NCBI RefSeq assembly: GCF_014274465.1
Contig: NZ_CP060394.1
Location: 2,914,001 to 2,978,000, forward strand
Direction of reading: 5' to 3'
DNA from: Alloacidobacterium dinghuense
GTDB lineage: Bacteria; Acidobacteriota; Terriglobia; Terriglobales; Acidobacteriaceae
Length of the DNA: 64,000 bases
The position numbers and the translations under genes were made by a program. The notes beneath the pieces were generated by a model. That model was not told where the DNA came from. It saw only the letters and a program-made list of their open reading frames with translations, and searched no databases. Each line of letters starts with the position of its first letter. The stretch's first letter is position 1. Below, one piece after another: positions 1-64,000 of the stretch.

Positions 1-185
1 ACGGGTCGATGGCGAGTGCGGGTCCGCGATACATGCCTGCAGATACGGGGAGCGGCGATACCCACCTGCATCTCAGCGCGATCGACGCGAAGAGTTCGAT
101 GCAGTTCCTGATGGCCAATAAACACAGCATCCGCAAGGCAATGAATGCGAGCTATGGCGAGGACTCCGGAGGGGCCGATGCCTGA
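1..185 (+). CDS. C-terminal end of a phage tail tape-measure-like protein (partial)
   Basis: An open frame runs from the window edge (complete codons from base 3) to a TGA at 183-185, giving about 60 residues. The end reads as a His/Leu strand followed by SAIDAKSSMQFLMANKHSIR. An invariant-looking 'SAIDAKSF..FL..N...I' block of this kind is usual at the very C-terminus of tape-measure proteins of siphophage tails. The gene overlaps the next tail gene (ATG at 178) by 8 bases, which supports a co-translated tail operon. Everything upstream is outside the window, so length and domain content cannot be judged. The family call rests on this short block and on gene order. Confidence 0.5.
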   Translation, partial: GSMASAGPRYMPADTGSGDTHLHLSAIDAKSSMQFLMANKHSIRKAMNASYGEDSGGADA

Positions 186-1035
186 GACTGACATCCTCAA
201 TCCGACGACTACCTGGCAGAGCGACATCGAAGACTCGATGACGCCGGACTATGGGTTCACGCGCAAACGAGCCACGACGCAGCTGAGAAAGAAAGCCGTC
301 GGCGGAACACCGTGGACGCGCGAAACGCAGAACACCGGACATACGTTCCTCTTCTCCTGGCTGCAGCGCTCGTGGCTATGCGTGCAGCGCCTCAAGCAGT
401 ATTACGAGCAGTACGAGGATGGATTCTTCACCATCATTGATCAGGACGGCGGCGGCCGCCATTACGTCGGTCGGTTTAGCTCGGAAGTCGTTCCGACCGA
501 GACGGGCAACGGTCGATGGGACGTGCAGAATGTGACCTTCGAAGAGATCCCGCGCGTGGCCATGGTCGAGTATCCCAGCGACTGGGACCACGATTCGATC
601 TTCTTCGGGGTCAACAATGACTTCGGCGATCAGAAGCTCGCAACCAGCGGCGCGTGGTCGGAAGCGAGTTATGCAGCGGCGCAGATCACCTTGGGCGGCA
701 TCCTGCGCACAAATCTTCCTGGCGTCATCATGACCAATCCGGGCACGAACGCGGGCGACTGGGCGCAGTTCGAATATCGCGGGTATGGTTTTCAGCTCTA
801 TCTCGTAAACGGCCCAGCGATGGGAAAGGCTGACGTATATCTCGACGACGTGCTGCTGACGACCGTCGACTGCTATGCCGCCTCACCTGGTATTGATGCA
901 GGCGTGCAAATCGCAGTGAGTCAGCCGAACGTCTCGCTCGATATCCATCGCGTGAAGGTGGTCGTCGACGCGACGAAGAACGCCAGCTCGACCGGCGCGG
1001 CGATCAGCTGGTATGGGCTGCAGGTGATGCGCTAA
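178..1035 (+). CDS. Phage distal/minor tail protein
   Basis: A 285-residue protein in the slot between the tape-measure end and the DUF2163-like gene, where siphophages and gene transfer agents carry a distal tail (DUF2460-like) protein. I chose ATG 178 over the in-frame ATG at 145. A GGAGGGG ribosome site (168-174) lies 3 bases upstream of 178, and 178 leaves a normal short overlap with the preceding gene. The first half is beta-rich with many aromatics (YYEQYEDGFFTIID, FEEIPRVAMVEYP), as expected for a tail-collar sandwich. The second half resembles a carbohydrate-binding-type beta-sandwich. There is no signal peptide or membrane segment. The structural role is inferred from position and composition. 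Confidence 0.55.
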   Translation: MPETDILNPTTTWQSDIEDSMTPDYGFTRKRATTQLRKKAVGGTPWTRETQNTGHTFLFSWLQRSWLCVQRLKQYYEQYEDGFFTIIDQDGGGRHYVGRFSSEVVPTETGNGRWDVQNVTFEEIPRVAMVEYPSDWDHDSIFFGVNNDFGDQKLATSGAWSEASYAAAQITLGGILRTNLPGVIMTNPGTNAGDWAQFEYRGYGFQLYLVNGPAMGKADVYLDDVLLTTVDCYAASPGIDAGVQIAVSQPNVSLDIHRVKVVVDATKNASSTGAAISWYGLQVMR

Positions 1036-2231
1036 TGGCCACGCAGTATCCACCATCGCTGCTCGCCGTGGGCGGCGCGCGGACCGGCATCGCGCCTGTG
1101 AACCTGCTCGACGTCGAGGACATCAACGGCAATCTCTATTACTGGTCGGATCGTCCTTCCGATGCGACACCTGTGATCACCGGCAGCGTGGCGCCTGCCC
1201 CAAACGTGACTCCTCCGGTTCCCGTGCCCGCCGGCCAACAGCTGGCCTGGGCTTATGCGACGGAGACTGCGGCGACTGGCCCTGGCCCGAATGGGGGGGC
1301 GTCGTCAACGCTCACTTCAGGCGCAGCATCGATGTCTTCGAGTGGTGGGCTGGAGCCGCATACGTACCTTTGCGAATGGCAGAATTTCGCGCTGCCGAAT
1401 CTTCCCCCTGGCGCGGTCATCCAGGCAATCTATCCCGTTGCGGTCCTCAATTTCTCAACAACCGAGCCCAGCGCAACGGCGACCTGGGCAGTAAGCGGCA
1501 CGCCGAGCAGCAGCGGCGGTCTCAATATCCCAGGCAATGGACTTACGGATTTCGACGGCCAGTTCACAAGCACGGGCAGCATCGGATCGACTGCAGCGGC
1601 CATCCAGAATGCTTCGATCACTTGCTCGGTGCAAGATTCGCTCGGTCCGCATCCCGTCATCGCAGCGATGGAAATCAGTTTCGTCGCGCTCGCGGTCTAC
1701 TATACAGCGCCTGCAGGCAGCAATGGTGGCGTTTATAAGCCGTGGCTGCTGAGCGTGCCCAGCTTCGCCTTCCATCGCTCGCTGCAGACGGACACCGGAT
1801 CATTTGTCGTCCAGAACATTTCAGGCGACACGCTCTCGCGCGACATGGAGAAAATCATTCGCGCCAGCGCTCTTGAAGGCGCTCTGTTTGTCTATCGTCT
1901 TTGGCAGCCGGATGCCGAGGCGGCATGGCTCGAAGTGCATGGAACGCTGAGCGTCGAGCCGGTGGGAGTCGACACCGTCACGCTGCGCGGATCGCAACTG
2001 ATCAACCCTTCGCAGGACGATACGCCGCTGGAAAATTATTCGGAGACGTGCCAGATCCAGTGGGCCGGACGCCGCTGCGGATCCACGCAGCCGACCGAGT
2101 GCAGCTACAGCTATCAGACATGCCAGGTGCTCGAAAGGATCATGGTCGTGATGAACGACTACGAGAAAAATTATGGCGAAGCGCTGGCTAACACCGCGCA
2201 GCAAGTGATCAATCGCCGGAGGAGGTTCTGA
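1035..2231 (+). CDS. Phage tail hub protein, DUF2163/BR0599-like
   Basis: A 398-residue protein whose ATG overlaps the previous stop by one base (TAATG). The last 80 residues contain four cysteines in a tight cluster (CQIQWAGRRCG, then TECSYSYQTCQ), followed by a basic end INRRRRF. This four-cysteine C-terminal signature is typical of DUF2163/BR0599-type tail proteins. It also recalls lambda gpL, which binds an iron-sulfur cluster there. The central part (residues about 60-230) is Ser/Thr/Gly-rich and looks like an inserted beta domain, longer than in compact hub proteins. The next gene starts at the base after the stop. Family call fairly secure; cluster binding is inference. Confidence 0.65.
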   Translation: MATQYPPSLLAVGGARTGIAPVNLLDVEDINGNLYYWSDRPSDATPVITGSVAPAPNVTPPVPVPAGQQLAWAYATETAATGPGPNGGASSTLTSGAASMSSSGGLEPHTYLCEWQNFALPNLPPGAVIQAIYPVAVLNFSTTEPSATATWAVSGTPSSSGGLNIPGNGLTDFDGQFTSTGSIGSTAAAIQNASITCSVQDSLGPHPVIAAMEISFVALAVYYTAPAGSNGGVYKPWLLSVPSFAFHRSLQTDTGSFVVQNISGDTLSRDMEKIIRASALEGALFVYRLWQPDAEAAWLEVHGTLSVEPVGVDTVTLRGSQLINPSQDDTPLENYSETCQIQWAGRRCGSTQPTECSYSYQTCQVLERIMVVMNDYEKNYGEALANTAQQVINRRRRF

Positions 2232-5200
2232 GTGGCAAACTCCTCTACCACGCTCGCATCTTCGGCCAGCGATACCACCGGCACACCGATCCCATTGGCC
2301 TATGGCTACGCATGGGTCACGGGCAAGCGCGCCGAGTATTTCATGCTCCAGAACACCGGCAACAAATATCTCGACTACACGCGCGTCGGCATATGGTTGC
2401 TCGGTCATGGGGAGTGGGATGGCTGCAATGAGCTGTGGATCAACGACAACCTGATCTGGCGCAGCGAGAACGATCAGCCGACGCAGTTCCACTTTCATCG
2501 CGGCGCTGATTCAATTATCGGTTCGGGCATGACGCCCTCCAGCTCGGGACCGGACCAGGGCGTCGAGAGCTTCTTCCAGTACTTTCCTTCGGCGATCAAT
2601 CCGCTGCACTACTCGCGCATCGCGTACTACTCGATCTTCCGCAAACAGGCGATCGAGAATCCGCAGAACGATCATCAGGACGATCCGACGCAGTGGACCG
2701 ATATCAATCCCATCGGCCTGTGGCGCGCGCTCCGCTGCCGGCTCTTTGACGCCAATGGCAATCAAACTGGCTATGCCTTCACGACCAATCCAGCATGGCA
2801 CTTCGTCGACGTGCTGCTGCGGCGCAAGCTCTTTCCTGATTACGCGCTCGATCTGAACAATGGTCCGGATCCGCTGCCCTCTGCCGTCGCAGCGCGCTTC
2901 GACTGGGAGACGATCTACAATTCGGCGCAATACTTCGACGAGATCCTCGCGAACGGCCGTCGCCGTTTCACCGGCAATTATGCCTTCAGCTCGCAGACCA
3001 CGCTGCAGGCTGTCCTTACGCAGATCCTGCTCTGCTGCCGCAGCTTCTGCAGTGAATATGCGGGGAAGATTCAGCTCATCTGCGATGCGCCGCGGCCTTC
3101 GATCTTCACCTTCTCGCGCCAGCATGTCATCCCCGGCAGTCTTGAGTTCAGCGATCAGTCGCTGCACACCGCTGCCAATCGCTACATTGCGCAGTTTCGC
3201 GACCTGCTGATTCCGGCGGCCGCGCAGATCGCATCGATCAGCTGCCCTGATCACAAGGAGCCGACCGTCACCACCGTCCTGCCGCATCCCTTCGCGAACG
3301 CTGACTGGATTGCGATTGGTGGCACTGGCACCGTCTACGACGGCGAGTGGCAGGTCGACCAGGTTCCCACTCCGGCCGATCCGGGAATCGACGATGTCTA
3401 CACCTTCACCATGCACAGCAAGGGCTCGAATTATCCCACCAGCGTGGGCGAAGGCGGATACGCGGGCCTGCTCTATTCGCGCTTCAAGGAGCGCGCTCCG
3501 GAGTTCTGGCACAAGACCAACATGCTGGCGCGCGGCGCTCTCGGCGTGGGCATTGTGCGCCAGCGCAACAAGGTGAAGAACCAGCTCGATTTCGCAACCT
3601 GCACGTTTGACCAGGCCGCGCGCATCAGCACTTATGAGCGCGATCGCACGCTCGGCCTCGATCAGTCGCCTTATATCACGCCGCCGGCGGGAAAGCTGCG
3701 CGTGCCATTGTTCGCAAAGGATGCGTTCGGCAATCTCGCTGCCTCGATTCGTCCTGGCGATCATGTGACGGTCGACGATACGTTGAGCTTCACGTATACC
3801 GGCGAATACGAGGTACTTGAGCCGCTCACCGTTTATCCAACAACGGTGTCTGCATCTTCTTCTGGCGACGGAATCCGGCTCACGCCTGATGCAAATAGCG
3901 GCGAGATCGAATTCAATCTCGGTCCCTACAACGAAGCCGTGTTTTATGACACGAGCAATCAGAACGCTGCAGGCTGGTTGAACGTTCCGGGCTCAGATCC
4001 CGGCAACGATACAAGCTTCACGGGCTTCGATCTGGCTGGCGGCGGCGTTGGTGTGTTCTTTACCGGCGCGCTCGCGAGCGGCGGCGTGTTCCAACTGCCA
4101 TCGACGGGCTTCACGCCAAGCAACCTGCTCGCCTGGGCCGGACCGCAGGGCTACATCGAATACGGCCATCCCATGCACGTCATCGCATTGTGCGATGCCA
4201 ACGAGTCCACGCGGCAGCTCACGCTGACCTATGAAGACGGCGGCGAGAATGAGTGGCCGGGCGACGTGAATTTCGCGGCTCTCACCTGGATGGGAAGCTA
4301 TGCGCCCACGACGTCCGGCGCGATGAAGTGGCTGCAACTCACGCTGCTCGGCGGCGAAATCATTCTCTTCGGCGAAGCGATTGTTGCCGGCGACGGTTCC
4401 TTCTCGATCCCGCTGCCAAGCGGTTTCACCGCTGCGAAGTGCTTTGCAGTGGCCTATCCGCATGATGCTGTGACGAATGGGAACGACGCACATGGCGTGG
4501 CAGCTTTCGTCGATCCATCAACGCTCACAGTGCACCTCAACTATCAAGACGGCAGCGGAAACACCTGGCACGGCAATGCGAAGGTGCTCGTCTTCGCCTG
4601 GCAGAACAACATGGGCACAGTGACGACCGAGACGGACAGCGGCGTGAAGTGGATGCATTGCACACTCACAAACGGAAAGGTGTTCGGCGTGGGCTGCGGC
4701 CTTGGCATGTCGCAGGGCGCGAATTTCGCGCTGCCGGCCATTGCCGGTGATGGATCGACGCTGCAGGCGATCGCCGGGCCAAGTGGATTTCAAATCGTCG
4801 ATCACCCTGCCCACGGCGTGGGCGCATGCTATCTCGACGGCAACAACGATGTGGTCATTATGTTCGAGGACGGCGAAGGCCACCAGTGGAACGGCACCGC
4901 CGACGTCTTCGGCCTCTTCTGCACCTCGGGCAGCGCCACGCCGACCGTAGTGACAGTCTCGCCCAGTTCTGTGACGATGCCCGCTGGCTCGGTGCAAGCA
5001 TTCACGGCGACGGTCCAGAACAATGCGAATACCAGCGTCACCTGGAGCGTAGACGGCATCGCCGGCGGCAACGTGACTGTGGGCACCATCGACGCCAGCG
5101 GCAACTACTCCGCGCCGGTAACGAGTGGCTTGCACACCATCACCGCAACCAGCGTGGCGGATACGAGCGCTTCAGGATCGGCGAAGGTTTCTGTGACAGG

Positions 5201-5249
5201 CGCAGGCAATAGCGGAGCCACGCAAGGCTTCATCGTGACGGAGGACTGA
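2232..5249 (+). CDS. Phage tail tip / host-specificity protein with receptor-binding repeats and Ig-like domain
   Basis: A 1005-residue protein beginning with GTG immediately after the upstream TGA, with GGAGGAGG just before it. Residues 1-580 look like a central tail-tip (lambda J / phage-tail-3-like) scaffold. About residues 594-690, 696-791 and 803-898 are three tandem copies of a roughly 95-residue beta unit. Each ends in a Gly/Asp motif such as LTYEDGGENEWPG, LNYQDGSGNTWHG or IMFEDGEGHQWNG. Residues 903-991 form a bacterial Ig-like domain (VTVSPSSVTMPAGS ... TWSVDGIAGGN). This Ig type is frequent in acidobacterial surface proteins. The architecture suggests a scaffold that presents receptor-binding modules. 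Confidence 0.7.
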   Translation: MANSSTTLASSASDTTGTPIPLAYGYAWVTGKRAEYFMLQNTGNKYLDYTRVGIWLLGHGEWDGCNELWINDNLIWRSENDQPTQFHFHRGADSIIGSGMTPSSSGPDQGVESFFQYFPSAINPLHYSRIAYYSIFRKQAIENPQNDHQDDPTQWTDINPIGLWRALRCRLFDANGNQTGYAFTTNPAWHFVDVLLRRKLFPDYALDLNNGPDPLPSAVAARFDWETIYNSAQYFDEILANGRRRFTGNYAFSSQTTLQAVLTQILLCCRSFCSEYAGKIQLICDAPRPSIFTFSRQHVIPGSLEFSDQSLHTAANRYIAQFRDLLIPAAAQIASISCPDHKEPTVTTVLPHPFANADWIAIGGTGTVYDGEWQVDQVPTPADPGIDDVYTFTMHSKGSNYPTSVGEGGYAGLLYSRFKERAPEFWHKTNMLARGALGVGIVRQRNKVKNQLDFATCTFDQAARISTYERDRTLGLDQSPYITPPAGKLRVPLFAKDAFGNLAASIRPGDHVTVDDTLSFTYTGEYEVLEPLTVYPTTVSASSSGDGIRLTPDANSGEIEFNLGPYNEAVFYDTSNQNAAGWLNVPGSDPGNDTSFTGFDLAGGGVGVFFTGALASGGVFQLPSTGFTPSNLLAWAGPQGYIEYGHPMHVIALCDANESTRQLTLTYEDGGENEWPGDVNFAALTWMGSYAPTTSGAMKWLQLTLLGGEIILFGEAIVAGDGSFSIPLPSGFTAAKCFAVAYPHDAVTNGNDAHGVAAFVDPSTLTVHLNYQDGSGNTWHGNAKVLVFAWQNNMGTVTTETDSGVKWMHCTLTNGKVFGVGCGLGMSQGANFALPAIAGDGSTLQAIAGPSGFQIVDHPAHGVGACYLDGNNDVVIMFEDGEGHQWNGTADVFGLFCTSGSATPTVVTVSPSSVTMPAGSVQAFTATVQNNANTSVTWSVDGIAGGNVTVGTIDASGNYSAPVTSGLHTITATSVADTSASGSAKVSVTGAGNSGATQGFIVTED

Positions 5250-6415
5250 TGGCCTGGATAAATCTGAACGCGAGCGATCCGGCACCGCCGGCGAATGCGG
5301 CAAACGTGCATTTCCGCACGGATAACGCGCACCTCGGAACCGAGGCTGATCCCATTCCGACTACTGCATTTCTGGCTGCTGCGACGCCTACCTCGCTCGG
5401 CCTGGTTATGCCGGATGGGACGAGTATCCAGCTGGATGCCACCGGCAGAATCAGCGTGCGCGAAGTTGTTTCTGCGGGCACGCCCATCAGTGGCATCAAC
5501 GCGTTCTCGTCGTCCGCCAACGACTGGCAGAACAGCGTCATCTACCTCAAGATCGACGGAACGCTGTTGCTGGAGTATCCAGCGCTGTGGAACTTCGCTT
5601 TCCAGGCATTCACCAGCCTTGGCACTGGTCCCATTGTGATTGCGGGCATGGGCATCTACACCACGCTGCACGGTTCTGACTCGGTACTGTCGTTCACGCC
5701 GGTGACCATCGGCGGCCAAGCCGCGCCAACGCTGCCAACTGAGCCAGCGATGACGACGTTTTATTCGGATGTCATCGACTTACAGACGGACTCCGCCCAT
5801 GACTACTGGGTATATGTCCAGTTCGCCGCTGGAGCCAACAGTGAAACAGCAGTGGGATCGGGCGGGACAGCGGGCGCTGGCATCACGACATACTACTATC
5901 CGAACCCAACCTATACCGGCTCAGGACTGGCAACCATTCCGGTCAGCACTTTGGTTGCGGGAGCGCCGACTGGATTCCTCGGCGCGTATGGCGTTGGCCC
6001 TGGCCTCTACCAGCTCGTCGGCGACGTAACAGCCGGACCTGCCAACGGCCTCGCTGAGGCGACGCTCGCCCCATCCGGTGTGACGCCCGGAATCTACACG
6101 AATCCAGATATCACCGTTGACGCAAAAGGCCGCATCACTGCGGCCTCGAATGGATCGAGCGGCATGACGAATCCGATGACCACCGAGGGTGACATCATCT
6201 ACGGCGGTGCATCGGGCACGCCGACGCGCCTGCCTGCCGGCACTGCTGGGCAGCTCCTGCAGACAGACGGCACGAGCGCAGCGCCGAGCTGGGTGAATCC
6301 TCCGATCAGCACTACTCACTCTGAGCCGCTGACGGACGGCAACGCAAACTTTATCTTCGCCGCGACGCCCACAGCGGGCGGCGACATCATCGTGGTGACA
6401 GGAGTTCCGAATTGA
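5249..6415 (+). CDS. Phage tail fibre protein with fibre repeats
   Basis: A 388-residue protein starting at ATG 5249, overlapping the tip gene's stop by one base. It is Gly/Thr/Ala-rich and low in charge. Residues about 255-310 carry a classic tail-fibre repeat (LVGDVTAGPANG, then ITVDAKGRITAASNG). A second fibre motif (EGDIIYGGASGTPTRLPAG) follows it, with GQLLQTDG after that. These are trimeric beta-fibre shaft sequences that are known to recombine freely between phages. No chaperone or autocleavage domain is visible. The next gene overlaps its stop by 4 bases, so the two fibre proteins are probably translated in fixed ratio. Confidence 0.65.
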   Translation: MAWINLNASDPAPPANAANVHFRTDNAHLGTEADPIPTTAFLAAATPTSLGLVMPDGTSIQLDATGRISVREVVSAGTPISGINAFSSSANDWQNSVIYLKIDGTLLLEYPALWNFAFQAFTSLGTGPIVIAGMGIYTTLHGSDSVLSFTPVTIGGQAAPTLPTEPAMTTFYSDVIDLQTDSAHDYWVYVQFAAGANSETAVGSGGTAGAGITTYYYPNPTYTGSGLATIPVSTLVAGAPTGFLGAYGVGPGLYQLVGDVTAGPANGLAEATLAPSGVTPGIYTNPDITVDAKGRITAASNGSSGMTNPMTTEGDIIYGGASGTPTRLPAGTAGQLLQTDGTSAAPSWVNPPISTTHSEPLTDGNANFIFAATPTAGGDIIVVTGVPN

Positions 6416-7404
6416 GCACGCTAGCAAGTGTTATTGAAAAGGGTTTGTATTCCGCGCTGCCGGCCGCGAGCATTCCTGGCCGCCTCTATTTCGCAACGGA
6501 CACAGAGCAGATCTGGCGCGACAACGGAACGTCATGGGATAACGTCACGCCTGCCGGCGCGAGCGCCATCACTGCGCTCACCGGAGATGTGACGGCAACC
6601 GGCCCTGGCAGCGCAGCGGCCACGCTCGCAGCTTCTGGCGTTACAGCCGGTACATATAACAATCCGACCGTCACGTTTGACGTGAAGGGACGTGCGACAG
6701 CGGCAATCAATGGATACTTTGCCGATAGCGGATCAGCTAACGCATACGCGGTGACGATCTCACCGGCCCCATCGTTGGTTGCAGGCTTTGGATTCCAGAT
6801 GAAGGCAGCTCACGCCAACACTGGAGCCAGCACGGTCAGCATCAACGGCGGTACGGCGATCAACATCACCAAGGCGGGCACGACCGCTTTGACCGGCGGC
6901 GAGATCGCAGCGGGTCAGATCATCGAGCTGGCATACGACGGCACCGAGTTTCAAATCATTGGTGGAAGCGGATCGGGCGGCGGCGGTGTCACGCAGATCA
7001 TTGCAGGAACCAATGTCACTATTTCGCCTTCGGGGGGAACCGGTGCGGTCACGATTGACGCTGGGGGTGGCGGCGGGGGCGGCAACCTGTACGGACCAGT
7101 TGATGCGCAGACTGGAACCTCGTATACGCTTCAGCTTTCCGATGCGCCCAACGGACTCGGGACTGTGACGATGAACAATGCGGCGAATAATACGGTCACT
7201 GTTCCACCGAACTCCAGCGTGAATTATCCGGTCGGCACCGTCCTCGAATTTGTCCAGCTCGGAGCAGGACAGACAGCCTTGGCTGCAGGTGCCGGAGTAA
7301 CGATCAACACTCCCACCAGCCTTTCTTGCCGGGCTCAGTATTCAACGATCGCGATCAAGCAGATCGCAACCAATGTGTGGGTTGCTGAAGGAGATTTGCA
7401 ATGA
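6412..7404 (+). CDS. Phage tail fibre protein, second fibre-repeat gene
   Basis: A 330-residue protein that starts with TTG at 6412 inside the TTGA overlap with the previous stop; no ATG lies near the N-terminus. Residues about 10-35 (SALPAASIPGRLYFATDTEQ) form a common fibre N-terminal adaptor. Residues about 55-105 repeat the shaft unit of the upstream gene (ALTGDVTATGPGSAA, then VTFDVKGRATAAING). A glycine tract lies near residues 215-225, followed by a C-terminal beta domain. Weak start codon plus overlap suggests translational coupling. The shared repeat implies duplication of the fibre gene or recombination between fibres. Confidence 0.6.
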   Translation: MSTLASVIEKGLYSALPAASIPGRLYFATDTEQIWRDNGTSWDNVTPAGASAITALTGDVTATGPGSAAATLAASGVTAGTYNNPTVTFDVKGRATAAINGYFADSGSANAYAVTISPAPSLVAGFGFQMKAAHANTGASTVSINGGTAINITKAGTTALTGGEIAAGQIIELAYDGTEFQIIGGSGSGGGGVTQIIAGTNVTISPSGGTGAVTIDAGGGGGGGNLYGPVDAQTGTSYTLQLSDAPNGLGTVTMNNAANNTVTVPPNSSVNYPVGTVLEFVQLGAGQTALAAGAGVTINTPTSLSCRAQYSTIAIKQIATNVWVAEGDLQ

Positions 7405-9755
7405 GATTTATGACCGCAATTTTGGTCTTGTTGACGACTGTGCCGGCGATGGCTCAGACCGGCGCGGGTGCTTCGCGTCGGCATGGCGAGCTGACGCCTC
7501 TTCAATACAACTTCGGCCCGTTTACCGCTGTCGCTCCTTACAATAATCAGCCTGGCTACACGCTATTATCGAACGCCCAAGTGCAGCCCGCGTCGACGAT
7601 CTCGGATAACAACGCGTTCGCTTCTACTTCAAACTTCACCGCAATCCGCCAGGACGATGCGACGACGACGTTCAGTGTGGCGTCGAACGTGGGTACAATC
7701 ACTACCGGTTCTGCTTCCGGGGCGAACTATGTCATTGGGAGTTCCGCCTCGTCATTCTCGATTCCGGATACATTTATCGAAGTCGAGATTATGCAGAACG
7801 GGACGACGAGCGGCACGGATCATATTGCGCTGGGGATGACTGCGCCTGAGTCGGGTTCTAATCCGACTTTGCAGATCAACGCTGAAGTGGATATGGTGGG
7901 CAGAAATTGCTTTATGCATGTTCTCTACGCCGGGACAGACCATGTACTCGGCTCGGCGTCTTTTACCGCCCCATCCGCACCGTGGTATCTGGGTTTCTCC
8001 CTGATGGGTTCGCAGGCGACGGCTTTCTATAACTCTGGCAGCGGATGGCAGCAGATCACGACGGGGGATGTGTCTTCTTATTACGACCCGCGTACATCGG
8101 GCAATCTGACCGGATTTCAGACGGCGGTCAAGCTATTTACTTCGCAGGCGACAACTTGGAAGCTGGCGAATCTGAAGACGGGGCTATTCGGGGGCACGGG
8201 GATGCGTGACGTTGCGCTTGTAACCTATCCGGATGGCCGCCCCTATATGCGAGGCTCGGTAGCCTATTTCATAGCGTCCATTGGAGGGTTTACAAGCACA
8301 ACGCTCGATTCTGGAAACGCGATTTTTTCTTATGATCTGGTCAGTGGGACGCTGACAATGCTCGGTTCGCTCGGCGTAAGCAGGAGCAGCGCTGTCTATG
8401 AAGACCAGGCCGGCGATATCATCTATGACCCCATCAACAACCAAGAGCGACTGTTAATTGGAACGTGGGCAACGACTAGCAACGCCCCCGCGACTGTTTA
8501 CACATCACAGTCAATTTCAACTGATGATTGGCTGTCGGGTGGCCCGCATGTTACGCCAGCCGCATCAACGGTGACGGTTCCAAGTGCCTCATCAAACTAT
8601 GACGCTAATATGGCCTGCACAAGCTGGAACTATTCCGCCAGCACCTGTTCTTTGTGGACCATGGCGATAGTGTCGGGAAATCCAGGCTCGGGCGTAGGCT
8701 CTGAGTTTCTCAGCTCGACGGCTGATCCGAGTGCTAACTCGTGGTCGGTGCTGGCTTCCACATCGAACTTGGGTTATGAGGGTTCGCGCATTTTGCGAAC
8801 AGCAACTACATCAGGAAGTAAAGGGGTCAGCTATTTTGGCGCATGGGGCGGCAAGATTGGCAGCGCAGTGAGGACCAGCTCGATTTACAGCCCGGCTGGC
8901 AGCAGCCTCGGCGCATTGAATGCTCCCTGGCCTGCTGGAACCTTTAATCCTTCGCATCCAGAGTTGGTCGCATTCGGCAACACTGAATATCTCATTAGTT
9001 TCGCCGATGTGCTTTGGGGTACAGCTTCGGGATCGATTGGCAATTTTGCCGTGTCATCGGCACCTAAGTATGTCCCGCAGACAAACTGGCCCACCCTTGT
9101 AAACACGGGCTCTACTTTCTCGGGGTCATCCACTGTTTCTAGCGTGACTCTATCGACAGGCGACTATGCATCGTCCTTCACTTTTACTGCAGGTGACCTG
9201 GTTATCGCTGTAGGAAGGGGTAACAGTGCGAGCGAAACAACGATGTCAATTACGGATTCCCTAGGCGACACGTTCACCTGTGGAACCATCAACTCGATTT
9301 CTCCATCCGGCGCAACGGGATATGACTTTGGATGCTATAGTTTCGTCACTCACAGCGGCACTGCAACCTTCACGCATAGCATTGGGACTTCAGCAAATTT
9401 TGTTGGATTGACCGTCGAGCAGTTTCGTCCCGGCTTTTTGACTTCCGTCGATAATGGGGTCAGTTATTCAAACATCGTTACCGGCAGCAAGGTCTCGCTC
9501 TATACGAGCAACGCCTTTTCCACCTCGGCAAAGGGCCTTGTCATCGTTTGTCCGGACGCGCTGTTCAATGCGGGCACATTTCAGCCTGGTTTGATTGGGC
9601 CTTATGCGGCATCCTTCGGAGCGGGGTTCAGCTCGGGGGCTGCACCCTGCATTGGTACGCTAACCAATGGAGCGCAGACGAGCATCACGGCCACACTCAA
9701 CAATGGACTTGCTGCAACTGGGTGGTGGGGTGGGACAATCATGAGCTTCAAGTAG
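7401..9755 (+). CDS. Secreted beta-rich protein at the end of the tail operon
   Basis: A 784-residue protein whose ATG overlaps the previous stop (ATGA), preceded by GAAGGAG. Residues 1-19 form a clear Sec signal peptide ending AMAQ, which is unusual for a virion tail component. Residues about 60-245 look like a lectin/LamG-type sandwich. Residues about 255-545 have spaced motifs (LVTYPDGRPY, VYEDQAGDIIYDP) suggestive of a five-bladed propeller as in glycosidase-like proteins. Residues about 560-784 form a separate beta-sandwich. I cannot name a family. It could be a depolymerase-like host-range factor or a lysogen-encoded surface protein. Position in the operon is certain; function is not. 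Confidence 0.55.
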   Translation: MRFMTAILVLLTTVPAMAQTGAGASRRHGELTPLQYNFGPFTAVAPYNNQPGYTLLSNAQVQPASTISDNNAFASTSNFTAIRQDDATTTFSVASNVGTITTGSASGANYVIGSSASSFSIPDTFIEVEIMQNGTTSGTDHIALGMTAPESGSNPTLQINAEVDMVGRNCFMHVLYAGTDHVLGSASFTAPSAPWYLGFSLMGSQATAFYNSGSGWQQITTGDVSSYYDPRTSGNLTGFQTAVKLFTSQATTWKLANLKTGLFGGTGMRDVALVTYPDGRPYMRGSVAYFIASIGGFTSTTLDSGNAIFSYDLVSGTLTMLGSLGVSRSSAVYEDQAGDIIYDPINNQERLLIGTWATTSNAPATVYTSQSISTDDWLSGGPHVTPAASTVTVPSASSNYDANMACTSWNYSASTCSLWTMAIVSGNPGSGVGSEFLSSTADPSANSWSVLASTSNLGYEGSRILRTATTSGSKGVSYFGAWGGKIGSAVRTSSIYSPAGSSLGALNAPWPAGTFNPSHPELVAFGNTEYLISFADVLWGTASGSIGNFAVSSAPKYVPQTNWPTLVNTGSTFSGSSTVSSVTLSTGDYASSFTFTAGDLVIAVGRGNSASETTMSITDSLGDTFTCGTINSISPSGATGYDFGCYSFVTHSGTATFTHSIGTSANFVGLTVEQFRPGFLTSVDNGVSYSNIVTGSKVSLYTSNAFSTSAKGLVIVCPDALFNAGTFQPGLIGPYAASFGAGFSSGAAPCIGTLTNGAQTSITATLNNGLAATGWWGGTIMSFK

Positions 9756-10730
9756 GCTGTGCCCAAGCCGGTTCAACGGTTGCTCAATAAAGTAATAGTT
9801 GAGGTAGCCGAGCACGAAGATGATCGTGAGGAGCGTGGGCAGCGCGATATACCAATGGCCGCCAAACTGGATGAGGCTAAACTCCTGCCAGATGTAGAGG
9901 CTGTAGGACATCTGGCCGAGGCTGACCAGCCATTTCGCATTAAGCGGCCTTGACAGAACCGAATCTGGTCTCGTGGATGTCACTGCGAGGATCAGTGCAA
10001 TGACGATCGATTCCCGCGTGGGGATGAACTTATGATAAGAGCCGATACAGGCGACAAAAGCCAGCAAGAGCGGCCAGAGCATCCAGGCGCGGAGCATCTT
10101 CTTCAGGCGGACGATCATGAGCGCTAGCAGGCAGCCGAACAGTATGGCGTCAGCGCGATATTGCGTCAGGAAGCTGTAGGCGACATGCTCGGACAGCAGA
10201 ATGTTCCAGTCTGCGATGCGCCACAGGCAGACAATGATGCAGCCGAGCACTGCGACGGTCCATGCCTTTCTGCGCAGCAGAAGAAGGATCGCGGGCCACA
10301 CGAGATAGAATTGCTCCTCGATTGAGAGCGTCCAGAAGTGGCCGGTAAGCAGGTTGTGGCCGACGTAGTTGCGGAAGAAAAAGAGTGCTGGAATGACCCC
10401 GAAATTGTCGCTGTGCAGCACGATGCAGACGAGGGTGACGATGCTTAGATAGAGCCACGCACTGGGCATCAGGCGAAAGAAACGACGCCTGTAAAATTTG
10501 CCGAGGTCGATGGTGTCTGTGGTGTTGAGTTCGCTCAGAAGTTTTGAGGTGATCAGATAGCCGCTGAGGACAAAGAAGATTGTGACGCCATGCTGGCCGA
10601 GGTAGCTGAAAGTCTCATATCGGGTCGCCCTAAAGCAGGAATGCTGCACATGGTCAATCAGGACAAGCAGGATCGCAATGCCGCGCCATCCATCGAGAGT
10701 TGGAATCCGGGCGTTCTTGGAGGTATCCAT
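9660..10730 (-). CDS. Acyltransferase 3 family membrane protein (candidate surface-polysaccharide O-acetylase)
   Basis: An integral membrane acyltransferase of the OafA/Oac type. The N-terminus has the family signature RIPTLDGWRGIAILLVLIDH, containing the Arg...His pair needed for acyl transfer, then FFVLSGYLIT. About ten hydrophobic segments follow, and the expected ending EQPLNRLGHSL. After that the frame continues about 30 residues antisense to the end of the secreted tail-operon gene, so the two genes overlap tail-to-tail by 96 bases. I chose ATG 10730 over GTG 10754 because family homology begins right after it; neither has a good ribosome site. Likely role: O-acetylation of a cell-surface glycan, possibly phage-encoded. 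Confidence 0.8.
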   Translation of the reverse strand: MDTSKNARIPTLDGWRGIAILLVLIDHVQHSCFRATRYETFSYLGQHGVTIFFVLSGYLITSKLLSELNTTDTIDLGKFYRRRFFRLMPSAWLYLSIVTLVCIVLHSDNFGVIPALFFFRNYVGHNLLTGHFWTLSIEEQFYLVWPAILLLLRRKAWTVAVLGCIIVCLWRIADWNILLSEHVAYSFLTQYRADAILFGCLLALMIVRLKKMLRAWMLWPLLLAFVACIGSYHKFIPTRESIVIALILAVTSTRPDSVLSRPLNAKWLVSLGQMSYSLYIWQEFSLIQFGGHWYIALPTLLTIIFVLGYLNYYFIEQPLNRLGHSLLEAHDCPTPPPSCSKSIVECGRDARLRSIG

Positions 10731-11020
10731 TTGAGCCAGAACATCATATCCCACAGATATGGGAGAGTCTGGTTACCGTGGCGTCTCGGGAAGTATGAAA
10801 AATGGAATACAGGAATTATCTTGCACTAGTGGTGCAGCCTAAATCCTGTATTCGGTGCAGAATAATTCCGGCAGCCACATCTCTGTATCTTTATTTGATT
10901 TGTTTTCAATACCTTAAGAATTATTTTGCCGATCATCCCCTTGACAAAGGAGAAGCAGGGAAAAGCCCGGGGCTAATGAGGGCTACCGTAAGAAGTTTGA
11001 TTGTGAGTGAAAACCCTCCT

Positions 11021-11090
11021 CCCCTCGGCGGCTAAAGCCGCGCTCATTTTGTGGCACTTACGGCACGGCTGAAGCCGTGCCCCTTCAAAG
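11021..11090 (+). repeat. Composite REP doublet, copy 1
   Basis: Two palindromes in fixed order: GCGGCTAAAGCCGC (11028-11041) and GGCACGGCTGAAGCCGTGCC (11062-11081), followed by CCTTCAAAG. The same pair recurs four more times in this window (near 32870, 38540, 42040 and 42555). Confidence 0.85.
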
Positions 11091-11288
11091 CAACGGTTTT
11101 TCAGCACCCTCTAGAGCCTTTTTTCTTGAGGTCTTACCGCATGGCTGAGCGCCGCTCTTTCACGGCCCTCCTGCTTCCAGGTCAAACGATCCAACTCCAA
11201 CCACCGTCAAAGGGATCACCATTATTATTTAGCCGATTACCCGGGAGGTGCTTTGCACCTCTTTCGGTTGGTTGGTTAGAGATATTGC

Positions 11289-11338
11289 TTTCCCACCCTA
11301 TGCTTTGCATAGGATGGGGCACCCTTTTTTCGTGCTGC
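11289..11338 (+). repeat. Dispersed intergenic repeat, type 2, copy 1
   Basis: TTTCCCACCCT, a small stem (ATGCTTTGCAT), then AGGATGGGGCACCC and TTCGTGCTG. A second copy with a different stem lies at 12661-12710, so the flanks are conserved while the stem varies. Confidence 0.7.
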
Positions 11339-11425
11339 CGCCAAGAAAAAGCAGATCCTTCCCCTTCACTGCGTTCAGGGTCAGGATGACATCTTCGTTT
11401 ATTGGAGCAGCAAGATGGTGCGTTT

Positions 11426-12610
11426 TCATTCGGGATAAGTGCGGATTATTGCCGTTAATCCCGTTTTAAGGTCGGTTTTTGGCGCCAGTAAGCTGACCAC
11501 CAGCCAGCCCTCTCCGGGGAGGCCGAAGAAGTAGCCGGGATGGGTTGAGACTCCGGCGTTGCGGATCAGGTCGATGGCTACTTCCTCGTCGCGGCGGATG
11601 GCGGGGATGCGGAGGATGGCGTACCAGCCTGCTTCTACTTCGAGGCGGGTGATCATGGTTTGCTCGGCGAGGAGCGCGTCGAGGGTTGCGAGATTACTCG
11701 CAGTCCGCTCGCTGATCTGCTGCTGGATGGCGCGGCGATGCGCGAGCCAGTGTGGCAGGGCGTGCTGGATCGGCGCGTTCATCGAGAGGAAGGTGTCGGC
11801 GATGACTTCGAGGCTGGTTAAGGACTGCTTTAACGCTTTGTTCGGGCCGAATACGGAGGGACCAAAGACGGAAACCCAGGCGGCCTTCATCTGTGGCAGT
11901 CCCGCGATTTTGCTCAGTCCGCTTAGAACGAATGTCAGAGCGGGATGCGGACCTGTCGAGAAACTTTCTGCGCGTGTTGGATCGAAGGCGTAATCGAGGA
12001 AGACTTCATCGATGATGAGTGCGAGGTTGTGCTCGGCGCAGAGGGATTCGAGTTGGGCGCGTTCGTTCTGTTTGGTGAAGTGGCCGGTTGGGTTGTTCGG
12101 GTGGACGAGCGCTATGGCACGGGTGCATGGCGTAATGCGGCGTCGGACGGCTTCCATGTCCAGGTGCCAGCCGTGGTCGTAGAAGAGGGCGTAGGGCGTG
12201 AGCTTGACGTCGTCGAGCGCGGCCAGGAAATCGAAGAGTGGATAGCTAGGCTGCGCGATGAGTATTTCGTCGCCAGGATCGCAGAGGAGGCGGAAGACGT
12301 AGCTGTAGGCTTCGCTGGTGCTGGTGGTGAGGAATATCTGCGCAGGATCGACGGTTGCTCCGTGGCTTTTGTAGTAGGCGCTGACGGCTTCGCGTGCTTT
12401 GAGGATGCCTTGCGGGTTCGGGTCGTAGATCAGGGCTTCTGGTGTCGCTAATGGGGCGAGGATGGCGGCTTCGTCGTAGGTGAATCCGCTGTGGGTTGGG
12501 TTGGAGGCGGTGAGGTCGCAGATCGGTTGGCCGGATTCCCTTCTTTCTCGTAACGCGCGGGCGAGGTCGGTTTCAGTAGTTTCCCAGTTGGTGCGCGCGG
12601 AGAAAGGCAT
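11426..12610 (-). CDS. Pyridoxal-phosphate-dependent aminotransferase, class I/II
   Basis: A 394-residue fold-type I aminotransferase of normal length. Visible landmarks are the substrate/PLP region DLTASNPTHSGF, the NPTG loop (HPNNPTGHF), the Asp-Tyr segment IIDEVFLDYAF, and the PLP-binding lysine in SGLSKIAGLPQMKAAW. A C-terminal small domain ends with VSLLAPKTDL. It therefore transfers an amino group between an amino acid and a 2-oxoacid in the cytoplasm; substrate cannot be told from sequence. The ATG at 12610 is preceded by AGGAT at a suitable distance. It stands alone, flanked by repeat-rich spacers on both sides. Confidence 0.85.
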   Translation of the reverse strand: MPFSARTNWETTETDLARALRERRESGQPICDLTASNPTHSGFTYDEAAILAPLATPEALIYDPNPQGILKAREAVSAYYKSHGATVDPAQIFLTTSTSEAYSYVFRLLCDPGDEILIAQPSYPLFDFLAALDDVKLTPYALFYDHGWHLDMEAVRRRITPCTRAIALVHPNNPTGHFTKQNERAQLESLCAEHNLALIIDEVFLDYAFDPTRAESFSTGPHPALTFVLSGLSKIAGLPQMKAAWVSVFGPSVFGPNKALKQSLTSLEVIADTFLSMNAPIQHALPHWLAHRRAIQQQISERTASNLATLDALLAEQTMITRLEVEAGWYAILRIPAIRRDEEVAIDLIRNAGVSTHPGYFFGLPGEGWLVVSLLAPKTDLKTGLTAIIRTYPE

Positions 12611-12660
12611 GGGGTTATCCTTTCATGTTTTGCCTTAAGCTCGGCTGGGTTGGGTTCTTG

Positions 12661-12710
12661 CTTTCCCACCCTGACTGCGTCAGGATGGGGCACCCATTTT
12701 CGTGCTGTTG
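12661..12710 (+). repeat. Dispersed intergenic repeat, type 2, copy 2
   Basis: Matches the copy at 11289-11338 in both flanks (TTTCCCACCCT and AGGATGGGGCACCC ... TTCGTGCTG). The central stem is replaced by a different self-complementary one (GACTGCGTC). Confidence 0.7.
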
Positions 12711-12751
12711 CTAAGTTAAAAGCGGGCCTTGCTTTGCAAGGCTTCGCACGA

Positions 12752-12810
12752 ACCCTTCGGCTGCGCTCAGGACAGGCTCTTCGACTGCGCTACGCTTCGC
12801 TCAGGATGAC
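12752..12810 (+). repeat. Dispersed intergenic repeat, type 3
   Basis: Built on CCTTCGGCTGCGCTCAGGAC, then CTTCGCTCAGGATGAC. Related copies lie at 13596-13646 and 16797-16822, with a fragment at 11371-11392; all are intergenic. Confidence 0.65.
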
Positions 12811-12883
12811 AGCGGTTAGGGGCGCCTGCTTTTTCTTTCTTTTATTGACAATCCCGCATAATGGAATAGAGAGGTGAGCTTGC

Positions 12884-13519
12884 ATGGCGATTCGTGCTGT
12901 GATTTTCGATTACGGAATGGTGCTGAGCCAGGCGCAGGAGCCGGGCGCGCTGAATAACCTGCTCACCATTACCGGGCTCGATCGCGACACGTTTGACAGG
13001 CACTACTGGACGCATCGGCATGCGTATGACATGGGCAAGTTGAACGGTCATACCTACTGGAAGCAGTTTGCTTCCGACTCTGCGATTGAGTTGACGGCGA
13101 CGGAGATTGAGCGGCTGATTGAGAACGATGTGCTGATGTGGTGCACGATCAATGAGCCGATGCTGAAATGGGCGAAGTCGCTGGCTGAGTCGGGGCTACG
13201 GATCGGGATTCTCTCAAACATGGGAGAAGACACGCTCGCCTATATGCGGCAGGAGTTTTCGTGGCTGGGCGATTTCGACCATCACACATGGTCGTGTGAA
13301 CTGGGGATCGCGAAGCCCGATCCGGCGATTTACACCTACACGTGCGAGAAGTTGGACGTTGCTCCCGGCGAGGCTCTGTTTCTGGATGACAAGGCTGAGA
13401 ATATTCGCGCGGCGGAAGAGGTTGGGCTGGTTGGGATTCAGTTCAGGGATGTTAAGCAATTGCAGCGGGATCTTGAGGCTCGTGGGTTGTTGGATGAGTT
13501 GGTGCTGCCTTTGGGGTAA
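12884..13519 (+). CDS. HAD-superfamily hydrolase (phosphatase/dehalogenase-like)
   Basis: A 211-residue HAD protein with all four motifs. Motif I is IFDYGMVLS, with nucleophile Asp9 and Gly in the +2 place, as in the YihX-like branch. Motif II is ILSNMGED. Motif III Lys lies in ELGIAKPDPAIY. Motif IV is LFLDDKAENI. The helical cap (residues about 20-95) is of the small C1 type. Expected chemistry is hydrolysis of a phosphomonoester or a related small substrate in the cytoplasm. ATG 12884 has GAGGTGA at good spacing. It appears monocistronic. Family is certain; substrate unknown. Confidence 0.85.
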   Translation: MAIRAVIFDYGMVLSQAQEPGALNNLLTITGLDRDTFDRHYWTHRHAYDMGKLNGHTYWKQFASDSAIELTATEIERLIENDVLMWCTINEPMLKWAKSLAESGLRIGILSNMGEDTLAYMRQEFSWLGDFDHHTWSCELGIAKPDPAIYTYTCEKLDVAPGEALFLDDKAENIRAAEEVGLVGIQFRDVKQLQRDLEARGLLDELVLPLG

Positions 13520-13595
13520 GTCGTTTCCATCCATCTGAACCGCTCCTATAGCGACGACCCGCTTCTTCGGCCTGCTGTAGGATCGTTGAGATTCT

Positions 13596-13646
13596 TTCCT
13601 TCGGCTTCGCTCAGGACAGGCTCTTCCTTCGGTCGTCAGAATGACG
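13596..13646 (+). repeat. Dispersed intergenic repeat, type 3
   Basis: CCTTCGGCTTCGCTCAGGAC, then CTTCCTTCGGTCGTCAGAATGACG, the same unit as at 12752-12810, lying between the HAD gene and the padR promoter region. Confidence 0.6.
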
Positions 13647-13690
13647 ATCAATGAATACATATTGACTTCTCCTCTTATACTATTTTAGTC

Positions 13691-13713
13691 TAGGCATGTC
13701 TCGGACAAGCCTA
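13691..13713. promoter_or_regulatory. Inverted repeat at the padR start (candidate autoregulatory operator)
   Basis: TAGGCATGTC-TCG-GACAAGCCTA, 10-base arms with one mismatch. It ends on the A of the padR ATG and occupies the position where a ribosome site would lie. A TATACT -10-like hexamer sits upstream at 13676-13681. PadR proteins usually repress their own operon through palindromes containing ATGT/ACAT-like halves. Confidence 0.45.
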
Positions 13714-14063
13714 TGACGAAATCCGGCAAAACTGAACCTCGCGATCTCTTTCCTGGGGCGCTAGAGATGATGGTGCTGCAGTCGCTGCGGTGGCAGCCCA
13801 TGCATGGATATGCGCTGGTGCAGCACATCAAGCAACGGTCGAATGAGCTGCTGCAAGTGGAAGAGGGGTCGCTGTATCCGGCGCTGCAGCGCATGCTCAA
13901 GGATGGACTGGTGAAGGCTGAGTGGAAGACTTCGGCAACGAACCGGCGCGTGCGTGAGTACAACATTACGGCGGCGGGTGTGCGGCATCTGGAACGCGAG
14001 AAGTCGCGCTTTGAGCAGATGCTGGCGGGGATTCATCTGGTTCTTTCACCGGCTGAGTCGTAG
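13713..14063 (+). CDS. PadR-family transcriptional regulator
   Basis: A 116-residue PadR winged-helix protein. The N-terminal block LFPGALEMMVLQSLRWQPMH, the recognition region YALVQHIKQRSNELLQVEEG and the wing SLYPALQRMLKDGLVKAEW are characteristic. The C-terminal helix (AGVRHLEREKSRFEQML) gives the dimer interface, and the short length fits the PadR-s2 class. It lies 18 bases upstream of an ADOP permease; this pairing is recurrent in acidobacterial genomes and implies that PadR represses the permease. No ribosome site precedes ATG 13713, because the preceding bases form an inverted repeat. Confidence 0.9.
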   Translation: MTKSGKTEPRDLFPGALEMMVLQSLRWQPMHGYALVQHIKQRSNELLQVEEGSLYPALQRMLKDGLVKAEWKTSATNRRVREYNITAAGVRHLEREKSRFEQMLAGIHLVLSPAES

Positions 14064-14081
14064 CTCACACAGGAGGCGCAC

Positions 14082-16715
14082 ATGCGCTGGCTTCGCAATT
14101 TGTTTTCGCGTGATAAGGCTTACGACGATCTCGCGGAAGAGATTCGCCAGCACCTGGAGGAGCGGGTGGAGTCGCTGGTGGCTGAGGGCATGGGCCGCAT
14201 CGACGCCGAGCATGTTGCGCGACGCGAGTTTGGCAATGTGACTCTGATGGAAGAGCGCGGGCGGGAGGCGTGGCAGTGGCCTTCGCTCGATTCGCTTTGG
14301 CCGGATGTGCGGTTTGGGCTGCGGCAGATTGTGCGGTATCGCGCGTTCACGGTCATGGCGGTGTCGACGCTGGCGCTGGGGATTGGCGCAAACACGGCGA
14401 TCTTTACGCTGATTGATTCGATCATGTTGCGGCCGCTTCCCTATCCGCACCAGGAGCGGCTGATGCGCATTTCGGGGAATTTTCCCAAGGGATGGGTGCG
14501 CGCGTATCAGGAGCATGGGCAGTCGTTTGCTTCGCTCTCTGGCTATGGGACGGATGCGGAAGCGAATGTTGAGGGCACGGATGCGGCTGAGCGGGTGTTC
14601 GGGTCGACGGTGTCGGTGAATACATTTGACACGCTGGGTGTTCATCCTGCGCTGGGGAGTTTCTTTGCGCGTGAGAACGAAATTGCCGGGCGGGATCTGG
14701 TCGTGGTGCTGAGCTACGGCTACTGGCAGCAGCGGTTTGCGGGCGATCTACATGTGATTGGGCAGACGGTTCGGATTGATGGCGTTTCGCGCAAGATTCT
14801 TGGTGTAATGCCGCAGGGGATTCGCTTTCCTTATGCGGATACGCAGTTTGTTGTGCCGATTTCGTTCAAGGGTGGAGATGCGACGGATGCGTGGGGGCAT
14901 CCTTTTGACAAGCAGGCGATTGGGCGCTTGAAGGATGGAGTGACGACGGCGGCGGCGCAGGCGGAGTGGCGGCGGTTGCACAAACTGCTGATGCCGTTGT
15001 TTCCGTGGGTGATGCCGACGGATTGGGAGGCGGAGACGACGGTGACTCCGCTGCTCGATTCGATTGTGGGGGACACGGGGCCGCGGCTTTTGCTGCTTCT
15101 CGGGGCTGTCGGGTTGATTTTGTTGATCGCGTGCGCGAATGTTGCCAACCTGGCGCTGGCGCGGGCGGCGTCGCGGGAGCGGGAGATGGCGATTCGCGGC
15201 GCGCTCGGGGCTTCGGGGTGGCGGATTGTTCGGCAGCTTCTGGTGGAGAGTGTGCTGCTGGGTTTGTTGGCGGGCGCTGCGGGGCTTTCGGCTGCGGCGC
15301 TGAGTCTGCGCGCGCTTACGCGGCTGCTCCCGGCTGACACGCCGCGCATCGCGGATGTTGGTTTGCACTGGGATGTGTTTTTGTTTGCGGCGGTCGCGTC
15401 GGTACTGACGGGCGTGCTCTTCGGGCTGGTTCCGGCGATGCGGATGGCATCGCCGCATCTGCAGAAATCGCTGCGTTCGGGTGGTTTGAGTGTGGCGGGG
15501 CGTGGATCGCAGTTCAGGGTTTCGATGCTGCTGGTGGTGGGGCAGATTGGCTTGTCGGTGGTGGTGATTACGGCGGCGGGCCTGATGCTGCACAGTCTGT
15601 ATAGCTTGTCGCAGGTGAATCCGGGATTCCGCACGGGTCGGATTGTGACTGCGGAGGTTTCGCTGAATGCTTCGGCATGCAGGCAGCCGGGATATTGTCT
15701 CGCGTTCTTTCAGCAGGTAGAGCAAAAGGCGCGCACGATTGCTGGCGTGGAGGATGCGGCCCTCGTCGACACTCTGCCGATGACGGGGTGGGACCTGAGT
15801 TATATTTACGACGCTGAGGGGCATCCGCGTGATGCGAGGCAGGTGGCGAAGCAGGCGGCTGGACGAACGGTTTCGACGGGATATTTTGAGACGGTTGGAC
15901 TGCATTTGCTGCGTGGGCGGCTGCTGACGGATTCGGATCAGTCGGGGGCGAGCCGCGCGGCGGTGATCAATCAGAAGATGGCGGAGACGCTGTGGCCGGG
16001 GCAGGACCCGATTGGCAAGCACCTTGAGTCAGTGGCGGATGAGCCGTCGCCGGGGATGCTGAATCCGAATGTTGCTTCGATTGTGGTGGGGGTGGTGAGC
16101 AATACGCATCACGATAGCCTGGCGAGCGGTTTTGACGAAGAAGTTTATTTGCCGATGACGCGAGACAATGAGCAGCCTCAGATGATGGTGCTGTTGCATT
16201 CGCATCTTCCGGCTGCGCAGACAGCAGATGGATTGCGCAGGGCTGTGGCGGAAATCGATCCGCTGGTTCCGGTGACACATGTGCGGACTTTGGATGAGGT
16301 GGTGGCGGCTTCGAATTCGACGCCGCGATCACTGGCGATTCTGTTGCTCGGATTCGGGGCGCTGGCGGTTGGTGTTGGGTCGGTGGGTGTCTATAGCCTG
16401 ATTGCTTACGTTGTGAGCTGGCGGACGCGAGAGATTGGGATTCGGCTGGCGCTGGGTGCGCCGCGATGGCAGATTGTGCGCGCGGTGGTGCGGCAGAGTT
16501 TGTTGCTGGCGGTTGCGGGTTCGGTTGCCGGGCTTGCAGGCGCTATTGTTTGTGAGAGCCTGCTGCGGCGGTTTCTCTTTGAGGTGCGGCCCTTTGATCC
16601 GCTGACGTTCTGTGTTGTGCCATTGCTGATGTTGTTGCTGGCTGTGGTTGCGGCGTGGATTCCGGCGCGAAGAGCGGCGTCGATTGATCCGATGGTGGCG
16701 CTGCGGAGTGAGTAG
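14082..16715 (+). CDS. ADOP-family ABC transporter permease (MacB/FtsX-like)
   Basis: An 877-residue permease of the acidobacterial duplicated orphan permease type. The N-terminal soluble ADOP segment (WLRNLFSRDKAYDDLAEEI, then HLEERVESLVAEGM) precedes the first membrane helix (residues about 90-115, STLALGIGANTAIFTLIDSI). Two MacB-periplasmic plus FtsX modules follow, with three-helix bundles at roughly 340-440 and 750-870. The FtsX motifs SREREMAIRGALGAS and WRTREIGIRLALGA are both present. ATG 14082 has GGAGG 6 bases upstream. No ATPase gene is adjacent, as usual for this class. Possible roles are macrolide- or peptide-type export or envelope mechanotransmission; the substrate is unknown. 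Confidence 0.9.
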   Translation: MRWLRNLFSRDKAYDDLAEEIRQHLEERVESLVAEGMGRIDAEHVARREFGNVTLMEERGREAWQWPSLDSLWPDVRFGLRQIVRYRAFTVMAVSTLALGIGANTAIFTLIDSIMLRPLPYPHQERLMRISGNFPKGWVRAYQEHGQSFASLSGYGTDAEANVEGTDAAERVFGSTVSVNTFDTLGVHPALGSFFARENEIAGRDLVVVLSYGYWQQRFAGDLHVIGQTVRIDGVSRKILGVMPQGIRFPYADTQFVVPISFKGGDATDAWGHPFDKQAIGRLKDGVTTAAAQAEWRRLHKLLMPLFPWVMPTDWEAETTVTPLLDSIVGDTGPRLLLLLGAVGLILLIACANVANLALARAASREREMAIRGALGASGWRIVRQLLVESVLLGLLAGAAGLSAAALSLRALTRLLPADTPRIADVGLHWDVFLFAAVASVLTGVLFGLVPAMRMASPHLQKSLRSGGLSVAGRGSQFRVSMLLVVGQIGLSVVVITAAGLMLHSLYSLSQVNPGFRTGRIVTAEVSLNASACRQPGYCLAFFQQVEQKARTIAGVEDAALVDTLPMTGWDLSYIYDAEGHPRDARQVAKQAAGRTVSTGYFETVGLHLLRGRLLTDSDQSGASRAAVINQKMAETLWPGQDPIGKHLESVADEPSPGMLNPNVASIVVGVVSNTHHDSLASGFDEEVYLPMTRDNEQPQMMVLLHSHLPAAQTADGLRRAVAEIDPLVPVTHVRTLDEVVAASNSTPRSLAILLLGFGALAVGVGSVGVYSLIAYVVSWRTREIGIRLALGAPRWQIVRAVVRQSLLLAVAGSVAGLAGAIVCESLLRRFLFEVRPFDPLTFCVVPLLMLLLAVVAAWIPARRAASIDPMVALRSE

Positions 16716-16727
16716 AGAGAATCAGTA

Positions 16728-16744
16728 TGCCGTCTTTGACGGCA
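16728..16744 (+). terminator. Possible terminator after the ADOP permease
   Basis: TGCCGTC-TTT-GACGGCA, a 7-bp perfect stem 12 bases past the stop, followed by a short GTTTTGG tract. Weak but well placed. Confidence 0.4.
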
Positions 16745-16796
16745 GTCGTTTTGGCCCACGTTAGCTTGCGAGAATATAGAACAACCGGTTCGCGCG

Positions 16797-16822
16797 ACCC
16801 TTCGGCTACGCTCAGTGCAGGC
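16797..16822 (+). repeat. Dispersed intergenic repeat, type 3 (partial)
   Basis: CCCTTCGGCTACGCTCAGTG and following bases, a shortened relative of the copy at 12752-12810, in the spacer between two convergent genes. Confidence 0.5.
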
Positions 16823-16843
16823 TATGGGCACCGGGTGTTTGTA

Positions 16844-17446
16844 TCATCGGGCTGTTCTCTTCTTTCGGGCACAAATGTTGCGTCGAAAGCAATCTGTAGC
16901 ATGGTCATTGACAATGCCGGCGGCCTGCATCCATGCATAGACAATTACCGGTCCTACAAATTTGAAGCCACGCCGCTTGAGTTCCTTTGACATTTTTTCG
17001 GCAAGCGGCGAGCTGACCGGGACCGGACCGCTGTTCTGGATTGGCTGACCTCCAGCCATTTCCCAAACCCAATCGGAAAAATCGATGCCGGCTTCCTGCA
17101 TTTCGAGGAAGGCGCGGGCGCCGCCGATCGTCGCCTCGATCTTTGCGCGGGACCGGATGATGCCCGGGTTCTCAAGTAGCCTGGCAATATCCTTTTCGGC
17201 GAAGCGAGCGACCTTTGCCGGATCAAACTGACGGAAGGCGGACCTGAAGGCCTCTCGCTTCCGGAGCACGACGATCCAGGCCAGTCCGGCTTGAAAGCCT
17301 TCGAGCATCAGGCATTCCCACAGGGAGCGGCTATCGAAATCGGGCACACCCCATTCCTTATCGTGATACTCACGCATGAGCGGATCGTTCTGCGCCCATG
17401 AACAACGAATCTTGCCTGGATGGTCGTTCACTTCTTCTTTCTTCAT
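16844..17446 (-). CDS. tag: DNA-3-methyladenine glycosylase I
   Basis: A 200-residue Tag enzyme, which excises 3-methyladenine from alkylated DNA and starts base-excision repair. The zinc-snap ligands are visible: Cys15 (RCSWAQNDPL), His28 (EYHDKEWGVP), and His182 and Cys186 (NDHATDCFRR). The catalytic pocket segment LWECLMLEGFQAGLAW also fits the family. I place the start at ATG 17446. The open frame extends 88 codons further, but homology begins just after MKKEEVNDHPGK, and the extension would overlap the opposite-strand gene. The two divergent starts are only about 10 bases apart, so one of the promoters must lie inside the neighbouring gene. Confidence 0.9.
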   Translation of the reverse strand: MKKEEVNDHPGKIRCSWAQNDPLMREYHDKEWGVPDFDSRSLWECLMLEGFQAGLAWIVVLRKREAFRSAFRQFDPAKVARFAEKDIARLLENPGIIRSRAKIEATIGGARAFLEMQEAGIDFSDWVWEMAGGQPIQNSGPVPVSSPLAEKMSKELKRRGFKFVGPVIVYAWMQAAGIVNDHATDCFRRNICARKKRTAR

Positions 17447-17455
17447 CTCATATGA

Positions 17456-18247
17456 TTGAACAACAACAATGGGGCGATAGACGAGCGTTTCCCTGCAGTT
17501 GTCGAAGATACAGTGTTCGGACCAATGGGCAAATTGAAGTTGATGCATAAGAAAACCAGTCGGCATTCGCACCCCCGCATTTATCAGGACGGAGATTGCA
17601 TCAGCCTGGAATTTGCGAACGGGGAGATTCAAAGCCAGATGCTCATGAGCGACCCGAATCACCTCGTACTCACTTATACCCGGGCCATGATGGCTTTTTC
17701 GTTCTTTCACCAGAAGCCTGAACGCATTGCAATCATCGGATTAGGCGGTGGATCCGTGGTGAAGTGGTGTTATCAAAACCATCCTGATGCAGGGATCACT
17801 GTCATCGAGATCAATCCGGATGTTATTTCTTCACGAGAACAGTTCCTTATTCCACCAGACGATCATCGACTTCGTGTGATTGAGGGAGATGGAGCCGATT
17901 ATGTAGCCAACACGAAGGATAGGACAGAGGTGCTGCTGGTAGATGGTTTCGATGCATACGGGCAATCTCCACAGCTATGTTCGCCGGCGTTTTACAAAAA
18001 CTGTTATCGGGCTCTCGCTCCCGATGGGCTGATGGTCGTTAATTTATGCGGCCCTGAAGATCAGGGTTCGATAGACAACATCCGCAATGCTTTCCATGGG
18101 CGCACGGTAATCGCTATTCCCGACGACGGAGAAAATCAGCTCGTATTTGCATTCAAGGGAAAACGCTCCCAAGGCGAGATCCTGCCTGCGGAAGAACTAT
18201 CGGAGAAGCTGCGGGATTACGTTCTTATACCTGTGCAGATTCAATAG
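17456..18247 (+). CDS. Spermidine synthase-like methyltransferase-fold protein
   Basis: A 263-residue protein of the polyamine aminopropyltransferase (SpeE-like) family. A short N-terminal beta domain is followed by a Rossmann fold. Its nucleotide-binding loop is IAIIGLGGGSVVKW, and the acidic ribose-binding turn is VIEINPDVI. The segment VLLVDGFDAYGQS takes the place of the usual catalytic DxxDP motif, so true spermidine synthesis is uncertain. The reading frame opens with TTG at 17456. The first internal ATG is 17525 and would cut the N-terminal strand. No clear ribosome site was seen for either. Substrate not determinable. Confidence 0.75.
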   Translation: MNNNNGAIDERFPAVVEDTVFGPMGKLKLMHKKTSRHSHPRIYQDGDCISLEFANGEIQSQMLMSDPNHLVLTYTRAMMAFSFFHQKPERIAIIGLGGGSVVKWCYQNHPDAGITVIEINPDVISSREQFLIPPDDHRLRVIEGDGADYVANTKDRTEVLLVDGFDAYGQSPQLCSPAFYKNCYRALAPDGLMVVNLCGPEDQGSIDNIRNAFHGRTVIAIPDDGENQLVFAFKGKRSQGEILPAEELSEKLRDYVLIPVQIQ

Positions 18248-18267
18248 TGGTTTGCCTGCCCTCGCAG

Positions 18268-19443
18268 TCAGCTGCGATTCAGTTCCGTGGTTTCGTTCTC
18301 GGGGATGGGGAGTTGCTCGGTGATCTCGACGTCGAAGCCCTGCAGGGCGGGGACGTGGGTTGGGGTGTTCGAGAGCAGGCGGACCTTATGGATGCCCAAG
18401 TCGGCGAGGATCTGGCCGCCTAAGCCGACTTGCCGCAGCGTTCTCTGATGGCGGTCGTCGTGGTGCTCGCGGGCGCGCGCTTCGCGGTGCATGATGATGC
18501 GATGTGGCGCGATGGTGCGGTCGATGTCGAATCCGCGGCTGGTGTTGTGCAGGTAGATGAGCGCGCCTCTTCCCTCTTCGGCGATGGCTTTGAGGGAGCG
18601 CTGCATGATGCTGTGGCAGTCGCAGAGCGTCGTACCGAAGATGTCGCCTGCGAGGCAGTGCGAGTGGACGCGCACCAGCACCGGCTCTTTGCCCTGGCTT
18701 ACGTCGCCTTTGACCAATGCAACATGGCTCTCACCACCACAGACTTCGCTTTCGTAGGCGATCATGCGGAAGTCGCCGTAGGGCGTGGGCACTTCGCTTT
18801 CGGCGACGCGGACGATATAGCGTTCGTTCTGCAGGCGGTAGCGGATGAGTTCGGCCACTGTCAGCATCTTCATGCCGTGTTGAGTGCAGAACTCGGTCAG
18901 ATCGGGGACGCGGGCCATGGTGCCGTCGTCTTTCATGATTTCGCAGATCACGCCGGCGGGGATGAGTCCAGCCATGCGAGCGAGGTCGACGGAGGCTTCT
19001 GTCTGTCCGGCGCGGACGAGGACGCCGCCTTTGCGGGCGCGCAGCGGAAAGATGTGTCCGGGGCGGGCCAGGTCATTGGCGGTTGACGCCGAATCGATGG
19101 CTACCTTGATGGTGTGGGAGCGGTCATGCGCGGAGATGCCGGTGGTGACTCCTTCGCGGGCTTCAATGGTCTCAGTAAACGCCGTGCCAAAGCGCGAGGA
19201 GTTCTGCTGCGTCATGGGGCCGAGGCGGAGATAGTCCGCGCGCTCTTCGGTCAGGGTGAGGCAGATAAGGCCGCGTCCGTGCTTGGCCATGAAGTTGATG
19301 GCTTCAGGAGTAACGAACTCAGCGGCGAGGGTGAGATCGCCTTCGTTTTCGCGGTCCTCGTCGTCGACGACGACGATCATGCGTCCTGCTTTGATCTCTT
19401 CGATTGCACCTGGAACATCGGTAAATGGAGCTTTGGCAGCCAT
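18268..19443 (-). CDS. ribBA: RibBA-type protein: 3,4-dihydroxy-2-butanone-4-phosphate synthase with a degenerate GTP cyclohydrolase II-like domain
   Basis: A 391-residue riboflavin-pathway protein. Residues 1-205 are a complete RibB domain ([43 protein letters not shown]), which makes the four-carbon unit from ribulose 5-phosphate. Residues 210-391 align with RibA and keep the zinc cysteines ([16 protein letters not shown]). The catalytic RQEGRGIGL block is replaced by [11 protein letters not shown], and the Asp of the usual D-x-R motif is Thr ([13 protein letters not shown]). GTP cyclohydrolase activity is therefore doubtful. Start set at ATG 19443 (MAAKAPF); the open frame extends 13 codons upstream. 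A FecR-domain gene ends 45 bases upstream on the same strand. Confidence 0.85.
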
Positions 19444-19487
19444 GCATCTATTGTCTGCCAATTGAGGCTGTTCCCGCCACAATGGGT

Positions 19488-20243
19488 TTATGGCCCCCTG
19501 AAAAGCCCACGGCTGGATGACAATGAGCCGTGCCGTTCATAGAAGACAGCGGTCATGTCCCATTTATCCATTGGGTTGGAAACCACTTTCTTTGAAACGG
19601 CAGGTTGAGACTGCCCGGTTAGATCAAAAGTGAAGGTTTTCTTCCTGGCCAGTTCCATTGAGCCAAAGGGCCCGCTCACCTGGCCTTTGCCATCAAGCAA
19701 CGCGAGCCGTGCTTCCGTGGCATCCATTTCCAATCTAACGTGGCCGGAGTTTTGCAATTGGAGTTGTTGCTGGCCGAAGGTGAGTTGCAATTCGTTACCT
19801 TTGCTGTCGACGATGTACCTGGGCATCAAACTGATGTAGATCGTTCCCTGAAAAGCACGTACGCTGGACGCCTTGATGCCGGAAGGAAGCAGTTCCAGCT
19901 GAGGAAATGCAATCACGGAATAAGGACCGAGGCGGATCGTGCTTAGATCTTGAAGCTCCACTTCGGCTCTGCCCATCCCGGTCCGAATGATGTTCCCCTC
20001 AAGAACGGAGGTGTGAGAGAGCGCACGCTGAAACTCTTTGCCAGCAGCGCTTGCGAGTTGCACTTCACCCTCCACGTCACTCAACCAGGCAATCGATACT
20101 TTCGAGCCGGCATGTGACTGATCGGGAGGATGCGCAGCGGTATAAGGTTCTCGGGGTGCAGCAGGCGGCGCGCTCTGAGACGCGTGTGCGTTCCATGCAA
20201 GCGTGGATATGAGAGTGAACGCGAGACCGGCTATTGCTCTCAT
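19488..20243 (-). CDS. Secreted FecR-domain protein
   Basis: A 251-residue protein with a signal peptide (residues 1-21, ending NAHAS). It has a FecR-like beta domain: VSIAWLSDVEGEVQLASAAG, then LSHTSVLEGNIIRTGMGRAE and VELQDLSTIRLGPYSVIAF. It lacks the cytoplasmic/TM anti-sigma part of classical FecR, so it is the stand-alone periplasmic form common in acidobacteria, probably ligand- or polymer-binding. It lies upstream of ribBA on the same strand with 45 bases between, so read-through is possible. Function beyond the fold is unknown. Confidence 0.7.
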   Translation of the reverse strand: MRAIAGLAFTLISTLAWNAHASQSAPPAAPREPYTAAHPPDQSHAGSKVSIAWLSDVEGEVQLASAAGKEFQRALSHTSVLEGNIIRTGMGRAEVELQDLSTIRLGPYSVIAFPQLELLPSGIKASSVRAFQGTIYISLMPRYIVDSKGNELQLTFGQQQLQLQNSGHVRLEMDATEARLALLDGKGQVSGPFGSMELARKKTFTFDLTGQSQPAVSKKVVSNPMDKWDMTAVFYERHGSLSSSRGLFRGP

Positions 20244-20336
20244 CTGACATTCGCCTCAGTTTAAGAAGACGCTGCGCCCGGGAGGAAAGTCAACTCGCTG
20301 GTACCGCTTAGAGGGTGGTTATATGCAGGATCGTAA

Positions 20337-20370
20337 CTGTCCGGCCCTTGCTGAAAGCAGGGCCGGACAG
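20337..20370 (-). terminator. Strong hairpin downstream of the membrane-anchored coiled-coil gene
   Basis: CTGTCCGGCCCT and AGGGCCGGACAG form a 12-bp perfect stem around a 10-base loop, 7 bases past the stop of the minus-strand gene ending at 20377. There is no long T tract, so it may be a terminator or a 3'-end stabilising hairpin. Confidence 0.6.
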
Positions 20371-20376
20371 TTGTCG

Positions 20377-21222
20377 CTACTGCGGTACTGGCAACTTCTG
20401 TCTGGGCGCAGGAGGCGGATTGGAGTTTGCTGTCTGCGTTGAGCCTGGCGCCGCGTTGGCATCAGCGTTCGCCGCTGCGGTCAACTCCGATTGGCGATAC
20501 TTGGACGCGCTTACATACCCGTGAATGTGGTCTTTGGTGATGTCATTGATGACGACTTCGACGGGCTGCGGACTGTCGGGCACGTAGAACATCACCGGCT
20601 GGTAAAGATTCACGTGCTTCTGCGTGACGTTGCGATCATCCACCATCAGCTGCAGGTCGGCATACTGATGCTTCGTATTGGCTTTCCTGAGGCTGACGCT
20701 GAGCGGTCCTTCGCGCTGAAACTGCTTCGACTTCTGGATATCGAATTCGGTGTAATTTCGCTCGCCCTTCTTTTCGAGCACTACGAGTTCATCATGCGTG
20801 CGCGCAATGGAGCCGGTAAGCTCAGTGCGAGTGCTTACAAGATCGGTCCGCGTCGCCTCGATTTCCTTCCCCTGGGCATCAACCTGCGACTGCAGCTTCT
20901 TGTAGCGCGAGTCCTGTGCGTGAGGATGCGGTGCAGTGGCGGCATGGGGTTTGGCCGTACTCGTGCCGGCAGGTACTGGCTGAGGAGGAGCTGTTTCGCT
21001 GCGTGTGGCAAGATCATTCACCTTTGCCGTAAGAGCATCGAGCTGGCTGTGCGTAGCGTTGAGCTGGGCCGTTACCTGCTCATTCTGCGCTGCAAGGTTT
21101 TGTGCGGCATGGTGCTCATGGACGGCGTAGCCGACACCGGCACCGCCAATCACAACTGCGACAACATAAGGGACAACGCGCCTGACAAAAGGCGCCGCTG
21201 TTGGAATAAGCGAGTCTTCCAT
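20377..21222 (-). CDS. Membrane-anchored coiled-coil protein of unknown function
   Basis: A 281-residue protein. A single membrane segment (residues about 14-33, VVPYVVAVVIGGAGVGYAVH) near a short cytoplasmic N-terminus makes it a type II anchored protein. A heptad-rich stretch follows (AQNEQVTAQLNATHSQLDAL), then a Pro/Ala/His linker and a second coil (residues about 105-150). A beta-rich C-terminal domain (residues about 160-245) contains YADLQLMVDDRNVTQKHVNL. The Pro/Gln-rich tail ends in PVPQ. ATG 21222 is preceded by GGAGG. I do not recognise the family; similar anchored proteins appear to be acidobacteria-specific. No operon partner is adjacent. Confidence 0.65.
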   Translation of the reverse strand: MEDSLIPTAAPFVRRVVPYVVAVVIGGAGVGYAVHEHHAAQNLAAQNEQVTAQLNATHSQLDALTAKVNDLATRSETAPPQPVPAGTSTAKPHAATAPHPHAQDSRYKKLQSQVDAQGKEIEATRTDLVSTRTELTGSIARTHDELVVLEKKGERNYTEFDIQKSKQFQREGPLSVSLRKANTKHQYADLQLMVDDRNVTQKHVNLYQPVMFYVPDSPQPVEVVINDITKDHIHGYVSASKYRQSELTAAANADANAAPGSTQTANSNPPPAPRQKLPVPQ

Positions 21223-21394
21223 AGTGCCTCCGGAGAGAACTGACAGATCTATCTCCGATTAACGTGAAAGCACGTTCCGTTCCACGACCCTCTAATCACA
21301 AGTCATTTTCTATGTGATGGTTAGAGCCCGACACTTTAAAAAGTTCGTCGGGAAGAATTTCACGGTTTACGGAAATTCTTGCACAAGAAACGCC

Positions 21395-22669
21395 TCACTG
21401 CACGAGCGCGGATTGACGCCGTGCGAGGAAACGGCTCACGGAGGGATCGCGTTCGAGGCCGATTGCGACTTCGTAGGCGTGGTGTGAGTCATGGATTGCG
21501 CCGGTTCTGGCGAGCAATTCGGCGCGTGCCGCCCACCATGGCTGATACTGAGCGAGACGCGGGTCGGCGGCTATTTCGTCGAGTGCTTCGAGCGCGGCTC
21601 TAGCGCCGTGAATCTCCGCGACGGCGAGGGCGCGGTTGATCGCGACTACGGGCGAGCCAGAGATTTCGAGCAGCGCGTCGTAGAGTTCGAGCACCGCGTA
21701 CCAATCGGCGTGGCCCGTCCGACGGCGGCTTACATGCGCAGACTGGATCGCGGCCTCAAGCTGATAACGGGCAATGGAGTTGGATGTGCTCGCGCGGTGA
21801 AGCAGGGCCTCGGCTTCGTCAATCATCTGCCAATTCCAGACGGCGACATCCTGATCGGCGAGGGGAACATATTCGCCGCTGGAGCCCCGCCTCGCTGGAC
21901 GGCGAGCTTCGGCGTACAGCATAAGCGCTAGCAGGCCGAGCGCTTCCGGCTCGTCTGGGAGCAGCTCGGTGACGACACGGCAGAGGAAGATGGCTTCTTC
22001 GGCGAGATCGCGATCCGCTACGTCGGTTCCGGCGGCGTTGCTCCAGCCCTCGGCGAAGGCGGCGTAGATGGCTTCGAGCACTGTGTCAAGACGGGCTGGG
22101 AGTTCTTCGCGCTCGGGAATACGGAACGGTATACCGGCTTTGCGGATTTTGCTTTTGGCGCGGACGAGACGCTGGCCCATCGTCGCCGGAGCCATGAGAA
22201 AGGCAGAGGCGATGCGTGCTGCGTCAAGTCCGAGAATGACCTGCAAAATCAGGGGCGCACGAATCTCAGGATCGATGGCGGGGTGGGCACAGGCGAATAT
22301 GAGCGCGAGACGGCGGTCGGGGATATCTGTATCGACCATTGTGTCGAGGACGGCGGCAATCTGCTGCAGATCCTCATCGACGAAGCTATCGGTATGTTGT
22401 CGGCGGATCATGTCGATCGACTTGCGGCGGGCCACGGTGAGAAGCCATGCTTCCGGGTTGTCTGGGCAGCCGCTTTTCGGCCAGTCCGATAATGCTGAAG
22501 CAAAAGCCTCCGAGAGCGCGTCTTCGGCGGCGGCTACATCGTGCGTTCGCGCAGCGAGAAAGGCTACGAGTTTGCCGTAGCTGCGGCGGGCGACTCCTTC
22601 TGCCATGCTATAAGCCTGGTCACCGGATTCACATGGCATCGCAGGAGTCCCCGTTGTACTCATGGCCAT
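21395..22669 (-). CDS. ECF42-type RNA polymerase sigma factor with C-terminal DUF6596/TPR extension
   Basis: A 424-residue sigma factor, much longer than a standard ECF. Region 2 is at residues about 25-90 (RTHDVAAAEDALSEAFASAL, WLLTVARRKSIDMIRR) and region 4 at about 125-180. The region 4 helix-turn-helix is LDAARIASAFLMAPATMGQR. The long C-terminal part (residues 185-424) carries the DUF6596 signature (VLEAIYAAFAEGWSN, LALMLYAEARRPAR) and TPR-like helices; in this group it takes over the role of an anti-sigma factor. Its partner, a YCII/DGPF protein, is encoded 195 bases upstream on the same strand. Confidence 0.9.
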   Translation of the reverse strand: MAMSTTGTPAMPCESGDQAYSMAEGVARRSYGKLVAFLAARTHDVAAAEDALSEAFASALSDWPKSGCPDNPEAWLLTVARRKSIDMIRRQHTDSFVDEDLQQIAAVLDTMVDTDIPDRRLALIFACAHPAIDPEIRAPLILQVILGLDAARIASAFLMAPATMGQRLVRAKSKIRKAGIPFRIPEREELPARLDTVLEAIYAAFAEGWSNAAGTDVADRDLAEEAIFLCRVVTELLPDEPEALGLLALMLYAEARRPARRGSSGEYVPLADQDVAVWNWQMIDEAEALLHRASTSNSIARYQLEAAIQSAHVSRRRTGHADWYAVLELYDALLEISGSPVVAINRALAVAEIHGARAALEALDEIAADPRLAQYQPWWAARAELLARTGAIHDSHHAYEVAIGLERDPSVSRFLARRQSALVQ

Positions 22670-22864
22670 CCGGCGGCCGGCGATGACGCTTCAATAGCAA
22701 GCGTTTGAGGCGGTGTGGACTCTTCTGTGAGCATCGAAATCTCACGCCGATCAGGCGACGTTCTATTTATCCGTACTTCCAGCGAACAAAATGGGTGGAG
22801 GCATGAGTTCCGTCGTAGCGATTGTGGCTGAACGAAAGTTGATGCCTCCCATGTTTCGACCTTC

Positions 22865-23221
22865 TCAGGCTGCGCCCATTTCCCATACCGGACGGACTTC
22901 GACTGTGCCGTGACCCGATCCGGGGCAACGGGCTGCCCAGGCGAGTGCGGCATCGAGGTCCGGAGCGTCAATCAGATAGTAGCCGCCCAACTGCTCCTTG
23001 GTATCGGCATACGGACCGTTCAGCACCTGTGATTTGCCGTTGTTGGCGCGCACGGTGGTTGCGGTTGCGGTTGGCCGCAGGCGGTTGCTGCCTTTGAGGG
23101 CGCCTGCTGCCTTGAGCGCTTCGGTGTAGGCCATATAGGCTGCGTATCCCTGCTGCTGCTGCTCCGACGTCATTTGATCCCAGCCGGACTCGTTGGCGTA
23201 GAGAAGTAATAGGTATTGCAT
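22865..23221 (-). CDS. YCII-related (DGPF) protein, partner of the ECF42 sigma factor
   Basis: A 118-residue YCII-fold protein: MQYLLLLYANESGWDQM at the N-terminus, then LNGPYADTKEQLGGYYLID, the DGPF-type core motif. The family is a ferredoxin-like dimer of unclear chemistry. It is typically encoded next to ECF42 sigma factors and transcribed by them. A GGAGGG ribosome site lies 6 bases before ATG. Upstream, on the coding strand, a TGTCCA (23295-23300) and a CGTC (23274-23277) lie at roughly -35/-10 spacing, similar to the reported ECF42 TGTCGA-type promoter. That reading is tentative. Confidence 0.85.
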   Translation of the reverse strand: MQYLLLLYANESGWDQMTSEQQQQGYAAYMAYTEALKAAGALKGSNRLRPTATATTVRANNGKSQVLNGPYADTKEQLGGYYLIDAPDLDAALAWAARCPGSGHGTVEVRPVWEMGAA

Positions 23222-23451
23222 GAATTTCCCTCCGTGATGAATTGTAGGCGGGTCATTGGCCCGTCACTACCGTGACGCACGGGAGGTGGCCATTTGGACA
23301 GGTCGCGACGCGCGACCCGAAATTTTTCTAACTGCCTTGCCTGCGGAACTTTAATTGACGGCCCTGACGGGTAAGAGCAACATGGATGTGCGGTAACCAC
23401 CATCTGTAAGGATTCCACTCAACATTTTGAAAGAACATACTCTGGAGGGGG

Positions 23452-23553
23452 CTGGCTACGGCAGACCTTTCAAGCAACACCAACAAGAACACGAAACCGC
23501 TGGATGGGGATATCGGGAAGATGTTAAAGGACTTTCCGCCGAAGTCGAGCTAA
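23452..23553 (+). CDS. Candidate 33-residue protein with CTG start
   Basis: A short open frame preceded by an excellent ribosome site (GGAGGGGG, 23444-23451). It would start at CTG 23452 and encode a hydrophilic peptide (ATADLSSNTNKNTKPLDGD, then IGKMLKDFPPKSS). The stop at 23551-23553 is followed 28 bases later by a 13-bp terminator hairpin whose T-rich side suits this strand. There is no ATG, GTG or TTG between the upstream in-frame stop and the ribosome site. A rare CTG start, or no translation at all, are the alternatives. Function unknown. Confidence 0.35.
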   Translation: MATADLSSNTNKNTKPLDGDIGKMLKDFPPKSS

Positions 23554-23581
23554 CTTGCGGATTACGAACAACTTCTGAAGC

Positions 23582-23612
23582 AGAAACGCCGCCCTTGGCG
23601 GGCGGCGTTTCT
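23582..23612. terminator. Bidirectional terminator hairpin
   Basis: AGAAACGCCGCCC and GGGCGGCGTTTCT form a 13-bp perfect stem with a TTGGC loop. It sits between the candidate 33-residue ORF (plus) and the 75-residue gene (minus) and can serve both. Confidence 0.75.
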
Positions 23613-23636
23613 CATCGACTGAACTCAGAACTCAGC

Positions 23637-23864
23637 TTACAGGGTAGACTCGATCTCGAAGCCCCATGCTTCCAGCAGGCCCTCGGGGATGTACTTCGAG
23701 TTGCGGTTACGGCGGGCCCATTCGCGCAGGCGAGTCGAGCGGATATATTGATCCGGGGTGAGCTTATATTCCTTGACCACCTGTTCAAAGGAGGTGACAG
23801 TGGGCACGACCGGTCCAATGGGCTCCGGTTTGCCCCAGTTAGGATTACCACGACGTTTTGCCAT
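23637..23864 (-). CDS. Small conserved basic protein of unknown function
   Basis: A 75-residue protein starting MAKRRGNPNWGKPEP, with AGGGG about 8 bases upstream of the ATG. It is basic at the N-terminus and helical in the centre (FEQVVKEYKLTPDQY, LREWARRNRNSKYIPEGLLE). The amphipathic second half resembles a DNA- or RNA-binding helix pair. It has a dedicated terminator just downstream (23582-23612). Composition, ribosome site and terminator all support a real gene. I do not recognise a named family. Confidence 0.7.
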   Translation of the reverse strand: MAKRRGNPNWGKPEPIGPVVPTVTSFEQVVKEYKLTPDQYIRSTRLREWARRNRNSKYIPEGLLEAWGFEIESTL

Positions 23865-24130
23865 TTATTATTTACCCCTAGCAGTAAGGTGACGTGCAGA
23901 TACTCCGGCGTTGGCGGGAAACATTGTAACCAGCAGAACTCGCCGGGAAGTTACAAACTCTTCTATTTTAGGTAGTTTTTCTCCAAAAATCAATAGAAAA
24001 ATCGCATTCTATTGAAACGAAACATGCCGCAAAAGCACCATGTTTGAATCGTTTCGAGAAGCGATACCCGTCTGCACAAGTATTTGACGTTTGTTCGGGT
24101 TACTTGGTTTCGGCCTTGATTCACATTCCT

Positions 24131-24163
24131 GAAATATATGAGCGAGACACACTCATATATTTC
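24131..24163. promoter_or_regulatory. Perfect 12-bp inverted repeat upstream of the groES promoter
   Basis: GAAATATATGAG, a 9-base spacer, then CTCATATATTTC. The arms are perfect and AT-rich with a 9-base spacer like CIRCE but a different sequence. It ends 10 bases before the groES -35 hexamer, in the position of an upstream activator or second repressor site. Confidence 0.55.
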
Positions 24164-24173
24164 GGTTCCACAC

Positions 24174-24203
24174 TTGACAACCGTTGCAGGACTCTCCTAC
24201 ATT
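24174..24203 (+). promoter_or_regulatory. groESL promoter (sigma-70 type)
   Basis: TTGACA at 24174-24179, an 18-base spacer and TACATT at 24198-24203. The -10 element runs directly into the CIRCE operator. Confidence 0.65.
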
Positions 24204-24228
24204 AGCAGTCGAAGAGTGGAAGTGCTAA
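24202..24228 (+). promoter_or_regulatory. CIRCE operator (HrcA binding site)
   Basis: TTAGCAGTC-N9-AAGTGCTAA, differing from the consensus TTAGCACTC-N9-GAGTGCTAA at one position in each arm. It overlaps the expected transcription start of groESL, so HrcA binding would block transcription until heat or misfolded protein titrates GroEL. Confidence 0.85.
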
Positions 24229-24344
24229 AGGCTGCGAAATCGGCCTTCCTGTCGCATGAAAGCTCCTCGCTTACAGTAAGACTTTTCTCAAACTCAGCAA
24301 TCAAAACCGCGAGGATAACCCTCGCGCGAAGGAGAAGCACCGCA

Positions 24345-24656
24345 ATGGCAACTGCAACTGTAGCCACTACCTTTACGCCGCTGCATGATCGCATCCTGGT
24401 CCGCCGCGTAGACGAGGGCGAGACCGTTCGTGGCGGAATCATCATTCCCGACACCGCAAAGGAAAAGCCGCAGGAAGGCGAAGTGATCGCCGTGGGCAAG
24501 GGCAAGTCGAACGATGAAGGCAAAACCTTTCCGCTCGATGTGAAGTCCGGCGACCGCATCCTTTTCGGCAAGTATTCCGGCACTGAGATCAAGATCGATG
24601 GCGAAGAGTTCCTCATCATGCGTGAGGAAGAAGTCCTCGGCATTCTGAAGAAGTAG
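24345..24656 (+). CDS. groES: Co-chaperonin GroES
   Basis: The 103-residue heptameric lid of the GroEL folding chamber. Family landmarks are [20 protein letters not shown], the mobile loop [30 protein letters not shown] and [20 protein letters not shown]. The start is ATG 24345 with GGAG upstream; the 69 upstream codons in the same frame are promoter/leader sequence. A leader of about 130 bases follows the CIRCE-controlled promoter. groEL follows after about 100 bases containing a short hairpin (CGGAGC ... GCTCCG). Confidence 0.97.
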
Positions 24657-24745
24657 AACTAGCCGTTCGGGCGGACGCGGCTTCGCCGCAAAAGCCTAGA
24701 AGGCTGTAGTGAGATTTCATACGGAGCATCGGCTCCGCGATGTAA

Positions 24746-26425
<1,680 letters not shown>

Positions 26426-26460
26426 GCTCTGCGCTCAGCGAACCGCGCCTTCGGCGCAGC

Positions 26461-26491
26461 AAAAAGCCCCGCGAAAAGCGGGGCTTTTTGT
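26461..26491 (+). terminator. Rho-independent terminator of groESL
   Basis: AAAAAGCCCCGC-GAAAA-GCGGGGCTTTTT, a GC-rich stem flanked by A and T runs, 35 bases past the groEL stop. Confidence 0.9.
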
Positions 26492-26597
26492 TTTTCACCG
26501 GTCCAGATCATCTCTCTCTAAAGTCCCGCTCTTGCGATGTCGGCCAACTTCATGATGAGAGCCTGCTCTTCTTCATAAACGCACCCGTTCCGATGGA

Positions 26598-27092
26598 GTG
26601 GCGGCAACTGTAACTGATTTCGGCGTACAGTTAAGGAGCAATCTGGAATTGCCGGATCGCTTCTCTGTCTGGAGTGCAAACATGTTCAGAGTACAAAACC
26701 TCTTTGCCTTGAGCAGTGTCGCGTTTTTGGCCTTTGGGTTCGTTCTCTCGAAGGTTCCGGGGGCAGCCGGAATTACACTGGCGATCAGTGGGCACCGTGG
26801 CTACGGCATTGCTTCGCAGACACCGCTCTACCTGATTGGCACCCTGTTCGGGCTCTTCGCCTTCTTCTATTCGATTGGATACCTTTCTTTTAACCAGACT
26901 ATGGCTCACTGGCACTTCGCGCTGAGCGTCCTCGGCGTGCTACTGATCATCATTGGATGGGCTTTGTTTCCGAATGCCAACATCAATTTGATTGTGGCCT
27001 CCATCGCCGTCGGACTGCTGTTTTTCTTATCCGCGCAGCTGTGGTTTGCATTCGACATCACACGGGCGGTAGTGCATCTTCTTGGATCGTAG
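26598..27092 (+). CDS. Small four-helix membrane protein of unknown function
   Basis: Up to 164 residues from GTG 26598; the first ATG is at 26682 (residue 29), so the start is uncertain. Four hydrophobic helices: LFALSSVAFLAFGFVL, PLYLIGTLFGLFAFFY, FALSVLGVLLIIIGWAL and LIVASIAVGLLFFLSAQL. The segment NQTMAHWHFALSV between helices 2 and 3 resembles the histidine-containing region of heme-copper oxidase subunit I-like proteins, which may indicate a haem- or metal-binding role. That is only a resemblance. It is monocistronic, downstream of groEL and after its terminator. Confidence 0.6.
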   Translation: MAATVTDFGVQLRSNLELPDRFSVWSANMFRVQNLFALSSVAFLAFGFVLSKVPGAAGITLAISGHRGYGIASQTPLYLIGTLFGLFAFFYSIGYLSFNQTMAHWHFALSVLGVLLIIIGWALFPNANINLIVASIAVGLLFFLSAQLWFAFDITRAVVHLLGS

Positions 27093-27301
27093 TTTCCTGA
27101 CCTCACGCTGAACATGCAGACGAGCGTGTTAACCGGTTGCTAAAGCAACGGCGAATAAATCCTTTTCCTCGCCCCCTAGTCCCAAACTAACGTAACCGCC
27201 AAGTAACCTTAGTTCCTTGTGATCTGAATTCGTTCTGGCTACTCTTACCTCAACAGCTCGCCGATATCCCCCGTAAGAACAAAATTTAAGGGACTACCAG
27301 G

Positions 27302-28780
27302 ATGAAACAGATATTTCTGCTCGTCGTCCTGCTATGCGTGTGCGCCGGAGGCTACGGCCAGTCGGTACAGATAGCAGATGATAATTTGCCTTCAGCGCCC
27401 AGTGCCCATTTTGCCGGGCCATCGCTGGCGGCGATTGTGCCCACTCCTTCCACGCCGGCCAACCCCAATGTTCCGACCTCATACCGGCCATCAATGCCTG
27501 TTACCAGCCTGACCTGGGGTATAAAGCTCGATTACTACCTGCGGAGCACGGTGTCCTTCCGCAATTTTCTTGAGGCGGGATTTCTTGCCGGGATTCCGAA
27601 TCTTCCTGCGGCACCGTCTCAGCCGCAGCCGCCGGCAACTATCACCATCGACGGCGTCCAGAATTACGCCAACGCCATGGATGCATACGGCGATGCGATG
27701 GACGACTGGCGGCGGTCAAGTGAGGACGAACTGCGCTATCGTGGCAGGCGTTTCGGAGTCGGACTGGCAACGGCTGAGACGCGGCAGATGCTCAGCAATT
27801 TTGCTCTTCCAGTGGCACTGCATCAGGATCCGCGTTATGTTCCTGCTTACATAGACGGAAGCTTCAGTCAGCGGATGTGGCATTCGGTCAGCTCGATTGC
27901 AGTGACGCGCGGCGATAGCGGGCGTCTGGAACCGAATTATTCGAAACTCGGCGGGACGGTGGCGGCGGCGTTCATCGGCAAAGAGGTGTATGCCAAGAAG
28001 TTCGATGTTCCGCAACTCGAAACGAATCAGTTTGTGAAGCGCTATATCGGCTACAGCCTGGCGGGTGATCTGGCCACGAATGTCGGGCGCGAACTGGTTC
28101 GCACGGCGATCAAGCCGGACATCGAGATGTACTCGTCAGACGGCCCGGCCACGCAGGACTCGTACTATCCGCTCTCGATTGGCGGCAAGTTCGTCTACTG
28201 GGCGCGCAGCACATACGGCATGCGCAATTTCATTCAGGGCGCACTGATCGCGGGGATCCCGGACATAACCGACCAGCCCGGGCAGCCGGCTGTGCCCAAC
28301 ATCACCACCGAACAGCAGGCACTCGAATTCGACGCGATCTTCGTGCAGTATGGCGAGGATATTCAGGCGTGGCGCGACAATATGGAAGACGATGTGCGCT
28401 ACCATGAACGCCGACTGATTGGCGGATTCAGCGAGTCGGAGACGCAACAGTTTCTGGCTAACTTCGCGCTCTCGACGACGCTCGGCATGGATCCGCGATA
28501 CATTCCCCTCGGCCCCGGGCATTCGGCCGGAGCACGCCTGGGAAATGCCTTTACGAGTGTCGTAATCGGGCACATGGATTCCGGCCGTAAGATGGCGAAT
28601 CTTCCGCTGCTTGCGGGAACCGTGGGCGCGGCCTTTGCCGCCAAGGAGCTTTACTACCCCGCGCTTGGCGTGCCGGAACTTGAGAGCAATCGCGTCCTGG
28701 CAAAAACCATCGGTTTCAACTTTGCAGCGGATGGACTGCTGAATATCTTTGGCGAGTTCTTTGTGCACCGGGGATTCTGA
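27302..28780 (+). CDS. Secreted internally duplicated protein, paralogue A
   Basis: A 492-residue protein with a signal peptide (residues 1-19). Two homologous modules make up the rest. Module 1 starts near residue 73 (KLDYYLRSTVSFRNFLEAGF) and module 2 near residue 293 (KFVYWARSTYGMRNFIQGAL). Both share the order: helix with FRNF/MRNF, AGIP, an acidic WRRSSEDELRYR / WRDNMEDDVRYHERR block, PRYVP / PRYIP and a terminal Gly/Ala helix. No known domain is recognised. The gene and its downstream paralogue (29171-30610) are tandem duplicates, so four module copies occur in 3.3 kb. Envelope location is inferred from the signal peptide. Confidence 0.7.
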   Translation: MKQIFLLVVLLCVCAGGYGQSVQIADDNLPSAPSAHFAGPSLAAIVPTPSTPANPNVPTSYRPSMPVTSLTWGIKLDYYLRSTVSFRNFLEAGFLAGIPNLPAAPSQPQPPATITIDGVQNYANAMDAYGDAMDDWRRSSEDELRYRGRRFGVGLATAETRQMLSNFALPVALHQDPRYVPAYIDGSFSQRMWHSVSSIAVTRGDSGRLEPNYSKLGGTVAAAFIGKEVYAKKFDVPQLETNQFVKRYIGYSLAGDLATNVGRELVRTAIKPDIEMYSSDGPATQDSYYPLSIGGKFVYWARSTYGMRNFIQGALIAGIPDITDQPGQPAVPNITTEQQALEFDAIFVQYGEDIQAWRDNMEDDVRYHERRLIGGFSESETQQFLANFALSTTLGMDPRYIPLGPGHSAGARLGNAFTSVVIGHMDSGRKMANLPLLAGTVGAAFAAKELYYPALGVPELESNRVLAKTIGFNFAADGLLNIFGEFFVHRGF

Positions 28781-29170
28781 TCGCACCATTCATTCGCAAA
28801 ATGGGTATGTATGTATGCGCCACGAAGGCCGTTAACATGGCCTCGCCGCAAGCAGCGAAGCGTGTTCACGCAACTTTCATTACTTTTCCCGAAAAAGAAC
28901 TCACAGCGCCAACCAAGCTGACATGGTTACTTTCGCCCCTATCGACCAATGTAAACGGGAATTTACTCTCTCCTCTTAGTGCTTTCGACTCATCAGCCTG
29001 CTGACGAGCTTCGCTCCCCAGATAGCAAACTGGAGTTGTCGAGTTAGAGCCTCTGTTGTATCGAATCAAGGCAAAAGTAATCGCCCTCAGTGACTTCTTG
29101 CATCTTGCCGACGGATTGGATCAGGGCTAGGTTTACGCAGATCCCCACAATATGGATTCGAGGAAATGGC
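28781..29170. other. Gene-free spacer between the tandem paralogues
   Basis: About 390 bases. No ORF with a ribosome site or plausible composition, and no strong hairpin or known repeat. It must carry the promoter of the second paralogue, but no convincing -35/-10 pair was seen. Confidence 0.5.
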
Positions 29171-30610
29171 ATGAAGCGCCGATTTCTGCTGACTCTGCTG
29201 GTGTGCTCGTGCTTTGGCGCGGTCAACCGCCTGATAAATGCCGAGGACGGAGGCTTGCCCGCCGCACCCTCAACTACGGTTGCGAGCCGTCCGACGACTT
29301 ACCCCGCGTCTTACCTTGATACAGACGGAGTTACTCCTCTGACCTTTGGACAGAAGGTCAGCTATTATCTGCATAGTACTTATTCTTTTCGTAACTTCCT
29401 CGAGGCTGGACTTATTTCTGGAATTCCGGATCTAGCCTCTGCGCCACCGCAGCCGCAGGCACCGGCCATTATCTCTGACGACAGCATGAACAGCTACACG
29501 AACACCATGGATGCCTACGGCACGGCAATGGACACGTGGCGGCGTTCCAGCGAAGAGGAGTTGCGCTACCGGAGCCGGCGCTTCGCTGTCGGCCTGGCAA
29601 CTGCAGAAACGCGCCAATATCTCAGCAATCTTGTGCTTCCCACTTTGTTGCATCAGGATCCGCGCTACGTGCCGGCCAATATTGAAGGCAGCTTCGGACA
29701 GCGCATGTGGCAGGCGGTTCGCTCGATTGTCGTCACGCACAGCAACAGCGGTAGCTCTGTTCCCAACTACTCAAAACTGGGAGGAACGATCGCCGCGGCC
29801 TACATGGGGCAAGCCGTGTACGCGCGGCAATTTGATGTTGCCGAGCTTCATAGCGGCCACTTCGCCGAAAAATACATTGCGTACAGTCTCGGCGGCGATC
29901 TGGCAACGAACGCCAGCCGTGAGTTGATCCGCACGGTGATGAAACCGGATGTCGAAATGGCTGACGCGCATGGCCCGGCCACGCAAGATTCCTACTATCC
30001 CCTCTCCGTGGGCGGAAAGTTTGTTTGCTGGGCGCGAAGCACATATTACATTCGCAATTTCGTTCAGGGAGCGCTTCTGGCAGGTCTTCCCGACATTCCG
30101 CCGGAGCCGGCAGAGCCATCTGAGCCCAACATCACTTCAGAAGAGCAGGCTCAGGCCTTCTACACCAGTTTCGTTCAATACGGTAACGACCTTCAGACGT
30201 GGCGCGATACCATGGAAGAAAATGTCCGCTACCACGAGCGGCGGCTTATCGGAGGAATCAGCGAATCCGAGACGCAACAGCTTCTCAGCAAGTTTGTCCT
30301 GCCCACCCCGCTTGTCATGGATCCGCGCTATATCCCACTTGGCCCGGGCCACTCAGCGGGCGCTCGCTTTGCCAACGCGCTGGCCGGCATCGTAGTTGGA
30401 CGCCTGAACTCAGGGCACAGGATGCTGAATCTGCCTGTGCTTGGAGGCACGGTTGGCGCGGCACTGATCGCGCAGGGTATCTACTATCCGAAACTGGGCG
30501 TGCCGGAGCTTGAAAGCAATCGCGTACTCGGTAAGACCATCGGCTTCAATCTTGGCGCCGATGCCGTTCTGAATATTTTTGGCGAATTCTTCATCCGCCA
30601 AAACCTATAG
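29171..30610 (+). CDS. Secreted internally duplicated protein, paralogue B
   Basis: A 479-residue paralogue of the gene at 27302, colinear over nearly its whole length. Module 1 begins near residue 57 (VSYYLHSTYSFRNFLEAGL) and module 2 near residue 281 (KFVCWARSTYYIRNFVQGAL). The C-terminus (GVPELESNRVLGKTIGFNLG) is almost identical in both proteins. I place the start at ATG 29171, which opens a signal peptide (MKRRFLLTLLVCSCFG) and has GAGGA upstream; the frame is open 27 codons further. Retention of both copies with diverged N-termini suggests related but separate targets. Function unknown. Confidence 0.7.
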   Translation: MKRRFLLTLLVCSCFGAVNRLINAEDGGLPAAPSTTVASRPTTYPASYLDTDGVTPLTFGQKVSYYLHSTYSFRNFLEAGLISGIPDLASAPPQPQAPAIISDDSMNSYTNTMDAYGTAMDTWRRSSEEELRYRSRRFAVGLATAETRQYLSNLVLPTLLHQDPRYVPANIEGSFGQRMWQAVRSIVVTHSNSGSSVPNYSKLGGTIAAAYMGQAVYARQFDVAELHSGHFAEKYIAYSLGGDLATNASRELIRTVMKPDVEMADAHGPATQDSYYPLSVGGKFVCWARSTYYIRNFVQGALLAGLPDIPPEPAEPSEPNITSEEQAQAFYTSFVQYGNDLQTWRDTMEENVRYHERRLIGGISESETQQLLSKFVLPTPLVMDPRYIPLGPGHSAGARFANALAGIVVGRLNSGHRMLNLPVLGGTVGAALIAQGIYYPKLGVPELESNRVLGKTIGFNLGADAVLNIFGEFFIRQNL

Positions 30611-30674
30611 TTCGCTTCTCCATTCTGCCGCGCAAGGTACATTGAAGGAATAACGGTAATGAGCGGAGGCAGTG

Positions 30675-31394
30675 ATGGAGCAGAGATTTTCCGGAAGATC
30701 AGTGTTGGTCAGCGGAGGCACAGGCGGTCTGGGACGCGCCGTGACTCTGGCCTTCCTGGCCGAGGGCGCATACGTCGCCGTTCCCTACTTTGACGCAGAA
30801 GAATTTGCGGACCTACAGAATGCGGCGCGGGACAATGTAGCGTGGCTTGAAGGACAGAGCGTCGATGTGACCGATGAGGCTGCCATTCGCAGATTTGTCG
30901 ATGACGTAATTGCGAAGCGCGGCAGACTCGATGCCATGGTCAACACGGTGGGCGGCTATGCCGGTGGCCTGAAGCTGTGGGACATGGATGCGGCCGTCTT
31001 CGACCGGATGCTCAAATTGAACCTGCGCTCGGGCTTTGCGCTGTCGCGCGCAGTGGTTCCGGCGATGCTGAAACAGGGGCAAGGAGCCATCGTCAACGTC
31101 GCGGCGAAGGCAGCCGTCGATCATGCTGCGGGCGCCTCGGCGTATGCCTCTTCAAAAGCAGCAGCTGTAGCTTTGATGGATTCGCTTGCCGCCGATCTCA
31201 AAGGCACAGGCGTGCGCGTGAATTCAATTCTGCCGAGCATCATCGATACGAAAGCAAACCGCGCCGCGATGCCGGATGCGGACTTCAGTAAGTGGCCGAA
31301 GCCGGAAGAGATCGCCCGCGTGATTCTGTTCCTGTGCAGCGAGGACGCCGCAGTGATTCACGGCGCCGCCGTGCCTGTTTATGGCAACAGCTGA
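30675..31394 (+). CDS. SDR-family oxidoreductase
   Basis: A 239-residue short-chain dehydrogenase/reductase. The nucleotide-binding motif is VSGGTGGLGRAV (residues 12-23), followed by the NNAG-equivalent VNTVGGYAGG and the active-site pair Tyr157/Lys161 in SAYASSKAA. The catalytic serine position (13 before Tyr) is Ala144 (IVNVAAKAA), which would impair classical oxidoreductase chemistry. ATG 30675 is chosen over GTG 30672 because GGAGG then has normal spacing. The gene converges on the YeiH gene with only 2 bases between stop codons. Substrate unknown. Confidence 0.8.
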   Translation: MEQRFSGRSVLVSGGTGGLGRAVTLAFLAEGAYVAVPYFDAEEFADLQNAARDNVAWLEGQSVDVTDEAAIRRFVDDVIAKRGRLDAMVNTVGGYAGGLKLWDMDAAVFDRMLKLNLRSGFALSRAVVPAMLKQGQGAIVNVAAKAAVDHAAGASAYASSKAAAVALMDSLAADLKGTGVRVNSILPSIIDTKANRAAMPDADFSKWPKPEEIARVILFLCSEDAAVIHGAAVPVYGNS

Positions 31395-31396
31395 AA

Positions 31397-32509
31397 TCAA
31401 CCGAGATGGAATAACCGGTCTGCTCCAACGACAAGTCCCAACGTAATGAGGGCGATAGCGATTTCGCCGACCGCACCCACGATGAAGGGTCGCACGCCCT
31501 GCTTGCCAAGTTCGCGGAAGCTGGTGCGCAGGCCGACTCCAGCAAATGTGAGCAAAAAGGCCCAGCGGGAGAGATTGCCAAGCGTGGTCAGCTGAGGCTT
31601 GGTGAAGAAGCCGATGGTTGCAAGCACCGAGATAAGCAGGAAGCCAAGGACGAACTTCGGAAACTTCTTCCAGAGAAACGCGCCCTTGTTTTTGACTTCT
31701 TCGGCTTGCCCTTTCGATGCCCAGTAGATTGCATACCCCAACACTACGAAACCGATAAGCGCATTCCGGCAGGTCTTCGCCAGTACGGCAAACTTCCCTG
31801 CCGCATCCGAGTAAATAGCGCCTGCGGCGGTCGCTTCCGCCGTATTGTCGACGGCGAGTCCTGCCCACAATCCATAGGCGTGATCGCCAAGATGCAGAGC
31901 GTGGCCGATCAGAGGGAAGGCGAAGAGTGAAATCGCGCCGAGGGCGAGGATGGCGGCGATGGCGTAGGAGGAGTCTTCCTCGTCGGCATCGATGGCGCCC
32001 TGGGTCGCGATGATGGCTGACACTCCGCAAACGGAGGAGCCAACGGCAAGCAGCGTGATGAGCTTGGGAGACAGCTTGAACCCGCGCCCGAGGTAGGTCA
32101 TAAACGTCAGCGCCAGAGCCAGCTCAATGAAGACGAGAATGAGGCTGAGGCCGCCCAGTCGCAGGATGTCGCCGAGAATGAAGCGCGCCCCGAGCAAAAC
32201 GATTCCCGCCTTGAGCCAGAATTCGTATGTTGCCACGCCTGCGCGAAAGACTTCGGGCACGCCAATCGTGTTTGCGATGACGAGGCCGATCACAATGGCC
32301 CAGAGGACATATTCGATATTCGGCAGGACGAGATGATGCGCCTTGCCGTAACGCGCGATGAACTGCTCGATGAATTTTCCGGCGTAGCCTACAGCTGCGA
32401 GCAGCAGAATTCCGGGAATCAGGCGGAGGAAATTGCTGAGGAAACTGGCTGGCTTTGCCTCTGCCTGGGTTCGCGTCTGGGGACTAGGGATGACTACCGC
32501 GTCTGCCAT
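31397..32509 (-). CDS. YeiH-family putative sulfate exporter
   Basis: A 370-residue polytopic membrane protein of the UPF0324/YeiH (putative sulfate exporter) family. About ten to eleven helices alternate with family motifs: LPNIEYVLWAIVIGLVIAN, FWLKAGIVLLGARFILGDI, VGSSVCGVSAIIATQGAI and GLAVDNTAEATAAGA. AAGGAG lies 7 bases before ATG 32509. A 36-residue membrane microprotein gene ends 17 bases upstream and is probably cotranscribed. Transport of sulfate or a related sulfonate is the family annotation; nothing nearby proves the substrate. Confidence 0.88.
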   Translation of the reverse strand: MADAVVIPSPQTRTQAEAKPASFLSNFLRLIPGILLLAAVGYAGKFIEQFIARYGKAHHLVLPNIEYVLWAIVIGLVIANTIGVPEVFRAGVATYEFWLKAGIVLLGARFILGDILRLGGLSLILVFIELALALTFMTYLGRGFKLSPKLITLLAVGSSVCGVSAIIATQGAIDADEEDSSYAIAAILALGAISLFAFPLIGHALHLGDHAYGLWAGLAVDNTAEATAAGAIYSDAAGKFAVLAKTCRNALIGFVVLGYAIYWASKGQAEEVKNKGAFLWKKFPKFVLGFLLISVLATIGFFTKPQLTTLGNLSRWAFLLTFAGVGLRTSFRELGKQGVRPFIVGAVGEIAIALITLGLVVGADRLFHLG

Positions 32510-32526
32510 GTTCGTTCTCCTTTGGC

Positions 32527-32637
32527 TTACCAGGGCACCGACTTGAGGATTCCGGCGCGGACGAGCAGGGCGAGAACGAGCGAGAGCAGGACAGCCCAGC
32601 TATCGAATGAAAGACGGCGTTTTGCGGGTGTGGACAT
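32527..32637 (-). CDS. 36-residue single-pass membrane microprotein upstream of the YeiH gene
   Basis: A short gene: ATG 32637, TAA at 32527-32529. The sequence starts MSTPAKRRLSFD, has one membrane helix (WAVLLSLVLALLVRAGIL) and ends KSVPW. A GGAG ribosome site lies about 8 bases upstream. Positive charges before the helix place the N-terminus in the cytoplasm. The stop is 17 bases before the YeiH start, which has its own ribosome site, so the pair forms a tight two-gene operon. A stabilising or regulatory subunit for the transporter is the simplest inference. Confidence 0.65.
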   Translation of the reverse strand: MSTPAKRRLSFDSWAVLLSLVLALLVRAGILKSVPW

Positions 32638-32923
32638 AGAGGCTTGCTCCAAAACAAGATGAAATACGGATGGAACCGCAATTGCATATTCAGATTTCAG
32701 GGAAAAGGCGAGAAGAGATCAGCGACAACAACAGCCGAGGAGTTGGCGGGTCGCAGATGGAAGCGGGAGCTTCATGCTTGTGATTGTTGTATCACAATAC
32801 CGATAATTCAAGTGAGTTTTGCGAAGCTTGTTTCATGCCGCAGAAAGGGATTTTGGTTGTGAGGGTCAAGGCTGAAGCCACGCTTGTTTGAGGCTCCTAC
32901 AGCACGGCTAAAGCCATACCCTT
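32638..32923. other. Spacer with a decayed REP doublet
   Basis: Upstream region of the microprotein-yeiH operon and downstream end of the nuclease-like gene. It holds REP doublet copy 2 (to 32930) and otherwise no recognised feature. Confidence 0.5.
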
Positions 32924-32930
32924 TCAAAAC
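32864..32930 (+). repeat. Composite REP doublet, copy 2 (diverged)
   Basis: AAGGCTGAAGCCACGCTTG, then GCACGGCTAAAGCCATACCC and TTTCAAAAC. Order and spacing match the intact doublets but several palindrome positions have decayed. Confidence 0.6.
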
Positions 32931-33520
32931 AAGTATGTTTGATCGACTGCCATAGGTTCTGCTTCCTCATGGAAAAATCGGATCAATTCAGCTATATCAG
33001 TTCCTGCTGCTCCTGTTAGACCTGGTTTTTCTAGATCGCAAAGCTCTTTCAGCACTTTGGCAAAAGGAATAACTTCTATTCCGCGTTTCCCTATCTCATG
33101 GATCTCACGCTGATCTTTAGCTACCCCATGTACAAACACGAATTTCCAGCTCTGCCCTTCCCAAGCCCTTTCTCGGGCGTTGTTCTTGGCTTTAGTTAGA
33201 AACTTCTTCTCAACCCATTCCTGAACGCACTCTTGTCGTTGTTGATCAGTTCTCTGCTTTGCACTATTTCTCTTGACCTTCAAATCTTCCATCAAATGTG
33301 CAGTCCAAGGAGTGATGTAGCCTACGGGTCTAAAGCTGACCTGAGCTTCAAGGTGCCATGCATCAAGCCGATCTGAATGTCGAGACGGTCGTACCCCTAA
33401 GAGATCGATTTCACCTACGCCCGCATTCTTACCGCTGGTGTCATGCTTAATACCTCTGACAGTAAAAAAGCCCTGCCTATTGAGCCACTCATCTATCAAC
33501 GTTTCAGCAAGCAGGGCCAT
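32924..33520 (-). CDS. Orphan protein with a PD-(D/E)xK-nuclease-like motif
   Basis: A 198-residue soluble protein. The N-terminal third reads helix (LLAETLIDEWLNRQGFFTVRG), acidic strand VGEIDLLGVRPSR and strand WHLEAQVSF. This order, with D in GEIDLLG and E-x-Q in HLEAQ, is the beta-hairpin core of restriction-endonuclease-like folds. A basic region follows (VKRNSAKQRTDQQRQ), then FVFVHGVAKDQREI. No methyltransferase or other defence gene is adjacent. It could be a stand-alone repair or defence nuclease or an inactive relative. Family assignment is motif-level only. Confidence 0.5.
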   Translation of the reverse strand: MALLAETLIDEWLNRQGFFTVRGIKHDTSGKNAGVGEIDLLGVRPSRHSDRLDAWHLEAQVSFRPVGYITPWTAHLMEDLKVKRNSAKQRTDQQRQECVQEWVEKKFLTKAKNNARERAWEGQSWKFVFVHGVAKDQREIHEIGKRGIEVIPFAKVLKELCDLEKPGLTGAAGTDIAELIRFFHEEAEPMAVDQTYLF

Positions 33521-33542
33521 TTTATCGATCTCGAGTTGCAGC

Positions 33543-34592
33543 CTATTTTAGCTTTGCCATGATCTCACCGAGCACCTGCTTTGAGGGGCGCGTGCGCTCC
33601 TGCGGCAGTGTAGCCAGAGGCTCGTCGACAAGGTTGAGCAGGTCGGTGAAGCTGGGTTTCTGGGTGTCGACGTAGAAGATGCCGGTGAGCACTTCGCCCT
33701 TTTCGTGGGCTTCCATCAACGCTTTAACAGCAGAAACGCGGCTGGTTGGGTTGTAGTCTTCGTGCAGCTTGCGCAGGCGCAGGTGCGAACCGTCGTGCAA
33801 GGTCACATCGTAGGTCGAACCTGCGTCGTAATCGATGGCGATGTCTTCAAAGTGCGGCACAAAGCCGACTTCGGTGATGGCTTCTTCGTGCTCCTGCATG
33901 TACTTGTAGCTCTTGGTCGATCCTTCGTGATCATTGAAGGTCACGCAAGGCGAGATGACGTCGAGCATCACCGTGCCCTTGTGCGCGATCGCCGCCTTGA
34001 GCATAGCGAGCAGTTGTTTCTTGTCGCCGGAGAACGAGCGGCCAACGAACGTTGCGCCCAGCTGGACCGCGAGTGCGCAGGTATCAATGGCCGGAAGATC
34101 GTTGATGACGCCGGTCTTCAACTTTGACCCGAGGTCAGCGGTGGCCGAGAACTGGCCCTTGGTAAGGCCGTAAACGCCATTGTCCTCAATGATATAGATG
34201 AGCGGCAGATTGCGGCGCAACAGGTGGACGAACTGCCCCATGCCGATGGAGGCGGTGTCGCCGTCGCCGGAGACGCCGAGCGCGGTCATCGTCTTGTTGC
34301 CTAGGAGCGCGCCTGTAGCGACTGAAGGCATGCGTCCGTGGACGCTGTTGAAGCTATGCGCGCGGGACAGGAAGTAGGCTGGGCTCTTGGAGGAGCAGCC
34401 AATGCCGGAGAGTTTCATGACGCGCTCGGGCTGCACGCCCATTTCGTAGAGCGCGTCGATGATGCGCTCGGAGATGGCGTTGTGCCCGCAGCCGGCGCAG
34501 AGCGTGGTCTTGCCGCCACGATAGTCGAGGATGGGAAGCCCGAGGCGATTGACCTTCGGCGCGGGAGTGGGTGTTGCTGTCGTTGCAGCCAT
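33543..34592 (-). CDS. korB: 2-oxoacid:ferredoxin oxidoreductase, beta subunit
   Basis: A 349-residue thiamine-pyrophosphate subunit. Landmarks are CAGCGHNAISERIIDALYEM, SGIGCSSKSPAYFLSRAHSF, the TPP/Mg motif GVSGDGDTASIGMGQF and YIIEDNGVYGLTKGQFSATA. Together with KorA it oxidatively decarboxylates a 2-oxoacid (most often 2-oxoglutarate in this subgroup) to the acyl-CoA, passing electrons to ferredoxin. Its ATG overlaps the korA stop by one base, so the two are translationally coupled. No separate ferredoxin-domain delta subunit is present, consistent with a two-subunit enzyme. Exact 2-oxoacid not proven. Confidence 0.9.
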   Translation of the reverse strand: MAATTATPTPAPKVNRLGLPILDYRGGKTTLCAGCGHNAISERIIDALYEMGVQPERVMKLSGIGCSSKSPAYFLSRAHSFNSVHGRMPSVATGALLGNKTMTALGVSGDGDTASIGMGQFVHLLRRNLPLIYIIEDNGVYGLTKGQFSATADLGSKLKTGVINDLPAIDTCALAVQLGATFVGRSFSGDKKQLLAMLKAAIAHKGTVMLDVISPCVTFNDHEGSTKSYKYMQEHEEAITEVGFVPHFEDIAIDYDAGSTYDVTLHDGSHLRLRKLHEDYNPTSRVSAVKALMEAHEKGEVLTGIFYVDTQKPSFTDLLNLVDEPLATLPQERTRPSKQVLGEIMAKLK

Positions 34593-36445
34593 TAGATAAT
34601 TCCCTCCTGCAGCACAAACTCATCGGTGACGGAGCGGGCGTCGATCGGATGCCCGTTGAAGTGGCGGATGGAGCGCAGCTTCACGGCGTCTTCAGCCGGG
34701 AGGTCGAGCTTGAGCAGGCTCAGCATCTGCGCGTCGCGGTTCTGCTCGACGATGTAGACGCGGTCGTGCGAGGCGACGAACTCGTGGACTTCGCTGGTGA
34801 AGGGAAAGGCACGGATGCGAAGGTAGTCGGCTTCGACACCGTATTCCTTCTTGACCTGGTCGCGGCTTTCGAGGACGGCAAAGTCGGATGTGCCGAAGGC
34901 GATGATGCCGATCTTCGATTTCCCTGTCTGCACGACGATGGGAAGCGGAACGAGCGTGCGCGCCGTCTCGAACTTGCGGTTCAGGCGCTCCATCAGGTTC
35001 TGATAGTCGTCGGGACGCTCGGTGTAGAGAGCCTTCTCGTTGTGTCCGCTACCTCGGGTGAAATAGGCTGCCTTGGGGTGGTCGGTGCCAGGGAGTGTGC
35101 GATATGGGATGGCGTCGCCGTCTACGTCCTTGTAGCGGGCGAATTCGCCGAGGCGCTTCAGGTCTTCGGCGGTGAGAACCTTGCCGCGGTCAAGCGGCTT
35201 TTCCGGATAGTCGAATGGCTCGGACATCCAGTTGTTCATGCCGAGATCGAGGTCGCTGAGCACGAAGACCGGCGTCTGCAACCGCTCCGCAAGATCGAAG
35301 GCGGCGATGCCAAATTCGAAGCATTCCTTGACGCTGCCGGGAATAAGGATGACGTGCTTCGTATCGCCGTGCGAAAGGTAGGCGATGGACAGCAGGTCGG
35401 CTTGCGCAGTGCGCGTAGGCAGACCTGTAGACGGGCCGACGCGCTGAATGTCGAAGATGACGCCGGGCAGTTCGGCAAAGTAGCCGAGGCCGGCGAACTC
35501 AGACATCAGCGAGATACCGGGTCCTGACGTTGCGGTCATCGAACGCGCGCCCGACCAGCCAGCACCAAGCACCATGCCGACGGCAGCGAGTTCGTCTTCA
35601 GCCTGCACCACGGCGAAAGTTGCTTTGCCATCGGGCTCGATGCGGTATTTCTTCAAGTAGTCGATGAGCTGTTCGACGACTGACGATGAGGGTGTGATGG
35701 GATACCAGGTGACGACGGTGACGCCAGCGAACATCGCGCCCAGCGCTGCGGCGGCGTTGCCGTCGATGATGATCTTGCCATCGGTCGCATGCATGCGTTC
35801 GAGGACATAGGGATCATGCTTGGTCAGCGACTCGGCTGCGTAGGTGTATCCGGCCTGCACGGCGGCCCAGTTCAGGTCAGCAGCTTTCTGCTTCTTGGCG
35901 AACTGGCGGCGTAGCGCGGCTTCGACGGCGGTCATGTCGAATGACAGAAGCTGGGCGACGATGCCGACGTAAATCATGTTCTTGACCAGCTTGCGCAGAC
36001 GCGCTTCGGGGCAGACGGCGGCGGTCAGCTTATCAAACGGAACGGGATAACAGGCAACGTCGTCGCGATACTGCTTGAGATTCTGCGCGTCTTCGTAGAT
36101 GGCTACCGCACCGGCTGGCAGCGAAAGGATATCTTCCTTCGCGGTCTCCGCATTCATCGCAACGAGAATGTCGATTTCCTTTTTGCGGGCGACGTAGCCG
36201 TATTTGCTGGCGCGAATGGTGTACCAGGTGGGCAGTCCGGCGATGTTCGATGGAAAGAGGTTTTTGCCGCTGACCGGGATTCCCATGCCAAAGATGCTCT
36301 TGAGCAGAACGCTGTTGGCGGATTGCGATCCTGATCCGTTGACTGTGGCTACCTGGATGCTGAAGTCATTGATGACGCGCTTGGAGGCGCCGTTTGCAGA
36401 TGCGCTGGAGGCTTGCTGGCCTAGCGCAACATCTCCTGTCGCCAT
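34592..36445 (-). CDS. korA: 2-oxoacid:ferredoxin oxidoreductase, fused gamma-alpha subunit
   Basis: A 617-residue subunit in which a gamma domain (residues about 25-195, INDFSIQVATVNGSGSQSAN) is fused to the alpha domain. The gamma domain also contains LLKSIFGMGIPVSGKN; the alpha domain runs from about residue 225 to 617 (IIDGNAAAALGAMFAGVTVV). The active-site region YPITPSSSVVEQLIDYL and the later ATSGPGISLMSEFAGLGYFA are family hallmarks. It provides the pyrimidine-binding half of the TPP site completed by KorB. It is the first gene of a two-gene operon and lies at the 5' end of a long minus-strand run. Confidence 0.92.
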   Translation of the reverse strand: MATGDVALGQQASSASANGASKRVINDFSIQVATVNGSGSQSANSVLLKSIFGMGIPVSGKNLFPSNIAGLPTWYTIRASKYGYVARKKEIDILVAMNAETAKEDILSLPAGAVAIYEDAQNLKQYRDDVACYPVPFDKLTAAVCPEARLRKLVKNMIYVGIVAQLLSFDMTAVEAALRRQFAKKQKAADLNWAAVQAGYTYAAESLTKHDPYVLERMHATDGKIIIDGNAAAALGAMFAGVTVVTWYPITPSSSVVEQLIDYLKKYRIEPDGKATFAVVQAEDELAAVGMVLGAGWSGARSMTATSGPGISLMSEFAGLGYFAELPGVIFDIQRVGPSTGLPTRTAQADLLSIAYLSHGDTKHVILIPGSVKECFEFGIAAFDLAERLQTPVFVLSDLDLGMNNWMSEPFDYPEKPLDRGKVLTAEDLKRLGEFARYKDVDGDAIPYRTLPGTDHPKAAYFTRGSGHNEKALYTERPDDYQNLMERLNRKFETARTLVPLPIVVQTGKSKIGIIAFGTSDFAVLESRDQVKKEYGVEADYLRIRAFPFTSEVHEFVASHDRVYIVEQNRDAQMLSLLKLDLPAEDAVKLRSIRHFNGHPIDARSVTDEFVLQEGII

Positions 36446-36624
36446 TGGGCGAAGTTCCCTTCAAGTGGAGGTGGGAAAGATGCGATCTTTCACTCTTCAT
36501 TATAGATGGCTTAGGGGTTGAATCGGGCGTTTGCGGGACTCAATGGGGGAATCCGTCACCAAGTGGTAAGTATGGCGATCTAAATGGTGTGTACGCCATC
36601 AAAAACAAGCCATGAGACACCAGT

Positions 36625-37683
36625 TTAGTGCCGCACATCGGTCATCAATTGCGTGACATACGCCTGTTCTTCCGCATTCAAAGGGAGCAGCGGGATGCGC
36701 GGGCGTCCGCCGTAGTAGCCGTTGAGTTCGCAGGCGAACTTGATGCCTGGGATGCCGAACTGTCCGCCTACAACGCGTGAGGCTTCTACGATACGCTTCT
36801 GCTTCTCTGCGCCGAGCTTGGGGTCGTTGTCTTTCCATGCGGTATAGATTTCCTGGCAGGCCTGCGGGGCGCAGGCGGCGAATCCCAGGACTGCGCCGCT
36901 TACTCCGAAATCGAGTGCTTGCGTAAGCGTGTCGGCGGAGCCGGTCAACACCTGGAAGCCGACTTCCTTGATGCGCGTAACAACTTTCGGCTTCGGCGGC
37001 GGGACGGCGACGGCCGTGGTTTTCGCTCCCAGGATATCCGCCGGGACGAAGGTCGAGGCTTCGAGCGGCTGCGCCAGCAGCATGCGATTGGTGAAGGCCG
37101 TGAAGATGTTGGTGACTGCGGTTTCTCGCTTCGGCGCGGAGCCCGTAGCTTCGATGATTTTTGCAAGGCGATCGAGGTTGCCGCTTGAGTCCTTGAGACC
37201 GATGATGTTGGGGTGCTGCGCAAGTTCAGCGACGAGTTCCGTTGCCAGATCGTAGTGAGTGAACTTGGGAATGGTGTAGAGCACCACCGGCAGCGGCGAG
37301 CGATCGGCCACCGTGCGGAAGTAAGTGAGCATTTCCAGCGGTCGCATCTGCGGGCCGTAATAATTCGGAGTGCGCACCAGTACTGCGTCGTAATTCTGGG
37401 CGGCGGCAAATTCGGCGAGCTTGATGGTTTCGAGAGCGCTTTCGCGGCCTACTCCGGCAAGCAGGACTCTTTCCGGCGCCGCGGATTCACGCGCTGTGCG
37501 CAGGACCTCGCGTGTCTCCTCGTCACCGAGCATGACACCTTCGCCGGTTGATCCGAGGATCACAATACCCGCGATCGGCGTGCGCGAATAGCGGTCGATG
37601 TTGTGTTCGAGCTTGCGAAGGTAGAGGCGTCCGTCGGGATAGAACGGCGTGGTGGCAGCGGTGAAAATGCCTTCTAGCAGCAT
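36625..37683 (-). CDS. Dihydrodipicolinate synthase-family aldolase/lyase with an internal insertion
   Basis: A 352-residue class I aldolase of the DapA/NanA family. The GSTGE motif (residues 44-48), the catalytic Tyr136 in VLYTIPKFTHYD and the Schiff-base Lys164 in IIGLKDSSGNL are all present. Ordinary members have about 290-300 residues. The excess is a block at residues about 181-241 (Pro/Lys/Thr-rich, PPPKPKVVTRIK) between the helix after the lysine strand and GFQVLTGSADTL. The substrate cannot be chosen between pyruvate-aldehyde condensations and 4-hydroxy-2-oxoglutarate-type cleavages. It is probably not the lysine-pathway enzyme, because no lysine genes are near. Confidence 0.8.
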   Translation of the reverse strand: MLLEGIFTAATTPFYPDGRLYLRKLEHNIDRYSRTPIAGIVILGSTGEGVMLGDEETREVLRTARESAAPERVLLAGVGRESALETIKLAEFAAAQNYDAVLVRTPNYYGPQMRPLEMLTYFRTVADRSPLPVVLYTIPKFTHYDLATELVAELAQHPNIIGLKDSSGNLDRLAKIIEATGSAPKRETAVTNIFTAFTNRMLLAQPLEASTFVPADILGAKTTAVAVPPPKPKVVTRIKEVGFQVLTGSADTLTQALDFGVSGAVLGFAACAPQACQEIYTAWKDNDPKLGAEKQKRIVEASRVVGGQFGIPGIKFACELNGYYGGRPRIPLLPLNAEEQAYVTQLMTDVRH

Positions 37684-37711
37684 GGTTCTATTCTAGACCG
37701 AGACCGCAGAG

Positions 37712-38455
37712 CTACGGCGTTTCGCCGGGGAAGGGCGCGGTCTGCGCATTGATGATTTGCAGCAACTGCGCCTTCGCGCTGTCGTAGCTTGGCTTCCCCG
37801 AATACATGCGATGGTCAACGTGCTTGTTCCCACTCTCACCCACCATCTGGAATTGCCTCTCACCGTCGGCAGCCTGTTGCGCGTGCGCTTGCTCCCACGA
37901 TTTCTCGTCGAAGTCATTACTCTCAACGCTAATAGTCCACACTCGCTTGCCCTGCTGGTTGCGAATGATAAAGCGATAGTAGATGTGGAACTTGCCGAGT
38001 GGTTGGAAAAACTCGATGGCTTCAATGCGGTATTGTTTTACCGGAAACATATCGACTAGAAAGCCGTTGGACTGCATCGCATCGGGGGCCTTCGGGTCGG
38101 CGTGCAGCTTGTGTAGGACTTCACGCTCGGCATCGCGATCTGCTGTACGGCCTGCTATGGCGTAGGCGACGACCAGCGTGGTGTGAACCTTCCAGTTGTT
38201 GGGATCGAGTTGGCGTGCCTTCTCTGCGTATTGCACGGCGGCCTGCCCCTGATAGAGCTGCAGCGCAGCGTCAGCCGCATAGAGATTGATGGCAACGTCG
38301 TTCGGATTTGCTTGAAGCAGCTGCTGGAATGTTGCCAGCGCCTGCTGCGGCTGATGGTTCTTCAGTTGATCGATGCCCTGCTGATCTGTGACTTGCGCTC
38401 GGGCTGCGACGGTGTAAAGACTGATGGCTGCCAGTGCGATACCGTACCACTTCAT
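37712..38455 (-). CDS. Secreted TPR-repeat protein
   Basis: A 247-residue protein. From ATG 38455 it begins with a signal peptide (MKWYGIALAAISLYTVAARAQ); the frame is open 43 codons further upstream without family sense. Residues about 28-110 hold two or three TPR units (LKNHQPQQALATFQQLLQAN, YQGQAAVQYAEKARQLDPNN). The C-terminal half is a beta-rich domain (EAIEFFQPLGKFHIYYRFII, RVWTISVES). The DapA-family gene follows 28 bases downstream on the same strand. A periplasmic scaffolding role is inferred; no named family recognised. Confidence 0.7.
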   Translation of the reverse strand: MKWYGIALAAISLYTVAARAQVTDQQGIDQLKNHQPQQALATFQQLLQANPNDVAINLYAADAALQLYQGQAAVQYAEKARQLDPNNWKVHTTLVVAYAIAGRTADRDAEREVLHKLHADPKAPDAMQSNGFLVDMFPVKQYRIEAIEFFQPLGKFHIYYRFIIRNQQGKRVWTISVESNDFDEKSWEQAHAQQAADGERQFQMVGESGNKHVDHRMYSGKPSYDSAKAQLLQIINAQTAPFPGETP

Positions 38456-38538
38456 GCGAATGTGACGACTCCCGAAGCCAACCTTAGCACACGCCAATGG
38501 GAAAACTTTGCATAGATATATGCCGAAGGGAGGAATGC

Positions 38539-38608
38539 GTCTCCTCGGCGACTGAAGCTGCATTCGAACATCGTTGTTCGGCACGGCTGAAGCCGTGCCC
38601 CTTCAAAG
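38539..38608 (+). repeat. Composite REP doublet, copy 3
   Basis: A diverged first palindrome (TCGGCGACTGAAGCTGC) followed at the standard distance by an exact GGCACGGCTGAAGCCGTGCC with CCTTCAAAG. It lies between carB and the TPR gene. Confidence 0.75.
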
Positions 38609-38646
38609 CTGGTCTGGCGACCAACCAATTGCAATATTTCTAGTTG

Positions 38647-41600
38647 CTACTTCACGGCTTCCTGCTCCGCGTGCAGGTGTTGCAGAGCGTTGACTTTAGT
38701 GGTGTGCTTCTGCAGCGCCTGGATGCCTTCCGCTGCTGCACGCGCGGCGGCGATGGTTGTAATTGTTGGAATGCGCTGAAGAACGGCTGCGCGGCGGATT
38801 GCTTTTTCGTCGAAGAAGGGATCCTGGCCGTGCGGCGTGTTGAGGATGAGCTGGATGCGCTCACCCTTGATGAGGTCGACGACATTCGGGCGCCCTTCCT
38901 TCACCTTGAAGACGCGCTCGACCACCATGCCGGCCTTTTCGAGAACATTGGCGGTGCCTTCGGTTGCGACGAGATGGAAGCCTAACTCGACGTATTGACG
39001 CGCCAGTTCTACCACAGCCTGCTTGTCGCGGTCATTCACGCTGAGGAAGACTGTTCCCTTGAGCGGCAGATGGAGGCCTGCTGACAGCTGCGCTTTGGCG
39101 AAGGCTTCGCCGAAGTTGTCGGCTACTCCCATGACTTCGCCGGTTGATTTCATCTCGGGGCTGAGGACGGTGTCGACGCCCTGGAACTTGTTCCATGGGA
39201 AGACTGGCGATTTCACGAAGTAGTGCGTGCCGGTTTCGAGGTCCTTGCCGCTCTTGACCTGTTCAGGCAGAAGTTCGCGCAACCTGCGGCCCGTCATCAG
39301 GCGCGAAGCGATCTTCGCCAGCGGTATGCCAGTTGCTTTGGAGACATAGGGCACGGTACGCGAGGCGCGCGGATTGACTTCGATGACGTAGACCTTATCG
39401 GGTTCGCCGGCTTTGCGCTGAATCGCAAATTGCAGATTGACGAGGCCGATGACGTTGAGCGCCAGCGCTAGCTTGCGAGTGTAGGCGCGGATCGTGTCGA
39501 GTACGGCGGGAGCGAGATCGACGGCGGGCAGCACGCAGGAGGAGTCGCCGGAATGGATGCCAGCCTCTTCGATATGCTGCATGATGCCGGCGATGACAAC
39601 GTCTTCGCGATCGCAGAGCGCGTCGACATCGACTTCGACCGCGTCTTCGAGGAAGTGGTCGATGAGGACGGGTCGCTCCTGCGAGTACTCGACTGCCTCT
39701 CTCATATAGTGAGATACGGCATCGCTGTCATAGGCGATGACCATGGCGCGTCCGCCAAGCACGTATGAAGGACGCACGAGCACCGGATAGCCGATGCGCT
39801 CCGCGCCTTCGAGCGCTTCTCCCACGCTGGTGGCCATTGCGCCCGGGGGTTGCGGAATATCGAGGTCTTCGAGCAGCTTGCCGAAGCTCTTGCGATCTTC
39901 TGCGAGGTCGATGGACTCGGGCGACGTTCCGAGAATTGGCACGCCTGCGGCTTTCAGACGCAGCGCGAGGTTGAGCGGAGTCTGCCCGCCGAACTGCACG
40001 ATCATGCCGACTTCGGCGCCGCCGGATGACTCGTGCTCGTAGATGGCGAGCACGTCTTCGAGAGTTAATGGTTCGAAGTAGAGGCGATCACTGGTGTCGT
40101 AGTCGGTTGAGACGGTCTCAGGGTTGCAGTTGACCATGATCGTCTCGTAGTCGTCTTCCTTGAGCGCGAAGGCGGCGTGGCAGCAGCAGTAGTCGAACTC
40201 AATTCCCTGCCCGATACGGTTGGGGCCGCTGCCGAGGATAATGACTTTGCGCTTCGCGGTTGGGGCGGCTTCATCTTCTTCGTCGTAGGTCGAGTAAAGG
40301 TACGGTGTCATGCTCTCGAATTCGGCAGCGCAGGTATCGACGAGCTTGAAGACGGGACGTATTCCGTGGCGATACCGCAGTTGGCGGACCTGCGCGATTC
40401 CTTCGTGGTCCTGCATACCCCACACAGCGGCAATGCGCTCGTCGGAGACACCCATGCGCTTCGCTTTTCGTAACAGTTCCGGTGACACATTCGTTGGGTT
40501 GAACTCAGCCACCTTCGCGATGATGTCGGTCACTTCCTTGATGTGGTAAAGGAACCAGGGGTCCATTGAGGTCATGCGCGCCACTTCGCGCACGCTTAAG
40601 CCCCGACGGAAGGCAAAGCGGATGTATTCGAGACGACCCGGTTTCGGTGTGACCAGCATCTGGGTGAGACGGCGTGGGTCGAGGACTTCGGTGCCGGTCT
40701 TCTTGCCGGTTTCGAGAGAACGCAGCGCCTTCATCAACGATTCCTTGAAGGTGCGGCCAATCGCCATCACTTCGCCAACGGATTTCATCTGCGGGCCGAG
40801 GTTTTCGTCGGCTCCGGGGAATTTTTCGAACTGCCACTTGGGGATTTTGGTGACGACGTAGTCGATGGTCGGCTCGAAGCAGGCCGGAGTCATCTTGGTG
40901 ATGTCGTTCGGAATCTCATCGAGCGTGTAGCCGACGGCGAGCTTCGCTGCAATCTTCGCAATCGGGAAGCCGGTCGCTTTCGATGCCAGCGCGGAAGATC
41001 GCGAGACGCGCGGGTTCATTTCGATCACCGTCATGCGGCCGGTCGTGGGATGCACGGCGAACTGCACATTCGAGCCGCCAGTCTCGACGCCGATCTCGCG
41101 CATCACGGCGATAGCGGCGCTGCGCATCCTCTGGTATTCGCGATCGGTCAGCGTCTGCGCGGGCGCGACGGTGATCGAATCGCCAGTGTGGACGCCCATC
41201 GGGTCCATGTTTTCGATAGAGCAGATGATGATGACGTTGTCGGCGAGATCGCGCATCACCTCAAGTTCGTATTCTTTCCAGCCGAGAACGGATTCCTCGA
41301 TGAGGCACTCATGCACCGGCGAGAGATCGAGACCGCGGGCGAGGATCTCCATCAGCTCTTCGCGGTTGTAGGCAATGCCGCCGCCCGATCCGCCGAGCGT
41401 GAAAGACGGACGGATGATGACCGGGAAGCCGATCTTGATGGCGAACTCAAGGCCGTCGCGAATGTTGTTGACCAGCGCAGACTTTGGCAGGTCAAGGCCA
41501 ATGCGCGTCATCGCGTCTTTGAAAAGGAGACGGTCTTCGGCCTTCTTGATCGCTTCAAGCTTCGCGCCGATCAATTCGACATCGTACTTGTCGAGAATTC

Positions 41601-41946
41601 CTGAATCGGCGAGATCGACAGCAAGGTTGAGCGCCGTCTGTCCGCCGACGGTCGGCAGCAAGGCGAACTTGCCGGTGCGGCCTTCGTCACGGAGCATCTG
41701 CGATTCGATGCGGATGATTTCTTCGACATAGGCGGGCGTGAGCGGCTCGATGTAGGTGCGGTCGGCAAGCTCGGGGTCAGTCATGATGGTGGCCGGGTTC
41801 GAATTCACCAGCACCACTTCATAGCCTTCCTGCTTGAGCGCCTTGCACGCCTGCGTGCCCGAGTAGTCGAACTCGGCGGACTGCCCGATGACGATCGGGC
41901 CGGAGCCGATCACGAGAATCTTGGTGATGTCATTCCTGCGTGGCAT
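38647..41946 (-). CDS. carB: Carbamoyl-phosphate synthase large subunit
   Basis: A 1099-residue synthetase domain making carbamoyl phosphate from bicarbonate, ammonia and two ATP for arginine and pyrimidine synthesis. Two homologous halves each carry an ATP-grasp core: [20 protein letters not shown] in the first, [20 protein letters not shown] in the second. Oligomerisation and C-terminal methylglyoxal-synthase-like allosteric domains are present ([20 protein letters not shown]). Length is normal with a slightly long C-terminal tail. The start is ATG 41946 ([16 protein letters not shown]); the frame is open 17 codons further. Unlike the usual carA-carB pairing, a RAYT/REP island separates it from carA. 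Confidence 0.97.
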
Positions 41947-41962
41947 CTTGTTCTGCTCTTCC

Positions 41963-42547
41963 TTAATAATTCTGGTCGGGAGTAGTCCCTGCTCCAAAAG
42001 TCTCTGAATTCTGATCTGAAACAGGTCTCAATCTTTGAAGGGGCACGGCTTCAGCCGTGCCATGCGCCTCGTCTATAGCACGGGGCTTTAGCCCCTGAGG
42101 GATTGCATCCAGTTGATACCCCGGAAATGCCGAGCTGTATGCATATTCCTGGCCAATCGTGCACAATTTTGCCTTTACCGGATTCAACCAGATGTAATGC
42201 TTGTGCTTCTGGAAGTCTTCAATATCTCGAATCCTGTGATCGGCGAATCCTCGCTGCCAGATGTTATGTTTCGTTTCAAACTGCAATGAGGCGTGTCTTG
42301 AAAATCCACCTTTGATGAGTTGCACTGCTTTTTCGAGACTCCCTTCTGGCGTAATGATGAGATGGAAATGGTCGGGCAGGACAAATTCGTGCAGTTGAAA
42401 ATTGCCTGCCGCTCGATAGCTGTAGAGGGTCTCAAGAAACAATTTCGACCAACGTTCGTAACGGAAGAATGGCCGCCGTTCACTCGTCTCGGAAGTGACG
42501 AAATAGGTTTGGCGGTTTCTCGTCGCTGGTTCTCGCTTGAGCCTCAC
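41963..42547 (-). CDS. REP-associated tyrosine transposase (RAYT, Y1-family)
   Basis: A 194-residue single-strand transposase-like protein of the IS200/Y1 superfamily. The HUH metal site is [11 protein letters not shown] and the nucleophile tyrosine lies in [14 protein letters not shown], with the RAYT-typical [18 protein letters not shown] between. Start GTG 42547 is preceded by CTGAGGGAACCAC, the outer edge of a REP doublet. The last 45 codons are encoded by a second REP doublet in inverted orientation. RAYTs recognise and nick REP hairpins; here gene and both flanking doublets form one unit. It lies between carA and carB. Confidence 0.88.
42033..42100 (-). repeat. Composite REP doublet, copy 4 (inverted, inside the RAYT 3' end)
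   Basis: GGCACGGCTTCAGCCGTGCC (42042-42061) preceded by CTTTGAAGG, then GGGGCTTTAGCCCC (42082-42095) with CTGAGGG. It is the exact inverse arrangement of copy 5 on the other side of the RAYT gene. Confidence 0.88.
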
Positions 42548-42553
42548 GTGGTT

Positions 42554-42621
42554 CCCTCAGGGGCTAAAGCCCCCTTTTTATCTCACCGTCACGGCACGGC
42601 TGAAGCCGTGCCCCTTCAAAG
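42554..42621 (+). repeat. Composite REP doublet, copy 5 (upstream of RAYT)
   Basis: CCCTCAGGGGCTAAAGCCCC, spacer, GGCACGGCTGAAGCCGTGCC (42593-42612) and CCTTCAAAG. With copy 4 it brackets the RAYT gene as inverted ends about 590 bases apart. Confidence 0.88.
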
Positions 42622-42672
42622 ATTTTGATTCACCGCGTATCAGGCACCGTGCCTCTACAAATCCTGGCTTTC

Positions 42673-42700
42673 AAAAAAATGGCGGGACTTGAAGCCCGCC
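42673..42700 (-). terminator. Rho-independent terminator of carA
   Basis: On the minus strand GGCGGG-CTTCAAGT-CCCGCC followed by a run of seven T (plus-strand A tract 42673-42679), starting 2 bases past the carA stop codon. It separates carA transcription from the RAYT gene and carB. Confidence 0.85.
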
Positions 42701-42702
42701 GC

Positions 42703-43830
42703 TTACCTCTTAAAATCTTCCATCATCTTCCGGAAATCGCGGAAGAGATAGTGCGAATCGTGCGGCCCGGGACTGGCTTCAGGATGGTACTGCACGCTGA
42801 AGAGCGGGAGCGATTTGTGGCGCAGCCCTTCGACGGTATTGTCATTCAGGTTGACGTGTGTCAATTCGAGCTCTTCCTGATTGATCGAAGCTGCATCCAC
42901 TGCATAGTTGTGGTTCTGGCTGGTGATCTCGACCTTGCCCGTCTCTGTCTGCTGCACCGGATGATTGCCGCCGTGGTGCCCAAACTTCAGCTTGAAGGTC
43001 TTGCCACCCAGCGCCAGCCCGATGAGCTGGTGCCCGAGGCAAATTCCGAAGATCGGCTTCTTTCCTGCCAGCTGCCGGATTGTCTCCTGCGCGTAGGCAA
43101 GCGGCTCCGGATCGCCCGGACCGTTCGACAGGAAGACACCGTCGGGATTCATGGCCAGAACATCTTCTGCTGAAGTCTGCGCGGGAACCACGGTTACGCG
43201 ACAGCCTTCCTTCGACAACATGCGAAGAATGTTTCGTTTGATGCCGTAGTCGTAGGCCACGACGTGGAGATCGGGCCTCGGCAGTCCCACAGCGTTTTCT
43301 TCCGACTCGAGCGGATCGACTTCCGGCTCCCATTCGTAGCGCGTCTTGGTGGTGACGACACTCGCAAGATCGGTCCCATCCATCTTGCGGATCGAACGAG
43401 CCTTCTGCACGAGCACTTCGGGATCGGTTTCGATCGACGAAATGACGCCGCGCATCACGCCGTTGTTGCGCAGGTGGCGCACAAGAGCGCGCGTATCAAT
43501 CTCGGAAATAACGGGAACGTTGAAGCGCTCAAGGTATTCATCTGCCACCTGCTGCGAGCGCCAGTTCGAACTGATCGGCGAGAATTCGCGCGTGACAAGG
43601 CCTTCGATATAAGGCTTGTTGGCTTCGTTGTCAGCAGAATTGGTTCCGTAGTTGCCGATCTGCGGATTGGTAAGAACGACAATCTGTCCGGCGTAGGAAG
43701 GATCGGTGAAAATTTCCTGATAGCCGGTTAACGATGTATTGAAAACGACTTCGCCGTAGCACTCGCCTTTGGCCCCGTAGCCTTCGCCGCGGAAGATGCG
43801 CCCGTCTTCGAGCGCAAGTATAGCCTGCAT
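42703..43830 (-). CDS. carA: Carbamoyl-phosphate synthase small subunit (glutamine amidotransferase)
   Basis: A 375-residue subunit that hydrolyses glutamine and channels ammonia to CarB. The N-terminal CPSase domain has [20 protein letters not shown]. The class I amidotransferase domain carries the nucleophile Cys in [18 protein letters not shown], and the His/Glu pair in [14 protein letters not shown]. Start ATG 43830 ([11 protein letters not shown]) has GGAGAAG just upstream; the frame is open 8 codons further. It ends in a strong terminator and is not contiguous with carB. Confidence 0.96.
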
Positions 43831-43933
43831 CGCTTCTCCATGGAGTGGATTCAATAGATTTTATCAGGTTTCAACGCCTCAGCCGCGCTGCATCTGCGAT
43901 ATTCTTGGATGAATTTTTCAACCGGGGGATTGC

Positions 43934-44575
43934 ATGATTCTTCGTCCTCGAAGCCTCCTCGCTTTCGCCGTTCTAGCTTCTTCGATGATCGCCGTCAGCC
44001 AGACCCAGAATAACGAGCAGCAAGAAAAATTTGCAGCCATGACGAAGACAATGCATGTGATGGGAACGTTTCGGGGCACAACTCCGTGCGCGGATTGTAG
44101 CGGCATTATCACTACCCTCACGCTCTACCAGAAAGACCCGAACAATTACATCGACGCTGTCTACCGGCTGCAGTTGAAATACATCGACCGCGGCAGCTTC
44201 ACGAAATACGGCGAGTGGACCATCCTTCGCGGCCGGCCCGGCGACGACAACGCAACGGTTTACCAGCTCGATCCGGATGGACCGGGCAAGCAGTACTATC
44301 TGCGCGTGGGCGATAAAACCCTGCAGCAACTCGACGGCGACATGAAGCCGATCGACTCAAAGCTCAACTTCACACTCAAGCGCATCGGCGGGTCGCAAAG
44401 TAAAAACATCGGCATGCCGAATCCCGCTTCGGTTAACTGCACCAAACAAGGCGGCACTCTGAAGATCGAGACGGGAAAAGATGGCGGCCAGATTGGCATT
44501 TGCACCTTTCCGAACGGGAAGCAGTGCGAAGAGTGGGCGTTGATGCGGAGTGAGTGCAACCCGAATGAGAAATAG
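43934..44575 (+). CDS. Secreted NlpE-like protein fused to a DUF333 domain
   Basis: A 213-residue exported protein (signal peptide residues 1-23). Residues about 38-155 match the NlpE N-terminal barrel: GTFRGTTPCADCSGIITTLT with the Cys52-x-x-Cys55 pair, then LYQKDPNNYIDAVYRL and YQLDPDGPGKQYYLRVGD. Residues about 160-210 match DUF333 (NIGMPNPASVNCTKQGG, then GICTFPNGKQCEEWALMRSE). No lipobox cysteine is at the signal cleavage site, so it is probably soluble periplasmic. NlpE senses envelope/copper stress in E. coli; that role is only suggested here. ATG 43934 follows a GGGGGA site. Confidence 0.75.
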   Translation: MILRPRSLLAFAVLASSMIAVSQTQNNEQQEKFAAMTKTMHVMGTFRGTTPCADCSGIITTLTLYQKDPNNYIDAVYRLQLKYIDRGSFTKYGEWTILRGRPGDDNATVYQLDPDGPGKQYYLRVGDKTLQQLDGDMKPIDSKLNFTLKRIGGSQSKNIGMPNPASVNCTKQGGTLKIETGKDGGQIGICTFPNGKQCEEWALMRSECNPNEK

Positions 44576-44673
44576 TTCTCAGACAGCTCTTTAGTTTTAC
44601 CTCTGCAGCGCGATACATCGAAGCACGCTTCTCGGGGGAACTTCCCTCGAACCGGAAGCGTACTTCAAAACGC

Positions 44674-45633
44674 ATGCGCCGCTCATTTCGAGACTTGCGG
44701 ATCTGCTTATGGGCTACTTCGTTCGCCCTGTCCCTTTCAATGTCTTCTGCGATGGCGCAGGAAACTGTTTTCCATTCAGAAGTGCATCTGGTCAACATGA
44801 CCTTCAGCGTTCGTGGTCCTGACGGAAAAACCGCAGCTGGTCTGGCAGTCGATGATTTCGAAGTTTTTGAAGATGGCGCGCCGCAGAAGATCCGGTTTTT
44901 CGCGCGTGAAGATCAGCTGCCGCTTTCTCTGGGACTCATCGTGGATGTCAGCGATAGTCAGGATAAGTTTCTAAAACGCCATCAACACGATATCGAAATC
45001 TTTTTGAAAGGAATTTTGCGCCCAAGCGATCAGGCGTTCGCAGTCTGCTTCGGGAATCATCTCCGCCTGGTCAGCGACACCACTTCTTCCGTCTCGCAGA
45101 TCATGGACGGTCTGAAGAGTTTCGACAAAGGCGACATGGATTTTCCGGAGATTGGGCCTAAAGAGGAGCGAGAACTTGGCACGGCGCTCTATGACGCTAT
45201 CTATTTCAGCGTTGAAGAGAAGCTTCAGAGTGACAACAATCGCCGCCGGGCTCTGATTCTATTCACGGATGGAGAGGAAAACTCCAGCGAGCACGACCTG
45301 ATCGATGCCATCTCCGTGGCACAAGATTCCGATGTTCTGATCTTTGCGGTTCGCTACACGCAGACAAAGCATGGCGCGATGAATGCACGGAATAAGTACG
45401 GTATGCGCGTGCTGGGGCATCTTGCAGCGCAGACCGGCGGTTCAGATTTCGATGGACTGCACACCGATCTGCCGGAAGCCTTTCAGCAGATCAGCGACGA
45501 GTTGCGCTCTCTTTATTCCATCGCCTACCAGTCCACGAACAAGGCCCAGGATGGAACGTTTCGGAAAGTGGTGATTCAACCGAAACAAAGCAATTTGACG
45601 GTTCGTGCTAAGGCCGGATACTACGCCCGATAA
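44674..45633 (+). CDS. Secreted VWFA-domain protein (acidobacterial type)
   Basis: A 319-residue protein with a signal peptide (to about residue 29, MSSAMAQ). The Ig-like lead-in is VNMTFSVRGPDGKTAAGLAV, then DDFEVFEDGAPQKIRFF. A von Willebrand A domain follows with MIDAS motif DVSDS (91-95), a later threonine/aspartate region, and LILFTDGEENSSEHDLIDAI. The ending FRKVVIQPKQSNLTVRAKAG is the hallmark of the VWFA-related family abundant in acidobacteria. Likely a metal-dependent adhesion or scaffold protein in the periplasm or outside. It stands alone after the NlpE-like gene. Confidence 0.85.
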   Translation: MRRSFRDLRICLWATSFALSLSMSSAMAQETVFHSEVHLVNMTFSVRGPDGKTAAGLAVDDFEVFEDGAPQKIRFFAREDQLPLSLGLIVDVSDSQDKFLKRHQHDIEIFLKGILRPSDQAFAVCFGNHLRLVSDTTSSVSQIMDGLKSFDKGDMDFPEIGPKEERELGTALYDAIYFSVEEKLQSDNNRRRALILFTDGEENSSEHDLIDAISVAQDSDVLIFAVRYTQTKHGAMNARNKYGMRVLGHLAAQTGGSDFDGLHTDLPEAFQQISDELRSLYSIAYQSTNKAQDGTFRKVVIQPKQSNLTVRAKAGYYAR

Positions 45634-45642
45634 TCTTCAACC

Positions 45643-46194
45643 CTATTTTATGACGCCCATATTATCGGCCGGCCAGTAGATGAAGGCTGCTTTGCCGTAG
45701 ATGAGCTTGCGGGTGACGGGGCCGAAGTCGCGGCTGTCGCTGGAGATGGAGCGATGGTCACCCATCACAAAGTATTCCTCAGGCGGAACGACCATGTCAG
45801 CCATTGAGCGTGCATCGCGGAAGCGCTTGGGGACGTAGGACTCGTCGATCCGCTGACCGTTGACGTAGACCCGGCCATCGTCGATGCGGATGTTATCGCC
45901 GGGAAGCGCGATGACGCGCTTGATATAGCTCTTCTGCGTGTCGCGCGGATAGTAGAAGACGACCACGTCGCCGCGGGAAATCTTCTCGAAATCGTAGGCA
46001 AACTTATTGACGAAGAGACGGTCCTGATCACGCAGCTCTGGCTGCATGCTGGTGCCTTCGACCTTCACCGGTTGGTAGAGGAAGGTGATGATGAAAAATG
46101 AGGCCATCACCGAAATGATGAAGTCACGCAACCACAGCTGAAGGTGGTGGCGCGGATTTGTTTTTGTTTCTTGTTGCACGCTTTCTTCGTTCAT
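45643..46194 (-). CDS. lepB: Signal peptidase I
   Basis: A 183-residue membrane-anchored serine protease that removes signal peptides. One membrane helix (residues about 24-42, DFIISVMASFFIITFLYQP) is followed by the catalytic Ser49 in VEGTSMQPELRDQDRLFVNK and the Lys92 base in KSYIKRVIALPGDNI. Box E motif FVMGDHRSISSDSRDFGP is intact. Length suits the short Gram-negative/acidobacterial form. A secreted-protein gene lies 28 bases upstream on the same strand, so both are probably one transcript. Confidence 0.95.
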   Translation of the reverse strand: MNEESVQQETKTNPRHHLQLWLRDFIISVMASFFIITFLYQPVKVEGTSMQPELRDQDRLFVNKFAYDFEKISRGDVVVFYYPRDTQKSYIKRVIALPGDNIRIDDGRVYVNGQRIDESYVPKRFRDARSMADMVVPPEEYFVMGDHRSISSDSRDFGPVTRKLIYGKAAFIYWPADNMGVIK

Positions 46195-46222
46195 CGACCT
46201 TTAAGTCAAATGGTATTGCTCT

Positions 46223-47065
46223 TTACGAGCAACCCAGTCCTCCTACCGGACACAAAATGTTCGATTTCGGCTTGGGCATCGGCTGTTGTGCGGATGGAAC
46301 GATTGCAGCCTGCCCGGCGACGTCGGGACCGGAGAGGTTAGCCTGCGTAATTGTCATCGGACGCTGCAGAACCATCTCCAGACCTTGGCCTGTATTAAGA
46401 ACCACTTCATCGCCGCGGGTGAAGAGGGTGTAGATCAACCCAGCTGCTCCGCCGGCCAAAGCACCGTATCCGGCTCCGGCACCCGGATGACCTGTTACCG
46501 CACCGCCAATGGTGCCGAGGCTCGCTCCTTCAATCGTGCTTTGCGCGATGGTTGCGGCGTCTTTGCCTTTATTGGAAGCCTGCTGGATCTCGCCTTCGTT
46601 TTGTACTTTGGCTCCGTCGGAACCAGGGATGCTGTTCACGACTCCCGGAATGGTCACGACTGATCCGTTAGGGAAAATCATCGAGGTAAAGTGCATGCGC
46701 ACGGCAGCGCGTCCTTTGACGCGGCCGGGACGAACCACCTCGTCGATGATGCCCTGAACGTAGACACCAGCTGGAATCGCAACATGGCTGTCGACTACGA
46801 CGGGAAAGCTTGATGAGAGATACACGCTATCGCCGGGTTTCGCGGTCTTGGTATTCACTGCCGATCTGAGTTCGAGCAGGACCTTCGTTCCCGATGGGAT
46901 CTCCGTCGACTTTGCCTGAACCGAAGCCGTTGCATTGACTGGCTGAGCGCTGCCGGTTGGCGTCGGAACCGCTTGCTGCGTTGCGGGCTGCTGCGCGATT
47001 GCCCCGCTTGCTGCGAGCAATCCCATTGCGACTGCGGCTATGGGCCAATATTTCAATCCGCGCAT
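46223..47065 (-). CDS. Secreted beta-barrel-like protein with a glycine-rich segment
   Basis: A 280-residue protein with a signal peptide (residues 1-24, ending AIAQ). A Thr/Ala/Pro linker is followed by a beta domain (residues about 55-150) beginning EIPSGTKVLLELRSAVNT, which resembles TrbI/VirB10-type or TraB-type sandwich sequences. A Gly/Ala-rich helix-prone segment (GTIGGAVTGHPGAGAGYGAL, GGAAGLIYTLF) looks like a membrane- or oligomer-forming hairpin. The C-terminus has two cysteines. GGGGAG lies 5 bases before ATG 47065. It precedes lepB by 28 bases. Function not recognised. Confidence 0.65.
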   Translation of the reverse strand: MRGLKYWPIAAVAMGLLAASGAIAQQPATQQAVPTPTGSAQPVNATASVQAKSTEIPSGTKVLLELRSAVNTKTAKPGDSVYLSSSFPVVVDSHVAIPAGVYVQGIIDEVVRPGRVKGRAAVRMHFTSMIFPNGSVVTIPGVVNSIPGSDGAKVQNEGEIQQASNKGKDAATIAQSTIEGASLGTIGGAVTGHPGAGAGYGALAGGAAGLIYTLFTRGDEVVLNTGQGLEMVLQRPMTITQANLSGPDVAGQAAIVPSAQQPMPKPKSNILCPVGGLGCS

Positions 47066-47247
47066 GGCTGCTCCCCCTGTCGAAAGTCAAGGCTTTCGTT
47101 CCATTTGCAATGCATCGAGTCAGATTTCACGGTTTCTTCAAAAGCGGGGAGTTTGTCATGCTGCCAACAAACCGGGATCCGACTCTTCTGGTCTTATGGA
47201 ACCCTTCCAGACATTATTGTAGACGCTTTTCTGACTCAGGAAGTTAG

Positions 47248-48171
47248 CTATTGCCAGCCATCTACGATGGTCTTTGCAAGCTTGGCCAAGAGGACTTCGG
47301 CTTCGTTGTCCGGCGTCCAGCTCTTGTCCTGGTTGCCATAGGTGAATTCAGAAATGACGATCGGGCCATTCCTGGCGAAGACCACTCCTACATCGTTGCG
47401 GACCTCATCTAAAGCTCCCGTTTTGTTGGCAATTTTGGACTCACCCTCTGTCGTATCAATGGTTTCGAGGTATCGGGGAATGCTGTTGCGATAGAACTGG
47501 TTCTTCAACATATGCATGGCTGCGGCGCAAAGCTTCTCGTCCTGTTCGGTCGGCTTGGCCGAGCTGCCCGGCGCATTCAGATTGCAGGTAGCGAAGTGCT
47601 CCATGATCCCGGCCATTTCACGCGCTGTAGTTTTGCCCAGGCCGAATTGCTTCTGATCGGCAGGAACGGGACCTGCCGCCGGCAAGGAGACTTTCTTATA
47701 GAGCCACGTGTCTTTCAGGCCGAGCCACTGAATTCGGTCATCGATGTTTTTGAGGCCCAGGTAGTCGATGGCGACGTTGGTCGCAGTGTTGTCGCTGACA
47801 ATAATCATCATCGTCAGAACATCTTTTAACGTCAGGGTTTGCGGCGCGTCGAAGAACATCAGCACGCCGGAGCCCTCCACCTGGTTGGCTTTCGTCAGCG
47901 TAAGCTTGTCCTCGAAATGGGCTTTGCCTTTCTGAACCTGCTTGAGGGCTTCAAACAGGACTGCCAGCTTGATGACTGAGGCCGTCGGCACCGGGGTGTC
48001 TTCATTGATGGCTACGGTCTTTCCGCTCTTCAAGTCGCACGCGTAGAGGGTCACATGGCCCTGGTGAGTCTGGATTAGAGCCTGCAAATTTGCTTTGAGC
48101 GCCGTGTCTTCCTGCGCATGCAGTGTCGCAGAAGCAGACATCAGAAGAAATATTACAAACAGAAATCGCAT
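47248..48171 (-). CDS. Class A beta-lactamase-like serine hydrolase
   Basis: A 307-residue secreted protein (signal peptide residues 1-20, ending LHAQ). It contains the three penicillin-interacting motifs: Ser65-x-x-Lys68 (TASVIKLAV), SDN 126-128 (IIVSDNTATN) and KTG 250-252 (IANKTGALDEV). The omega loop lacks an obvious ExxLN glutamate, so efficient penicillin hydrolysis is uncertain; a PBP-like esterase is possible. Three in-frame ATGs occur; 48171 is preferred because AAGGATGA then falls at normal spacing. It is divergent from a second serine hydrolase, with murQ and murA beyond that. Confidence 0.8.
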   Translation of the reverse strand: MRFLFVIFLLMSASATLHAQEDTALKANLQALIQTHQGHVTLYACDLKSGKTVAINEDTPVPTASVIKLAVLFEALKQVQKGKAHFEDKLTLTKANQVEGSGVLMFFDAPQTLTLKDVLTMMIIVSDNTATNVAIDYLGLKNIDDRIQWLGLKDTWLYKKVSLPAAGPVPADQKQFGLGKTTAREMAGIMEHFATCNLNAPGSSAKPTEQDEKLCAAAMHMLKNQFYRNSIPRYLETIDTTEGESKIANKTGALDEVRNDVGVVFARNGPIVISEFTYGNQDKSWTPDNEAEVLLAKLAKTIVDGWQ

Positions 48172-48252
48172 TCTCATCCTTTGTTTCATTCAAGTTCGCT
48201 TACTATAACTGCACTCGCTTTCGATTGCCATGACTTTGCCACTCGCCATCCC

Positions 48253-49359
48253 ATGACTTTGCCACTTGCCAACCTAGACCAGCGAACTCGCTTTGCGGCT
48301 GCGCATGCAGTTTTAGGACAAGCGGTGATCGACCGCGCCTTTCCCGGAGCGGCATATGGAGTTTTGCTCGATGGGCAGGTTGTGGTTTTGAGCGCGGTCG
48401 GACGCTTCACCTACGATGCCGATGCGCCGACAGTGACACCAGATACAGTCTTCGATCTCGCCAGCGTCACCAAAGTTATGGCAACGACTTCGATGGCTAT
48501 GCTGCTGTTTGATCGCGGCATCCTTGATCTTGATATGCCGCTCGGCGAGATACTTCCGGCGTTCGTAATAGGACGCGCGCCAGGAAGCGGTAAAGAGCGC
48601 GTGACCATCCGCATGCTGTTGGCGCATTCGTCTGGATTGCCTGCGTATGCTCGCCTGTTCGAGCAGCACACTTCTGCAAACGCGCTGTTGCGTGCATGCT
48701 TACAATTGCCACTCGAAGTTGCGCCGGGAACAAGGGCTGATTATTCGGACATTGGGTTTATTCTGCTGGGCAAGGCGCTCGAGGTGTTGGCCGGTGACCA
48801 CCTGGCAAGATATTGTCAGCGGGAGATTTTCACTCCGCTCGGATTAACCAGCAGCTACTTCTGCCCGCCGGCTTCGATGCGCACGCAGATTCCATCAACC
48901 GAAATCGATACAACGTTTCGTAGGCGCAAGATTCAAGGTGACGTGCACGACGAACACGCATTTGTGCTGGGCGGCTACGGCGGTCACGCTGGACTCTTTG
49001 CAAATGCACTCGATGTTTTGCACTTTGCCTCGTGCATTTTGTCAGATGGCCGCACGGCAACCGGAGAGCAACTGTTTCGGCCTGACACAGTGCATCTCTT
49101 TGTGACACGGGAAAGCGAACCGATTGGAACATCGCGTGCACTCGGATGGGACACGCCGACTGCGCCCTCATCGTCGGGAAAACATTTCAGCCCATCCTCG
49201 ATTGGCCACCTTGGATACACGGGGACATCGCTCTGGATCGATCGAGAGAGAAGGCTTGCCGTCACGCTGTTGACGAATCGCACATGGCCGGATCGTTCTA
49301 ATAAAGCGATTCAGCAAATACGTCCGGCCTTTCACGATGCAATTTACATTGGCCTGTGA
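48253..49359 (+). CDS. Class C-type serine hydrolase (beta-lactamase/esterase family)
   Basis: A 368-residue protein of the beta-lactamase/D-aminopeptidase/esterase family. Ser71-x-x-Lys74 (LASVTKVMAT), the Tyr164-Ser-Asp motif (RADYSDIGFILLG) and the HLGYTG box replacing KTG (SIGHLGYTGTSLWID) are visible. From ATG 48253 there is no signal peptide, so it is probably cytoplasmic. A 23-bp imperfect duplication around CCATGACTTTGCCACT puts a second, out-of-frame ATG at 48230. It is followed by murQ 122 bases downstream. The context suggests an amidase or esterase acting on muropeptides. Confidence 0.8.
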   Translation: MTLPLANLDQRTRFAAAHAVLGQAVIDRAFPGAAYGVLLDGQVVVLSAVGRFTYDADAPTVTPDTVFDLASVTKVMATTSMAMLLFDRGILDLDMPLGEILPAFVIGRAPGSGKERVTIRMLLAHSSGLPAYARLFEQHTSANALLRACLQLPLEVAPGTRADYSDIGFILLGKALEVLAGDHLARYCQREIFTPLGLTSSYFCPPASMRTQIPSTEIDTTFRRRKIQGDVHDEHAFVLGGYGGHAGLFANALDVLHFASCILSDGRTATGEQLFRPDTVHLFVTRESEPIGTSRALGWDTPTAPSSSGKHFSPSSIGHLGYTGTSLWIDRERRLAVTLLTNRTWPDRSNKAIQQIRPAFHDAIYIGL

Positions 49360-49481
49360 AAACGCGATTCCATTATCGGAACGCCATCATCAAATAAGAT
49401 TCCACAAAATAAAAATTGCGACCCATTTCCAGTCGTTAGCGCTACAATTGGAGATGGCGTATTGTCGAGATAATCCAACCA

Positions 49482-50468
49482 ATGGCAACCATAACACCTG
49501 CTCCACCGGCCGAGTCACACCGCACAAGTAACGGACACTCTTCACATATCTCACCCGTAACCAACCTTCAGGATCTGATCACGGAAAGCCCTAACGATGC
49601 ATCGCAGGGCTTTGATACGAAGTCGGCTGTGGAGATTGCCCGCATCATCAATCATGAGGATGCCAAGGTCGCAGCCGCCGTCAAGAAGGCGCTGCCGGAG
49701 ATTGCGCTGGTGATCGATGCGGTGGCGCGAAGCCTGCGCGACGGGGGACGCCTCATCTATGTTGGAGCAGGATCAAGCGGACGTATTGCAGCACTCGACT
49801 CGTGCGAATGTCCTCCTTACTTCTCGAATTCGCCACAACAGATTCAATACATCATGGCGGGTGGCCCTAAGGCTCTTGCATCGCCGGTCGAAGTCAACGA
49901 GGATTCGGAAGAACTCGGACAGCGGGACATCGCGCGCCGTCGTCCCACCAGGAAAGACGTGGTGCTCGGACTTTCTGCGAGCGGACGCACCCCTTACGTC
50001 GTCTCTGCCGTCGCTTATGCTCGCGCGCGGGGAGCGAAGACTGCCTGCATTACCTGCAATCACAACACTCCGTTGGAAGGTGCAGCCGACATCGCGATCA
50101 TCGCCGACGTTGGACCGGAAGTGATTTCCGGTTCCACACGCATGAAGGCCGCAACGGCGCAGAAGATGATCACCAACATGATCACAACCGGCGCCATGAC
50201 TCGACTCGGATATGTGTATGAGAACCTGATGGTCAACGTACACATGCAGAATTCGAAGCTGGTTGAGCGTGGCATCAGTATTCTGATGCGCGCCTGCAAG
50301 ATCGATCGCGATACGGCCGTGCGTACCATCAAGTCCGCCGGACGAAGTGTTCCCGTGGCGCTGGTGATGCTGAAGGCCAATGTCGACAAGCCCGAGGCAG
50401 TGCGCCGGTTGGCTCAGTCCGATGGAAACGTCCGCCGGGCAATTGAAGATTCGGTAATGGATCTGTAG
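49482..50468 (+). CDS. murQ: N-acetylmuramic acid 6-phosphate etherase
   Basis: A 328-residue MurQ, which cleaves the lactyl ether of MurNAc-6-phosphate to GlcNAc-6-phosphate and D-lactate during cell-wall recycling. The SIS-domain active site is LIYVGAGSSGRIAALDSCEC (the glutamate of the DSCECPP motif is the proton donor/acceptor). The second acidic segment (VEVNEDSEELGQRDI) and the sugar-phosphate loop VLGLSASGRTPYVVSA follow. The C-terminal small helical domain is present. No strong ribosome site precedes ATG 49482. An extra N-terminal stretch of about 25 residues (Pro/Ser/His-rich) precedes the family start NLQDLITESPN. Confidence 0.95.
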   Translation: MATITPAPPAESHRTSNGHSSHISPVTNLQDLITESPNDASQGFDTKSAVEIARIINHEDAKVAAAVKKALPEIALVIDAVARSLRDGGRLIYVGAGSSGRIAALDSCECPPYFSNSPQQIQYIMAGGPKALASPVEVNEDSEELGQRDIARRRPTRKDVVLGLSASGRTPYVVSAVAYARARGAKTACITCNHNTPLEGAADIAIIADVGPEVISGSTRMKAATAQKMITNMITTGAMTRLGYVYENLMVNVHMQNSKLVERGISILMRACKIDRDTAVRTIKSAGRSVPVALVMLKANVDKPEAVRRLAQSDGNVRRAIEDSVMDL

Positions 50469-50608
50469 ATTCCTCTTTCGCGTATGCCGCGCAGCGTACC
50501 GCCCTACAGTGGGCTGGAAGTATCTAGGGTGATACGTGTTTTCAAAGCAAGTCACAAGCTGCACGTTTACACTATCCAGTACGGCAGATCAGACTGGGTA
50601 GATATTCA

Positions 50609-51916
50609 ATGGACAAATATGTGATTCGCGGGGGCAACCCCCTCATCGGCACAGTTCGCGTCAGCGGCGCGAAGAACTCTGCGCTTCCCTGTATGGCCGC
50701 GGCCATTCTTACCGAGGACGAAGTGATCCTCGAAAACATTCCGCAGGTGCGCGATATCGAAACCGAGCGTAAACTTCTCGTCTCGATGGGCGCCGAGGTG
50801 GAGCTTGGCTACGGGCGCGCCCAACATCGCACTTCGATTAGTTGCCGCGTGCTCTCCGATCCTGTGGCGAAGTACGAAATTGTTAAAACCATGCGCGCTT
50901 CGTCGCTGGTGCTTGGACCGTTGGTTGCACGCACCGGGCTTGCACGCGTTGCTATGCCTGGCGGTTGCGCGATTGGCGGACGTCCGATCGATCTGCATAT
51001 CAAAGGGCTGGAGACGATGGGAGCGCAGATCGGCTATGAGCATGGCTACATCGAAGCCCGCGCTGAGCGGCTCAAAGGCGCGCACATTGTCTTCGACAAG
51101 ATCACGGTTACCGGGACCGAAGATTTGCTGATGGCCGCGGTGCTGGCAGAGGGTGAGACGGTCATGGAGAACTGTGCTCGCGAGCCGGAGGTGACTGATC
51201 TTGCTGCGCTCCTAACCGCAATGGGGGCCAAGATTGAAGGCGCAGGCACCTCGAAGATTCGTGTGCAGGGAGTTGAGAAGCTGCACGGTGCTCGGCACCG
51301 CATCAATCCGGATCGCATTGAGGCTGGGACTTTCCTCGTTGCGGGCGCGATTACGGGTGGCGACCTGTGCGTGGCAAATTGCAACCCGGCGCATCTCGGT
51401 GCGCTCATCGCCAAACTTGAGGAAGCGGGTGTCCGCGTCGAAATCCTGGGCAAGGACCAGATTCGCGTGCGCAGCGAAGGCAATTTGAAGGCTGCCGATA
51501 TCTCGACCGAAGAGTATCCAGGCTTCCCCACCGACATGCAGGCGCAGTATATGGCGCTGGCCACGCAAGCAGAAGGTACGTCGGTCGTGACGGAAAATAT
51601 CTTCGAAAATCGTTTTATGCATGTACAGGAACTTGTCCGCATGGGAGCGAACATCAAAGTGGATGGGCGCTCGGCTACCGTGCGCGGCAAATCGCCGCTC
51701 TCATCGGCGGCGGTCATGTGTTCGGATCTGCGCGCCTCCGCTTCGCTGGTGCTCGCTGCTCTCGTCGCCGACGGGGAATCGATCCTGGATCGGGTGTATC
51801 ACATGGATCGCGGTTACGAGCACATCGAGGAAAAGCTGCGGGGCGTAGGCGCCCAGATCCGACGCATGGGTAATGTCTTTGCTGACCGGCGCGAAACGGT
51901 TGCGGTCGAAGCATAA
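50609..51916 (+). CDS. murA: UDP-N-acetylglucosamine 1-carboxyvinyltransferase
   Basis: A 435-residue EPSP-synthase-fold enzyme that commits UDP-GlcNAc to peptidoglycan synthesis with phosphoenolpyruvate. Lys22-Asn23 (VSGAKNSALP) and the mobile-loop Cys120 (MPGGCAIGGRPIDLH) are present, so fosfomycin would be expected to bind. LEVEL landmarks such as FPTDMQAQYMALATQAEG and NRFMHVQELVRMGANI confirm the family. It lies 140 bases after murQ on the same strand, so recycling and synthesis genes are neighbours. A long hairpin follows the stop (51930-51965). Confidence 0.97.
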   Translation: MDKYVIRGGNPLIGTVRVSGAKNSALPCMAAAILTEDEVILENIPQVRDIETERKLLVSMGAEVELGYGRAQHRTSISCRVLSDPVAKYEIVKTMRASSLVLGPLVARTGLARVAMPGGCAIGGRPIDLHIKGLETMGAQIGYEHGYIEARAERLKGAHIVFDKITVTGTEDLLMAAVLAEGETVMENCAREPEVTDLAALLTAMGAKIEGAGTSKIRVQGVEKLHGARHRINPDRIEAGTFLVAGAITGGDLCVANCNPAHLGALIAKLEEAGVRVEILGKDQIRVRSEGNLKAADISTEEYPGFPTDMQAQYMALATQAEGTSVVTENIFENRFMHVQELVRMGANIKVDGRSATVRGKSPLSSAAVMCSDLRASASLVLAALVADGESILDRVYHMDRGYEHIEEKLRGVGAQIRRMGNVFADRRETVAVEA

Positions 51917-51929
51917 TCTCTGAAACGAC

Positions 51930-51965
51930 AGGCCCTTCTGCGCATCCCAAGTAGCAGGAGGGCCT
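51930..51965 (+). promoter_or_regulatory. Hairpin that hides the ribosome site of the downstream dinB-like gene
   Basis: AGGCCCTTCTGC and GCAGGAGGGCCT pair over 12 positions (one G-U) around a 12-base loop. The right arm contains AGGAGGG, the ribosome site for ATG 51967. It may act as an attenuating structure between murA and the next gene; no T tract follows. Confidence 0.5.
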
Positions 51966-51966
51966 G

Positions 51967-52440
51967 ATGCCCGGCGACGACCGTATCCTTCGTGATCATC
52001 TTCTCGAACTTCTGCGCGGCGGCAGCGCACACATCGATTTCAAATCCGCAATGAAAGATTTCCCGCCTGAGCTATACGGCAAGAAGCCGGAAGGCACCCC
52101 GTATAGTGCGTGGCAGTTGCTCGAGCACTTGCGTATTGCACTGCACGACATTCTGGACTTCTGCGTTAACCCCAAATACACCGCGATGGAATGGCCGGAA
52201 GATTTCTGGCCCAAGGATGCGGCGCCACCTTCAAACGAGGCATGGAGATCTTCGGTGCGGGCGATCGAAGCGGATATTGCCGAGTTTGAACGGCTCACCG
52301 GCGATCCCCACTCGAACCTTTACGCAAAGATTCCCTGGGGCGATGGGCAGACTTTGCTGCGCGAGATTCTGCTGGCTGCCGATCACAACAGCTATCACCT
52401 CGGGCAGTTGGTAATGCTTAAGAAGCAGCTGGAGGCTTGA
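51967..52440 (+). CDS. DinB-family protein
   Basis: A 157-residue four-helix-bundle protein of the DinB/YfiT type. The N-terminal helix is LRDHLLELLRGGSAHIDFKS. SAWQLLEHLRIALHDILDFC carries the first metal-binding His, and ADHNSYHLGQLVMLKKQLE carries the closing H-x3-H pattern. The family includes metal-dependent, thiol-dependent transferases whose physiological roles are mostly unknown. AGGAGGG lies 4 bases before the ATG but is inside a strong hairpin. It is downstream of murA on the same strand; a functional link is not implied. Confidence 0.85.
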   Translation: MPGDDRILRDHLLELLRGGSAHIDFKSAMKDFPPELYGKKPEGTPYSAWQLLEHLRIALHDILDFCVNPKYTAMEWPEDFWPKDAAPPSNEAWRSSVRAIEADIAEFERLTGDPHSNLYAKIPWGDGQTLLREILLAADHNSYHLGQLVMLKKQLEA

Positions 52441-52541
52441 GGGCACCCCCCATTGCACGGAGCTTGCTCACTTCAATGGAAACCAACCAGGACTGACAGT
52501 TTCTCTTTGGAATGAATACGTTGCGATTGAGAACTTGAGGG

Positions 52542-52952
52542 CTATTTCCAGCTGACAGCGAGCTGCCAGCGGAGGTTGCGCATGGAGGTCTTTTGCAGGA
52601 CGCGCTCGTATTCCTCGAGCTCGCTGACGATCGGGATGGTCTCGGAGCCGAGGGCCGAAGGGCTTTCCCTCAGGAATTCGAGGAGTGTGCTGATCGTTTC
52701 CAGTCCGTCATCGGGTGAGAACCACTGCGGCGGCGGGAGGGTTTTGGCCCATTCCGGGTCGCCGGCTCCCTCTTCGAGTAGCAGCGCCATGGAGTTTTCG
52801 TCGGCGGAGAAGAATTCGAGCAGCGGCTTGACCCCGAGGCGCAGGGCCAGTTTTTCCAAGGAGTCTTCATTACGCGCGAGGGCGTGGCCGTTCACGAAGA
52901 TGTCAAATCCGGGGTCTTCTCCTTCAACGACAATGTACATTGAAGCGCTCAT
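52542..52952 (-). CDS. Conserved hypothetical acidic protein
   Basis: A 136-residue soluble acidic protein. It begins MSASMYIVVEGEDPGFDIFV, continues with a helix ALARNEDSLEKLALRLGV and a core rich in Glu/Asp and Pro-Trp (WAKTLPPPQWFSPDDGLETI), and ends LRWQLAVSWK. The composition and even codon use support a real gene. No membrane segment, no metal-binding cluster. No clear ribosome site precedes ATG 52952. Family not recognised; DUF1877-like folding is possible. Confidence 0.6.
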   Translation of the reverse strand: MSASMYIVVEGEDPGFDIFVNGHALARNEDSLEKLALRLGVKPLLEFFSADENSMALLLEEGAGDPEWAKTLPPPQWFSPDDGLETISTLLEFLRESPSALGSETIPIVSELEEYERVLQKTSMRNLRWQLAVSWK

Positions 52953-53716
52953 CGTAAGCCAGTTTATCCCAGTTTAGACGGGAGACTCATCACTCGGTAA
53001 GCCCGGTTATCCCAAGGGTTACTATGTTCGTCACATTTTTTGGAGCGAGCATGCTTCGCGGAATCTCCTCCTTTGGAATTTCGGAATGTCCTGCATGAAT
53101 TTTTCCGATTTGCATTACTTTCATTAGGCGCATTTCTAGGTACGGATACTGTCATCCATGAGTTCCGGAGCATGCATTCCAGGTCTCAGAATCGAGACCT
53201 GGGGTGCCTAACCTTTAAGGCATGCCGGCGCAGATAGTGCGCGCCTCTTTCATCGAAAGCGTCGATCCATCGAAAATGCAGATGCGGCTCGCATTTGGTG
53301 ACGTGTTCATCTCGAGAGTGGGCTTTTCGATTCGTAGCGGTGAAGGGAATCTCGTAACGATGTTGTTGGCGACGGACAAGCTCAGAAACGAACGTAAAAG
53401 GGTGCAAATTGAAGAAATCGTCTACGTAGATCATTCAACATCTCCAATACCTGTGCGGTGAACATGCCGACTCTCGCGCTGCGTTTCAGTTGGAGTTCTA
53501 AGTCGGGTGAAATTTGAGTACCGTGGCTGACGAGAACTGCGCGTTACCGGTTTGGTAAGGGGAAGACCTGTAACCTTCCAACTGAGAAATCGCAAAATGC
53601 AGGGAAAAGACGGCAGCTCAGAGGAAAAAATCTGAAACTACCCTGATGAAGTGATTCTGGACGATTGTTGGTGGAGACAGTCGTGTTGCAATCGGCACAA
53701 CTCTGTTATGTTCCTC
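52953..53716. other. Sparse interval with one doubtful ORF and a hairpin
   Basis: About 760 bases before the arsR promoter. A 9-bp perfect hairpin (CCAGGTCTC-AGAATC-GAGACCTGG, 53179-53202) precedes a weak ORF at 53222-53461. The rest shows no gene, repeat or convincing promoter. Confidence 0.5.
53222..53461 (+). CDS. Doubtful small ORF
   Basis: A 79-codon frame (MPAQIVRASFIESVDPSKMQ ...) with ordinary amino-acid composition for a soluble beta/alpha protein but no properly spaced ribosome site. An 82-codon frame exists on the other strand over the same bases. The coding strand cannot be decided from sequence alone; it may be a decayed gene. Confidence 0.25.
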   Translation: MPAQIVRASFIESVDPSKMQMRLAFGDVFISRVGFSIRSGEGNLVTMLLATDKLRNERKRVQIEEIVYVDHSTSPIPVR

Positions 53717-53747
53717 TTGACAAACCATAACCGTTTGGTTATGGTTT
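53717..53747 (+). promoter_or_regulatory. arsR operon promoter with embedded perfect operator palindrome
   Basis: TTGACA (53717-53722), a 17-base spacer and TATGGT (53740-53745). A perfect inverted repeat AAACCATAACC-GTTT-GGTTATGGTTT (53722-53747) covers the whole spacer and the -10. The expected transcription start falls at about 53752-53754, at the GTG start codon. Confidence 0.75.
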
Positions 53748-53753
53748 TTGCGT

Positions 53754-54077
53754 GTGAAGCCGGCCAATGCCAATTACGTGTTCCGTGCTCTCGCCGATCC
53801 GACGCGCAGGGCTATCTTCGAGGAACTGACGCGGCAGGGCGAACAGACCGTCCACGCATTGACTCGCTACGCGGGCGTGTCCCAGCCCGCTGTCTCGAAA
53901 CACCTGACCGTGCTGAAGGGAGCGAGGCTGGTACGGCATCGCCGCGAGGGACGCGAAACGCACTATCGCGCGCAGCCTGACGCGCTGGCGCCGATGGTGG
54001 ACTGGCTGAATCTCTATGGCGCCTTCTGGCGCGACCGGTTTGACCGGCTTGAAGCCCTTTTGGAAAGGATGGAGTAA
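53754..54077 (+). CDS. ArsR/SdpR-family transcriptional regulator
   Basis: A 107-residue winged-helix regulator. The family core reads FRALADPTRRAIFEELTRQG, then VHALTRYAGVSQPAVSKHLT (recognition helix) and VLKGARLVRHRREGRETHYR (wing). No cysteine metal site is present, so it belongs to the SdpR-like subgroup that controls SRPBCC operons. I place the start at GTG 53754 because the promoter predicts transcription beginning there; TTG 53748 lies upstream of that point. It overlaps the SRPBCC gene by one base (TAATG). Autorepression through the palindrome is the likely control. Confidence 0.88.
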   Translation: MKPANANYVFRALADPTRRAIFEELTRQGEQTVHALTRYAGVSQPAVSKHLTVLKGARLVRHRREGRETHYRAQPDALAPMVDWLNLYGAFWRDRFDRLEALLERME

Positions 54078-54514
54078 TGAGCAGCCCTGTCGAGAGTCCC
54101 ACCACCCTTGTGGTCGAGAGGGTATTCCCGCATCCACCCGAGAAGCTGTGGCGGGCGCTCACGGAGAGCCCCCTCCTCGCGCAATGGATGCTGAGCAATG
54201 ACTTTGAGCCAGTGGTCGGGCGGAGGTTTCAATTCCGGACGGAGCCCAAGCCGAACTGGAATGGTGTTGTCGACTGCGAGGTGCTGATCGTCGATCCACA
54301 CCAACGCCTGTCCTATACATGGGGTGTTGGGGAAAGCGAAGCCGGGCTTCAATGGGTGGTGCTCTGGACGCTGACTCCTGCGGAGGGCGGCACGCACGTT
54401 CGCATGGAGCAGTCCGGCTTCGGTCCCGATCAGAAGACAGCTTATCAGGGTGCAAAGTACGGATGGCAGAAATTCTTCGATGGTCTAGAGCGTGTGCTCG
54501 GAGGGCTTCAATGA
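54077..54514 (+). CDS. SRPBCC (AHSA1-like) domain protein
   Basis: A 145-residue START/Bet v1-like fold: VVERVFPHPPEKLWRALTES, PLLAQWMLSNDFEPVVG, FRTEPKPNWNGVVDCEVLIV and GWQKFFDGLERVL. The hydrophobic cavity of this fold binds lipids or other small ligands, and AHSA1-type members stimulate Hsp90-like chaperones in eukaryotes; the bacterial role is unclear. It overlaps arsR and the small membrane protein gene on both sides, so it is the second gene of a tightly packed operon. Confidence 0.88.
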   Translation: MSSPVESPTTLVVERVFPHPPEKLWRALTESPLLAQWMLSNDFEPVVGRRFQFRTEPKPNWNGVVDCEVLIVDPHQRLSYTWGVGESEAGLQWVVLWTLTPAEGGTHVRMEQSGFGPDQKTAYQGAKYGWQKFFDGLERVLGGLQ

Positions 54515-54723
54515 TCGGTAATGCGACTCAACGTACGATTTTTCGCTGGATCCACATCGTCTTTGGCATTCCGATTATCGGCTATATCTATAGTCCGTTC
54601 GACAAAATTCCCCAGTACGCCCCTGCTACCCGGTTTTTCTTCCTCCCTGTAATTCTCCTTACGGGGCTTTGGATGTGGAAAGGCCATCTCGTTCGGCGAT
54701 TTTTTTCGAGGAAATTGGCCTGA
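54511..54723 (+). CDS. Small two-helix membrane protein
   Basis: A 70-residue protein starting at ATG 54511, which overlaps the SRPBCC stop (ATGA) and has GGAGGG 6 bases upstream. Two hydrophobic segments (WIHIVFGIPIIGYIY and FFFLPVILLTGLWMW) are separated by a short polar loop with a Pro-Gln-Tyr turn (DKIPQYAPATR). A basic tail VRRFFSRKLA ends the protein. Similar small proteins commonly accompany SRPBCC genes in stress operons. Function unknown. Confidence 0.72.
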   Translation: MIGNATQRTIFRWIHIVFGIPIIGYIYSPFDKIPQYAPATRFFFLPVILLTGLWMWKGHLVRRFFSRKLA

Positions 54724-54809
54724 TAGGCAACGAATCAAACAATGGTAGTGAAAGAAAACCAGTGAAAGTCTATGCGGCACAAGCCGCGAATTTGACAAGG
54801 AGAAGTGAA

Positions 54810-55205
54810 ATGAAAATCAAAGTGACCAGCGTATATGTGGACGACCAGGAGAAGGCCCTGCGCTTCTATACCGACATACTGGGCTTTGTGAAGAAAAACG
54901 ACTTCAGCCAGGGGCCGTATCGCTGGCTCACGGTAGCCTCAGCAGAAGACCCGAACGGCACGGAGCTGCAACTGGCGCTCAACAATAATCCGGCTGCCAA
55001 AACCTACCAGCAGGCCCTGTTCCAGCAAAATCAGCCTGCGGCCATGTTCTTCACCGACAACTTGCAGGCCGACTACGAGCGAATGAAAGAGCACGGCGCC
55101 GAGTTCACCATGCCACCCACGGACGTGACCGCATCCAAGATCGCCATGCTGAAGGACACCTGTGGCAATCTGATTCAGGTGACGCAGCTGATGTGGCAGG
55201 GCTAA
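54810..55205 (+). CDS. VOC (glyoxalase/bleomycin-resistance) family protein
   Basis: A 131-residue protein with paired beta-alpha-beta-beta-beta modules: IKVTSVYVDDQEKALRFYTD, FSQGPYRWLTVASAEDPNGT, AAMFFTDNLQADYERMKEHG and KIAMLKDTCGNLIQVTQLM. VOC members use a divalent metal for isomerase, dioxygenase or drug-binding roles; the substrate cannot be deduced. ATG 54810 with AAGGAGAAG is preferred over the longer frame from 54669. It is 86 bases downstream of the small membrane protein gene, in the same operon direction. Confidence 0.85.
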   Translation: MKIKVTSVYVDDQEKALRFYTDILGFVKKNDFSQGPYRWLTVASAEDPNGTELQLALNNNPAAKTYQQALFQQNQPAAMFFTDNLQADYERMKEHGAEFTMPPTDVTASKIAMLKDTCGNLIQVTQLMWQG

Positions 55206-55239
55206 CGGCTAGGCACGATGGAATGACCAGGAGAAGAAG

Positions 55240-55809
55240 ATGGGCGATCTTGAACAGTATGCACCAGGTCCGGCCCATGGAGCGCAGGTACAAAAGGACG
55301 GCGAGAAATGGACGCTTGTTCTGATCAGAGAACTGCACCACTCGCCGGAAACAATCTGGAGGGCGCTGACTGATCCTGCGCGTTTGCGCGAGTGGGCTCC
55401 CTTTGACGCGGATGGCAGCCTCGGTAAGGCTGGAGCTACGGTGAACCTCACCACCGTGGGAGTTCCCACGCTGCACGTTACCGAGACAACCGTGATGCGA
55501 GCCGACGCACCCGAGGCGCTGGAGTACAACTGGGGCAAATTCAATGTCCGGTGGGAGCTCAAACCCCTTGATGGCGGGACGCGCCTGACGCTGTGGCACA
55601 ACATCGATCGCCGCTTCATCGCAATGGGTGCTGCCGGGTGGCACATTTGTATCGACGTTCTGGATCACCTCCTTAACGGAACTCCCATCGGGCGCATGGT
55701 CGGTCCAGACGTGGCGAAGTTCGTCGGCTGGCAGCGGCTGAACGCGGAGTACGCCGAGCTGTTCGGTATTAAAACGCCTAGCTGGCCTAAGACGGCCCAA
55801 AAGTTCTGA
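55240..55809 (+). CDS. SRPBCC (AHSA1-like) domain protein, second copy
   Basis: A 189-residue SRPBCC protein: LVLIRELHHSPETIWRALTD, then PARLREWAPFDADGSLG, WGKFNVRWELKPLDGGTRLT and an extended C-terminal helix region (GPDVAKFVGWQRLNAEYAEL). It is about 45 residues longer than the first SRPBCC of this operon, because of that C-terminal extension. AGGAGAAGAAG precedes ATG 55240. It sits 34 bases after the VOC gene, so it very likely shares the ArsR-controlled transcript. Two SRPBCC paralogues in one operon suggest ligand-specific pairs. Confidence 0.85.
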   Translation: MGDLEQYAPGPAHGAQVQKDGEKWTLVLIRELHHSPETIWRALTDPARLREWAPFDADGSLGKAGATVNLTTVGVPTLHVTETTVMRADAPEALEYNWGKFNVRWELKPLDGGTRLTLWHNIDRRFIAMGAAGWHICIDVLDHLLNGTPIGRMVGPDVAKFVGWQRLNAEYAELFGIKTPSWPKTAQKF

Positions 55810-55907
55810 GAAGGTCTCATTGAACTGGAAGAAATGGATTCGGCAACTCACCGGTGACTGTCCGTGGCCTTTACGGTGGCCGTTATACGACTGGCAAGCT
55901 GACTGAG

Positions 55908-56468
55908 ATGAAGACGAAAAATATCACAAAAGAACAACGCGAAGAACTGCTCAGAGCATTGAAGGCTCGTTTTGAGAAAAACATGAATCGCCATCAAGGT
56001 CTCGCATGGGCCAACGCGCAGGCAAAACTGGAGGCGAATGCTGAAAAACTGCGGTCACTGAATGAGATGGAAAAAACTGGCGGTGAACCGGACGTTGTTG
56101 GTCATGACAAAAAAACTGGCGAGTTCATTTTTTACGACTGCTCTGCGGAGAGCCCTAAAGGGCGCCGTAGCCTTTGCTATGATCGTGAAGCGCTGGAGTC
56201 GAGAAAGGAATTTAAGCCAGAAGATAATGCCATAGATATGGCAGCTGCCATGGGCGTTGAGCTTTTAACGGAAGAACAATATCGAGAGTTGCAGAAGCTC
56301 GGAGATTTCGATAAGAAAACGTCGAGCTGGGTGAAAACACCTTCTAATATCAGAAAACTCGGCGGCGCGGTCTTTTGCGATCGCCGCTATGACACTGTTT
56401 TCCTGTATCACAACGGCGCGGAATCTTACTACGCTGCCAGGGGGTTCCGCGGCCTGGTAAGGGTGTAA
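55908..56468 (+). CDS. DUF4256-family protein
   Basis: A 186-residue cytoplasmic protein matching the DUF4256 layout: helical N-terminus KEQREELLRALKARFEKNMN, then MEKTGGEPDVVGHDKKTGEF, SAESPKGRRSLCYDREALES and the ending VFLYHNGAESYYAARGFRGL. No catalytic motif is obvious. ATG 55908 is chosen because the family starts there; the frame is open 18 codons further upstream. Base composition is lower in GC than its neighbours (long A-rich stretches), which hints at horizontal acquisition. Last gene of the operon, before an 18-bp inverted repeat. Confidence 0.78.
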   Translation: MKTKNITKEQREELLRALKARFEKNMNRHQGLAWANAQAKLEANAEKLRSLNEMEKTGGEPDVVGHDKKTGEFIFYDCSAESPKGRRSLCYDREALESRKEFKPEDNAIDMAAAMGVELLTEEQYRELQKLGDFDKKTSSWVKTPSNIRKLGGAVFCDRRYDTVFLYHNGAESYYAARGFRGLVRV

Positions 56469-56611
56469 ATCTGGGGCGTTAAATATAATTTTTCTTTTAT
56501 TTCTGGCGCGACTGTGGCGCTATTACTGCGTGGTAAGCCATGTTCCTGCTGACCTCCACTGCTACTATCCCCGGAGAGCGTGATTGGGTGGCGGAAGGAC
56601 TGACCCGTCGT

Positions 56612-56648
56612 CGTGATCGGGGCGGGTGGGCCACCCACCCCGATCACG
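56612..56648. terminator. Long inverted repeat between convergent genes
   Basis: CGTGATCGGGGCGGGTGG and CCACCCACCCCGATCACG pair over 18 positions with one mismatch around a single G. It sits 144 bases after the DUF4256 stop and directly behind the minus-strand DinB gene, so it can terminate both. Confidence 0.7.
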
Positions 56649-56652
56649 AATT

Positions 56653-57201
56653 TTACTTCGGCGATTGTGGTGGATTTTCGCTAGTCGGCGGCACAATTCC
56701 CTTGATTCGCAAATAGGTCACCATGTTTCCATAGTGCTCATCCGTGTGCGCCGTATTCAGCGAAAACAAAGTGAGCCTCGCCATATCGTAGTTCATAAAT
56801 TTCACCATCTGGCTGCCCTTGGCATCGGTCATGCCGTCAAACGCCTTGTTGCAGTACGCAACCGCGTCCTTTAATGCAGCCACCAGATCAGCCTTTGAGG
56901 TCTTCGTTTTCTCGATGTCCTTCATGGGATTCGCTTCACCCGAGGCTAGCGAGCAGAACATGTAATTTGCGTCGGCCACATGACCCACCAGTTGGCCAAA
57001 ACTGCGAACCTCCGGTGTTGGTTTGAAGGAGTAGTTTTCATCGGGCATTTTCTGCGCCGCACCGATGACCGCGTTGCTTACAAATGAATAGAAGCCTTTC
57101 TCGCTGGCAGTAATCGGATTCGCTGGCGATTTCTCCTGTCCGAGTAGAGCAACGGGAACAGCCATCACTAGGGCAAATAAAAAACAAAGTCCTCTTTTCA
57201 C
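56653..57201 (-). CDS. Secreted DinB-like protein
   Basis: A 182-residue DinB-fold protein with a signal peptide (about 23 residues, VKRGLCFLFALVMAVPVAL). The four-helix core shows SFGQLVGHVADANYMFCSLA (first His) and TLFSLNTAHTDEHYGNMVTY (closing His pattern), so the metal site is intact. I place the start at GTG 57201, which opens the signal peptide and has GGAGGG at correct spacing; the longer frame to 57360 has none. Export of DinB-fold proteins is recurrent in acidobacteria. An IS481 element lies about 150 bases upstream. Confidence 0.8.
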   Translation of the reverse strand: MKRGLCFLFALVMAVPVALLGQEKSPANPITASEKGFYSFVSNAVIGAAQKMPDENYSFKPTPEVRSFGQLVGHVADANYMFCSLASGEANPMKDIEKTKTSKADLVAALKDAVAYCNKAFDGMTDAKGSQMVKFMNYDMARLTLFSLNTAHTDEHYGNMVTYLRIKGIVPPTSENPPQSPK

Positions 57202-57347
57202 AAAGATCCCTCCGGTGAAATCATCCCACATCCCGAATGGATGAGATTTACAAAATGAGTTGAATCGTGTCTGGTAAGTGGCGTGTTGCCGATAATACGC
57301 CGGAACCGCGACTTCGGAGATTGCCCGACTATATGATGTACTGGCAC

Positions 57348-57363
57348 GGGACCCATTCAAGCC
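57348..57363. repeat. Left arm of the hairpin interrupted by the insertion sequence
   Basis: GGGACCCATTCAAGCC, exactly complementary to the arm at 58679-58694. Before insertion the two arms enclosed a 7-base loop AAAACCA. Confidence 0.8.
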
Positions 57364-57372
57364 AAAACCAGG
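57362..57372 (+). repeat. Target-site duplication, left copy
   Basis: CCAAAACCAGG directly abuts the left end of the IS and is repeated at 58670-58680, an 11-base duplication within the range reported for IS481-family elements. Confidence 0.75.
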
Positions 57373-58669
57373 TGTAAAGTTCCACGAGATACTTTACAGT
57401 TTGTCTCCAGAGATTGTTTACAGTTTTGGATTTCAGAAGGGGTCTTCTATCCAGCGATCGACGATCGTCGATCGCTGGATAGAGAAGTCCAGTTCCCGGA
57501 TCAGCGTGGTGCAGTAGTAGACCAGCACACGCTGCTCCACAGCCACGATCTGCACCCATTGCCGGTTCAGAGCGCGACTGAGATGCCACTGTTGCCCGCC
57601 TACCTGGAGTTTGCCGTCGGCGTCTACCTTGCGCAAGACCGCTCCCTCCGGATACTCCCAGCCGGCCGGGTGGGGCTGATATTTCCGCCGACTCGGCTGC
57701 CATACCTTCGCCGGGGTTTTCATCCCCAGGGCTTCATGCGGCCGAAGATGGTTATATTCCCAGCGATAGTCATCCAGCCACTGCTGCGTGCGCTGCTCCC
57801 ACAGGCGCCTCCTCTGGATGGAACGCAGCAGCGTGCCGTGGAAACGCTCCACTTTGCCTTGTGTCTGCGGGTGCCGCACCCCGCTCCAGTACAGCCGGAT
57901 CCCTTGCTGCATCAGCCAGACGGAGATCTTCGTCAGCCCCAGCGGGGATCGCGGCCCCCACCATGGAATGCCATGATCCATCAGCATCGCCTCCGGCACC
58001 CCGCAGCGCAGAAATGCCTCTTCCAACTGCTCGCGCACCGGCTCTGCCTGCGTGCTGCCCAGCGCCCGTAACCCGATCAGGTAGCGGCTATGATCATCGA
58101 GAATCGATAACGGACCCACTTCCTGATTCCATCCGCTCGGTCCCTTGAAGTCCATCTGCCACAGCTCATTGGGATGGCTGCGCTCAAACCGCTGACAGCA
58201 TCGGCTGCTCTGCAACCGATCGCGCACCAGATCGTGGCGGCGCAAGATGCGGTGGATCGTACTGGGCGGAAGTTGCTGGCCCGATCGCTCGAGCAGCACG
58301 CTCAACTTACGCGCTCCCCAATCCGGATACCGCCGCCGCAACGCCATCACCTGCTCTTCCAGCGACTCCCTGATCCGGGTCGGACTCGCATGCGGCTTCC
58401 GGCTCTGTTCTGCGATGCCTTCAAGACCTCCGCTACGATACCGTTTCCACCACAAATACCCGGTCGGACGGGATACCCCGAACTCTTCACAGAGCCGGCT
58501 GAAAGGCTTCTCCCCGCGTGTCGCCGCGACTACAAACTCCACCCGCTGCTGCCGTACATCCATCGTCTTCCAGCCCATCTCGCCTTTACACTCCGCCGCT
58601 CGCTGCGCTCGCCGCGGAGTGTAAAGGATGTCCGGAGACATTTTGTAAAGCATGTCATGAAACTGAACA
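57373..58669 (-). mobile_element. IS481-family insertion sequence, 1297 bp
   Basis: Ends match inward over about 50 bases. The left starts TGTAAAGTTCCACGAGATAC and the right starts TGTTCAGTTTCATGACATGC; 20 of the first 26 positions agree. TTTACA motifs recur within each end at roughly 20-24-base spacing, probably transposase-binding sites. One DDE transposase gene fills the interior on the minus strand. An 11-base direct repeat flanks the element, so it inserted relatively recently and appears complete. Confidence 0.88.
57433..58578 (-). CDS. IS481-family transposase (DDE)
   Basis: A 381-residue transposase. The N-terminal helix-turn-helix is FSRLCEEFGVSRPTGYLWWK and a second HTH is YPDWGARKLSVLLERSG. 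The retroviral-integrase-like core has Asp in LWQMDFKGPSG, Asp in LSILDDHSRYLIG, and Glu in GKVERFHGTLLRSI. The C-terminus has a DNA-binding beta domain (GGQQWHLSRALNRQWVQIV). ATG 58578 is preferred (MGWKTMDVRQQRVEFVV); the frame is open 25 codons further into the right end. Full length and intact triad suggest an active element. Confidence 0.9.
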   Translation of the reverse strand: MGWKTMDVRQQRVEFVVAATRGEKPFSRLCEEFGVSRPTGYLWWKRYRSGGLEGIAEQSRKPHASPTRIRESLEEQVMALRRRYPDWGARKLSVLLERSGQQLPPSTIHRILRRHDLVRDRLQSSRCCQRFERSHPNELWQMDFKGPSGWNQEVGPLSILDDHSRYLIGLRALGSTQAEPVREQLEEAFLRCGVPEAMLMDHGIPWWGPRSPLGLTKISVWLMQQGIRLYWSGVRHPQTQGKVERFHGTLLRSIQRRRLWEQRTQQWLDDYRWEYNHLRPHEALGMKTPAKVWQPSRRKYQPHPAGWEYPEGAVLRKVDADGKLQVGGQQWHLSRALNRQWVQIVAVEQRVLVYYCTTLIRELDFSIQRSTIVDRWIEDPF

Positions 58670-58680
58670 CCAAAACCAGG
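58670..58680 (+). repeat. Target-site duplication, right copy
   Basis: CCAAAACCAGG, identical to 57362-57372. Confidence 0.75.
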
Positions 58681-58694
58681 CTTGAATGGGTCCC
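58679..58694. repeat. Right arm of the hairpin interrupted by the insertion sequence
   Basis: GGCTTGAATGGGTCCC, the complement of 57348-57363. The arm contains an ATG (58686) that opens the N-terminal frame of the DUF1801 gene. Confidence 0.8.
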
Positions 58695-58738
58695 CCCACC
58701 GCAGCTAAATTAGATGCGAGCGTGGAAGGACCATCCCA

Positions 58739-59149
58739 GTGGAATCTGCCTCGGTATTCATCGACCAAAAGATCAAGGAACTTGGGGACTGGCGCGGGAA
58801 GATGCTCGCGAAAGTGCGCGGCATCATACATGCGGCCGACCCTGAGATCGTGGAAGAGTGGAAGTGGATGGGGACGCCTGTCTTCTCGCATGGCGGCATT
58901 GTCTGCACGGGAGAGGCGTACAAGGACGTCGTCAAGATGACATTCGCCAAGGGGGCTGCGTTGCAGGATCCTTCAGGTCTGTTCAACTCCAGCCTGGACG
59001 GAAATGTCAGGCGAGCCATCGACATCCACGAAGGCGACAAGGTGAATGAGGCTGCCTTGAAGGATCTCATCCGCGCTGCAGTGGCGCTCAATCTTGAAGG
59101 CAAGAGCAGAGCGAAGCCCCGGCGAGCGAGCAACAAGCGGGTCGACTAG
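58739..59149 (+). CDS. DUF1801-family protein, possibly frameshifted at its N-terminus
   Basis: A 136-residue protein of the DUF1801 type: SVFIDQKIKELGDWRGKMLA, RGIIHAADPEIVEEWKWMGT, VCTGEAYKDVVKMTFAKGAA and a helical end. The frame as annotated starts at GTG 58739 with GGAAGGA upstream. Immediately before it, in another frame from ATG 58686, the peptide TAAKLDASVEGPSQ fits the usual N-terminus of this family. Joining the two needs a one-base change near 58737-58739. Either the true gene starts at 58686 and carries a frameshift, or the family start is the GTG. Function of DUF1801 is unknown. Confidence 0.75.
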   Translation: MESASVFIDQKIKELGDWRGKMLAKVRGIIHAADPEIVEEWKWMGTPVFSHGGIVCTGEAYKDVVKMTFAKGAALQDPSGLFNSSLDGNVRRAIDIHEGDKVNEAALKDLIRAAVALNLEGKSRAKPRRASNKRVD

Positions 59150-59354
59150 CTTTATCGAAGATTCCGGCCTTATCGCAAGTCAGGGATTGATAAGCGCCGG
59201 AGTTGCGAAGGCGTAAACACTCGAAACAGGTTGTCGTCCAATCTGCGCCGTGGACTCGTGCAGGCCCTGACAGTCGGCTGCTCCGGCGGCGATCAAGCAG
59301 ATTCTACTCAGCCACGAAACCTCGCGACTTGAGTGCTCGGCACAACACTCTCTC

Positions 59355-60128
59355 TTATTCTCGCTCAAAGACGAGGATGTTGGGTTTGCTTCGTCCTGGG
59401 TCGTATATGGTCATCGTCAGGGTGTTGTGATCGGGAGAGAGCTCAATTTGCTGGGTGTCCATGAGCTTGTCTTTGATCTTTTCAGTCACCTTTAGAGTCT
59501 GATCATTGATCCGTTGCCCCGATGTGGTGGAGCCGGGGACTGCTGAGGAACCTGAGCTGGGGTACTCTTTTCCGTCGAACTTTATGCTCTTGATGTCTCC
59601 CGGATTGATGAAAGAAAGACCATCCTGCTGATAGGGCTGGATCTGAATCTCGTAAGTTGAGTCCACCTGCTCGGTTGTGCTTTCCCATGTGCCCGGGAAA
59701 CCTGGCGTTCCTGCTGTTCGCTTGTAGATGTAATGCAGATTGACGGTAGAGCCGTTGGCGCGATAACCAGTGAAGTTATCGGTAAGGGTGTTGCCGTCTT
59801 CGGAAAGCTTCCAGATTCCGATGATGATGATGCGGCCATCGGTCTTGCGGACGACCTTCCAGGAGTTAGGGCTGTCGATGGTGACGGACAGTGTGGTGCC
59901 AAAGAGGCCGGGCTGATCGGTTCCATCGGCTACGACGGTCTCGACGTTGTCACCGGAAAAGTTGAGGGCGTACCTGTTTGCGCCAAGTGCTTCAACTTTC
60001 ATCTGATCGGTGAGCTTGCTTCTGGACGGGTTCAGTTTCCATTTTCCAGTGAAGGGGTCGTCGGCTGCCCATAACGTGCTTGTGAGGAGAAAGACGGTCA
60101 ACAGTAACTCGAAAGTACGTTTCGACAT
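59355..60128 (-). CDS. Secreted lipocalin-like beta protein
   Basis: A 257-residue protein with signal peptide (MSKRTFELLLTVFLLTSTLWA). The beta-rich body starts DDPFTGKWKLNPSRSKLTDQ, a motif common in acidobacterial exported proteins of unknown function. It continues with VETVVADGTDQPGLFGTTLS, GRIIIIGIWKLSEDGNTLTD, and a C-terminal module ending TMTIYDPGRSKPNILVFERE. The repeated 'G.W.L..D....D...G' pattern points to a lipocalin-type barrel binding a small molecule. ATG 60128 has GGAGGA 5 bases upstream. Monocistronic; substrate unknown. Confidence 0.7.
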   Translation of the reverse strand: MSKRTFELLLTVFLLTSTLWAADDPFTGKWKLNPSRSKLTDQMKVEALGANRYALNFSGDNVETVVADGTDQPGLFGTTLSVTIDSPNSWKVVRKTDGRIIIIGIWKLSEDGNTLTDNFTGYRANGSTVNLHYIYKRTAGTPGFPGTWESTTEQVDSTYEIQIQPYQQDGLSFINPGDIKSIKFDGKEYPSSGSSAVPGSTTSGQRINDQTLKVTEKIKDKLMDTQQIELSPDHNTLTMTIYDPGRSKPNILVFERE

Positions 60129-60374
60129 GAAATCCTCCGAAGTTTGCATGCATTCAGGATCGGAGGGAGCACGCTGGCGACCAATTTCGAGACGGTTTCG
60201 GAACTGTGTGGAGTAGACGTGCCTGTTCCATTGCTTTAGCGGAGGTTACGGCTAGGTTTGCGGTGTCTGGATTGAAGAGGAATCGGCGGCGGAGGTATTA
60301 AAGGATGTTCGCATGCGGACGCTGCCGTTCTGCAAGCGGACACCAATCGACTTGCAGGTATAGGAGAAAAAGCA

Positions 60375-60402
60375 AAAGGGCTGCGCTTTCGCACAGCCCT
60401 TT
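60375..60402 (-). terminator. Terminator of the rpsO-pnp operon
   Basis: AAAGGGCTG and CAGCCCTTT form the base of a stem continued by GCG/CGC. On the minus strand it is followed by TGCTTTTTC. It lies 17 bases past the pnp stop codon. Confidence 0.8.
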
Positions 60403-60418
60403 CTTAGCTTCCTACGGT

Positions 60419-62884
60419 TTACTGTGGACCGCGGTTGCCGCCCCCACCGCCGGGTCCGCGTCCTGGGCCGCGACGGCCACGGCCGCGACGACGGCGGTTG
60501 TTGTTGGCACCACCTCCGCCACCGGGGCGGCGATCGCCGCTGCCTGCGTGGGCTGGTGCGCCATCAGCGCGGTTGAAGTTCACTTCTTCGCCCTCTTCGC
60601 CGCTGCCTTCCTCATCGTCGAAATCGTCGCCACCTTCGATGGTGATGGTGCTGGCGTTCGAGGATGGCTGGCGCTCTTCGGTGCGCGCTGGCCGTTCGCG
60701 ATGGTCGTGGTTTTCCTGCGGCTCGCCCGATGCGGCTACGTCGTCGATCTGGCCGGATTGGGGCTCGGTGATGCCGAGCTTCGCGCGCTGCTCCTTCAAG
60801 AGGGCCTTGCGCGAGAGCTTGATGCGGTTGCCTTCGATGCCGAGAACCTTGACCAGCACCTGATCGCCTTCGCGCAGCTCGTCCTTCACGTCCTTCACGC
60901 GGTGCTCAGAGATCTCGCTGATGTGCAGGAGACCGTCAGTGCCGGGGAAGATTTCGACGAAGGCGCCGAACTCGGCGAGACGGACTACCTTGCCAAGATA
61001 CGTTTTGCCGACTTCGGGGACGGCGGTGAGGTCGTTGATCATCGCCAGTGCCTTCTTCAAGCCCTCTTCGTCCGATGAAGCCACGTTGACGCGGCCGGTG
61101 TCGTCGACGTCGATCTTGACCTGCGTGGCCTCGATAATGCCACGGATGGTTTTGCCACCCGGCCCGATGAGGTCGCGGATCTTGTCGGTTGGGATCTGCA
61201 GGGTACGAATCTGCGGCGCGTACTTCGACTTCTCCGTACGTGGCCCGTTGAGCGCAGCGTCCATCGTGTCCAGCAGGAAGAGTCGTCCACGGCGAGCCTG
61301 TTCCATGGCCTCGCGCATGATCTGCCCGGTGATGCCGCTGATCTTGATGTCCATCTGCAGGGCGGTGATGCCTTCGCGCGTTCCGGCAACCTTGAAGTCC
61401 ATATCGCCGTAGTGGTCTTCGGCTCCAGCGATGTCGGTGAGGATGGCGTAGTCGTCGCCTTCCTTCACCAGACCCATAGCCACACCGGCCACCGCTGCCT
61501 TGAGCGGAATACCCGCATCCATAAGAGCGAGGCTGGCGCCGCAGACCGAAGCCATGGACGACGAGCCGTTCGACTCAAGAATGTCGGAGACGATGCGGAT
61601 GGCGTAGGGTGAATCGGCTTCGCTGGGCAGCACGGCGCTGATGGCGCGTTCCGCCAGTGCGCCGTGGCCCACTTCGCGGCGGCCAACACCGGTCATACGG
61701 CCCACTTCGCCAACCGAGAAGGGCGGGAAGTTGTAGTGCAGCATGAAGCGCTTCTTCTGCTCGCCTTCGAAGGTTTCTAGGCGCTGCGAATCGTCATTGG
61801 TGCCGAGAGTCGCGGTAACGAGCGCCTGGGTTTCACCACGGGTGAAGAGCGCGGAGCCGTGGGTGCGGGGCAACACACCGGTTTCAATGGTGATGGGGCG
61901 AATCTCGTCGAAGGCGCGACGGTCGGGGCGGATGCGGTCCTTGGTGACCTGCTCGCGGAAGATGCGCTCGCGCAAAGTTTCGTAGTAGGTGGCCAGCTTC
62001 TTCTTGGCTGCACCCTGCTCTGCTTCGGGCAGCTCTTTGAGTTCGGCTGCCAGCTCGTCCTTGATCTGCTTCACGAGAGCATAGCTCTCGGTCTTGGCGT
62101 GGGTCTTGGTGTCGAGCGCGTCCTTGAGACGATCACCGACCTTGGCGAACAGCGCGTCGTAGTAGGCCTGATCGAACTCAGAAGCGGTGACGGGGCGCTT
62201 TGGCTTGCCGGCCTTGGCTGCCAGCTCGTCGATCACGGCGACGATCTTCTTGATCTCGGCGTGGCCAAACTCGATGGCGTCAACGACGACGTCTTCTGTC
62301 ACGCCTTCGGAGCCGCTTTCGATCATCACGATGCCGTCTTTGGTGCCGACGACGGTGATGTTGATCTTGCTGTCGCGGCGATCGGTGTAGGACGGATTGA
62401 TGACGAACTCGCCATTGACCTGACCTACGCGAACTGCGCCCACAGTTGCGCCGAAGGGAATATCGGAGAGGGCGAGGGCGGCGCTGGCGGCGTTGATGCC
62501 GATGACGTCGGGATCGTTTTCCTTGTCAGCGGAGAAGACGAGGGCGATGACCTGGGTCTCGTTGCGGAAGCCTTCAGGAAAGAGCGGGCGAATGGGGCGG
62601 TCGATCTGGCGGCTGGTGAGAATTTCACGCTCGCTGGGACGGCCTTCGCGCTTGATGAATCCGCCAGGAATGCGGCCGCCTGCGTAGGCGTACTCGCGAT
62701 AATCGACGGTGAGGGGAAAGAAATCGATTCCCTCTTTTGGATCGGGGGCGGCCACGGCGGTTGCGAGCACCACGCTGTCACCTTGGGTGACCAGGGCTGC
62801 GCCAGAGGCCTGCTTGGCCATACGGCCAGTTTCAAAGGTCAGCCGCTTGCCACCGGCAAGCTCAACTGTCACTTCGTGTTTCAT
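60419..62884 (-). CDS. pnp: Polyribonucleotide nucleotidyltransferase
   Basis: An 821-residue PNPase, a phosphorolytic 3'-5' exoribonuclease of the degradosome. Two RNase PH domains (residues about 15-240 and 335-555; LPRTHGSALFTRGETQALVT, DILESNGSSSMASVCGASLA) flank a helical linker. A KH domain (IRDLIGPGGKTIRGIIEAT) and an S1 domain (GKTYLGKVVRLAEFGAFVEI) follow. About 100 residues beyond S1 form an acidic then Arg/Gly-rich tail (RRRRGRGRRGPGRGPGGGG), longer than in E. coli. GAGGA precedes ATG 62884. It is cotranscribed behind rpsO, the conserved order. Confidence 0.97.
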   Translation of the reverse strand: MKHEVTVELAGGKRLTFETGRMAKQASGAALVTQGDSVVLATAVAAPDPKEGIDFFPLTVDYREYAYAGGRIPGGFIKREGRPSEREILTSRQIDRPIRPLFPEGFRNETQVIALVFSADKENDPDVIGINAASAALALSDIPFGATVGAVRVGQVNGEFVINPSYTDRRDSKINITVVGTKDGIVMIESGSEGVTEDVVVDAIEFGHAEIKKIVAVIDELAAKAGKPKRPVTASEFDQAYYDALFAKVGDRLKDALDTKTHAKTESYALVKQIKDELAAELKELPEAEQGAAKKKLATYYETLRERIFREQVTKDRIRPDRRAFDEIRPITIETGVLPRTHGSALFTRGETQALVTATLGTNDDSQRLETFEGEQKKRFMLHYNFPPFSVGEVGRMTGVGRREVGHGALAERAISAVLPSEADSPYAIRIVSDILESNGSSSMASVCGASLALMDAGIPLKAAVAGVAMGLVKEGDDYAILTDIAGAEDHYGDMDFKVAGTREGITALQMDIKISGITGQIMREAMEQARRGRLFLLDTMDAALNGPRTEKSKYAPQIRTLQIPTDKIRDLIGPGGKTIRGIIEATQVKIDVDDTGRVNVASSDEEGLKKALAMINDLTAVPEVGKTYLGKVVRLAEFGAFVEIFPGTDGLLHISEISEHRVKDVKDELREGDQVLVKVLGIEGNRIKLSRKALLKEQRAKLGITEPQSGQIDDVAASGEPQENHDHRERPARTEERQPSSNASTITIEGGDDFDDEEGSGEEGEEVNFNRADGAPAHAGSGDRRPGGGGGANNNRRRRGRGRRGPGRGPGGGGGNRGPQ

Positions 62885-63088
62885 ATTTTCCTCGTTTCTT
62901 GATGTGCAAAGGAGCTACGCAGGGAGTGCGCGCGGGCGGGAAGATACACGACAGGTATGTGGGCTTCGCTAGAGGCGGAAATAGCCGTTGACGTGGATAC
63001 ACGCCAGCCGTTGACCCGGCTGACGTTTTCCAATCCTTTACGAAGTTCTCGTCGCGTGCGCGTAGGAGACAAAGGTTTGAGCTTGCGG

Positions 63089-63355
63089 CTACTTGCGGAT
63101 GCCCAGTTTTCCGATGACGTCCCGGTAGCGGTCAGAATCGTTCGTCTTGAGGTAATCGAGCAGGCGGCGGCGCTTGCTGACAAGCATGAGAAGGCCGCGG
63201 CGGGACGCATGGTCCTTGGCGTGGGTCTTGAAATGCTCGGTCAACTCGCCGATGCGCTCGCTCAGGATCGCGATCTGCACTTCAGGACTGCCGGTGTCGG
63301 AGTCGTGAGTGCGAAAGCGAGAGATAATGTCGGTTTTTTTTGCAGGTGCCAGCAC
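63089..63355 (-). CDS. rpsO: Ribosomal protein S15
   Basis: An 88-residue small-subunit protein binding 16S rRNA helices 20-23. Landmarks are [40 protein letters not shown] and [15 protein letters not shown], with full normal length. The start appears to be GTG 63355 (reading [10 protein letters not shown]); no ATG exists between it and the conserved core. An AGGAG lies somewhat far upstream (about 12 bases). The rpsO-pnp order with 204 bases between is typical; the gap contains no gene. Confidence 0.95.
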
Positions 63356-63457
63356 GAGAGTGCGTTACTCCTATTGCTAATTTCTATTCGTTACACTTCC
63401 TAAGTGTCTGCAATAAGAGTAACATGGATTGCTTTTTCGAGCCAGTCAGAGACATAG

Positions 63458-63486
63458 AAAAGGGTGCGGAAATGCCGCACCCTTTT
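63458..63486 (-). terminator. Terminator of the alpha-L-fucosidase gene
   Basis: AAAAGGGTGCGG-AAATG-CCGCACCCTTTT, a 12-bp perfect stem with A and T flanks, 20 bases past the stop codon of the minus-strand gene at 63506. Confidence 0.85.
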
Positions 63487-63505
63487 ATTGTGGATATTCC
63501 TGTAC

Positions 63506-64000
63506 CTACTTCGCTGCTTCAAGGACCAGAACAGTGGCGATGGGATCAAGCCCGTTTGCCGGGAGCTGGACGTCAACTCTGTCACCCGATTGGTTGAATT
63601 TGAGTGGCTTGTGGGCGGAATCGGCCAGCAGATATGCGCCGGTGACTTTACGCGGCATCTTGTCCAGATGGAAGGTGCCGTGGGGCCACTTGAAGATTTC
63701 GACGTAGACCTTGTCGGCCTTGGTGGTGGAGCGCCAATCCCACGCGGGAATGAACTTCGGCTTGCCGTCCTTGTCTTTTTCGGTATCGCTGAAGCTGCCA
63801 GCTTCGGCTCCGAAGAGAGTGGGCTGGGTGCCGTAGATCGCCTCGCCATTTACGTCGAGCCACTTGCCCACTTGATGGAGACGCACGACTTCCTCAGGCG
63901 GAACGACGCCGTGCGAATCGGGACCGATGTTCAGCAGGTAGTTGCCGCCTTTGCTGGCGATGTCGATGAGGTTGCGCAACAGCGTCTCGGTTGACTTGAA
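63506..64000 (-). CDS. Alpha-L-fucosidase (GH29), C-terminal part (partial)
   Basis: 165 codons of a gene that continues beyond the window. The region SKGGNYLLNIGPDSHGVVPP, then HQVGKWLDVNGEAIYGTQP, is the conserved end of the GH29 catalytic barrel. A C-terminal beta-sandwich follows (KVYVEIFKWPHGTFHLDK, VTGAYLLADSAHKPLKFNQ). GH29 enzymes release L-fucose from plant or fungal glycans, usually in the periplasm or outside. The catalytic nucleophile and signal peptide lie outside the window. A good terminator follows. Confidence 0.88.
   Translation of the reverse strand, partial: FKSTETLLRNLIDIASKGGNYLLNIGPDSHGVVPPEEVVRLHQVGKWLDVNGEAIYGTQPTLFGAEAGSFSDTEKDKDGKPKFIPAWDWRSTTKADKVYVEIFKWPHGTFHLDKMPRKVTGAYLLADSAHKPLKFNQSGDRVDVQLPANGLDPIATVLVLEAAK

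Follow-up and report, generated by a model that had tools for sequence, protein, structure and literature searches.

In the window, by which we mean the whole 64-kb stretch of Alloacidobacterium dinghuense DNA analysed here, the genes for the two chains of carbamoyl-phosphate synthase flank a gene for a REP-associated tyrosine transposase (RAYT). On the minus strand carA is followed by an intrinsic terminator, a REP doublet, the RAYT, a second REP doublet inverted to the first, and finally carB. The features are the following:

42703-43854, minus strand: carA, carbamoyl-phosphate synthase small chain (Pfam PF00988 and PF00117)
42681-42700, minus strand: intrinsic terminator after carA, followed by ATTTTTTT (hairpin and fold)
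42554-42622: 5' REP doublet, stems at 42593-42612 and 42560-42573 (covariance-model match 42539-42623)
41963-42547, minus strand: RAYT, 194 amino acids, GTG start (NCBIfam NF047646)
42032-42101: 3' REP doublet, inverted relative to the 5' one and in frame in the RAYT C-terminus (covariance-model match 42031-42116)
41966-42031, minus strand: non-REP codons of the extreme RAYT C-terminus, towards carB; their lengths vary among relatives
41944-41965, minus strand: RAYT stop (TAA 41965-41963), 16 nt with a Shine-Dalgarno-like stretch, and carB ATG
38647-41946, minus strand: carB, carbamoyl-phosphate synthase large chain (Pfam CPSase_L_D2 and others)
38527-38610, plus strand: stand-alone REP doublet just past the carB stop (covariance model, 76.6 bits)
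11007-11092, plus strand: stand-alone REP doublet elsewhere in the window (covariance model, 93.5 bits)

The genome comprises 6.27 Mb in one contig and harbours carA and carB only once each (a single match at E<=1e-60 and at E<=1e-50, respectively). An earlier note on this DNA had described a self-contained unit of RAYT and inverted REP doublets between carA and carB, preceded by a strong terminator, and both points are confirmed: the anatomy is as described, and the hairpin at 42700-42681 (GGCGGGCTTCAAGTCCCGCC, then ATTTTTTT) folds with -13 kcal/mol at a z-score of -2.9.

The RAYT passes the cut-off of the NCBIfam profile REP_Tyr_transpos (NF047646) with 107 bits against 80, and that of Pfam Y1_Tnp (PF01797) with 27.8 against 23 bits. 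The catalytic residues are present in the alignment, namely the HUH motif (H60-F-H62) and the tyrosine Y118; just before the HUH motif one residue is absent, where the relatives have a methionine. The best solved relative is PDB 4er8, a RAYT from E. coli in complex with a REP hairpin, which is found by sequence (E 4.5e-8) and also ranks first among the solved structures when the predicted fold is compared. The window RAYT would presumably cleave its REPs. In the predicted structure the pLDDT is about 94-98 for residues 11-150 and 52-71 for the tail encoded by REP sequence; at these values the idea of the tail as a folded domain was dropped. In E. coli the activity of the RAYT rises when the last 13 residues are removed, and residues of its tail touch the REP (reported in PMC8266576); because of these effects the REP-coded tail is worth testing. 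The dN/dS ratio is 0.10-0.26 in ten out of eleven pairs of related RAYTs from carAB loci, the remaining pair being saturated.

The two doublets are mutually inverted, with the stems GGGGCT..AGCCCC and GGCACGGCT..AGCCGTGCC. A 20-base palindrome pattern (up to two mismatches) finds 11 sites in the 6.27 Mb and none in the reversed control, therefore these palindromes are not due to chance. The window accounts for four of the 11 sites, and the doublets framing the RAYT contain two of these. From eight doublets of this genome found with the pattern, including the 5', the 3' and both stand-alone doublets of the window, a covariance model was built. It scores nine doublets above 55 bits, the eight builders among them, so that beyond the framing pair there are seven more full-length doublets, six of which are model builders. 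At E<=0.01 the genome contains at least 57 REP doublets (150 of 537 candidates scored); the usual number given in PMC2817692 is more than 100 copies per genome. Four of the eight model doublets fall into the window, two of these outside the RAYT unit. The chance of finding at least two of six doublets in 64 kb is 0.0015, in a test made after the fact, and clustering of REPs near a RAYT is reported from other bacteria (PMC2817692). With 150 candidates scored per genome, the same model has 115 matches in the relative G033, 100 in G047, 29 in G088, 19 in G070 and 6 in G119, and none in G017 and G104; in the RAYT search no match is listed for G017 and only a weak one for G104. At 3999562-3999985 of the window genome (G000:C1) three REP-doublet-like matches follow each other about 170 bases apart.

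Stem arms of the 5' and the 3' doublet are identical in 15 of 24 loci, with 3.0 expected by permutation, as is to be expected for a RAYT with its own REPs. The hairpins are bordered by the motifs TTTGAA[AG]GG and CCTCA, and inspection by eye reveals no GT(A/G)G head at the hairpin feet of the window or its relatives. The candidate ribosome-binding site is a GAGGG stretch that forms part of the outer rim of the 5' doublet and lies 6 nt upstream of the GTG start; this refines the earlier proposal that the start signal of the RAYT is made of REP sequence. The accompanying proposal that REP sequence also encodes the last 45 codons holds in part: about 23 of them (PQGLKP...GTAEAVPLQ) are encoded by the 3' doublet, while the last 22 are not REP.

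Two known types of elements resemble this unit. REPtrons consist of an HUH-Y1 protein (RAYT, also TnpA-REP) and flanking inverted REPs which coevolve with it (PMC2817692, 2010; PMC8266576, 2021); according to these papers the REPs lie near the gene in some species, and RAYT genes occupy conserved positions among relatives. The window RAYT is likewise flanked by inverted REPs with further copies elsewhere in the genome. However, it differs from a REPtron in that its reading frame continues across the 3' REP doublet, and since the GT(A/G)G head is not visible the unit was not filed as a REPtron of the GTAG type. In TIRtrons, or TIRYTs, the tyrosine transposase gene stands between inverted, sometimes double palindromic, repeats which may overlap the gene ends, and a distinct acidobacterial TIRYT group that includes Koribacter has been described (PMC3733652, 2013). 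The long inverted doublets of the window unit overlap the gene in a similar way, the 3' one in the reading frame and the 5' one with the candidate ribosome site; this likeness concerns the layout of gene and repeats. A fixed genomic site, coupling to an operon or an analysis of the reading frame across relatives is not part of the TIRtron description in the passages of PMC3733652 considered here. With the IS200/IS605 elements the window RAYT shares the fold, judged by solved structures, but it reaches only 19.9 against the cut-off of 55 for the NCBIfam IS200 profile, and the window genome holds one copy of the gene. The only other Y1 protein of this genome is divergent: over a stretch of 102 amino acids it reaches a score of 59, below the RAYT cut-off of 80. 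The unit is filed as a RAYT unit of the REPtron/TIRtron type, and what is new about it is the position in the operon and the in-frame doublet.

Variation at the carA-carB junction, in the form of inserted sequence or an open reading frame, is known from Neisseria and Pseudomonas. We know of no RAYT in the junctions of these two genera. The open-licence papers searched yielded no account of a RAYT linked to carA-carB or coupled to a downstream gene, and those dealing with carA or carB none of the junction in Acidobacteria.

For a comparison with relatives, 80 named loci were fetched via CarA (the best 80 of 590), and searches of 120 family genomes gave a RAYT match in 98 and a carA match in 110 of them; most of the gap regions were then fetched. 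Loci L224-L237 and a third genus mate (G120) stayed outside the further analysis. With the window counted, 27 distinct loci of Acidobacteriaceae and kin have a RAYT or its remnant downstream of carA (28 rows, as L125 repeats L014), 19 from the family genomes and eight from the named set, and in all 27 it is oriented along the carAB strand. Among them is one locus (L031) whose contig ends before carB, and one (L101) from a genome, G090, with a second carA on another contig. In a 28th locus (L220) the RAYT lies just before carB and carA falls off the fetched stretch. In the 60 sucC-sucD and trpB-trpA loci searched likewise there is a single weak match to the RAYT model, on the other strand and outside the gap of the gene pair.

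This distribution bears on the view of the earlier note that a RAYT-REP cassette has recently transposed by itself into a linked carA-carB pair and split it, so that carB gained a new promoter. Some observations fit such a history: the genus mates G070 and G119 (L124, L213) have no RAYT in the fetched gap, carA and carB can be tightly linked in relatives (L126, L128, L148, L157), and of the 28 RAYT rows only that of the window shows a terminator downstream of carA (nine of all 139 gap rows have one). However, the nearest kin of the window RAYT, with 78% over 99 columns, belongs to L014 (= G088), one of two sister-lineage genomes, where it sits between the same genes as a broken copy; the other genome, G017 (= L127), has none there. 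Together with the same-oriented RAYTs or remnants at the other 26 loci, these same-site relatives largely refute a recent split, which we regard as very improbable. When it proposed to compare the gap in related genomes, the earlier note had itself named the occurrence of this RAYT at this position in distant relatives as speaking against its view, and the junction is loose throughout the family even where no RAYT is present.

In a maximum likelihood tree of 54 RAYT rows, 25 of 26 carAB rows form one group with L220 and three relocated copies (support 90/86, not starred). As named from translations of the neighbouring genes, the relocated copies lie between rplT and pheS (L098), between genes for an HflX-type GTPase and a nudix protein (L099), and between GcvT-type and oxidoreductase genes (L102). 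The remaining carAB row, L061 from a more distant acidobacterium, is placed outside in the best tree, although a clade of the 29 rows plus L061 is not rejected (p 0.14). A clade of the core group without the three relocated copies is not rejected either (p 0.18), whereas it is rejected when L061 is added (p 0.007).

The same distribution could also arise if one RAYT lineage had inserted repeatedly and independently at a target site between carA and carB, with no common descent at this place. This would explain why L061 groups with other RAYTs and why three close kin sit before other genes. Moreover the presence of the RAYT is patchy: on the CarB tree its distribution looks random, with 22 changes compared to a mean of 21.4 after shuffling (130 rows, 23 with a RAYT). 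On the other hand, RAYT and CarB distances are correlated (Mantel r 0.65, p 1e-4, n=21), none of the RAYTs outside the group in the 54-row tree is found at carAB except L061, and the uniform orientation in 27 out of 27 loci argues in the same direction, although selection for coupling could favour it as well. We consider repeated insertion unlikely.

Common descent at the site would have to be combined with loss and exchange. The RAYT data reject a grouping of L021 with L033 and L167 (p 0.008), the CarB data one of L021 with L017 and L095 (p 4e-5); in both cases the groups were named after the trees had been seen. Because the two trees conflict over L021, at least one lineage has probably received the RAYT of another lineage at the same site. 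Traces which may stem from such exchange are pieces of the flanking genes within the gaps. In 110 gap rows the search gave nine matches in seven rows, two of the rows being repeats, so that five distinct gaps hold pieces of the carB 5' end (30-69 nt) or of the carA 3' end (25-54 nt, from the last 70 nt); the best of 220 shuffles reached 12 compared to the threshold of 18. By inspection L031 also holds such a piece. At 680-777 of the L022 gap, in front of a GIY-YIG gene, a copy of the first 50 nt of carB joins a copy of sequence near the carA end with 7 nt shared. We infer that these extra pieces arose when one side was joined by homologous recombination and the opposite side by microhomology. 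A strict search for REP scars finds remnants in only five of 97 distinct RAYT-less gaps of at least 40 nt, one of them probably by chance, and a former RAYT in most relatives is therefore not claimed.

In 20 of 21 carAB rows the linker that separates the two hairpins of the 3' doublet has a length divisible by three (18 or 21 nt; 23 in L035), which is true of only seven of 19 RAYTs outside the clade. The carAB stops, L061 excepted, are located past the doublet (20 of 21 rows), compared to six of 19; these counts leave out rows without a detected second hairpin or motif. Where the doublet is no more than 400 nt away from carB (19 loci), the stop of the RAYT frame falls between -5 and +20 nt of the carB ATG twelve times, those of the other two frames three and six times (12/19 against 9/38; Fisher p 0.0045, ignoring kinship). 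When the bracket is widened to 40 nt on either side the contrast becomes smaller (15/19 against 12/19 and 12/19). Four loci have the RAYT stop directly before the carB ATG, and two have a TAATG overlap. The window, with 16 nt between RAYT and carB, has stop and start very close, as in coupled gene pairs; the RAYT of L220 overlaps carB by 1 nt, and in L021 both genes form one open frame without a stop in between (about 6679-10512; 1283 residues from the RAYT match, stop mark included). In eight carAB rows, including L061, the distance is larger with 60-1078 nt, and in L110 it is 31 nt. At 1495-2574 of L105 a related RAYT runs in frame through a degenerate REP into an apparent GNAT acetyltransferase, as read from the translation.

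From this arrangement we infer that the RAYT is a translationally coupled member of the carAB operon. Since its frame ends at or near the carB start, ribosomes finishing the RAYT could be handed over to carB. A rival view is that a compact junction by itself yields both the in-frame doublet and the closeness of the stop to carB as by-products, while carB uses its own ribosome site and the RAYT has no role in its expression. The carB of the window does have its own Shine-Dalgarno-like sequence (AAGGAAG), part of the tail sequence is fixed by the palindrome constraint alone, and the predicted confidence of the tail is low. Other cargo is also found right next to carB: in RAYT-less gaps of at least 300 nt the largest open reading frame ends between -40 and +35 nt from carB in 33 of 68 rows, so that the junction may be tight for any gene. 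Against this stand the other frames at the same loci, which stop near carB less often, the RAYTs of other clades, most of which (13/19) stop within or before the second hairpin, and the relocated kin L098 and L099, where a possible start of the next gene (pheS and nudix, respectively) overlaps the RAYT stop by 4 nt. The by-product view is a serious competitor, but on balance we doubt it.

As the RAYT stop is near carB in 12 of 19 loci and only one of the 28 RAYT rows has a terminator, the simple reading for the relatives is co-transcription of carA, RAYT and carB, which these sequence features suggest. In the window itself partial termination may be combined with read-through or with an internal promoter. 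The earlier note had concluded that carB must have its own promoter; a search for sigma70-like promoters on the carB strand finds none in 41900-44200, though carB may still have one.

The RAYT is not the only gene found at this place. Gaps between carA and carB exceed 150 nt in 70 of 100 cases of the family sample (median 558, RAYT-bearing gaps included), compared to six of 30 for sucC-sucD and nine of 29 for trpB-trpA; this comparison covers 32 relatives and the window genome, with one of the 30 trp loci unresolved and an artefact value of -783 kept. The gaps of the trpB-trpA loci (L268-L297) reach up to 743 nt. Cargo was clustered by single-linkage similarity, with open reading frame rows that include repeats, and Pfam scans of eight representatives gave matches for seven. 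The largest cluster consists of 37 rows, and its scanned member has a carboxypeptidase-regulatory-like domain. Further rows comprise 27 with a RAYT, 12 GIY-YIG, eight DNA methylase, eight XhoI endonuclease and four of a second GIY-YIG type, besides smaller clusters. A DNA methylase and an XhoI-type endonuclease occur together between carA and carB in L019, L039, L156, L168, L170, L172, L178 and L184, and the endonuclease frame ends within 7 nt of carB in seven of these eight loci (the L019 pair being the one scanned with Pfam). The genus mate G119 (L213) carries the gene for a TIR-domain protein of 415 residues at the junction; the carA piece on the same contig is incomplete and holds stops. 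In the genus mate G070 the gap likewise has other contents, and aligning it at the nucleotide level with the gap of the window reveals no homologous RAYT. An association of the GIY-YIG cargo with REP doublets was dropped, with REP pieces near the gene end in few of 11 flanks.

Taken together, we hold it to be rather probable that a unit of the REPtron/TIRtron type entered the carA-carB junction essentially once, was inherited, lost and exchanged there, and became an operon member that abuts carB. The unit would consist of an HUH-Y1 transposase gene between two inverted REP doublets, presumably its substrates, and would have reached the junction in an ancestral acidobacterium. Afterwards it would have been inherited, often lost, and exchanged among lineages without leaving its site, through homologous recombination within the flanking carA and carB and now and then a join by microhomology. 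As a member of the operon, the RAYT gene would use the outer edge of the 5' doublet as its ribosome-binding site, and its frame would cross both hairpins of the 3' doublet to end at or near the carB start, where translational coupling could set in.

RAYTs are regarded as domesticated, with no evidence of mobility of their own in the account of PMC8266576, and the upkeep of single-copy RAYT genes without evident mobility is described as an open question of the field (PMC6006769, PMC8266576). A more far-reaching idea, which we put forward only tentatively, is that the transposase, selfish in origin, is costly to lose as a translationally coupled member of an essential operon, that the REP doublets serve at once as substrate, ribosome-binding site and C-terminal codons, and that the junction in Acidobacteriaceae is a cassette port at which RAYT, XhoI-type restriction-modification, GIY-YIG, TIR and secreted-protein genes are exchanged between species via recombination in the flanks. 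For RAYTs this would offer a testable route to persistence, by coupling to an indispensable gene and spread by exchange of junctions rather than by transposition, and in these bacteria the junction within a core operon may act as a port for defence and mobile genes.
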